From: Candidatus Gastranaerophilales bacterium
GTDB taxonomy: Bacteria; Cyanobacteriota; Vampirovibrionia; Gastranaerophilales; Gastranaerophilaceae
Direction of reading: 5' to 3'
NCBI GenBank assembly: GCA_947589705.1
Contig: CANQCO010000009.1
Span: 1 to 35,549, forward strand
DNA length: 35,549 nucleotides
The first letter of the stretch is position 1. Each line of letters begins with the position of its first letter. This document shows, piece by piece, positions 1-35,549 of the stretch. Under the pieces are notes generated by a model, which was not told where the DNA came from, did not search any database, and saw nothing but the letters and a program-made list of their open reading frames with translations. A program made the position numbers and the translations under genes.

Positions 1-1211
1 GCAAGTTTGACAGAAAACAATACTTTTACCCTGATCTTCCGAAAGGCTATCAGATTTCACAGTATGACCAGCCGATTTGTGTTAACGGTTATATTGATAT
101 AGAAGGTAAAAGGATAGGAATTACAAGAGCTCATTTGGAAGAAGATGCAGGTAAACTTGTACACATGGGCTCATCTGGTATAGCAGGTTCAAGCTACTCC
201 CTTGTCGACTTAAATAGAGCTGGAACACCCCTTCTTGAAATAGTATCCGAACCCGATATGCGCTCATCCGATGAAGCAAGAGCATATATGGAAGAACTTA
301 GAACAACACTAAGATATATAGGTGTTTGTGACGGCAACTTGGAAGAAGGCTCAATGAGATGCGACGCAAATATTTCAGTAAGACCCGTCGGTCAGAAGGA
401 ATTCGGTACAAGAGCCGAAATTAAAAACGTTAACAGCTTTAAAGCACTTCAAAGAGCTATTGAATATGAAATAGACAGACAAATTGATATAGTTGAAGCA
501 GGTGAAGAAGTTGTTCAAGAAACAAGGCTCTGGGATGATAATCAAGGCGTTACAAAATCCATGAGAGGTAAAGAAGATGCCCATGATTACCGTTATTTCC
601 CTGACCCTGATTTAATGCCTCTTGAAATTTCAAGAGAATGGGTTAATTCTATAGCGGAAAAAATGCCCGAACTTCCTCAGGCAAGAAGACAAAGATATGT
701 TTCATACGGGCTTACACCTTATGATGCCAATGTTCTGGTGGAACAGCAGGATATTGCACTCTTTTATGATAAAGTCGTTGAACTCGGTGCTGACCCTAAA
801 GTTGCCGATAACTTCTTAATGAAAGAAATTGCGGCATACTTAAAAGAAGAAAAAGTTACTCTTGAAGAAACTAAACTAACACCTGAATCATTCTCAGAAC
901 TCATAAAGTTAGTTACAACAGGTGCCATTTCAAATAATATAGGTAAACAAATAGTTACAACTTTATTAACAGAAGGCGGAAGCGCTAAAGCTATAGTTGA
1001 AAAACAAGGTTTGAGTGTTATTTCAGATGAAGCTTCACTTAAATCTATTATTGATAAAGTTATATCGGCTAATCCGTCACAAGTAGAACTTTATAGAGGC
1101 GGTAAAGATAAATTATTCGGTTTCTTTGTCGGACAAGTTATGAAAGAAACTAAAGGCAGAGCTAACCCTCAATTATTAAATAAACTTTTAAAAGCTGCTC
1201 TTGACGCTTAA
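1..1211 (+). CDS. gatB: Aspartyl/glutamyl-tRNA(Asn/Gln) amidotransferase subunit B, 5'-truncated by the window
   Basis: GatB is the tRNA-binding and kinase subunit of the cytoplasmic GatCAB complex, which converts Glu-tRNA(Gln) and/or Asp-tRNA(Asn) to the amidated form. The frame is open from base 3, so the gene enters from the left; about 402 residues are visible and roughly 75 N-terminal residues are missing relative to the usual length of about 475. Family motifs are clear: YFYPDLPKGYQISQYD at the very start, then EDAGKL, DLNRAGTPLLEIVSEPDMRS, SMRGKEDAHDYRYFPDPDL, and a C-terminal helical tail (GatB/YqeY domain) ending in the typical NPQLLNKLLKAAL. An apparent TTG-initiated start at 135 is only an in-frame codon inside the conserved core. 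The gene is followed directly by a strong terminator. gatA and gatC are not in the window. Confidence 0.97.
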   Translation, partial: KFDRKQYFYPDLPKGYQISQYDQPICVNGYIDIEGKRIGITRAHLEEDAGKLVHMGSSGIAGSSYSLVDLNRAGTPLLEIVSEPDMRSSDEARAYMEELRTTLRYIGVCDGNLEEGSMRCDANISVRPVGQKEFGTRAEIKNVNSFKALQRAIEYEIDRQIDIVEAGEEVVQETRLWDDNQGVTKSMRGKEDAHDYRYFPDPDLMPLEISREWVNSIAEKMPELPQARRQRYVSYGLTPYDANVLVEQQDIALFYDKVVELGADPKVADNFLMKEIAAYLKEEKVTLEETKLTPESFSELIKLVTTGAISNNIGKQIVTTLLTEGGSAKAIVEKQGLSVISDEASLKSIIDKVISANPSQVELYRGGKDKLFGFFVGQVMKETKGRANPQLLNKLLKAALDA

Positions 1212-1222
1212 TAATAAAAATT

Positions 1223-1257
1223 AAAAATCCCGTATTTATTATAATACGGGATTTTTT
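1223..1257. terminator. Bidirectional intrinsic terminator between gatB and the pilin gene
   Basis: A perfect 10-bp stem (ATCCCGTATT at 1227-1236 with AATACGGGAT at 1243-1252) with a 6-nt loop is flanked by an A-run on the left and a T-run on the right. It can therefore stop transcription from gatB on the plus strand and from the convergent pilin gene on the minus strand. Confidence 0.9.
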
Positions 1258-1272
1258 ATATGATTCTAATTT

Positions 1273-1896
1273 TTATGGTGTTTTTGTTGAACTTTCTATC
1301 GTGTTGCCGTTATCAAACATAACACCTTGAGTAGCGGTTCCATAAGGAACAACTTTTTGAGCATATATCATAGCTTGATAAATATCTCTTGGAGAACTTG
1401 AAGAAATAGTCCGTTTATTAGGTTTTTTAGCACCGTTTACATCTATCCATAAATTAGGCATAGTTGTAGATTGTGCACAAGGATTTTTGCTAAATGAATC
1501 ACAAATATCTTCTGTACCTGAACCTCCAGACTCTGTTTTAGATGTTGATGCAAAATTTGTTACACAAAATATCATGCCATCCGTTGTAGTAAAAGTGGAA
1601 CCTGTGCATGCGCTGGAATCCGTAAACGAATTTGAAGTATCCATTACGCTTAATCTTTTTTTAAATAAATTGTTTACAAGTTCTTCTCCAGATGTATAAT
1701 CTTGAGCTGTCAAACCTTCAAGTGCATAATGCATTGTAAGTGCATTACCTGTTGTTGCTATAGCTTTTTTTAATGCTGCTTTGTATTCGCTTCCACCTGT
1801 ATTATTCATTAATGTTGGTATTGTTAAAGATGCAACTACACCTATTATTACCAATACTAACAAAACTTCGGCCAAAGTGAAACCTGATTTTTTCAT
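1273..1896 (-). CDS. Type IV pilin-like (pseudopilin) protein with prepilin cleavage/methylation motif
   Basis: Protein of 207 aa beginning MKKSGFTLAEVLLVLVIIGV: a short basic leader, the G|FTLxE prepilin peptidase site (cleavage after Gly5, Glu at +5 of the mature form) and a hydrophobic helix of about 20 residues, as in type IV pilins and type II secretion pseudopilins. The rest is a Ser/Thr-rich globular domain with four cysteines that could form disulfides outside the membrane. The frame stays open upstream to a Met at 1980, but I chose 1896 because it gives the canonical leader, has an AAAGG ribosome site about 9 nt upstream, and a near-perfect promoter (1942-1971) lies between the two candidate starts. 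It stands alone, converging on gatB. No pilus assembly genes adjoin it; a PilT-type ATPase gene lies about 19 kb away. Whether it is a major or minor pilin cannot be told. Confidence 0.88.
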   Translation of the reverse strand: MKKSGFTLAEVLLVLVIIGVVASLTIPTLMNNTGGSEYKAALKKAIATTGNALTMHYALEGLTAQDYTSGEELVNNLFKKRLSVMDTSNSFTDSSACTGSTFTTTDGMIFCVTNFASTSKTESGGSGTEDICDSFSKNPCAQSTTMPNLWIDVNGAKKPNKRTISSSSPRDIYQAMIYAQKVVPYGTATQGVMFDNGNTIESSTKTP

Positions 1897-1941
1897 AAAT
1901 TTATACCTTTCATTCTTAATTAAGACTTTTGTTATATGGTA

Positions 1942-1971
1942 ATTATATACTTTATTTCCAAAATTTGTCAA
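1942..1971 (-). promoter_or_regulatory. Sigma-70-type promoter of the pilin gene
   Basis: Read on the minus strand: a perfect TTGACA (1971-1966), an 18-nt spacer and a perfect TATAAT (1947-1942). The predicted start of transcription is near 1935, giving a leader of about 40 nt before the ATG at 1896. The -35 box lies only a few bases downstream of the 9-bp tandem repeat at 1976-2011. Confidence 0.8.
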
Positions 1972-1975
1972 TTTT

Positions 1976-2011
1976 ATCATTTATATCATTTATATCATTT
2001 ATATCATTTAT
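1976..2011. repeat. Tandem repeat, four perfect copies of a 9-bp unit
   Basis: The unit ATCATTTAT occurs at 1976-1984, 1985-1993, 1994-2002 and 2003-2011 with no mismatch. It is AT-only except one C per unit and abuts the -35 box of the pilin promoter, in the position an UP element would occupy. Confidence 0.95.
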
Positions 2012-2117
2012 AAATATGATTTCTTTAATGTTAAGAAAAATGTACTATATATATTAATACATTGTGACAAAATAAAAATTTTTATTAATAGTATTTGTAT
2101 AAGAGGAAAAAATAAAA

Positions 2118-2348
2118 ATGATAAATAGTTTAAAAAATTTGGTATCACAAATATTTTATATTCCAAATACACAAACTACATCACAAGTAAAAAAAGAAGT
2201 AGGGTATAACCCGTTTGAAAATCCTTTTATACAAACTCCTTCAAAAAATAATTATGCGGTCAACAGACCTGTTAAAGGCGGATATTTTGCAGGTTATTAT
2301 AACGGAAAGCCTAATATTGTAGGCAGAAGATTATTTATTGAGGTCTAA
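2118..2348 (+). CDS. Small protein of unknown function (76 aa)
   Basis: Not recognised. The ATG is preceded by AGAGGA with about 10 nt spacing. The protein has no membrane segment and no cysteine. The first half is polar (Gln/Thr/Lys-rich); the second half is Gly/Tyr/Arg-rich (PVKGGYFAGYYNGKPNIVG) and ends in a basic-hydrophobic tail. The last 4 bases overlap the 3' end of dnaB on the other strand. The compositional split, ribosome site and absence of any better frame support a real gene. It could be a lineage-specific small protein. Confidence 0.65.
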   Translation: MINSLKNLVSQIFYIPNTQTTSQVKKEVGYNPFENPFIQTPSKNNYAVNRPVKGGYFAGYYNGKPNIVGRRLFIEV

Positions 2349-3709
2349 AACTCATTTGTTTTTGTTGGATTTTTAAACTTGGTAATGTTTGATTGGAACA
2401 ATAAATTAATATTTCCGACAGGGCCGTTTCTGTGCTTAGCTATAATAATTTCTGCTTTGCCTTTATTTTCCACGTTATCTTTATTATAATATTCATCCCT
2501 GTATATAAACATAACAATATCGGCGTCCTGCTCTATTGCGCCTGAATCCCTGAGGTCTGATAACATTGGACGTTTATCGTTTCTGGCTTCAACACCTCTT
2601 GATAACTGTGACAGCGCAATTATAGGAACATCAAGCTCCCTTGCTAAACTCTTTAACGAACGAGAAATTGCTGATATCTGCTGGTTCCTGTCGTTTGGAT
2701 TTCCTCCGCCCTCCATTAACTGCAAATAGTCTATTACAATAAGACCTAAATCTTTTTCTTCTATCATTAATCTTCTACATTTTGCTTTTATATCAGTTGC
2801 AGTTACGCCTGATGTATCATCTATATATATTTTGGCATCTGCAAACTTTGTCATGGCGTCCATTAGTTTTTCCCAGTCTTTAGCCTGCATGTGACCTGAG
2901 GTTATTCTTTGTGTATCTACTTCTGCTTCTGAACAAAGCATACGTTTTACAAGCTGCTGCTTAGGCATTTCTAATGAAAATATTGCAACGGCTTTTTTCG
3001 CTTTTAATGCTACATTTTGTGCTAAATTTAAGGCAAATGCTGTTTTTCCCATAGAAGGACGTGCTGCCAGTATTATTAAATCCGATTTTTGAAATCCTGA
3101 TGTTAATGCGTTTAAATCATAAAAACCCGTATCAATACCTACTAAATCATCTTTATTGTTATATCTGTATTCTATCTGTTCATAGCTTGATACTACTAAA
3201 TCTTGTATTGGTACTAAATCACTTGTATCTTTTTGTGAGGCTATATTAAATATCAATTTTTGTGCGTTATCTAATACAATATCGGTTTCTTCATTCTCAT
3301 AAGACATTGAAACAATCTCTGAGCCTGCATTTATAAGTGCACGTTTTATTTCTTTTTCTTGTATAATTTTTGCGTAAAATTCAACATTTGCCGTTGTGAC
3401 TACATTGAGTGCTAAATCATTAATATAAGCTCTTCCGCCTGCTTCTTCAAGTTTTTCTTCATTCCTCAAAAACTCAGACACAGTAACAATATCTATAGGT
3501 TCATTTTTCTTGAATAATTCAAGCATGGCTTCATAAATAACTCTGTGAGCCGGTTTATAAAAACTTTCGAGTTTAATAAATTCAACTATACGTCCTAGTG
3601 ACATAGGATTAACAAGAATTGCCCCAAGTACAGCTTCTTCAGCTTCTATACTTTGCGGCAGTAATTTAAGCATACCTGCTTCATTTTGTTTTGCAAGTTT
3701 ACTTGACAA
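2345..3709 (-). CDS. dnaB: Replicative DNA helicase DnaB
   Basis: Hexameric 5'-3' helicase that unwinds DNA at the replication fork and recruits primase. The 454 aa match the family length. An N-terminal DnaB domain (about 15-120; LPQSIEAEEAVLGAIL) is followed by the RecA-like ATPase domain: Walker A ARPSMGKT at 216-223, Walker B LIVIDYLQLM at 323-332, the LSQLSRGVEARNDKRP segment from 366 and the DLRDSGAIEQDADIV motif at 385-399. No intein is present. The start is TTG at 3709, chosen because GGAGG lies 4 nt upstream and the residues fit the family N-terminus. It is the last gene of a coaD / coiled-coil / dnaB series, 39 nt after its neighbour. Confidence 0.97.
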   Translation of the reverse strand: MSSKLAKQNEAGMLKLLPQSIEAEEAVLGAILVNPMSLGRIVEFIKLESFYKPAHRVIYEAMLELFKKNEPIDIVTVSEFLRNEEKLEEAGGRAYINDLALNVVTTANVEFYAKIIQEKEIKRALINAGSEIVSMSYENEETDIVLDNAQKLIFNIASQKDTSDLVPIQDLVVSSYEQIEYRYNNKDDLVGIDTGFYDLNALTSGFQKSDLIILAARPSMGKTAFALNLAQNVALKAKKAVAIFSLEMPKQQLVKRMLCSEAEVDTQRITSGHMQAKDWEKLMDAMTKFADAKIYIDDTSGVTATDIKAKCRRLMIEEKDLGLIVIDYLQLMEGGGNPNDRNQQISAISRSLKSLARELDVPIIALSQLSRGVEARNDKRPMLSDLRDSGAIEQDADIVMFIYRDEYYNKDNVENKGKAEIIIAKHRNGPVGNINLLFQSNITKFKNPTKTNEF

Positions 3710-3748
3710 ATCGCCTCCAATTAATCAGTTTTACATTCCTTTTAAATT

Positions 3749-4327
3749 TTATTCTGCATATACCTGTTTTTCATCAGTATTTGCTTTACGGTTGTTATCA
3801 CGCATTTTATTCTTTTGTGCGTATAAATATTCTTGTCCGTTTCTTACTATTCTGTGCGATTCTTCAATAGTATTATTTAATTTTTCAAGAACTTCTTCAG
3901 CATAAGATTGTGCGCCTTCTCTTGTCTGCATTGCTTCTTGATATGCGCTTCTTCTTATTGCTTCTGCTTCTTCCGTCGCTTTATTTTTCATTTCTTCACA
4001 GCTTTGTTTTACTTGTTCTTGAATTTTTGCAGCTTTTTCTCTAACAGCTCTTATTAATTCCGATTCACTCAATATATTTGACGCTGTATTTTGTGCTTCG
4101 TTAATTATTCTGTCTGCTCTGGTTTGAGCTTCAAGATATATATCATCACGTCTTTTTAAAATCATTTCCGCTGTTCTTATTTCTTCCGGCAGAATAGCTC
4201 TTATTTTCCCTAATATATCCTGCAAGTCATCCGTGTTCATAAATAAACAATAACTTCCAACATGGAATTTATTATCTAATAATTCATCTGCTTCATCTAT
4301 TAAATGACTTACTCTCAGTTCTGTCAT
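3749..4327 (-). CDS. Coiled-coil protein, DivIVA/ATP-synthase-b-like, function unknown
   Basis: Protein of 192 aa. Residues 1-60 form a compact acidic N-terminal region (TELRVSHLIDEADELLDN and a predicted helical stretch ending in LPEEI). Residues 60-170 are a long Ala/Glu/Arg/Gln-rich heptad-like helix resembling DivIVA or the b subunit of ATP synthase, but there is no membrane anchor. The basic tail is disordered. Start ATG with AAAGG upstream inside the end of coaD; the gap to coaD is only 4 nt, so translation is probably coupled. I recall a similar coiled-coil gene next to coaD in cyanobacteria, which supports the lineage inference, but a function (cell division or polarity scaffold) is only a guess. 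Confidence 0.85.
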   Translation of the reverse strand: MTELRVSHLIDEADELLDNKFHVGSYCLFMNTDDLQDILGKIRAILPEEIRTAEMILKRRDDIYLEAQTRADRIINEAQNTASNILSESELIRAVREKAAKIQEQVKQSCEEMKNKATEEAEAIRRSAYQEAMQTREGAQSYAEEVLEKLNNTIEESHRIVRNGQEYLYAQKNKMRDNNRKANTDEKQVYAE

Positions 4328-4331
4328 GGTT

Positions 4332-4814
4332 TTAACCTTTCATATATTTATTTTCTAAGTATTTTGCTACCGGCTCAGGTACAAATTTGGATACATCGCC
4401 TTTCATTAGTGCTATTTCTCTTACCGTACCGGATGATATAAAATTGTATTTCGGTTTTGTTATTAAAAATACAGTATGTATATCTGATGATAAAGCACTA
4501 TTTGCTTGTGATAACTGCATTTCATACTCAAAATCGGATACTGCTCTAAGTCCTCTTATTAATACATTTGCATTTCGTTTTTTTGCATATTCTATTGTTA
4601 GTCCGTCATAGCTGTCTATTTCGACATTTTCAATATCATTGCAGCTTTCTTTTATAAGTTTCAGTCTGTCTTCAAGCGGTAAAAAACTCTTTTTGTTTAC
4701 GTTGACCGATACTACCAGTACTACTTTATCAAAAATAGCACATGCTCTCTTCAGAACATCCAAATGTCCTTTTGTTATAGGATCAAAACTCCCCGGATAT
4801 ATCGCCGTTTTCAA
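4332..4814 (-). CDS. coaD: Pantetheine-phosphate adenylyltransferase (phosphopantetheine adenylyltransferase)
   Basis: Catalyses 4'-phosphopantetheine + ATP to dephospho-CoA, the penultimate step of coenzyme A synthesis, in the cytoplasm. The 160 aa are the typical length. Nucleotidyltransferase motifs: PGSFDPITKGH at 7-17 with the TxGH box at 14-17, RGLR at 87-90, and ISSGTVRE at 126-133, the second ATP-binding signature. The start codon is TTG at 4814 with AAAGG 8 nt upstream; no ATG fits the conserved N-terminus MKTAIYPGSFD. It heads the coaD / coiled-coil / dnaB series. A possible promoter (TTGTAA, 16-nt spacer, TATTAT at 4913-4886, minus strand) lies in the 108-nt gap upstream, but it is weak. 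Confidence 0.97.
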   Translation of the reverse strand: MKTAIYPGSFDPITKGHLDVLKRACAIFDKVVLVVSVNVNKKSFLPLEDRLKLIKESCNDIENVEIDSYDGLTIEYAKKRNANVLIRGLRAVSDFEYEMQLSQANSALSSDIHTVFLITKPKYNFISSGTVREIALMKGDVSKFVPEPVAKYLENKYMKG

Positions 4815-4922
4815 GATTTTTACCTTTGAATATTATTTACTTACATTACAATTATATTGCAATAATTCACATAAGATTATTTAACATAATAAAATGTTTA
4901 TGATTATTTACAAAATATATTT

Positions 4923-6521
4923 TTAAGAGGGATTATATCTTGTAAACTTACCGTCAAAATAAAGATGAATACAGTTTTTTCCGTTTTCTTTTGAAGTATA
5001 TAGAGCTTTATCAGCCCAATCAATTAATTCTGTTATGTTGTCGGCTGCATTCGGATATTCCGATATTCCTATACTTACCGTAGGTCTTATTGTTGTATTT
5101 TCATCAACTTTAACTTCTATTTCACTTATTTTTTTTCTTATACGTTCTGCAATTGTAACAGCATTTAAAGCTGCAGTTTCAGGCAGTATTACCGTAAATT
5201 CTTCTCCGCCGTATCTTGCCGGTATATCTACGTGTCTTATAGTTTTTTGTATTGTTGTTGCTATTTCTTTTAATACCATATCACCTACTAAGTGACCGTA
5301 TGTATCATTTACATGTTTAAAATTATCTATATCCATCATTATTAGTGATAATACATGGTGATATCTCTGCACTCTTTTTATTTCTGATTCCAATAAGAAA
5401 TAGAAATGCCTATGGATATATAATTTTGTTAAACCGTCTTTTGTTGCAAGTTCATATAACTGTGCATTATCAACCGCAATAGCAGCCTGATTTGCCAGTG
5501 CCTCTACAAATTCTAAATCTTTTTTATTAAACAGTTTCCCGTTTTTCTTATTTGTTATATTTATAATACCTATACATTCACCTTTTGCTATTAATGGAAC
5601 GCAAATTAATGAAGATACATTATCATCACCGCTAAATTGATCAAATCTGGGGTCTCTGCCTCCTAAATTAGTAATTATTGATTTCTTTTCGGTAAATACT
5701 TTTCCTGCTATTCCGCTGTCAGGCGGTATCTTACGGCATTCTATAATTCCGTTATTTATATCGTCTTCATATTTTTTGTCTTTTAATCCGTATACTACTT
5801 TTACCTGCAAAGTATTATCAGACGAATCATACAGCATTAACGAACCTTTTTCTGCATTTATGGTGTCAATTGCTTTATCTAATATTACACTTATTAATCT
5901 TTTTAAATCATCTATAAAATTAACTGCCTGTGAGATATTATATAATATAGATAAATTATGCAGTGTTTTATTTAAATCTAAAATCTTTGCTTCCTGCTCT
6001 TGTGTTTTTATAAACTTTCTAAGTATAGGATCTATACAGTTAAAAATTTGATTTAAATATTTAATATTATCATCATTGAAATCAGTTTTATCTTCCTTTT
6101 TCCCGATAAAAGCAACGCAAAAAGGTACATCATCATTATAGAATATTTTTATATATTCACTTTCAAGTTCTCCTAATTTATATGTATTCCAAAAGGCACT
6201 GTAAATATATGTACCATCTTGATTTGTTATTTTTATTAAATCGTTATTAGAATTTTGTAAAAATGGAGCATTATCTGAACTAAATTCAAAATCTAAATCA
6301 TTTCCAGATGGGATATTTTTTGTCTGAAATACTCCGTTATTATTTAGAAAAAATCTTATATTATTAAGACCTAATGATGATTTTATTAAAACAGATACTT
6401 TTGATAGTAAATCTTCAACTGAGCGAGACTGGTTTGCTGCCATATTTAAATCAAAGAGATTGTGAAGCTCCAGTACGCTTTTTTGTAAATTATATATTTT
6501 TTCTGCTAAATCTTGTGTCAT
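4923..6521 (-). CDS. GAF-domain diguanylate cyclase (GGDEF family)
   Basis: Makes the second messenger c-di-GMP from two GTP. Of the 532 aa, residues about 30-170 look like a degenerate GAF-type sensor, 190-355 a canonical GAF domain (NAEKGSLMLYD, PPDSGIAGKVF, SSLICVPLIAKGECIGIINI), and 358-525 the GGDEF domain. The catalytic loop is RYGGEEF (GGEEF at 438-442), with metal-binding DIDNFKHVNDTYGH at 397-410. The inhibitory I-site RxxD is present as RHVD at 429-432, five residues before GGEEF, so product feedback is expected. No EAL domain and no membrane segment: a soluble sensor-cyclase. It sits 22 nt after a small membrane protein gene. There is no Shine-Dalgarno sequence, but a TATAAT lies at 6533-6528, so a leaderless transcript starting at the ATG is possible. 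Its ligand is unknown. Confidence 0.95.
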   Translation of the reverse strand: MTQDLAEKIYNLQKSVLELHNLFDLNMAANQSRSVEDLLSKVSVLIKSSLGLNNIRFFLNNNGVFQTKNIPSGNDLDFEFSSDNAPFLQNSNNDLIKITNQDGTYIYSAFWNTYKLGELESEYIKIFYNDDVPFCVAFIGKKEDKTDFNDDNIKYLNQIFNCIDPILRKFIKTQEQEAKILDLNKTLHNLSILYNISQAVNFIDDLKRLISVILDKAIDTINAEKGSLMLYDSSDNTLQVKVVYGLKDKKYEDDINNGIIECRKIPPDSGIAGKVFTEKKSIITNLGGRDPRFDQFSGDDNVSSLICVPLIAKGECIGIINITNKKNGKLFNKKDLEFVEALANQAAIAVDNAQLYELATKDGLTKLYIHRHFYFLLESEIKRVQRYHHVLSLIMMDIDNFKHVNDTYGHLVGDMVLKEIATTIQKTIRHVDIPARYGGEEFTVILPETAALNAVTIAERIRKKISEIEVKVDENTTIRPTVSIGISEYPNAADNITELIDWADKALYTSKENGKNCIHLYFDGKFTRYNPS

Positions 6522-6543
6522 AATTTAATTATACAATAAAATT

Positions 6544-6867
6544 TTATTTTTCGGCATTTTTAGTTTTTTTATTTTCAAAATAGGTTATTAGTGCTGATGA
6601 ACTGATTAAAACCGGTAAGAAAAATCCTTTCATATTTCTTACAAAAGCTTTTTTTAATGGTATAGCTGTTGAATTTTTATCAATAAATGACCATAGTAAT
6701 GTCATACTTAAAAGTACGGGAGTTGACTTTCCTGCATTTTTTACAAAACTGTCAGCATATTTTACTATGGCAGGACTAGCCGGCTGATAACTGTTTTGTT
6801 TTTTCTCATTGTTTACTACATTTTGCGATGTAAAAAATATTTTGTTTTGAGAAATATTTTTAATCAT
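6544..6867 (-). CDS. Small two-helix membrane protein, unknown function
   Basis: Not recognised. Starting at 6867 it has 107 aa: a polar N-terminus (MIKNISQNKIFFTSQN) and two hydrophobic segments, one around STPVLLSMTLLWSFI and one around GFFLPVLISSSALITYF, separated by a basic loop, with a Lys-rich tail. An in-frame ATG at 6903 would add 12 residues and overlap ribD by 20 nt; I prefer 6867 because it clears the ribD stop and gives an N-terminus resembling other unknown proteins in this window. It lies between ribD and the diguanylate cyclase gene on the same strand, with small gaps. Confidence 0.7.
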   Translation of the reverse strand: MIKNISQNKIFFTSQNVVNNEKKQNSYQPASPAIVKYADSFVKNAGKSTPVLLSMTLLWSFIDKNSTAIPLKKAFVRNMKGFFLPVLISSSALITYFENKKTKNAEK

Positions 6868-6883
6868 ATATTCTTTTCTTACC

Positions 6884-7981
6884 TTATTTCCCTTCAAAAA
6901 CACTGTATAATATTATATCGTTTTTTAGTACTTTAGTCGACATTATTTTTAAATTGTTACATTCCGATATATTATTTCTGTTAAAACCGTAAACAAAATT
7001 GTATGCTTCCTTATCACCTAATATTTTGGGCGCAATAAATTGAATTAAATCGTCAGCCAGATTTTCTTCAATAAAAGATTTATTAAGCATTCCTCCGGAT
7101 TCAATGAGTATACTTTTTATACCTTTTTCATACAATATTTGTACAGCTTTTTTTATGTCTATGTGTCCGTTTTTCAAAGGGCATTTTACAAATTCAGCAT
7201 TTTCGGCATGATTTTTTATTTGTTTATCGGATATTTTATCTGAAACGACAACAATAACTCTTGTTCCGTCATTATTATATACTTTTGAGTCTTTTAAGGT
7301 ATTAAGATTAGTATCAAGTATTATTCTTATTGGATTTCTGCCTTTTTTCAACCTGCAAGTTAATGAAGGATTATCTTTTATAACAGTTGAAGATGATGTT
7401 AAAATTGCATCATAGATATTTCTTAATTTCTGTACTTCACTTCTTGAGACTTCGTCGGTTATCCATTTTGAAGAACCTGTTTTGGCTGCAATTTTGCCGT
7501 CGAGTGTTGCAGCTGTTTTAATTGTTATATAAGGTTCATTCTTTATTTGATTTTTTAAAAATATTTTATTAAGGCTTCGGCATTCATCTTCAAGAATGCC
7601 AACTATTACTTCAATGCCTGCATTTTTAAGTCTTTTTATACCTTCTCCAGCTACCTTTGGATTAGGATCTATCATGCCCGCTACAACTCTTTTGAAACCT
7701 TTTTCAATAATTAAATCACAGCATGGCGGGGTCTTGCCATAGTGTGAACATGGTTCTAAATTTACTATTATGGATTTACCTTTTAAATCCCCTTTAGCTT
7801 TTAAAATTGCATTTCTTTCGGCATGGTTTTCGCCGTATTTTTCATGCCAGCCTTCCGATATAATATTAAAATCATCATCAAAAATAACTGCGCCTACAAG
7901 CGGATTTGGTGATACTCTGCCATATCCTCTTTTTGCAAGCTTAATACATCTTCTCATTAATCTTTCGTATTGTTTTTGCAT
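6884..7981 (-). CDS. ribD: Bifunctional riboflavin biosynthesis protein RibD (deaminase/reductase)
   Basis: Catalyses the second and third steps of riboflavin synthesis: deamination of the pyrimidine formed from GTP, then NADPH-dependent reduction of the ribosyl side chain. The 365 aa hold both domains. Deaminase (1-145): SPNPLVGAVI at 24-33, zinc ligands in HAE at 53-55 and PCSHYGKTPPC (Cys78, Cys87). Reductase (about 150-365): PYITIKTAATLDGKIA, SSKWIT and the C-terminal FIAPKILG. Start ATG 7981 fits the family N-terminus but overlaps the upstream gene by 25 nt and has only a weak AAGAAAG ribosome site, so translational coupling is likely. No other rib gene is nearby; the rest of the pathway must be elsewhere. 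Confidence 0.96.
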   Translation of the reverse strand: MQKQYERLMRRCIKLAKRGYGRVSPNPLVGAVIFDDDFNIISEGWHEKYGENHAERNAILKAKGDLKGKSIIVNLEPCSHYGKTPPCCDLIIEKGFKRVVAGMIDPNPKVAGEGIKRLKNAGIEVIVGILEDECRSLNKIFLKNQIKNEPYITIKTAATLDGKIAAKTGSSKWITDEVSRSEVQKLRNIYDAILTSSSTVIKDNPSLTCRLKKGRNPIRIILDTNLNTLKDSKVYNNDGTRVIVVVSDKISDKQIKNHAENAEFVKCPLKNGHIDIKKAVQILYEKGIKSILIESGGMLNKSFIEENLADDLIQFIAPKILGDKEAYNFVYGFNRNNISECNNLKIMSTKVLKNDIILYSVFEGK

Positions 7982-8583
7982 TTATTTACTTTCTTAAAAA
8001 ATGCTTCCATTACGATTTGAGAATATTTCCCCTTTTCATTTGCCGAAATGATTATCAAATTTTTACCGTTATCAAGTTCTGCTATACCTATAATCCCTTC
8101 CATATCTTTAACGGGAAGATTTGCTATTTCAACTTTTACTTTTGTATATGGTATTTCTTGTGATAAACCTTCAAATTTTCCTTTTTTTTCTGTTTCTATT
8201 TTGTTGAATTTTATAAGCTGATATTTATATTTTTTAAGTATATTTTCAAGTTTTTCTTGGAAATCATCGCTTTCAATATCTTCTTTTGTAATTATATTTT
8301 CTTTTCTCGGTTCAATTATAATCATTTTTTGACCAGAAGCATTGTGTTCGGCTATTATCATTCTGTTTTTTAATATATTAAGATTTTTATCTATTGTATA
8401 TTCTTCGTCAATTTCAGATAAATCAACAATATCTTTTGTTTTATCAATTAATTCTTCCTGAGGCGGATTTGTTTTTTCATTTATTTTTTCCTTTATAAAA
8501 TCTACTGCTCCTATATAAACAAGTCCGAAAAATACGAGTACGGCTATAACTGTTTTAATTATAATACTTAGACAACCTTTCAT
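7957..8583 (-). CDS. Membrane-anchored protein of unknown function
   Basis: Not recognised. Protein of 208 aa with one N-terminal hydrophobic helix (about residues 4-27, IIIKTVIAVLVFFGLVYIGAV) that could be a signal anchor, then an acidic/Lys-rich linker and a soluble alpha/beta domain (about 65-195). The start has a good AAGGAG ribosome site. Its 3' end overlaps ribD by 25 nt, so it heads a run of four minus-strand genes through ribD to the diguanylate cyclase. A plausible promoter is at 8634-8662. The lysine-rich C-terminus contains one cysteine. No catalytic motif was seen. Confidence 0.82.
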   Translation of the reverse strand: MKGCLSIIIKTVIAVLVFFGLVYIGAVDFIKEKINEKTNPPQEELIDKTKDIVDLSEIDEEYTIDKNLNILKNRMIIAEHNASGQKMIIIEPRKENIITKEDIESDDFQEKLENILKKYKYQLIKFNKIETEKKGKFEGLSQEIPYTKVKVEIANLPVKDMEGIIGIAELDNGKNLIIISANEKGKYSQIVMEAFFKKVNKCKNNTKD

Positions 8584-8603
8584 TAAAACTCCTTCATTTT
8601 TAA

Positions 8604-8632
8604 TTGAAAAATACCTGAATTTATATTACATT
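8604..8632 (+). promoter_or_regulatory. Candidate promoter for mutS
   Basis: TTGAAA at 8604-8609, a 17-nt spacer and TACATT at 8627-8632. The predicted start of transcription (about 8639) is only a few bases before the mutS ATG, which agrees with the lack of a Shine-Dalgarno sequence there. The -10 box is a weak match. Confidence 0.4.
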
Positions 8633-8633
8633 A

Positions 8634-8662
8634 AGTATAGCTATGATAAATGAAGAAATCAA
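8634..8662 (-). promoter_or_regulatory. Predicted promoter for the membrane-protein/ribD gene run
   Basis: On the minus strand: TTGATT (8662-8657), a 17-nt spacer and TATACT (8639-8634), giving a start near 8627 and a leader of about 44 nt. It overlaps the start codon of the divergent mutS gene. Confidence 0.5.
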
Positions 8663-11222
8663 GAATTCTAACAGTTGCGATATAAATTATGAAGATGCGT
8701 CTCCTATGCTTAAACAGTTTCTTGATATAAAAAGAAATTATCAGGGAGTTGTTTTATTATACAGAATGGGAGATTTTTATGAGGGATTTTGTGAAGATGC
8801 AATAATATTTAATCGTGAATTAAATCTTACATTAACTCATAAAGATTGCGGAACTGTCGGTAAAGTCCCTATGGCAGGTATTCCCGTTAAATCTCTTAAT
8901 ACTTATATCCCAAAATTATTGGAAAAAAATTTTAAAGTTGCTGTTTGTGAACAATTAGAAGATCCTAAAGAAGCTAAAGGTCTTGTTAAACGTGATATTG
9001 TTAAAATGATTACGGCAGGTACAATTACAGAAACAAGTTTACTTGAGGCTACGGGTAATAACTATTTGGCTTCTGTTATTAATGTTAATAATGTTTATGG
9101 GCTTGCTTATACCGATATCTCTACAGGTGAATTTAAAGTAACAAAAGGTACTTTAAAAGATATTTTATCCGAATTATCAAGGATAAAGCCTGCGGAAATA
9201 CTTGCTCTTGCAAAAAAGCAAAAGGTGCTTCCTTTTCAAATAGTACCCGATGAAAAACCGGATTTGCCTGATGAAATTACTTTAAATTATCCTTGTACTT
9301 TAATGGCTTCTTCCTCTTTTGATGAAGAAAGAGCAAAAAATAACATTAAAAAATTATTTAACGTTACTTCACTTGAAGCATTCGGATTTTCTGAATATAA
9401 ACAGGCTTTTCTTGCGGCAGGTGCTATTATTGATTATATTATTGCAACTCAAAAAGGCAATATCCCAAAGTTTGATATAATATCACCTTATTCTTTATCG
9501 GAATTTGTTTCATTAGATGCAAATACAAGAAGAAATTTGGAACTGGTTGAAACTTCAAGAGACAAACAAAAATACGGAAGTCTATATTGGGCTATAGATA
9601 ACGTAAAAACATCCATGGGTTCAAGATTGTTAAAAAATTGGATTATGCAGCCGATTAAAAATATTTTAGAAATTCAAAAAAGACAAAATGCTGTTGATGA
9701 ACTTATTAGAAAACCTGATGACAGAATTAATTTATCTAATCTTTTGACTAAAATCTCTGATATAGAAAGACTTGCAGTTAAACTTTCTAATGGCAGTATT
9801 AATCCTAAAGATTTTCTTGCGCTAAAATCTACGCTTTCTTTGATACCGAATTTTGAAAGTATTTTTAAAAATTTTGAAAATGAATATCTAAACAGTTTTG
9901 TAAAAAACAGCAGCGAACTGGTCGATTTTGCTTCAATTATAAATAGAACAATATCTGAAGATGCACCTTATAATTATAAAGACGGCGGGGTTATTAATGA
10001 AAATGTCAATGCTGATTTAGATTATTATAAGAGTCTTTTAACGGGCGGTGAAGAGTGGCTTAAAAACTTTGAAGAAAATGAAAAAGAAAAAACCGGAATT
10101 AAAAACCTTAGAGTTTCTTATAATAAGAATTTTGGATTCTTTATTGAAATTACAAAATCTAATCTTTCTCAAGTTCCCTTTAATTATGTTCGAAAACAAA
10201 CTTTAACTAATGCTGAAAGATTTATGACTGAAGAGCTTAAAAAACATGAAAATGATGTTTTATCAGCCCAATTTAAAGCGAATGAACTTGAGCAAAAAAT
10301 TTACAATGATTTGGTTGAATACTCAAAAAGTTATGTTGATTTACTAAAGGAAACTGCGCATTTCCTCTCTAAAGTTGATGTCATTCTTTCATTTGCTCAA
10401 ACCGCTATTGAATCTAATTATATAAAACCTGAAATTGTTGATTCGGATGAATTATACATTAAAGACGGCAGACACCCCGTTGTCGAAAAAATTCTGCCTA
10501 TGGGAGAGTACGTACCTAACGATTTAAAACTTATTGCAGACACCAAAAATTTTGAAGATACACAATTCATGATACTTACAGGTCCTAATATGGCAGGGAA
10601 GTCTACATATATGAGACAAAATGCACTAATAGTACTTTTGGCGCAAATAGGGTCATTTGTTCCGGCTTCTTATGCAAGAGTTGGTATTGTTGATAAAATC
10701 TTTACCCGTGTCGGGGCTGTTGATGATTTATCTCTGGGACAGTCTACTTTTATGGTGGAAATGAGTGAAACTGCTTATATCTTAAATACTGCAACGGAAA
10801 AAAGTTTGATTCTGCTTGATGAAATAGGTAGAGGCACCTCAACTTATGACGGTGTAGCTATTGCATGGTCGGTTGCGGAATATATCGCCAAAAATATTAA
10901 AGCAAGAACCATATTCGCAACTCACTATCACGAGTTAAACGTTATGCCAAAAACTATTGAACAAATCAAAAATTACAGAATTACACTAAGTGAAGAAAAT
11001 GGCGAAATATGTTTCCTAAGAAAAGTGATTGAAGGAAGTGCAAGTAAAAGTTACGGTATTCAAGTTGCTAAAATGGCAGGACTACCTGACAGTGTTATTT
11101 CTAAAGCGCAGAATCTTATGAATAGAATGCAAAAAGACTATTCAAAAGATTTATCCTCCAAAAAATCCAAAAACAGCCAAATTGATGTTCCTCAATTAAC
11201 TCTAACCTTTAATAAGGACTAG
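8643..11222 (+). CDS. mutS: DNA mismatch repair protein MutS
   Basis: Recognises mispaired and looped-out bases and starts mismatch repair. The 859 aa cover all MutS domains: the N-terminal mismatch-binding domain with the Phe-x-Glu motif in MGDFYEGF (Phe45, Glu47), connector, lever/clamp helices, and the C-terminal ABC-type ATPase with Walker A GPNMAGKST (647-655), Walker B LILLDEIGRG (Asp726, Glu727) and the ATHYHEL box. Because it has the mismatch domain and lacks an Smr nuclease domain it is MutS1, not MutS2. The ATG at 8643 is the only start that fits; no ribosome site precedes it. It is followed after 2 nt by a glycosyltransferase gene and then rimO. mutL is not in the window. Confidence 0.98.
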   Translation: MINEEIKNSNSCDINYEDASPMLKQFLDIKRNYQGVVLLYRMGDFYEGFCEDAIIFNRELNLTLTHKDCGTVGKVPMAGIPVKSLNTYIPKLLEKNFKVAVCEQLEDPKEAKGLVKRDIVKMITAGTITETSLLEATGNNYLASVINVNNVYGLAYTDISTGEFKVTKGTLKDILSELSRIKPAEILALAKKQKVLPFQIVPDEKPDLPDEITLNYPCTLMASSSFDEERAKNNIKKLFNVTSLEAFGFSEYKQAFLAAGAIIDYIIATQKGNIPKFDIISPYSLSEFVSLDANTRRNLELVETSRDKQKYGSLYWAIDNVKTSMGSRLLKNWIMQPIKNILEIQKRQNAVDELIRKPDDRINLSNLLTKISDIERLAVKLSNGSINPKDFLALKSTLSLIPNFESIFKNFENEYLNSFVKNSSELVDFASIINRTISEDAPYNYKDGGVINENVNADLDYYKSLLTGGEEWLKNFEENEKEKTGIKNLRVSYNKNFGFFIEITKSNLSQVPFNYVRKQTLTNAERFMTEELKKHENDVLSAQFKANELEQKIYNDLVEYSKSYVDLLKETAHFLSKVDVILSFAQTAIESNYIKPEIVDSDELYIKDGRHPVVEKILPMGEYVPNDLKLIADTKNFEDTQFMILTGPNMAGKSTYMRQNALIVLLAQIGSFVPASYARVGIVDKIFTRVGAVDDLSLGQSTFMVEMSETAYILNTATEKSLILLDEIGRGTSTYDGVAIAWSVAEYIAKNIKARTIFATHYHELNVMPKTIEQIKNYRITLSEENGEICFLRKVIEGSASKSYGIQVAKMAGLPDSVISKAQNLMNRMQKDYSKDLSSKKSKNSQIDVPQLTLTFNKD

Positions 11223-11224
11223 GT

Positions 11225-12736
11225 ATGCAAAAGTATTTAAAAAGTGATTGGATGTTAATATTAGTTTTATTTATTATATCCCTTGCACTTCTTCCTTTTT
11301 TTTACCTCCATCAAGGGCTTTTATCGGTTGATACGGGAAGAGAATTTTATATTCCGCAGCAGATTAATCTGGGGCATGTTTTATATAAAAATATTTTTAA
11401 TATTTATGGTCCTATTTCATATCAGTTTAATGCCCTTTTGTTTCACTTTTTCGGTGAAAAAATAACTACACTTTATATTGCTGGAATTATTAACTCTTTT
11501 TTGATATTTATCAGTTTATTTTTTATTTCAAGAGAATTTTTAAATAAGACATTATCTTTTTTGATGTGTCTATTAACCATGTTTTCTCTTGTTTTTTCAA
11601 CATTTCTTTATAACTCAAATATTACATATTCTTATGCAATAGTTTATGCGCTTTCAAGTTTTTTAATTTCACTATTGTTTTTAATTAAATACATAAAAAC
11701 TGAAAGAGTAAGTTTATTATACATTTCATGCCTATTTATGGGTTTAAGTATAATGAATAAATATGAATTTATACTATATCCTTTTATACTCGTTTATACG
11801 ATATTTTTTTTAAAACCTTTAAACATAAAACAAAAAATAGCTGCAATATTATCTTTTAGTGTTGTTCCGATTATTTCTTTCGGGATATTGTTTATAGAAG
11901 GGCTTACAATTTCCGATTTATTAAACGCTTTTTATTTAATGAAAAAAATGGCAAATGCTGACAGTATGAAAGTATTTTATTCAAACTTCGGCAACTTTTT
12001 CAGCCTTAAAACAATTATTGCCGTTTTAATTCATAACCCCATAAAAGGAATTTTGGGATTTTTACCAATAGCAAACATAATACTTGTTTTAAAAAACATA
12101 AAAGAAATATATAAAGATAAACCGCTGTTTGTGTTTTTATTGTGTTCAATTCTTGCCTCAATAAAATTTATTGTATTTTTAAATATCGAACACATGGGAG
12201 CTTTCCTTCTTCCCGTTTGCTTATTAACGTTTATAATATTTTTTAGAAACAAAAAAATTATATATATAATCTTGATTTTATTAACAGGTCTATTTCTAAT
12301 AGAAGATTTTTCATCTCTTAAATATAAAAACTATAAGCTTGAAACACAAAAAGGTTATATTTATACCTTTAAAAAAGACGGCGAGCCGATTAAACTTATC
12401 TCCGATTATATTTTAAATAATACAAATGAAAACGATAAAGTTGTTATTATGCCAGAAGGTGCAATGATTAATTTTATAACTGATAGAAATTCAGATAATT
12501 ATTACTATACGTTGATTCCTCTATTTTATAAAGACACATTCAGCGAAAAAACAGTAATTGACCATTTTAAAAACAATCCGGCAGATTATTTTATTATATT
12601 ACCTTTAAGCACGCTTGAATATGGTTATAACTCTTTTTATGACTATGCAAATAATTTTTATGAGATGATAAAAAATGAATACAATCAGACAGCCCAAATT
12701 AACGGAATTAAGATATTTAAAAGAAAGAATATATAA
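11225..12736 (+). CDS. Multi-pass membrane glycosyltransferase, GT-C fold (GT39/ArnT-PMT-like)
   Basis: Protein of 503 aa with about ten hydrophobic helices over residues 8-360 and a soluble C-terminal domain of about 140 residues. The first large loop holds VDTGREFY (Asp36) followed by LYKNIFNIYGP (53-63). An Asp in the first outer loop plus a 'LY-x-D/N-x-YGP' element is typical of lipid-phosphosugar-using GT-C enzymes such as the GT39/ArnT group, which transfer sugars from polyprenyl phosphate donors on the outer side of the membrane. AAGGA sits inside the end of mutS (2-nt gap), and its stop codon overlaps the rimO start (TAATG), so it is probably co-transcribed with both. Acceptor and sugar cannot be inferred. 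Confidence 0.8.
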   Translation: MQKYLKSDWMLILVLFIISLALLPFFYLHQGLLSVDTGREFYIPQQINLGHVLYKNIFNIYGPISYQFNALLFHFFGEKITTLYIAGIINSFLIFISLFFISREFLNKTLSFLMCLLTMFSLVFSTFLYNSNITYSYAIVYALSSFLISLLFLIKYIKTERVSLLYISCLFMGLSIMNKYEFILYPFILVYTIFFLKPLNIKQKIAAILSFSVVPIISFGILFIEGLTISDLLNAFYLMKKMANADSMKVFYSNFGNFFSLKTIIAVLIHNPIKGILGFLPIANIILVLKNIKEIYKDKPLFVFLLCSILASIKFIVFLNIEHMGAFLLPVCLLTFIIFFRNKKIIYIILILLTGLFLIEDFSSLKYKNYKLETQKGYIYTFKKDGEPIKLISDYILNNTNENDKVVIMPEGAMINFITDRNSDNYYYTLIPLFYKDTFSEKTVIDHFKNNPADYFIILPLSTLEYGYNSFYDYANNFYEMIKNEYNQTAQINGIKIFKRKNI

Positions 12737-14049
12737 TGAAAGAGATTGCTTTAATAAACCATGGATGTGCTAAAAACCTTGTTGATTCTGAATTAATGCT
12801 TGGTAAATTAATCCAAAACGGCTATAAAATAACACTTGATGAAACAAAAGCAGATATTGTTATTATAAATACCTGCTCTTTTATTCATGACGCAGAGAAA
12901 GAATCCGTTAAATCCATATTTGATATGATAAATGCGGGAAAAAAAATAATTATTACTGGCTGTCTGCCTCAAAAATACAAAGAAGAATTAAAAAATTTAA
13001 TACCTGAAGCTATGGCGTTTTTGGGGACTTCTGATATTGATAAGATTGTTGATATCGTGAAAAAAATAACAAAAGATAAAAAGAAGCCTGTTTATTCGGT
13101 TAAAGAAAAGCCGTTATATGAATATCCCGAGGACGTAGAAAGACAGCAAATTACAATGGGGGCAAGCAGTTATGTTAAAATAGCAGACGGATGCGATTTT
13201 AATTGCGGTTACTGCGTTATCCCTAAGTTAAGAGGCCCTTATAAATCAAGAAAAATTGAAAATATAATAAATGAAGTCAAAAACCTTGTTAAAAAAGGCG
13301 TATCTGAAATCTGTCTTATTGCGCAGGATACTACAAGCTACGGTAAAGATATCTACGGCAAACCTTCATTGAAAGAACTTTTAATTGAACTTAATAAAAT
13401 AGAAGATTTAAACTGGATAAGAATTTTATACACTTATCCTTCACTTTTAACTGATGATCTTTTAAATACAATAAATTCACTTGATAAAGTAGTTAAATAT
13501 ATTGATGTTCCGCTCCAGCACGTTAGCAAAAACGTACTTGAAGCTATGAATAGGCCCATATTGGATTATAAAAAACTTATAAAAAAAATCCGTAAGATAA
13601 TAAAAGGTGTATCAATAAGAACTACATTTATTGTGGGCTACCCTGCGGAAACCGAGGATGATTTTAATGAACTTTATAACTTCATAAAAGAAATGGAATT
13701 TGATAAACTCGGTGTCTTTGAATTTTCAAAAGAAAAAAATACAAAAGCCTATAACCTTAAACCTCAGATACCATCAAAAGTAAAAAAACAAAGAAAAAAA
13801 CAATTAATGCAGCTTCAGCAGGAAATTTCAAAAGATATTAATCAAAAGTTAATCGGCAAAAAAATACAATGTATTGTTGAATCGGTATCAGAGAAAGATG
13901 ATATTGTTATAGCGAGAACTTATAAAGATGCACCTGAAGTAGACGGGTTAATTTATATTAAAACAACAACTCCCGCCATTCCCGGTGACATTGTCACTGC
14001 TAAAATAACGGGAGCTGATGAATACGATTTATATGCTCTACTTCTTTAG
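12736..14049 (+). CDS. rimO: Ribosomal protein S12 methylthiotransferase RimO
   Basis: Radical-SAM enzyme that adds a methylthio group to a conserved aspartate of ribosomal protein S12. The 437 aa hold an N-terminal UPF0004 domain with three cluster cysteines (Cys11 in GCAKNLVDSE, Cys47, Cys76), the radical-SAM motif CDFNCGYC (Cys153, Cys157, Cys160), and a C-terminal TRAM domain. RimO rather than MiaB is indicated by GCAKNLVDSE, RGPYKSR after the radical-SAM loop and the late APEVDGLIYI stretch. It starts by one-base overlap with the preceding glycosyltransferase stop. The 3' end overlaps a convergent minus-strand gene by 12 nt, with no clear terminator. Confidence 0.96.
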   Translation: MKEIALINHGCAKNLVDSELMLGKLIQNGYKITLDETKADIVIINTCSFIHDAEKESVKSIFDMINAGKKIIITGCLPQKYKEELKNLIPEAMAFLGTSDIDKIVDIVKKITKDKKKPVYSVKEKPLYEYPEDVERQQITMGASSYVKIADGCDFNCGYCVIPKLRGPYKSRKIENIINEVKNLVKKGVSEICLIAQDTTSYGKDIYGKPSLKELLIELNKIEDLNWIRILYTYPSLLTDDLLNTINSLDKVVKYIDVPLQHVSKNVLEAMNRPILDYKKLIKKIRKIIKGVSIRTTFIVGYPAETEDDFNELYNFIKEMEFDKLGVFEFSKEKNTKAYNLKPQIPSKVKKQRKKQLMQLQQEISKDINQKLIGKKIQCIVESVSEKDDIVIARTYKDAPEVDGLIYIKTTTPAIPGDIVTAKITGADEYDLYALLL

Positions 14050-15849
14050 TGCATATTTTTGATATTTTTCTACATGTAAATCTCTTGCTGCTGCAGGGTT
14101 ATTTTTTATTAATTTTTCAATTACTTCTTTTGCTTTATCTTTATTTTTATCACTACGATAGACTTCTGATAATTTTAGTGCTACTTCAATATTATCAGGA
14201 TACTTGTCATTTAATTCCATTAGTTTTATTTGTGCTATGTTTTTTCTATCCATTTTAACATCCAAAAAAGCATCAAGTATTTGTGTATCCATATCGCTTC
14301 TGTAACGAGTTGCTAATGTTAAAAATTTCCTGGATACCTTATAATCTTTCATTTTATAGTAATTATTAGCAAGATTATATAATACAACAAATTGATTGGC
14401 TTTATCATTCACTGTCATAGATAATACACTGGTAAATATAGTATTAGACCTTACATATTGACCGGCTTCTCCGTATTTTATACCTAAATCTACCCATTCT
14501 ACTATGTCGTTACTGTGTTTTAATTGAGAAAGTTTTCTTTGTGTTTCTATTTCAAAATCTTCTCCGGGTATTGATGTAATTACATAATGATAAAAAAGAT
14601 TTTTAATTGTTAATGGGCTAAGCGGTTTATTTATTACGTCAGGCACCATATTATATACAAGATTTAAAGTATTAACATCTCTTTTGCTTAACCCTTTATT
14701 AGTAGGAACTTTTGTTATATAATCGCCTGTTTCATACATAATATCATTAGGATTATAACTGTGTCCCCAAATTCCAAGCGCATGTCCTATTTCATGTGCT
14801 GCTACTGTTTTAAATTTATCTACAGGATAATATGTTCCTTGCATTGATCTTGTATTAAGATTGATATTAACTTTGTTTAATTTTCTATTTTGAATAACAG
14901 GAATAACATCACCAATTTTCCCATCATCTTCTTTTTGTCCTACTTTATCAACAAATGAAATAACTATATCTGCATTACTGTTTGTAGTTTCTTTAAATAT
15001 AATCTGACCGTTAGAAGCACTTGACCATATGCTAAATGCTTTTTTTATTGTGTTTATATATTCTATTGATGAACCATTTAAATTATTTACAAAATATGTT
15101 ATGGGTTCATTATTGTTCCATCTGAATAATATATCATTATATAAAGCATTTCCTGCATAATTTGAACCAACTTGTTTATCAATTTGTTTTTTCATATTGA
15201 TTAATATGGCATCAGCATAATTGCTTCCTTTATCACAGCCTTCCATTTGTGATATTTCATATAAAGCCTTTTGAGTTTCATTATTTACAGGCATTTTTGA
15301 TAATGCTAATACTTGATAATAAGCGGCTTCATCATTAAAAGGATCTTTATCCGTTACTCTTTTAAACATTGCAAGTGCTTTATCATAATTTTGAATTTCC
15401 AAATATTTTTTACCCTGTTTCATTAAATTATCAGGTAGTGTATTTATAATAGTTGTGTATGAACCCATTATAATAATAAGTAATATTACAAATATAGAAA
15501 TAGTAGAAATTAAGCTTTTTTTACGTTTTTCTTCTTCTTCAAGTCTTCTATTTTTATTCCTTATTCTTTTTTTCTTTTGAATTTCATCTTCAATATTATC
15601 TTCTTCATTATCTTCATCGATTAAAGATTTTGTAAATGAATTTAATCTTGATGTTTCTTGTGAAAAATTATTTTGTGTAGAGTCTTGGGATGTTTCAATA
15701 AATTCGGGAACAACATTATTTTGAGAGTTTTCGTCGTGATATGCTTCAAATCCCTCATATTGCGGGTCTTTAGCTTGTTTGTTATTGTTGGTTTTCGAAT
15801 ATTCTTTAAATTCAAAGTCATCCGAATTATTTTTGTTCATATCGTCCAT
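14038..15849 (-). CDS. Membrane-anchored TPR protein with matrixin-like zinc metalloprotease domain
   Basis: Protein of 603 aa. Residues 1-110 are charged, disordered and presumably cytoplasmic; 113-137 form one transmembrane helix; 140-220 carry TPR-like helices; 230-405 form a metzincin-type protease domain with zinc site AHEIGHALGIWGHS (His352, Glu353, His356, His363) and a probable Met-turn at NDIMY (Met371); 450-600 is a second block of TPR-like repeats. The third histidine is one residue farther than in the classic HExxHxxGxxH; such GHS variants are, to my recollection, common in cyanobacterial matrixins. With the N-terminus inside, the protease faces outward. AAGGAG precedes the ATG, and the gene follows scpB by 14 nt, placing it last in the smc-scpA-scpB operon. 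The substrate is unknown. Confidence 0.85.
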   Translation of the reverse strand: MDDMNKNNSDDFEFKEYSKTNNNKQAKDPQYEGFEAYHDENSQNNVVPEFIETSQDSTQNNFSQETSRLNSFTKSLIDEDNEEDNIEDEIQKKKRIRNKNRRLEEEEKRKKSLISTISIFVILLIIIMGSYTTIINTLPDNLMKQGKKYLEIQNYDKALAMFKRVTDKDPFNDEAAYYQVLALSKMPVNNETQKALYEISQMEGCDKGSNYADAILINMKKQIDKQVGSNYAGNALYNDILFRWNNNEPITYFVNNLNGSSIEYINTIKKAFSIWSSASNGQIIFKETTNSNADIVISFVDKVGQKEDDGKIGDVIPVIQNRKLNKVNINLNTRSMQGTYYPVDKFKTVAAHEIGHALGIWGHSYNPNDIMYETGDYITKVPTNKGLSKRDVNTLNLVYNMVPDVINKPLSPLTIKNLFYHYVITSIPGEDFEIETQRKLSQLKHSNDIVEWVDLGIKYGEAGQYVRSNTIFTSVLSMTVNDKANQFVVLYNLANNYYKMKDYKVSRKFLTLATRYRSDMDTQILDAFLDVKMDRKNIAQIKLMELNDKYPDNIEVALKLSEVYRSDKNKDKAKEVIEKLIKNNPAAARDLHVEKYQKYALKK

Positions 15850-15863
15850 ATATTCTCCTTAAA

Positions 15864-16379
15864 TTATTTATTAAGTTCCAATAGTTCTGATAATTTTTTT
15901 GTTTCCAGTTTTGATAAAATGTCTGAATTACCTTTAATTTTAAAATATTCTGCAAATTTAGGCGTGGTTTTTAAATTATAAGAACGTCCGTTCTTATCTT
16001 TTTTTCTGTTTATAAGTCCTTTATCAATAAGTTCTTGAACATGTTCATAAGCAGTTGCTCCTCTTAATTCTTTAAGTTCAGCTTGTCTTATTGGTTCTTT
16101 AAGAGCAATAACGGTTAAAGTTTTTAAAACAGCATTAGATATATCGACAGGGCATAATTTTTCTACTATATCCATATATTCATCTTTAACTTGAATTATA
16201 TATCCGTTTTCATCATCTATTTCAAGTGCGCCGTCTCGGGATGAATAATCTACAATTAAAGAGAGCATTGCATCCTCAACTTCCTGTTCATCGACTTCAA
16301 GGATTTTGGCAATTTCTTTTAAATCAACGGCTTTTCCGGTAACAAATAATACAGCTTCAATTCTTGATTTTAAATCCAT
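15864..16379 (-). CDS. scpB: Segregation and condensation protein B
   Basis: ScpB is the winged-helix (kite) subunit of the bacterial SMC-ScpAB condensin, which organises and separates chromosomes; it binds ScpA as a dimer. The 171 aa are near the usual 170-200. Family features: DLKSRIEAVLFVTGKAVDLKEI at the N-terminus, YIIQVKDEY, the IALKEPIRQAELKELRG element and the winged-helix end GLINRKKDKNGRSYNLKTTPKF. The start has AGAGGT, which overlaps the scpA stop codon; the gap is 9 nt, so coupling to scpA is likely. Confidence 0.95.
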   Translation of the reverse strand: MDLKSRIEAVLFVTGKAVDLKEIAKILEVDEQEVEDAMLSLIVDYSSRDGALEIDDENGYIIQVKDEYMDIVEKLCPVDISNAVLKTLTVIALKEPIRQAELKELRGATAYEHVQELIDKGLINRKKDKNGRSYNLKTTPKFAEYFKIKGNSDILSKLETKKLSELLELNK

Positions 16380-16388
16380 ATTATACCT

Positions 16389-17261
16389 CTATGCCGTCTT
16401 CTCTTCTTGTATATTCCCGGCTTCTTTACTTTTTACTACATATAAATCCGAATAAAATTCTTCCTGTTCAAGGTCAAAGTCACTTTCTGCCGTTAAGAAT
16501 AAAAGTGCTATATAAGCTGAAATCTTATCCAAACCTAAGAGGGTCAATGTATTTAATTCCACTTTTTCTTCTTTTTCAAAAATCTTTATTAAATTTTCGT
16601 GAAGAATTTTAACACTGCTTTCAATGTATTCTTCATGTGCAAGATTTATAATATCGTCAGAAGTCATATTTGCATAATTTCTGACCCTTCTTTTTGCTCT
16701 TTCAAGCGAATTCTTTACTGCTTGTCTTTTGTCTAATTGTTCATAAAATTCAAGCTGTCTTATTAAATCTTTTAATGTAACAATTCTGCTTCTGTTTAAT
16801 TTAACACTGGTTCTTCTCTGTATAATATCCTCGATAGGTATAACATTATCAGGATAATAATCCTGATAATAAAGGTCATCAGAAAACCTTGAATCGTCAG
16901 AGTCATCATATTCGGGGTTAAACTCTTCATGTGCTTCAAACTCCATAGGGTCAAGTCCCACGAGAATATTAGATTTTAATTTTAAAAGTACTGCAAGAAA
17001 GAATAATGCTCTTCCGCTTAATCTTAGGTTATTGGATTTACTTTCTGATATATGAAGCATATATTTATCTGCTATATCAGCAATATCTATATTCCAAGGG
17101 TCAATTTTTCCCTGTTTTGCCATTTGGACTAAAACTTCAATACCGTCCAGTTCTTCTGACGGTTTATTTAAAATATCGTCAGGATTGAATCCTAAATCAT
17201 TAGTATAAGATTTAGTTGAGCTTTGAATGTAAAAATTATTAACTTCCTTTGGATTTAACAT
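16389..17261 (-). CDS. scpA: Segregation and condensation protein A (kleisin)
   Basis: ScpA bridges the two SMC heads and carries ScpB. The 290 aa show the kleisin pattern: ELDGIEVLVQMAKQGKIDPWNIDIADIADKYM in the N-terminal head-binding part (about 37-70), FLAVLLKLKS, an acidic linker (about 110-145), and a C-terminal winged-helix with the FLTAESDFDLEQEEFYSDL ending. The N-terminus is about 30 residues longer than in Bacillus. The gap to the smc stop is 7 nt. The ribosome site is weak (AAGTGA), so translation may depend on coupling to smc. Confidence 0.94.
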   Translation of the reverse strand: MLNPKEVNNFYIQSSTKSYTNDLGFNPDDILNKPSEELDGIEVLVQMAKQGKIDPWNIDIADIADKYMLHISESKSNNLRLSGRALFFLAVLLKLKSNILVGLDPMEFEAHEEFNPEYDDSDDSRFSDDLYYQDYYPDNVIPIEDIIQRRTSVKLNRSRIVTLKDLIRQLEFYEQLDKRQAVKNSLERAKRRVRNYANMTSDDIINLAHEEYIESSVKILHENLIKIFEKEEKVELNTLTLLGLDKISAYIALLFLTAESDFDLEQEEFYSDLYVVKSKEAGNIQEEKTA

Positions 17262-17268
17262 TATTCAC

Positions 17269-20200
17269 TTAGTCCCTAAATTTGACGCCTGTTACACGAG
17301 TTTTACCGTGTTCTTTTTGAGTTACACCTATTGTCCTATTAGCTGATTCTATCATAGGTTTTCTGTGACTAACTACTATAAATTGCGTATTTTTTGCCTG
17401 CTGCTGAATAATATCCGCCAAACGTTCTACATTAATCCCGTCTAAATTAGCATCAACTTCATCAAGTGCATAAAAAGGTGCGGGAAGATATTTTTGTATG
17501 GCAAATACCAAAGCCAATGCTGTTAATGATTTTTCACCGCCCGACATAGCACCTAACTTTTGTTTCTTCTTATCTCTTGGCTGCGCTTCAATAGTTAACC
17601 CGCCTTCAAACGGATTTTCCGGATTTTCCAGAAGTAAAGTGCCTTCTCCCTCAGATAAACGAGCAAAAATATCTTTGAAGTTTTCATTGATATTGTTGTA
17701 CGTTTTCATAAAGGTTTCTTTTTTAACCTGTTCATAACCGGTCATTTTGTCAAGAATTTGTTTGCGTTCGTTTGTTAATGTCGCTATTTGTTCTTTCTTC
17801 TCTTCCTGTCTTGCTTTTATGTTGTCATAAGCTTCAATGGCAAGCATATTAACAGGTTCCATTTCTTCCATGCGTTTTTGAAGACGCTGAATTCTGCCTG
17901 TTATTTCTTCCGTTGAAATCTCTGTCGGACAAAGTGCATTTATATCAACCTGATTTTCTTTCAATTCTGATTGTATTTCTTCTAGTTGCGGTTCAAGTTC
18001 TCTTCTTCTTGCTTTAAATGATTCCACCTGCTCTGATATTCTGTCTATTTCATTTGAAACCTTGTTTTTATTTGTTTCTGCGGCTAAAAGTTCTTCTTGA
18101 ATCAAATCTCTCTGTTTTTGAAGCTGAATCAATTTTTCGCCTAAAGTTCTTATTTTTTCTTCTAAAACTTGTGTTTTTTCCTCAATATTTTTAATTTCAG
18201 AAGCGTATTTTAACTTGTCATTTTCTGCAAGTTCATTATCCTTTTTAAGTCTTTCAATTTGTTCTTCTTTTGTTTTTATTAATTCATTATTAAAATCAAT
18301 ATCACGTTTTGATTCATTAATTTCATTGTTGCATTTAAGTATTTTATTCTGGTATTCTTTAATTTGATTTTCAATGGCAGAAGTCATTTCTTTAAGCTTT
18401 TTAAGTTCACCTTCCGTCATTTTACTTTCAATTTCGGTAATTTTATCCTGAATCAAAAGCATTTGTTCATTAACGGAAACAAGTTTTTCTTCATATTTTT
18501 CAAGCTTATTTTCAATATTTTTTATTTTAGGTTCAGATTCTTTAATTATTTTATTGCAATCATTAATTCTTTCTTCGTTATTCCCCTGATTATTATTTAG
18601 GTTTGAAAGTTCAATTTTTGCACCGTTTAGTGCTGTCATTGTATTTGAATAATTTGTTCTTATTTTTTCCTGTCTTGTCTCCAGTTCTTCTCTTGTCTTT
18701 TTAAGTGATTCATATTGGCTTTGGAGTTCTTGGAATTTCTTTTTATACTTAGTTAATTCTTCATCCTGATTTTGGGAGAATTTAAGCCCCGTATCACGTC
18801 TGTCACCGCCAGTTATGGCGCCTGATTTTTCAAACAAACTTCCGTCAAGAGTTACGAGCCTGTATTTGCCTATTAATCTTTTTGCACTGTCATAATCGTC
18901 AACAATTAAAGTTTCACCTAAGGCATAGAAAAATACGTCAAGATACTTATCATCAAAATCAACAAGGTTGATTGCAAAATCTACAACACCTTTTTCTTTG
19001 GGGATTTTTAGGCTTGATGGAGTTTTTTTCATCCTGTTAAGCGGAAGAAATGTTGCACTGCCTGCTCTTGCTGATTTTAAATAATCAATACATACCCTTG
19101 CGACATCTTCATCATCAACAACTATGTTTTTCATTCTTGAACCCATTGCAACTTCAAGTGCGGTTGAATATTCTTTGTCAACACTTCCAAGCTGCAATAG
19201 AGGAGCGTGTACACCTTTAATCTTTGCTTTTAATATTGAATCAATTGCTCTGCCTAAATTTATTTCTTCATAAGCACTTTTTTGTGCTTCTATTGTTACA
19301 ATTTTTTTCTGCACAAGCTGAATATCATACATCATATCTGATATTTCATTTTTATTTTTATCCAAATTGTACATTATATTTTCTTGTGCAAGCTTATAAT
19401 CGGCAAGCTCTTTAGTCAGTTCTTCAACCTGTAGATTTAATTTATCCTGATTATCTTTAAAATTGGCTTTAAATGAAGTTAAATCGGATAAAGTCTTTTT
19501 AGCTGTTTCTATTTCTTTTTTCATAGAAGTAAGTTCAGACTCTAATGGAAGCGATTCAGACTTTATATTCCATTCTTCTTCTTTGAGTTTTTCCAATTCT
19601 TTTTTTAAATTGTTTCTCTCTTCAAGCTGTTTATCTGCATTTTTATTAAGACCTGAAACTTCCTCTAAAATTCTTTTTAATTCAGCTTCTTGAACTTTAA
19701 TATTTTCTTCAATCTGAGAGATTTCAACTTTTTTTTCTTCAATTTTTAAATTAATTTTTTCTATTTTTTCCCTGTGATTTTCAATCCCGTTTTTGGAATT
19801 TTCAATAGTTTTTAAGTTGTCATGAATAGTTTTTTCAACGGAACTTATTGCAAGGTTTTTACGTGAAATTTGTCCTTTTAATTCTTCTAACTGTTTTTTA
19901 GTTTCAATTTGTTCAGCTTCACCGTTATTTTTAACCAGCTCGGATATTTCATTATATCTTTTCTTTATCTCAACAAGGCTTTCTTCAAGTTTTTTAAGGT
20001 TTAATTCTTCATCTTTTTTCTTTTTATTAAATTCAAGAATATTTTGATGAGTTAATTCTAAATTGCGTTTAATATCAAAATATTTGACGGTAGTAATCTG
20101 ACTTTCAAGTTGGAACTTTTCTGTTTTTAATTTTTGATATTTTAAAGCAGTTTCTTTCTCCTGCGCAAGTCTTTCAATATTGGATTCAATTTCGGTCAAG

Positions 20201-20766
20201 ATAAGATTAGCGTTTTCGACTCTTTCTTCAACGGTTAACAGTTCTTCTTTAGCCTTATCTATTCTTCTGTTAAAGTCTGCAACACCTGCTATTTCATCAA
20301 TAATTTTACGTCTTTCAATACTTGAACAGTTGGTAATACTCATAACATCACCCTGCATCATAACATTGTAGCTGTTTGGAGTAATCCTATATTTTTCAAG
20401 GTGGGTATGAATATCGGTTAATGTTGAAATTTGGTCATTCAAATAATAAACACTGTTAAAGCCTTGAGATGATTTTTTAATTCTTCTTGCGACAGTAATA
20501 GATTCTTCTTCATTATTTTCAGGTTCAAAAATTACTTTAACATAGGCTTCGTTCCTTTTATTGTGCGTGGAAATAAAATCGGATAATTGTTCCGTTCTTA
20601 AATTTCTAGCACTGGCAAGCCCTAAAGCAAATAATATTGAGTCTATGATATTACTTTTCCCTGAACCGTTGGGCCCCGATATGGTCGTAAACCCTTTCAA
20701 GAACGGTATTGTAACATCACTTGCAAATGATTTAAAATTGTCGACTTCAAGTTCTTTTATGTACAT
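17269..20766 (-). CDS. smc: Chromosome segregation ATPase SMC
   Basis: Core ATPase of bacterial condensin. The 1165 aa match the family. Head, N-terminal half: Walker A GPNGSGKS at 31-38 and the Q-loop region VMMQGDV. Two long antiparallel coiled-coil arms flank a hinge at about 510-660 (GVHAPLLQLGSV, ATFLPLNRM, GGDRRDTG). Head, C-terminal half: ABC signature MSGGEKSL (1074-1081) and Walker B FYALDEVDANLD (Asp1102, Glu1103). It is encoded first in the smc-scpA-scpB operon from a clear promoter at 20796-20824. The ribosome site is poor (AAGG about 15 nt upstream). Confidence 0.98.
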   Translation of the reverse strand: MYIKELEVDNFKSFASDVTIPFLKGFTTISGPNGSGKSNIIDSILFALGLASARNLRTEQLSDFISTHNKRNEAYVKVIFEPENNEEESITVARRIKKSSQGFNSVYYLNDQISTLTDIHTHLEKYRITPNSYNVMMQGDVMSITNCSSIERRKIIDEIAGVADFNRRIDKAKEELLTVEERVENANLILTEIESNIERLAQEKETALKYQKLKTEKFQLESQITTVKYFDIKRNLELTHQNILEFNKKKKDEELNLKKLEESLVEIKKRYNEISELVKNNGEAEQIETKKQLEELKGQISRKNLAISSVEKTIHDNLKTIENSKNGIENHREKIEKINLKIEEKKVEISQIEENIKVQEAELKRILEEVSGLNKNADKQLEERNNLKKELEKLKEEEWNIKSESLPLESELTSMKKEIETAKKTLSDLTSFKANFKDNQDKLNLQVEELTKELADYKLAQENIMYNLDKNKNEISDMMYDIQLVQKKIVTIEAQKSAYEEINLGRAIDSILKAKIKGVHAPLLQLGSVDKEYSTALEVAMGSRMKNIVVDDEDVARVCIDYLKSARAGSATFLPLNRMKKTPSSLKIPKEKGVVDFAINLVDFDDKYLDVFFYALGETLIVDDYDSAKRLIGKYRLVTLDGSLFEKSGAITGGDRRDTGLKFSQNQDEELTKYKKKFQELQSQYESLKKTREELETRQEKIRTNYSNTMTALNGAKIELSNLNNNQGNNEERINDCNKIIKESEPKIKNIENKLEKYEEKLVSVNEQMLLIQDKITEIESKMTEGELKKLKEMTSAIENQIKEYQNKILKCNNEINESKRDIDFNNELIKTKEEQIERLKKDNELAENDKLKYASEIKNIEEKTQVLEEKIRTLGEKLIQLQKQRDLIQEELLAAETNKNKVSNEIDRISEQVESFKARRRELEPQLEEIQSELKENQVDINALCPTEISTEEITGRIQRLQKRMEEMEPVNMLAIEAYDNIKARQEEKKEQIATLTNERKQILDKMTGYEQVKKETFMKTYNNINENFKDIFARLSEGEGTLLLENPENPFEGGLTIEAQPRDKKKQKLGAMSGGEKSLTALALVFAIQKYLPAPFYALDEVDANLDGINVERLADIIQQQAKNTQFIVVSHRKPMIESANRTIGVTQKEHGKTRVTGVKFRD

Positions 20767-20795
20767 TTATTTTTTCGCATGCCTTAATAATCATA

Positions 20796-20824
20796 ATTAC
20801 ACAACAAATACACGTAATAGTCAA
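20796..20824 (-). promoter_or_regulatory. Promoter of the smc-scpA-scpB operon
   Basis: On the minus strand: TTGACT (20824-20819), a 17-nt spacer, TGTAAT (20801-20796); each box matches the sigma-70 consensus at five of six positions. The predicted start is near 20789, leaving a leader of about 22 nt before the smc ATG. Confidence 0.7.
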
Positions 20825-20916
20825 AAACATTACATAATATTAATTTTTTAAATGTAAATTTTTTTCTTATTCATAAAAAAAATAATATACTGTTATTAAG
20901 TACGGGTGAAATAAAA

Positions 20917-22005
20917 ATGGAAGAATATAATATAAATACACTGCTTAGTAAAGCAGTAGAACTCAAAGCATCGGATATTCATTATATAACGGGTGAAGTT
21001 CCTGCAATGAGAGTAAATGGCAAAATACTTAAAACAAATCTATCCGCTGTTACTCAAGAGGATATAATACAGGCTATAAAAACAACAGCACCACAAGAAA
21101 TACAAAAACAAATTTTAGACTCCTCCGATTTTGATTATCCTTATGAATTAAAAGGAGTGGCAAGATTCAGGATTAATTTGGCACGAACTTTTGGTAAATA
21201 TTCTTTAAATATAAGGGTTATATCATTTAATATACCGACACTAAAAGAATTAAATCTTCCTGAAAGTTTGGAAAAATTTACAAGTCTGGATAACGGTATT
21301 ATACTTGTAACCGGAAGTTCCGGTTCGGGTAAATCAACTACCATTGCTTCTATTATTGAATTTATTAATAATAACTATCAAAAACATATTATTACTATTG
21401 AAGACCCTATTGAATATGTTTATACAAGTAAAAAGTCAATTTTTACTCAAAGACAAATAGGACTTGATACTAAAAATTATGAAGAAGGAATAAAATATAC
21501 TTTAAGACAAGACCCTGATATAATTGTAATAGGTGAAATCAGGGACAGAGATACTGTTAAAAGTGCTCTCTTTGCTGCTGAAACAGGACATCTTGTTATC
21601 GCCACAATGCATACTTATAATGCAGTACATACTATAAACAGATTATTAAGCTTTTTTGAACCTATAGAACGTGAAATTGTAAGAAGTCAATTCACTGAAG
21701 TATTTAGAGGAACAATATCACAGAAACTGTTGCTCAAAGCTGATTCTAAAGGCAGAATTCCCGCTGTTGAAATATTGTTTTCTACTCCTACAATTAAAGA
21801 TTTTATTATTAAAAATGAACTTGAAGAAATTTATAAACTTGTTCAAAAAGGCAGTTATAATGATATGATTACATTTAATGAATCACTTTATGAACTGTAT
21901 AAAAACAATCTTATAACTCAAGAAACGGCAATTAATAACTCAGATAACCCTAATGAACTAATGCATCTTATAAAAGGCGTATTCTACGGAAGTGAAGGTT
22001 TTTAA
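20917..22005 (+). CDS. Type IV pilus retraction-type ATPase, PilT family
   Basis: Hexameric secretion ATPase that depolymerises pili, powering twitching; it acts at the inner face of the cytoplasmic membrane. The 362 aa show: N-terminal PAS-like domain (NTLLSKAVELKASDIHY), Walker A GSSGSGKS at 133-140, Asp box EDPIEYVY, Walker B VIGEIRD (204-210) and His box ETGHLVIATMHT (His225). The short N-terminal domain and the arrangement fit PilT/PilU rather than the assembly ATPase PilB. A GGGTGA lies about 8 nt before the ATG and a TATACT at 20886-20891 could be its -10 box. It leads a run with recO (1-nt gap) and deoC. Together with the pilin at 1.3 kb it suggests functional pili. Confidence 0.92.
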   Translation: MEEYNINTLLSKAVELKASDIHYITGEVPAMRVNGKILKTNLSAVTQEDIIQAIKTTAPQEIQKQILDSSDFDYPYELKGVARFRINLARTFGKYSLNIRVISFNIPTLKELNLPESLEKFTSLDNGIILVTGSSGSGKSTTIASIIEFINNNYQKHIITIEDPIEYVYTSKKSIFTQRQIGLDTKNYEEGIKYTLRQDPDIIVIGEIRDRDTVKSALFAAETGHLVIATMHTYNAVHTINRLLSFFEPIEREIVRSQFTEVFRGTISQKLLLKADSKGRIPAVEILFSTPTIKDFIIKNELEEIYKLVQKGSYNDMITFNESLYELYKNNLITQETAINNSDNPNELMHLIKGVFYGSEGF

Positions 22006-22006
22006 A

Positions 22007-22771
22007 ATGAAAGAACAATTCACTGCAAATGTTATAAACCTTAAATCCTACAGTATTAGTGAAGCTGATAAGATTATAGTTATGTATTCTAAAGAAAAAG
22101 GCTTAATAAAAGGTGTGGCTAAAGGTATAAAAAAGACAACAAGTAAACTTGGCGGAAGAATGGATATGCTTGTTGCTAACAAGTTAATGCTTAATAAAGG
22201 CAGAAATCTTGATACTATCTGCCAGGCTGAAGCTTTAAACACTTTTTTAAATCTTAGAAGTGATATGAATAAGCTTTTTTATGCAATGTATGTAAGTGAA
22301 ATAATAGCTAATTTTGGCATAGAAAATGATCCTAACAGCGAAGAAATATATAATCTCTTTTATTCGCTTCTTGATAAACTTGCAAATACTAAAACTAAAC
22401 AAGAAACAATGTTTTATGTTCTTAAATTTCAACTGAAAATTATGGATATTACAGGCTACTCAATTGAACTTTCAAATTGTTTAAAATGCTCAAAACAAAT
22501 GAAAAACGAAGAAATATATTTTTCTATAGAACAAGGCGGAATACTTTGTGCCGATTGCGCTTCTGATATTGTTAAAAAAGTAAGAATACCTTATAAAATA
22601 ACAGAATTTTTAAATACTATTTTAAAGCAAGATTTTCTTTCTCCTACAAAATATGATAATCTGGTAACGGAAAAAATTCTTGATACCTGTATTAATTTAT
22701 TAAAAAAATATATTGAATATTATTCCCCAAAAAGATTTAAAACTACTCAAATATTAGAAAGTATAAGGTGA
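22007..22771 (+). CDS. recO: DNA repair protein RecO
   Basis: RecO helps RecR load RecA on single-stranded DNA coated by SSB (RecFOR pathway). The 254 aa are typical. The N-terminal OB-fold (VINLKSYSISEADKIIVMYSKEKG through GVAKGIKK) is followed by an all-helical domain and a four-cysteine zinc site (Cys158, Cys161, Cys181, Cys184). I chose ATG 22007, preceded by GAAGG at about 8 nt, over an in-frame GTG at 21992 inside the pilT end. The stop overlaps the ribosome site of deoC. Confidence 0.94.
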   Translation: MKEQFTANVINLKSYSISEADKIIVMYSKEKGLIKGVAKGIKKTTSKLGGRMDMLVANKLMLNKGRNLDTICQAEALNTFLNLRSDMNKLFYAMYVSEIIANFGIENDPNSEEIYNLFYSLLDKLANTKTKQETMFYVLKFQLKIMDITGYSIELSNCLKCSKQMKNEEIYFSIEQGGILCADCASDIVKKVRIPYKITEFLNTILKQDFLSPTKYDNLVTEKILDTCINLLKKYIEYYSPKRFKTTQILESIR

Positions 22772-22774
22772 GAA

Positions 22775-23422
22775 ATGGATGTGGCAAAATATATAGAACA
22801 TACTCTTTTAAGACAAGATGCAACAAAATCTGAACTTATAAAAATTTTTGATGAAGCAAAACAATATAATTTTTTAGGTGTTTGTGTAAATCCTCAAAAT
22901 GTCAGTCTTGCAAAAGAATATCTTAAAGGAAGTAATGTAAAAATAGTTACTGTAGTAGGATTTCCTCTAGGCTCCACGACAACGGAGACAAAAGCTTTTG
23001 AAGCAAAACAGGCAATAGAAAATGGAGCTGATGAAGTTGATATGGTTTTATCGGTTCAAGCTCTGAAAGATAAAGATTATGAATATATTGAAAACGATAT
23101 TAAAACAGTAAAAAAAGCATGTGAAAATCATATATTGAAAGTAATAATAGAAACAGACCTTTTAACAAAAGAAGAAATAGTAAAAGCTTGTGAATTAATA
23201 AATAAATCAGGTGCAGATTTTGCTAAAACCTCGACAGGATTTGTTAAAAACGGGGTTGGCGCAAAAATTGAAGATGTAGAATTGATGTATAAAACACTTA
23301 AGAATACAAATGTTAAAATAAAAGCGTCAGGGGGAATTAAAGACAGAGAAAAAGCATTAGCACTTATTAACGCAGGTGCTTCAAGACTTGGAACAAGCTC
23401 TGGAGTTAAACTTTTAAAATAA
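22775..23422 (+). CDS. deoC: Deoxyribose-phosphate aldolase
   Basis: Splits 2-deoxyribose-5-phosphate into glyceraldehyde-3-phosphate and acetaldehyde, the last step of deoxynucleoside breakdown. The 215 aa are a standard class I aldolase barrel: EHTLLRQDATKSEL near the start, VVGFPLGSTTTETK, NGADEVDMVL, Schiff-base Lys151 in FAKTSTGF, and Lys183 in KASGGI. AAGGTGAG precedes the ATG across the recO stop (3-nt gap). The last 9 bases overlap a convergent small gene. Confidence 0.97.
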   Translation: MDVAKYIEHTLLRQDATKSELIKIFDEAKQYNFLGVCVNPQNVSLAKEYLKGSNVKIVTVVGFPLGSTTTETKAFEAKQAIENGADEVDMVLSVQALKDKDYEYIENDIKTVKKACENHILKVIIETDLLTKEEIVKACELINKSGADFAKTSTGFVKNGVGAKIEDVELMYKTLKNTNVKIKASGGIKDREKALALINAGASRLGTSSGVKLLK

Positions 23423-23701
23423 ATTATCTTTTGGCGGCAAAGTCATTTTAATTTCCGGAAGCAATACCTTTGCAGCTTCTTCTAATTTTTTATTTTCATT
23501 TTTTATTTTATTGAATTTAAAATTTCTTTTCATTGCGAAATATAAGATACCAACAGCTATGGCTATTGTTGAACATTCTGAAACAACTTTTTTTACTTTT
23601 GCGGTTTTTATTTCTTTATCTGTAAAAGTGGTATTTGTTTTTTTTGTATTGTTGCTGCAAAATCTTATTTTTTTATAATTTGTATTAAAAGAAACTTTCA
23701 T
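23414..23701 (-). CDS. Small single-helix membrane protein, unknown function
   Basis: Not recognised. 95 aa: N-terminal MKVSFNTNYKKIRF (an 'SF' motif near the start, as in other unknowns here), a basic segment, one hydrophobic helix (STIAIAVGILYFAM) followed by positively charged residues, and a Lys/Glu/Leu-rich helix. A CAGGT lies about 8 nt before the ATG; the gap to the upstream glycosidase gene is 13 nt, so it is probably the last gene of that operon. It overlaps the end of deoC by 9 nt on the opposite strand. Confidence 0.7.
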   Translation of the reverse strand: MKVSFNTNYKKIRFCSNNTKKTNTTFTDKEIKTAKVKKVVSECSTIAIAVGILYFAMKRNFKFNKIKNENKKLEEAAKVLLPEIKMTLPPKDNLF

Positions 23702-23714
23702 AATATATTACCTG

Positions 23715-25451
23715 TTATTTTTGTTTTAGAACTTCAAGTCCTGATTGTTCAATGTTTGGAGTATTTACTTCAAATAAATGAATTCTTCCGGGACCTAAAT
23801 CAGTATTTATTTTACCGTTCCCGGCTTGGAAAATAGAATCTTCACCTGTTGAGGGGAATAAATTAGTTAATTTTTGGGTTTCATTTAATCCGGGTATTTC
23901 AACAGAACCGCTTTGTCTGTGATTTACATCTCTATTGGCAATAACAATAAGAGTTTTACCGTTCAGATGTCTTGCAAATGCTATTATTTGATCATTTTTG
24001 TTTTCTGAAACAGGAAGTGGTATAAAAGACCCTTTAGTTAAAATGTCTTTATATTGTTCTCTTACATTTAAAGTAGCTTCCATAAACTCACCTATTTCAG
24101 GGTGTTTACCTACTAAAGGTCTTGAGAAATTGAATATATCGGGTCTTCCTCTGTGAACGGTGCATTCTTCGGAATCGGTATCGGTTTGTTTATCTGTTGT
24201 ACCTTCAAAGTCATATATATAATCGTCACCTGTTTGATATCCATCAAAATAATACGGATTCAACATGGGAAGAGTTGCTTGAAGTCCTGAAACCAAATTG
24301 GAATATGTAACACCTCCGTGGTTCATAATTGATATATCATCATGGGTGCCGAATGAACCTATTAAAGATTTACCTTTATCAAGTTCCTGTGACATATTTA
24401 TGTTTTGTCTTACGTAGTCTATAAGTTCATTAGCTTTTGTCCATTCATGGAAAATATGATACTGACCGTAATAACTGTCAAATCCTGCTTTTAGCGCGTC
24501 TTGAGGTCTGTCATAATCCATATTCAATTGTGGAGAAGCGTCCTCATAAGTATAGCTTTCAGCAAGCCATGCAAATTCAGGATCTTTACTTCTTGAATAG
24601 TTTATTAATATATCCCAAAATTCTGTAGGTTTAGTTCTTGATACATCTGCACGAATACCGTCAACACCTAAATCAATACACATATCAACAAAATCTTTGT
24701 GCATTTGAAGCAATTCAGGATTTAATTCTTTTTTAGTTTCATCTTTCCAAGGACTGAACATTCTAATATCATTCCAACCCCCCGGAGTTTTAGGAGTACC
24801 GTCTTTTTCAAATGCCATTAATTCTGGGCGTTTTTTAAATAAATCATAAGAAGCACAGCTTGGTAAATCAAGCATTACGCTTATTCCACGTTTGTGGCAT
24901 TCGTTTATAAAACTCTTAAATTCTTCTTTAACAGTTCTGGGGTCTGTTTTATCGTCTAATGCAGGGTCTATTTGAAGAAAATCCATAGGCGCATATACAG
25001 AACCTGCTGTTCCCATTGCATTTTCCTTACCCGGAGGATTTACGGGAAGTACATGCAGTGTGTTAATTCCGAGTTTTTTTAACTCATCCAATCTTTTTAC
25101 AGCATTATTAAAATTACCTCTTATATCACCTTCTCTTAAAAGCTGATTGCCTGTTCTATCTTCTGCACCAAAGTTTCTTATTATTATTCCCATTATTTTT
25201 GAATCATTATTTTTAAATTTAGTTCTTAAATTGTTTTTATATGTATTTTCTGTTTGTGATAAATTAACTTGATTTACTTGTGCAGTTGAAATTAGTCCTT
25301 GATTTTGTAAAAATTTTTCAAGAATATTCGTACCAAAAGACTCGGATTTTTTCTCAGTATAATTCTGAGAGGAAACAGGAGCAGACTTAACAGGGGTTTG
25401 AACCTGTGTTAATTGTGGTATTTGAATATATTTATCAATATAATTAGCCAT
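23715..25451 (-). CDS. GH13 family glycosidase (alpha-amylase-like), probably cytoplasmic
   Basis: Protein of 578 aa. Residues 1-80 are polar and disordered, with no signal peptide. A (beta/alpha)8 barrel spans about 85-460: the GH13 catalytic set is complete, with the nucleophile in GIRADVS (Asp269, Arg267 two before it), acid/base Glu298 in WLAESY and His370-Asp371 in GTHDD. Conserved region I is unusual (DLPSCA at 195-200 in place of DxxxNH). A C-terminal beta domain (about 465-562; ANRDVNHRQSGSVEIPG) closes it. GH13 enzymes act on alpha-glucans such as glycogen or maltodextrins; the exact specificity is not readable here. Its ATG overlaps the preceding gene (8 nt), so it is translationally coupled to the membrane protein gene at 25444-27795. 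Confidence 0.88.
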   Translation of the reverse strand: MANYIDKYIQIPQLTQVQTPVKSAPVSSQNYTEKKSESFGTNILEKFLQNQGLISTAQVNQVNLSQTENTYKNNLRTKFKNNDSKIMGIIIRNFGAEDRTGNQLLREGDIRGNFNNAVKRLDELKKLGINTLHVLPVNPPGKENAMGTAGSVYAPMDFLQIDPALDDKTDPRTVKEEFKSFINECHKRGISVMLDLPSCASYDLFKKRPELMAFEKDGTPKTPGGWNDIRMFSPWKDETKKELNPELLQMHKDFVDMCIDLGVDGIRADVSRTKPTEFWDILINYSRSKDPEFAWLAESYTYEDASPQLNMDYDRPQDALKAGFDSYYGQYHIFHEWTKANELIDYVRQNINMSQELDKGKSLIGSFGTHDDISIMNHGGVTYSNLVSGLQATLPMLNPYYFDGYQTGDDYIYDFEGTTDKQTDTDSEECTVHRGRPDIFNFSRPLVGKHPEIGEFMEATLNVREQYKDILTKGSFIPLPVSENKNDQIIAFARHLNGKTLIVIANRDVNHRQSGSVEIPGLNETQKLTNLFPSTGEDSIFQAGNGKINTDLGPGRIHLFEVNTPNIEQSGLEVLKQK

Positions 25452-27795
25452 TTTTCTTGCTTTCTTCCTCTACCTGTTTTTCCATTTTGCTTTTTCTTCC
25501 GATAGTAAGTCCTATTATAAGTGTTACTGCCGTTAAGACTGCCATTGAAATACCAAATATTTTCAGCCATTTGTGAGAATTATATACTTGTTTTGATAAA
25601 TCTTGCATGTAATTTTTAATTGATTTACCTGCTAAATTGTTTCTTTCTACTGCATTAGCACTGTTTGTTATGCCTGAAACAGTGCATTGTGATAATTCAG
25701 GTGTCATGTTATTTTGCCAGTTGGCTATTTTATTCATAACTTCATCTTTATATTTTCTGTAACCCTCCAACATTTCTTTAACCCTGTCAATACCAATATT
25801 GCAGTTTGTAAGACTTTGCTGAAGTGATGAAGTTACATCATCTTCCAATCCGTTATCGAATAATACTCTCATAACGGCTTTATATTCTGATTCAGATAAA
25901 TTGAAACCTGAACTCTTTAATTTTTCAACATAATCTGTAGTTGTAGCATTAAGAATAACATTTTTACAAGCTTCAATAAGTTTATTTATTTGTTCACTAT
26001 CAACATTATGTCCTTCTTCTTTTAATATTTCTGCTAACTGACGTTCAAGTTTTCCGCTCTTCATTCTTTTAAATATATCTAACGATTGTATTAATCTGTA
26101 GAATGAGGACTGAGCTCCCGTTATTCTTTCTTGTGCATTAATATTTATACCGTTTTCAAGAGTTCCATTTTGAACTTCAGAAGATATTCTTTGAGCAAGT
26201 TTTTCTAATCCGTTTGATTGCATATTACTGCTTGCTTTTGTACATATTTCATGTGATTTTTGTTCTATTTTTGAAATGAAAGAAGTGCCTGTTTTAGTCT
26301 CATAATCATTAATTAAATCAAATAATTCTCTTATGACACTGTCGTATTCAACGTCAGTAGAAGCCAGAGCGGATAATTTATTTGTTAAAATATCCATATT
26401 GCCTTCTGATATTAATCTTAATTCTTTATCGCTGAGTTTTAACAATTTAACAAGTTTATTACCAACTCTGCTCCATTGATTTGCAATATAGGTACCTGAT
26501 TTATCACCTATTCTGGCTGAAATAAATCTGTCTAACAGACCTTTTTCTTGCGTAAATTCTCTCATACCGGAGTGGATTAAATTAATCTTATCGGTAATAT
26601 CGCTAAGTTTTGGAACGGATCTTGCCTTTTTCTCACGTTCTAATAAGTTAATTATATTTTTACTTAACTTAATCTTGTCATGTTTTTTAGTAATTTGCAT
26701 TGAGTCAATTAAAATCTTAGCAATTTTTGAAGAAGAACCTTCCTCCATTGCTTTCTGCAATAATGCTTTTTGACTATCAGTTAAATTACTTAAGGTATCT
26801 TCATTAATAACACCTGATAAAACTTCTTTAATAAATTGTTCATCAATTTTTACATTGCGTTTAAGAGAAGAAATTTCATCTTTAATAGCGTCAATAATAA
26901 CAGCTGAGTCGGCGTTTTGTCCTAATATTGATGATAACTCGGAAATAAAGGATTCATCCATTACTCTATCAGCATTTTTTTGCAAAAACTTTCTGAGAGA
27001 ATTATCGGCTAATCTTTGTTTTAAGGTTGATATTGGTCCAGTAGTAACACCTCTATTAAGTTTTAGAGTTGAAGAAATAATATCATAACTTTCAATTGCT
27101 TTACCAATTGGTTTTTCAAGAAGGTTACAACCCAAAGCACTCATTAAGGGAGTTGCAAAACCTGCTGTCATCATCCATAAAGTATTACCTTGTACAGCAG
27201 TCTTTTTTGCTCTTTGTTTTATAAAATTATCTCTATCCGGCAGATTTTTATTTACTTTAAGTTTATTTCCAAGTATATCCAAGTCTTCACGAGAATATAA
27301 ATCCGTCAAATCATATTGAGGATCTTGGAAGAGCATTTTTTTTCTGCCTTGAGAATCTATATATTTTTGATGTATATCAACGCCGGTTCTAAGTTTTAAA
27401 GGAAGTTGAATTGCAAGTTTTGGCCAAAGTGCCATTGAAGCAAAGAACGTGGTAAATCCCGCAAATTCCATTGCCTTGTTTAACTTAAGGGGATTTTTTA
27501 CGAATAAATATGTTGCTAAAGCAAATGATCCCATTTTCATTGCTAAATCATTTATTCTACCGAGTTCATGGTCGTTTGCATTTCCTTTTGCAGCCTTACC
27601 TATACTTATTACGTCTTTTTTTAAGTCTTTTACATATTCAACAGGAGAGCCGATAATACTTGATGGTAAAAGTTTACCTTTATATTCTGCAGGTTTTGTT
27701 TTTCCCTCGGAGTCAAAAGTAAATACGGGTAATTTGTCCTGTGCTTTAGGATTAACGGTTTGTTTGGATATTATTGTGTTCAATACATTACTCAT
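25444..27795 (-). CDS. Large membrane protein of unknown function
   Basis: Not recognised. 783 aa. Two hydrophobic segments lie near the N-terminus (about 85-99 and 108-128, FAGFTTFFASMALWP), then LPLKLRTGVDIHQKY at 131-145, another hydrophobic stretch at about 206-222 (TLWMMTAGFATPLMSAL), a long helical, Lys/Glu/Ser-rich soluble part (about 240-735), and a final transmembrane helix near the C-terminus (IFGISMAVLTAVTLIIGLTIG) followed by a charged tail. The first 240 residues resemble the product of the upstream gene (see findings). ATG at 27795 lies 1 nt after the upstream stop, with AAAGG farther back. Together with the glycosidase gene it looks like one operon. A structural or envelope role is a guess. 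Confidence 0.82.
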   Translation of the reverse strand: MSNVLNTIISKQTVNPKAQDKLPVFTFDSEGKTKPAEYKGKLLPSSIIGSPVEYVKDLKKDVISIGKAAKGNANDHELGRINDLAMKMGSFALATYLFVKNPLKLNKAMEFAGFTTFFASMALWPKLAIQLPLKLRTGVDIHQKYIDSQGRKKMLFQDPQYDLTDLYSREDLDILGNKLKVNKNLPDRDNFIKQRAKKTAVQGNTLWMMTAGFATPLMSALGCNLLEKPIGKAIESYDIISSTLKLNRGVTTGPISTLKQRLADNSLRKFLQKNADRVMDESFISELSSILGQNADSAVIIDAIKDEISSLKRNVKIDEQFIKEVLSGVINEDTLSNLTDSQKALLQKAMEEGSSSKIAKILIDSMQITKKHDKIKLSKNIINLLEREKKARSVPKLSDITDKINLIHSGMREFTQEKGLLDRFISARIGDKSGTYIANQWSRVGNKLVKLLKLSDKELRLISEGNMDILTNKLSALASTDVEYDSVIRELFDLINDYETKTGTSFISKIEQKSHEICTKASSNMQSNGLEKLAQRISSEVQNGTLENGININAQERITGAQSSFYRLIQSLDIFKRMKSGKLERQLAEILKEEGHNVDSEQINKLIEACKNVILNATTTDYVEKLKSSGFNLSESEYKAVMRVLFDNGLEDDVTSSLQQSLTNCNIGIDRVKEMLEGYRKYKDEVMNKIANWQNNMTPELSQCTVSGITNSANAVERNNLAGKSIKNYMQDLSKQVYNSHKWLKIFGISMAVLTAVTLIIGLTIGRKSKMEKQVEEESKKNG

Positions 27796-27796
27796 A

Positions 27797-28918
27797 CTAA
27801 CAAACTACCTTTTCTTTACTTTCATCAATTAATGATGTTGATGCCTGAGTTTTAGACCCCTTATCTTTATTAAAGTCTTTTAAAGTGAAAAAATTGCCTA
27901 ATAAAGTCATAAGAACAGCAGCTCCAATTAGCCCTCTGCCCGCATATTTAGTGGCTTTATTGCTATTATTAACAAATTCTTTAAAGCTCTTAATAAATTT
28001 ATTTAAAAAATCTTGAGGGAGAAATTTGTATTTTGCAATCTTTCTGCCCTGTTCTTTGGCAATTTTTGCTATTTCTATATGATTTTTAAAATTTGTTATT
28101 CTTTGTTTCGGGTTAAATACCATGGATTCCCAAGGTTTTTGAAGTGCAATACCTACACCTGTTGCTGCCCACAGATATGAGGATAATGTTGAAAATAGTT
28201 TTGTTTTTGTTACTGTTTCTTTTATTTTTGATTTCATTTTTTGGTCGGAATAGTCTAATTCTCCTTCTTTATAACCGTATTTTTTTGCTATTTTTTCAAA
28301 ATAACCGTTTCTTTTATCTCCATAGAATTTATTGTCATATAATAAATCCCAGCGTGGGAAATCAACGCTTTCAAATACTTTATGATATTCATAAGTAACT
28401 AAATTATCTTTATTATTTTCTTCGGGCAGTTCATTAATTATCTTTTTATATGGAAGGTTAACATCTATACCGTATTTATATTTAACAGGTAATTCAATAA
28501 ATTTCTTTGAAATATTTTTTAATACCCCGTAGGCAACTACACCAAGTGCCATTTTTTTGCCGAGTTTAGAAGCATTTACTGATGAAGGCGTATCATAATA
28601 TCTGTTTGCAAAATTGAATACTGCCATCATCATTGCACTACCGATTATATATGGTACGGAGCCCATTGTTAGAAATTCATAAAAGTTAGCGTTTTTGCTT
28701 CCTTCCATGCCTTTTTTCGGATATTTGGTAAATGCGTTAAAAAGCTTTTCAGTGTTTATTTTTAGCCCTGTTTCTATAGGACGTTTAGAATGTTCTTCTG
28801 ACAATATTGTGTCTTTATTTTCGCATTTACTCTTTTTTCTTTCTTCTTCTTTTCCGAAAGAAATATTTTGTATATTTTTTATGCTATTTTGACCTTGAAC
28901 CCCTAGAGAATAGACCAT
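27797..28918 (-). CDS. Multi-pass membrane protein of unknown function, related to its neighbour
   Basis: Not recognised. 373 aa: N-terminal polar region with NISFGKEEE at 18-26, hydrophobic segments at about 85-105 (SVPYIIGSAMMMAV), 120-138, 245-262 (LSSYLWAATGVGIAL) and 328-345 (RGLIGAAVLMTLLGNF), and a Lys/Asp-rich tail. The segment LPVKYKYGIDVNLPYK (143-158) matches LPLKLRTGVDIHQKY of the next gene, and both have a Trp-bearing hydrophobic helix later. The ATG has GAGG 6 nt upstream. It is the first gene of the run through the GH13 enzyme; the region upstream (28919-29164) contains a 12-bp palindrome. Confidence 0.82.
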   Translation of the reverse strand: MVYSLGVQGQNSIKNIQNISFGKEEERKKSKCENKDTILSEEHSKRPIETGLKINTEKLFNAFTKYPKKGMEGSKNANFYEFLTMGSVPYIIGSAMMMAVFNFANRYYDTPSSVNASKLGKKMALGVVAYGVLKNISKKFIELPVKYKYGIDVNLPYKKIINELPEENNKDNLVTYEYHKVFESVDFPRWDLLYDNKFYGDKRNGYFEKIAKKYGYKEGELDYSDQKMKSKIKETVTKTKLFSTLSSYLWAATGVGIALQKPWESMVFNPKQRITNFKNHIEIAKIAKEQGRKIAKYKFLPQDFLNKFIKSFKEFVNNSNKATKYAGRGLIGAAVLMTLLGNFFTLKDFNKDKGSKTQASTSLIDESKEKVVC

Positions 28919-28971
28919 TATTTCCTCACAGATACATACCCGTCATGTTAAACATGCTAAAATAATATTAT

Positions 28972-28983
28972 TGCTAATTAGCA
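28972..28983. repeat. 12-bp perfect palindrome, possible operator
   Basis: TGCTAATTAGCA reads the same on both strands. Its half-site TGCTAA also occurs at 28954-28959, and ATGCTAA/TTAGCAT (28953-28959 with 28978-28984) forms an alternative inverted repeat. It lies 54 nt upstream of the start of the membrane/GH13 operon and about 55 nt before the promoter box for the divergent zinc-ribbon gene, a fitting place for a regulator site. Confidence 0.5.
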
Positions 28984-29035
28984 TACCTTTTTGTCTTTTT
29001 TTTTACATTACTTAATATTTTATTTTGCTTCCATA

Positions 29036-29064
29036 TTGCTAAATTTAATTTTAAATTATACAAT
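29036..29064 (+). promoter_or_regulatory. Predicted promoter of the zinc-ribbon gene
   Basis: TTGCTA at 29036-29041, a 17-nt spacer and TACAAT at 29059-29064 (five of six consensus bases). The predicted start near 29071 gives a leader of about 94 nt. No riboswitch-like structure was seen in it. Confidence 0.5.
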
Positions 29065-29164
29065 TAAAAATGTAGATAACTAACTAGTAATTAAACAGTT
29101 TAAAAATTTAATTTCTATCGCAAATTATTTACAAGAATTTACCAAACTAAGGAGAAACCCAAAA

Positions 29165-29446
29165 ATGTACGAAGACGAAAAACTTATTTGCGAAGATTGT
29201 GGAAGTGAATTTGTATTTACGGCAGGCGAGCAAGAATTCTATGCACAAAGAGGTCTTGTTAATAAGCCAAAACGCTGTCCTGAATGCAGAAAAAACAGAA
29301 GACAAAAGAACAGAAGAAAATTATATGAAGTAACTTGTTCAAAATGCGGCTGTCAAACTAAAGTTCCTTTTAAACCGATTGAAGGTAAGGAAGTATATTG
29401 CAAGGATTGTTTTGCTGCAATTAAAGAAGCTGAAAATCAACAATAA
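29165..29446 (+). CDS. Double zinc-ribbon protein (CxxC-x17-CxxC type)
   Basis: Protein of 93 aa with two predicted zinc sites. The first (Cys9, Cys12, Cys38, Cys41) matches the 'probable zinc-ribbon' family, with ICEDCG, EQEFYAQRG and KRCPECR. A very basic linker (KNRRQKNRRK) joins it to the second site (Cys58, Cys61, Cys79, Cys82), which has exactly 17 residues between the CxxC pairs, as in the CxxC-x17-CxxC family. Such proteins are small cytoplasmic nucleic-acid- or protein-binding factors without known function. GGAG lies about 10 nt before the ATG. It has its own promoter and a terminator, so it is monocistronic. Confidence 0.9.
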   Translation: MYEDEKLICEDCGSEFVFTAGEQEFYAQRGLVNKPKRCPECRKNRRQKNRRKLYEVTCSKCGCQTKVPFKPIEGKEVYCKDCFAAIKEAENQQ

Positions 29447-29456
29447 TAATATTAAA

Positions 29457-29497
29457 CAAAAAGATGGTGCTTTTTTCAAAAAGCACCATCTTTTTTT
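29457..29497. terminator. Bidirectional intrinsic terminator
   Basis: A stem of up to 14 bp (AAGATGGTGCTTTT at 29461-29474 with its complement at 29479-29492) is flanked by an A-rich left side and a T-run on the right. It serves the zinc-ribbon gene on the plus strand and the convergent repeat-peptide gene on the minus strand. Confidence 0.92.
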
Positions 29498-29510
29498 GTT
29501 TGTATAAAAT

Positions 29511-29741
29511 TTAAGTAATAGCCGAAAATGAACCGCTGGTGGATGTTGAACAACTTGTACCAAAAGAACTTGAAGCGACTGAACCTGCTGTTTCTCCACC
29601 TGTATATGCTATATTAGAAGAATTTCCAAAAAAGCTTGCAACGCTTCCTGCTGTTTCCCCTCCCATATTAGAAGATGACAGCAATGAAACATAATTTGAG
29701 CTTCTGCCTATATTTAATAATGAAACATATCTTCCGCCCAT
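29511..29741 (-). CDS. Ser/Gly/Thr-rich small protein with internal repeats, unknown function
   Basis: Not recognised. 76 aa, starting at the ATG at 29741, chosen over an upstream ATG at 29762 because a full AGGAGG lies about 6 nt before it. The protein contains two repeat pairs: YVSLL at 5-9 and 17-21, and GGETAGSVAS at 27-36 and 48-57. The C-terminal 20 residues are almost only Ser, Thr, Gly, Phe and Cys, with a single Cys64. There are no long hydrophobic helix and no charged domain. The gene ends against a shared terminator and could have its own promoter (TTCACT, 17-nt spacer, TATAGA, minus strand, upstream). A precursor peptide or a surface/adhesive peptide are both possible; no processing or transport gene adjoins it. 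Confidence 0.72.
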   Translation of the reverse strand: MGGRYVSLLNIGRSSNYVSLLSSSNMGGETAGSVASFFGNSSNIAYTGGETAGSVASSSFGTSCSTSTSGSFSAIT

Positions 29742-29931
29742 AATAATCCTCCTAATCCCCAAGTGTATTTTCTCTTCATCTATATAAAAACATTTTAAAT
29801 AAGTGAAATTCAGAAGTTTTTAATTTTGTAACAAATCTTTATAATATGTCTTTTTTTACATAAAAACAGGTGTTTTTTAATTATTATTATGTTTAAATGA
29901 AGCTAACTTAATATATATTTCAGGAGAGTTT

Positions 29932-31203
29932 ATGAAAAAATTACAAGCCGGGATTATAGGTTTTGGTACTGTTGGAACAGGTGTTTATAAAGTCTTACAA
30001 TCGCATAAAGAAATTGAAATAAAAAAAATAGCCGTAAAAAATATAAATAAAAAAAGAAATATTGAAAATATAGATACATCATTATTAACAGATAATGCTT
30101 TTGATATAGTAAATAATCCTGATATAGATGTTGTAATAGAAGTAGCAGGCGGAGTTAACCCTGCTTTTGAACTTCTGACGACGGCAATAAACAATGGTAA
30201 ACATATAGTTACCGCTAATAAAGAGCTTTTGGCTAAGAGAGGAAACGAGTTGTTTCAACTTGCGAAAGAAAAAAACGTAATTATTCTGTATGAAGCTGCC
30301 GTTGCAGGCGGTATTCCCATCATAATGCCTATAAAAACAATATTATGTGCAAATAAAATTTCTAAAATTGCCGCTATTTTAAATGGTACTACCAATTATA
30401 TTTTAACCAAAATGCATGAACAAAATTTATCTTATGAAACGGCACTAAAGCAGGCGCAGGAACTGGGTTATGCTGAAACTGACCCGACGGGTGACGTCGA
30501 AGGCTTTGATGCGGCATATAAAATAGCTGTTTTATCCACAATATCTTTCAACAAAAAAGTTTCAATAGATAAAATATACAGAGAAGGAATTACAAAGATT
30601 ACTGCCCACGATATTAAAGCGGCGGAAGATTTAGGATACAGAATTAAGCTTATAGCTTTAGGTCAGGTGCTTGATGATGGTTCCATAGATGTAAGAGTTC
30701 ATCCTATGCTTGTTGCAAAGAAACATTTACTTGCAAAAGTAAATAATGCGACTAATTCGATAATGTTAAAAGGATATCCCGTCGGTGAGCTCGTTTTAAC
30801 GGGCCCGGGGGCAGGTGCTGAACCTACTGCAAGCTCTGTTGTCGGTGATTTGCTTGTTTTGGCTTCGGAGCTTGAAACTTCTGATAAACCTCTGCCTCAA
30901 TCAATCTGTCATCATACTGAAATTGCTAATCAAATTGATATAGGTGATACTTATAACGAGTATTATATTGCAATTAATGCAAGTAATAACCCCGGTGTTA
31001 TAGGCTTAATCGGTACTGTATGCGGAAATAATAATATTAACATTTCGACAATTATGCAAAAAGGTATTAATGAAGATAATACTGCTGAAATAGTTGTTAT
31101 AACCGAATTGAGCAAGGAATCTGATGTTCAAAATGCTTTAAAAGACTTGTTAAAATCAGAAAAAATAAAAAATATAGATAACCTTTTAAGGGTAATGAAT
31201 TAG
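29932..31203 (+). CDS. hom: Homoserine dehydrogenase
   Basis: NAD(P)H-dependent reduction of aspartate semialdehyde to homoserine, the branch point to threonine and methionine. The 423 aa hold the N-terminal Rossmann fold (GFGTVGTG at 10-17), ANKELLAKRG at 95-104, GTTNYILTKM at 152-161, the GYAETDPTGDVEGFDAAYK signature at 179-197 (Lys197), and a C-terminal ACT domain (about 350-423; NNPGVIGLIGTV) for allosteric control, usually by threonine. It is monofunctional, with no aspartate kinase domain. Strong AGGAG upstream; thrC follows after 9 nt. A TATAAT at 29840-29845 is the best -10 candidate, without a good -35 box. Confidence 0.97.
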   Translation: MKKLQAGIIGFGTVGTGVYKVLQSHKEIEIKKIAVKNINKKRNIENIDTSLLTDNAFDIVNNPDIDVVIEVAGGVNPAFELLTTAINNGKHIVTANKELLAKRGNELFQLAKEKNVIILYEAAVAGGIPIIMPIKTILCANKISKIAAILNGTTNYILTKMHEQNLSYETALKQAQELGYAETDPTGDVEGFDAAYKIAVLSTISFNKKVSIDKIYREGITKITAHDIKAAEDLGYRIKLIALGQVLDDGSIDVRVHPMLVAKKHLLAKVNNATNSIMLKGYPVGELVLTGPGAGAEPTASSVVGDLLVLASELETSDKPLPQSICHHTEIANQIDIGDTYNEYYIAINASNNPGVIGLIGTVCGNNNINISTIMQKGINEDNTAEIVVITELSKESDVQNALKDLLKSEKIKNIDNLLRVMN

Positions 31204-31212
31204 GAGAATTTT

Positions 31213-32280
31213 ATGGAAAAGAATCATTATCAGGGACTTATAAATAAATACAGACAATATTTGCCTGTTTCGGATACTACACCCGTTATCACATTGAATG
31301 AGGGAAATACCCCTTTAATAAAAGCGGATAATTTGGCAAAGAAAATAGGATTAAAAGCTGATGTATATTTAAAATACGAAGGTGCTAATCCTACCGGAAG
31401 TTTTAAAGATAGAGGCATGACAATGGCTGTAACAAAAGCTGTTGAGGATGGTTCAAAAGCAATTATTTGTGCTTCTACGGGAAACACAAGTGCAGCAGCT
31501 GCAGCATACGGTGCTAAAGCAGGGGTTAGAGTTTTTGTTCTTATCCCTGACGGTTATATTGCACTCGGTAAACTCTCTCAAGCTATGATGTACGGTGCTG
31601 AAATTATTGCCATTAAAGGTAATTTTGATGAAGCACTTGAAATGGTTATTGAAATTTCCAAAAATTCTCCGATAACTTTGGTTAACTCTGTTAACCCGTA
31701 TAGAATTGAAGGACAAAAAACAGGAGCTTTTGAAATAATAGAAGCTTTAGGTGATGCTCCCGATTATCATTTTATACCCGTCGGGAATGCAGGTAATATT
31801 ACCGCTTATTTTAAAGGGTATGAAGAATTTTATGCTTTAAAGAAATCTTCACATCTACCTAAAATGATGGGATATGAAGCCGAAGGCGCAGCTGCAATAG
31901 TTAGAGGTGAAAGAATACTTCACCCTGAAACAATTGCAACAGCTATTAGAATAGGTAATCCTGCCAGCTGGAAACAGGCAGAAAGAGCAAGAGATTTATC
32001 AAATGGTACTATTGACTGCGTTTCAGACCCTGAAATAATTGAAGCATATAAATTAATGGCTTCAACTGAAGGAATCTTAGCTGAACCCGGGTCTGCCGCT
32101 TCCGTTGCAGGATTAATTAAGGCTCATAAACAGGGAGTTATTAAAGAAGGTTCAACTTGTGTATGTATTTTAACGGGTAACGGACTTAAAGACCCCGACA
32201 GCGCAATTAAATATTCCAATGCTGAAGTTAAGAAAACAAATGCAGACTTAAAAGAAATCTTAAAGGTTATAAATTTATAG
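31213..32280 (+). CDS. thrC: Threonine synthase
   Basis: PLP enzyme converting O-phosphohomoserine to threonine. The 355 aa are the short form (no N-terminal extension), typical of the cyanobacterial/Gram-positive type. PLP lysine is Lys65 in [26 protein letters not shown] binds the phosphate; VGNAGNI and [10 protein letters not shown] complete the fold. GGAG lies 8 nt before the ATG, 9 nt after hom, so the two form a threonine operon. Homoserine kinase (thrB), needed between them, is not in the window. The end overlaps radA on the other strand by 6 nt. Confidence 0.97.
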
Positions 32281-33648
32281 TTTTTTTGACACGCATTTAG
32301 CTATAGCGTCCATTAATCTCGGCACTTGGATTATTTCTATATCATATTTTTCAAGTAATTTTTTATTCATTTTAGGCACAATTACTTTTTTAAACCCGAG
32401 TTTTTGTGCCTCATAGATGCGTTTCTCTATATCAGACACATTTCTTATCTCGCCTGATAAGCTTATTTCACCGATAATAACCGCATCATGGTCAACAACA
32501 ACATCTCTGAAACATGTTGCAATTGCTAATGCAATACCTAAATCCGCAGCAGGTTCATCTATTTCTATTCCGCCCGTTACATTAACATAAACGTCGTGTT
32601 TTGAAAGATTAAGCCCGATTCTTTTTTCGAGAACAGCAATAATTTGAAGCAGTCTGTTAAATTCAATCCCCGTAGAAACACGCCTTGGAGAAGGGTATGA
32701 AGTGGCACCTACAAGTGCTTGAACTTCGACCAATAATGCTCTTGTACCCTCCTTTGTCGCAATTATTACGCTTCCGGGGGTGTTTTCATCCGTTTTTTCT
32801 TTCATAAAAAGTTCACTTGGGTTAGTAACTTCTTCTAACCCCGATTCTGCCATATTAAAGACACCTATTTCATTTGTAGAACCGAAACGATTTTTGATTG
32901 ACCTTAAAAGTCTTTGAGATTTATATTTGTCACCTTCAAAATATATAACCGTATCTACCATGTGTTCTAAGACTTTAGGACCTGCTATGTTGCCGTCTTT
33001 TGTTACATGCCCGATAACAACAACGGTAATATTTTTATTTTTAGCCACATCCATTAAAGCATTTGTGCATTCTCTAATTTGAGATACACTGCCTGAGGAA
33101 CTCGTTATGTTAGCTGTATATATTGATTGAATCGAATCAACCACGAGAATATCAGGTTTTATCGTATCCAATTGGGAAAGTACGGCTTCCAAATTAGTCT
33201 GGGCATATACATAGAGGTTATCAGAGTTAACATTAAGTCTTTTTGCTCTTAATTTAACCTGAGAGCCTGATTCTTCCGCACAAACATACAAAAGCTTTTT
33301 CCCGTTTTTACAAATATTACCCGCCATTTGAAGTACAAGAGTTGATTTACCTATACCTGGATCACCCGCTAAGAGGACTAAAGAGCCTTGTACAAGTCCG
33401 TTCCCGAGTACTCTATCCAGTTCTTCAAAGCCTGTCGGTATTCTTATACTTTCATCTACTTCTATTTCATTTATAAGACAAACGGGTGTATCATCAAAAT
33501 CCATTGTTTTAACGGTATTTTGAGGCTTTATAACTTCAGTTTCCTCTATCAGTGTACCCCAGCTTCCGCAATCTGGACACTTCCCTATATACTTAGGAGT
33601 TTCGTATCCGCAATTTTGACATACCCATTTTGTCTTTATCTTTGTCAT
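32275..33648 (-). CDS. radA: DNA repair protein RadA (Sms)
   Basis: RecA-like, hexameric helicase that extends recombination intermediates. The 457 aa: zinc finger CQNC...CPDC (Cys10, Cys13, Cys24, Cys27), Walker A GDPGIGKS at 95-102, Walker B LVVDSIQ (Asp171), the RadA-specific KNRFG motif at 252-256, and a C-terminal Lon-protease-like domain ([18 protein letters not shown]). The ATG overlaps the stop codon of the upstream gene (ATGA at 33645-33648), giving translational coupling. Confidence 0.97.
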
Positions 33649-34628
33649 GATTCAAGTTTCTCTTTTCTTGTTTCTTTAATATTCTCTTTTTCATCAATAT
33701 TATGAACATTTTTTATAAAAGCAGATGATATTGCAATTAAAAACGGATTAACCCCGGGGCTTGTATTCATTGCAACCTGAGTTTTTGATTTTTCGTTTTT
33801 TTCTTTATTAAATGTTTGTTTCCTATCATATAACATGTTTATATTTATATTATACTTTTTACTTTCTTGTTTCATTAATTCATCAAGTAAATTAACGGGA
33901 AAAGTTTGAGATGAAGTTACATCTATTCTTATACCGTCTTGAGAGGTTTTATAAATATCAGCCTGAAGATTGCCGTAATTTATGGTTGTAATAAGTACGG
34001 TTATACTGTCATCAGAATCAAATTCCGAGTCTGAACCTTTTGAACCTATTTCCAGTTTAAATGCCTCAGGATCGGTTAAAGGAAGCCACGGCAAGTACAT
34101 AAGCATTGTTGTTTTTAAGCTCTGAATATCAGATGTTGATGATGCGGCAACAAAAGATATAAGTTTTGTTAATTCAGATAATTGTTCATTTTTCAAACTC
34201 AAACCTATTTGATTGAATCCGGCAAGCATTTTGTATAAATTCGCCATTGCCTCTTTTGCATTATTTTTTAGCATTGAAGAAAGCTTTCCTAAATCAATAG
34301 AAGATGCTAGCAGCATCAAAATAGTTTGCTGATTCAATGTTTGAGAATTTGTTGTTAGTTGAGAGAGCAATTGTTCAAAGTTCTTTGGAAAACTCAGCAG
34401 TTCTTTTAGCATGTTAACGGTTTGCTGTTGATTTAGCATTGCAAGTTCCGCAGATGTTTGTACTATTTGCTGCACGGTATTGGGCAGAAGCGAATTTGCT
34501 GCTGTATTTTGTAGGTTTTGCTTTTGTGTTAAATTTTGCTCCGGATTGTTATTTATTTTGTTATTTGTAATTCTGTTGTAATTTCCTGCTAAATTACTTA
34601 CGAATCCGCTCCAATTAATATTTGTCAT
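33645..34628 (-). CDS. Protein of unknown function coupled to radA (weak FliK-like C-terminus)
   Basis: Not recognised. 327 aa, no signal peptide or transmembrane helix. Residues 1-60 are Asn/Gln-rich and disordered, 60-170 helical with Gln/Leu/Met, then LPWLPLTDPEAFKLEIG (about 180-200) and a beta-rich part (TVLITTINYGNLQADIYK, GIRIDVTSS, then a helix LLDELMKQESKKYNININML). This order of extended strands then a helix and a strand recalls the C-terminal domain of the hook-length protein FliK, but I see no clear signature, so treat it as a suggestion. The Lys/Glu tail ends with an ATGA overlap into radA. A TTGACA (34705-34700) with AAGAAT 17 nt on is a possible promoter; no ribosome site is visible. 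Confidence 0.75.
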   Translation of the reverse strand: MTNINWSGFVSNLAGNYNRITNNKINNNPEQNLTQKQNLQNTAANSLLPNTVQQIVQTSAELAMLNQQQTVNMLKELLSFPKNFEQLLSQLTTNSQTLNQQTILMLLASSIDLGKLSSMLKNNAKEAMANLYKMLAGFNQIGLSLKNEQLSELTKLISFVAASSTSDIQSLKTTMLMYLPWLPLTDPEAFKLEIGSKGSDSEFDSDDSITVLITTINYGNLQADIYKTSQDGIRIDVTSSQTFPVNLLDELMKQESKKYNININMLYDRKQTFNKEKNEKSKTQVAMNTSPGVNPFLIAISSAFIKNVHNIDEKENIKETRKEKLES

Positions 34629-34676
34629 ATTTATACGTTATCATATTGATTTTAAAATTAATAATTTATTTTAATA

Positions 34677-34705
34677 ATTCTTAATGTTTTTTTTATAAAT
34701 GTCAA
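34677..34705 (-). promoter_or_regulatory. Candidate promoter for the unknown gene/radA pair
   Basis: On the minus strand: a perfect TTGACA (34705-34700), a 17-nt spacer and a weaker AAGAAT (34682-34677). The predicted start is near 34670, giving a leader of about 42 nt. Confidence 0.45.
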
Positions 34706-34754
34706 TTTAACTAATTCATAAGTTTTAGTAGATAAAAATTATAAAGGAGTAAAT

Positions 34755-35465
34755 ATGATATCAAATGTTTCTTTTGGAAGTACTTTCAAAGTAAATAATA
34801 AGGAAAATAATTTTCAAAAATTTCAACAGTTCGGAGAATATGCCTCAGAAATTGAAAACAACCCGAATGTTACGGTTCAATTCGAAGATAAATTTAATAT
34901 AAAGGATCCGTATTTTGGTACTTTTGATTACAAAGCAGGTTATACGGTTATAGCACCTGACGAAAAAGATATTGATATAGAAACTTATTGCCAAAATAAC
35001 GGTATTAAATTCCATAGATATAATACGGAAGATTTAACAAGTCCCGAAGGAATTCTTAAAAGAATAAAACCTGCACCAAAAGGTTACATTCGTGCTATGG
35101 TTGATGTTGATAAATTAAGTGAATTATTAAAAAATCAAAATAGTAATTTTCAACATTGCGAAAAGGATTATCAAAATTATTACAAAGAGCAGACAGATAT
35201 CATGTTAAAAAACGGAAATCCGATTTCTGCTCCGACTTTATATATAAATTCATACAATAGTAAAGAGGAAATGCTTGAATATATAAATAAATTCGGAAGC
35301 GACAACTTAAATGAAAACTCTTTATTTATAGACCTTGCACAAACTACATCAGATCCGGAACATTGTTTATATTTTGCAATGAAAGATTTAGGTTTTGAGC
35401 AAATCCCCGTCTATGTAAATAAAGATAGTTATGAAATGGGACAGGCTTTAGGTATTATTAAATAA
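34755..35465 (+). CDS. Protein of unknown function with N-terminal SFG motif
   Basis: Not recognised. 236 aa, soluble, with GGAG about 7 nt before the ATG. It begins MISNVSFGSTFKVNN; the 'NVSFG' element also occurs as NISFG in the membrane protein at 27797-28918. The remainder is a mixed alpha/beta protein with many Asn, Tyr, Lys and Asp, two cysteines and aromatic-rich stretches (EKDYQNYYKEQTD). No catalytic motif was seen. A weak promoter (TTGATT at 34646-34651, 18-nt spacer, TTTAAT at 34670-34675) lies in the divergent gap. Confidence 0.8.
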   Translation: MISNVSFGSTFKVNNKENNFQKFQQFGEYASEIENNPNVTVQFEDKFNIKDPYFGTFDYKAGYTVIAPDEKDIDIETYCQNNGIKFHRYNTEDLTSPEGILKRIKPAPKGYIRAMVDVDKLSELLKNQNSNFQHCEKDYQNYYKEQTDIMLKNGNPISAPTLYINSYNSKEEMLEYINKFGSDNLNENSLFIDLAQTTSDPEHCLYFAMKDLGFEQIPVYVNKDSYEMGQALGIIK

Positions 35466-35466
35466 T

Positions 35467-35549
35467 TTATTTACCTAATAAGTAAATAGGCAAGTTATGT
35501 TGTTTAGCAAAATCTAATATATCAGGATGGTCTTGTGCTAACTCTTCTA
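35467..35549 (-). CDS. 3' end of a further minus-strand gene (partial)
   Basis: The reverse strand is open from the right edge to a TAA at 35469-35467, giving 26 C-terminal residues that end HNLPIYLLGK. The composition is protein-like (EELAQDHPDILDF upstream), and the gap to the convergent gene is 1 nt, in keeping with the tight packing of this region. Too short to identify. Confidence 0.5.
   Translation of the reverse strand, partial: EELAQDHPDILDFAKQHNLPIYLLGK

Follow-up and report, generated by a model that had tools for sequence, protein, structure and literature searches.

Repeat-bearing ETAG peptides of Gastranaerophilales and their place in a putative RpaB-type regulon

The ETAG peptides, which carry one to eight copies of the motif E[TS][AC]GSxA, form a family observed here only in Gastranaerophilales and absent from the libraries and literature that we searched. 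One member is encoded in the stretch of DNA analysed here (hereafter the window), 35,549 nucleotides of contig C9 in the 2.09-Mb genome of a Candidatus Gastranaerophilales bacterium (G000). Our preferred but still tentative reading is that the ETAG peptide is a disordered, multivalent repeat peptide within an RpaB-type regulon whose products are probably exported. The regulatory company that the peptide keeps is a more interesting discovery than the peptide itself. A broader proposal, possible but more doubtful, is that RpaB, a light/redox regulator, was kept in the non-photosynthetic gut cyanobacteria to control a secretome. This secretome would comprise dozens of HLR1-activated leaderless proteins, ETAG peptides included, exported by a flagellum-derived apparatus.

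The set of promoters with HLR1-like boxes supplies specific candidate targets, which makes the role of RpaB and NblS in Melainabacteria testable. The partial flagellar gene sets described for gut members (PMC4040986, consulted part) also gain a candidate secretome in this regulon. The ETAG peptides themselves, for which the libraries searched gave no match, are a protein family in which repeat number and partner gene vary by genus. Features of the window are listed in Table 1.

Table 1. The ETAG gene of the window, its parts, its promoter and its neighbours (positions are those of the window)
Feature	Position	Strand	Basis or remark
76-aa ETAG-repeat peptide gene	29511..29741 (stop codon included)	minus	translation and homologues
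First YVSLL	29715..29729	minus	residues 5-9
Second YVSLL	29679..29693	minus	residues 17-21
First GGETAGSVAS copy	29634..29663	minus	residues 27-36
Second GGETAGSVAS copy	29571..29600	minus	residues 48-57
C-terminal tail GSFSAIT	29514..29534	minus	alignment and listed tails
AGGAGG ribosome-binding site	29748..29753	minus	sequence and script
Core promoter element TGTTTTTATATA	29781..29792	minus	conserved across genera
Possible -35 element TGAATTT, lying between box and core	29806..29812	minus	alignment
HLR1-like box GTAACAAA-TC-TTTATAAT	29828..29845	plus	14/16 consensus positions
Bidirectional terminator hairpin	29458..29495	strandless	common to ETAG gene and convergent zinc-finger gene
zf_Tbcl treble-clef neighbour	29165..29446	plus	PF13451, PF23477
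Homoserine dehydrogenase-like neighbour, divergent	29932..31203	plus	named by eye; synteny

The ETAG peptide and its family

The initial annotation of the window described a 76-aa ORF at 29511..29741 and gave no strand. The ORF is real, and it belongs to the minus strand, where the translation is an open peptide; the plus-strand reading of the same interval contains 10 stops. Both internal repeat pairs noted at that time, YVSLL and GGETAGSVAS, could be located by residue, and the description of a Ser/Thr-rich C-terminus with one Cys is correct on the translation. The GGETAGSVAS copies are coded by visibly different DNA, as claimed, with 19 of 30 bases in common and different codons at 7 of 10 positions. 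An exact 10-residue repeat appeared in none of 200000 shuffles of the window peptide, and an exact 7-residue repeat in 244 of 200000. The full AGGAGG ribosome site is present, 6 bases before the ATG. The terminator that had been assigned to the ORF as its own is instead a bidirectional hairpin, which also serves the convergent zinc-finger gene. At Rfam gathering scores, no known RNA was found in the window.

The ORF had been regarded as an orphan, a status contradicted by homologues in many genera of the family and in two more of the order's families (L088 in f2 and L235 in f7). Homologues with varying repeat number were looked for and found, with one to eight motifs per member and lengths of 53 to 135 aa among the members read. 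The motifs lie within Ser/Gly/Asn-rich linkers, and a Cys form, ESCGSIA, occurs in genus g25. The C-terminal tail is often conserved and hydrophobic; in the alignment and listed tails it reads SF[SC]A[VIM]A in many relatives and differs in others. Across 13 aligned short forms, the invariant columns are the initial Met, the ETAG residues and a Phe close to the C-terminus, and S71, A74 and A76 are nearly invariant.

As a single query, the window protein gave matches in 27 of 191 family genomes (E ≤ 0.1). Profile A1 matched 88 of the 191 (27 of 41 genera) and profile A2 matched 54 of 192 genomes of the order; these matches were read in part, and several weak ones, once read, proved to be non-members. 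Members in G073 (g7; L187) and G038 (g39; L209) were false negatives of A1 that the promoter revealed. The class and phylum samples outside the order yielded two matches only (L121 and L127), both false on reading. The matches listed include seven bins named Candidatus Gastranaerophilales and a bacterium from roe-deer omasum (at least eight loci, 590 candidate stretches). The 63 ETAG loci counted below come from 62 genomes. Many loci collected later duplicated places that were already covered. Outside this count are the weak matches judged to be non-members (L009, L019, L020, L022, L024, L025, L026, L029, L121 and L127), L118, where the motif occurs in a different protein, and the second g22 copies L125 and L126. 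Scans of four proteins each against Pfam, NCBIfam and PHROGs gave nothing at curated cut-offs (best PHROG E 0.21), and a literature search on ETAGSVA returned no match. A phage origin of the peptide was considered and rejected: a single-protein scan produced 137 pattern matches in viral contigs, none of which was confirmed.

ETAG peptides are small, leaderless and probably disordered proteins. The AlphaFold model of the window peptide has a mean pLDDT of 44.3 and almost no structure, any strand being shorter than three residues. The seven-repeat L017 protein, modelled from three sequences only and with a mean pLDDT of 44.6, is predicted to form eight short strands at intervals of about ten residues. 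Such regular spacing might be expected of a self-assembling surface fibre, cross-beta or solenoid, that would work in the manner of curli without being related to it. We give this fibre a small probability, given the low confidence of the seven-repeat model and the strandless prediction for the two repeats of the window member. The safe reading of the models is disorder alone.

Selection, loss and neighbouring genes

The suggestion that selection acts on the peptide was borne out by comparison of synonymous and non-synonymous change. pN is lower than pS in 15 of 15 pairs within the window's genus (on average 0.341 against 0.531) and in 55 of 55 pairs within genus g6 (on average 0.145 against 0.468). 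As judged from these sequence comparisons, the ETAG peptide is under purifying selection; synonymous change is high, so pN < pS indicates constraint and not its strength. The gene is nonetheless dispensable, not essential, because at least three genomes of the genus lack it. The whole ETAG unit including its promoter is missing from G159, G077 and G185, where no gene separates the zinc-finger gene from the homoserine dehydrogenase-like gene. In G142 the place of the ETAG gene beside the zinc-finger gene is taken by another gene, judged CHAP-like by eye (L132:540-1121). This junction could be a small site of gene exchange, holding a CHAP-like gene, an ETAG gene or nothing.

The order of homoserine dehydrogenase-like, ETAG and zinc-finger genes is found in four of six g1 members (the window, G049, G174 and G249), and the zinc-finger side only in the other two, G123 and G103, the latter at a contig end. 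The zinc-finger neighbour also occurs in three g6 stretches and, by antisense reading, in g33. In other genera the ETAG gene has different neighbours, mostly housekeeping-like.

A recurrent companion of the ETAG gene is an ORF of 46-50 aa with one hydrophobic stretch, 22-82 bases past the ETAG stop, in 26 of the 63 loci. It is present in 11/11 g6, 3/3 g20, 2/2 g17 and 6/8 g22 loci and in single loci of g33, g27, f2 and f7, three families of the order in all. SAFN[AG] endings occur in 7 of the 26 (the alignment covers eight), and a Pfam scan of two of these one-helix ORFs gave no match. No such partner is seen in 13 of 21 genera or families, the window's genus among them; a membrane ORF that a script flagged for the window is antisense to the zinc-finger gene and was left uncounted (26, not 27, of 63). 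The one-helix ORF may be ancestral and lost in g1, because both outgroup families carry one. The idea of a stand-alone type fits the window's genus but not the family as a whole, in view of the downstream ORF at these 26 loci.

The companion ORF in three families, together with the patchy loss of the ETAG gene, could be read as a two-gene toxin-immunity or toxin-antitoxin-like unit, with the one-helix ORF as the active or immunity partner. We consider this very improbable, given the many genera and families that lack the partner, the absence of any Pfam, NCBIfam or PHROGs family for the ETAG peptides and of a Pfam family for the two one-helix ORFs. If the ETAG peptide is instead the disordered, probably exported repeat peptide that we prefer, the one-helix membrane peptide of several genera, probably co-transcribed, would be its partner or anchor.

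Nothing beside the window ORF resembles a maturase or transporter, in agreement with the initial annotation, and no maturase was seen adjoining the ETAG gene in 20 stretches, the window included, that were read by eye with no family scan. These observations bear on the idea of a modified precursor peptide, a RiPP whose repeats would be cores with Ser/Thr/Cys modified by an enzyme encoded elsewhere. The short repeated motif, its variable copy number and the Ser/Thr/Cys-rich tails all suit a RiPP precursor, as does the presence of SPASM (radical-SAM) domains in 26 of 30 genomes (seven SPASM matches and one YcaO in the window's own genome). However, YcaO occurs in only 4 of the 30, and the carriers G181, G137 and G038, which are 96-99% complete, have neither a SPASM nor a YcaO match at E ≤ 0.001, so that these enzymes do not accompany the peptide in every carrier genome. 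A precursor of the SPASM and YcaO classes is therefore unlikely, and for RiPPs as a whole we judge the prospect slim. In a literature search covering titles and the starts of abstracts, there was no evident report of RiPPs in Gastranaerophilales.

Elsewhere in the window, three unknown proteins (27797-28918, 34755-35465 and 23414-23701) have a short motif of the [IV]SF type close to the N-terminus, and two of the three gave no match in a Pfam scan. By eye, such motifs also occur in unknown proteins of relatives and beside the ETAG motifs in L118. We also noted two similar genes (MTV[SG]FQNGS) with the same flanking genes within the one G000 assembly (L161 and L165, on C36 and C67). This assembly is listed at 5.6% contamination, and the bin may mix two strains.

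A conserved promoter with an HLR1-like box

Upstream regions of ETAG genes across many genera align nearly gapless, with TGTTAA-N4-TGTAAC followed by a TGAAATT element and then TGTTTTTATATA (23 rows, mean column identity 72%). A promoter profile built from 29 loci scores above 14 bits in 59 of the 63 ETAG loci, including 30 of 34 outside its training set. The four loci with no promoter in the stretch covered are L114 (10.8), L062, L063 and L004, which begins at a contig end. On reversed locus sequence nothing exceeded 14 bits (1.63 Mb over both strands, overlapping loci included). Specificity requires the full profile, which matches the window once above 6 bits; if the short core pattern is searched by itself with 3 mismatches allowed, its frequency there does not exceed chance. 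Seven profile matches before other genes score 18-28 bits. A sequence-only model, R1, gave 14-60 matches (E ≤ 1) in each of 27 genomes; its calibration is rough, and its matches lean towards the box because it was built with the box. The VYAIFTMRKL genes (L038:10291-10836, L094, L076, L061 and L110) have the core promoter GTTTTTATATA and no clear HLR1-like box, and for this reason the core element might be the signature of a different sigma factor or regulator.

The upstream box, read on the reverse strand, fits the HLR1 consensus KTTACAWW-N2-KTTACAWW given in the consulted part of PMC13421787. The window sequence TAACAAATCTTTATAA is one base from TAACAAAACTTTATAA, which is among the example boxes in the portion of PMC6331805 used here. 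All 23 aligned ETAG promoters have the box at 13-16 of 16 positions, in the same position in 20 of them and one base away in the other 3, although the rows are related and so do not represent 23 independent cases. Mononucleotide shuffles, taking the best score over all offsets, reached 13/16 in 17%. The box scores at least 13/16 in 54 of the 59 ETAG loci with a promoter and below 13 in the other 5. The promoters of other genes are more telling evidence: in them it reaches at least 13/16 in 29 of 31 and 16/16 in four, scores that are best matches within 44 bases round the box, taken without a shuffled control. L236 and L237 score 10 and 12, and the box of L228 is out of register. The second half-site reads [GT]TTACA in 7 of the 31 other-gene promoters versus 2 of the 23 training rows, so the box is not dictated by the model alone.

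Relative to a start site estimated via the core element, not mapped, the box lies at about -50 to -67, and the activating position of HLR1 is given as -45 to -66 (review PMC13421787, in part). On this estimate the window gene has an HLR1 box in the activating position, with 14/16 agreement and one or two mismatches. Homologues of RpaB and NblS are reported in Melainabacteria (PMC3787301; PMC4040986, consulted sections), and it was remarked in 2013 that RpaB/NblS may have another function there (PMC3787301). A literature search combining Gastranaerophil and HLR1 returned no match. From the sequence of the box, we infer that its binder would be an RpaB-type OmpR-family regulator. From a site some 60 bases upstream of the estimated start, this regulator would activate the ETAG gene along with the rest of the regulon.

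A putative regulon of leaderless proteins and a flagellar-type export apparatus

We examined 70 promoter loci, ETAG loci included (three, L189, L192 and L195, were not located), and the products are mostly without family match. They include coiled-coil-like proteins beginning MGLAASQARLLLLTARKSDLEYRAQ, proteins beginning MAISN..ETLL.YTKQK, proteins of about 55 aa, a DUF3060-repeat protein and proteins with a gly-zipper-like end (below the Pfam cut-off). An EF-hand protein and, in family f7, a CHAP plus EF-hand protein also belong to the regulon. By a hydropathy rule, an N-terminal hydrophobic stretch is found in 0 of 31 regulon proteins versus 54 of 260 background ORFs (Fisher p 0.0023), where several of the 31 are mutually orthologous and the background ORFs are all at least 120 aa. 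These 31 are what remained, for both the N-terminus and the box tests, of 40 promoter loci. Dropped were L206, L207, L208, L210 and L214 (no start in range), L203 (start too far), L218 (a repeat of L217) and the ETAG genes L209 and L235. The N-terminus of the window peptide, MGGRYVSLLNIGRSSNYVSL, has no Sec-type signal by eye.

A full-length FHIPEP export gate is encoded in 24 of 24 genomes, the window's own included, and a second copy in 6 of 24; as the gate is found in every genome tested, its presence cannot discriminate. The window's own genome has a cluster of FlgEFG-type rod proteins, FliE, FliF, FliH and the gate, and a T3SS-type ATPase is found in G049. A complete flagellar set was reported in only three of nine Gastranaerophilales genomes (Soo et al., PMC4040986, consulted part). 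The eight export-apparatus stretches that were read contain no such promoter above 8 bits. We infer that the regulon may be the cargo of this flagellar-type apparatus. A surface or exported ETAG peptide is possible and would fit its putative regulon.

A separate observation concerns proteins of about 490 aa that correspond to the C-terminal part of FHIPEP only (positions about 321-652), such as L247:3491-4960 (G000, C51), L250:6754-8211 and L252:7223-8701. They occur in addition to the full-length gate in nearly all of the 24 genomes, each a cytoplasmic domain of the export gate standing alone.

The ETAG peptide could also stay inside the cell as a multivalent scaffold, the motif acting as a short linear motif for a single cytoplasmic partner, with valency set by copy number. 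The motif is portable: a protein with a single hydrophobic stretch (L118 in G059) has two copies close to its N-terminus, and the disorder predicted for ETAG peptides would suit such a scaffold. The company in the regulon argues otherwise: one companion combines CHAP and EF-hand domains, which are typical of extracellular enzymes, and none of the companions scanned matched a cytoplasmic enzyme family at cut-off. We regard an intracellular role as unlikely. For the probably exported peptide that we prefer, two steps are held less firmly than its regulation: the regulon products, ETAG peptides included, would exit via the flagellar-type apparatus, and the repeated motif would act as a multivalent ligand or strand-forming unit outside the cell or at the envelope.

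Comparison with known systems

RiPP precursors with repeated cores, of which the cyanobactins are an example, resemble ETAG peptides in being short, with a repeated motif in variable copy number. They differ from them in that no maturase was seen beside the ETAG gene and that three carriers lack both SPASM and YcaO. In flagellar-type type III export, the parallels are an encoded gate with FliE, FliF, FliH and rod proteins, and regulon products that lack hydrophobic N-termini. Unlike the substrates of such export, the ETAG peptides match no known family, and their promoter is absent from the apparatus stretches. In contrast to the RpaB-HLR1 regulon of photosynthetic cyanobacteria, the putative targets in these gut bacteria are functionally uncharacterised leaderless proteins and not photosynthesis genes. 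The two are nevertheless alike in promoter architecture, with the box upstream of the core promoter, as in RpaB-activated genes, and a fit of 13-16 of 16 positions in the 23 aligned ETAG promoters.
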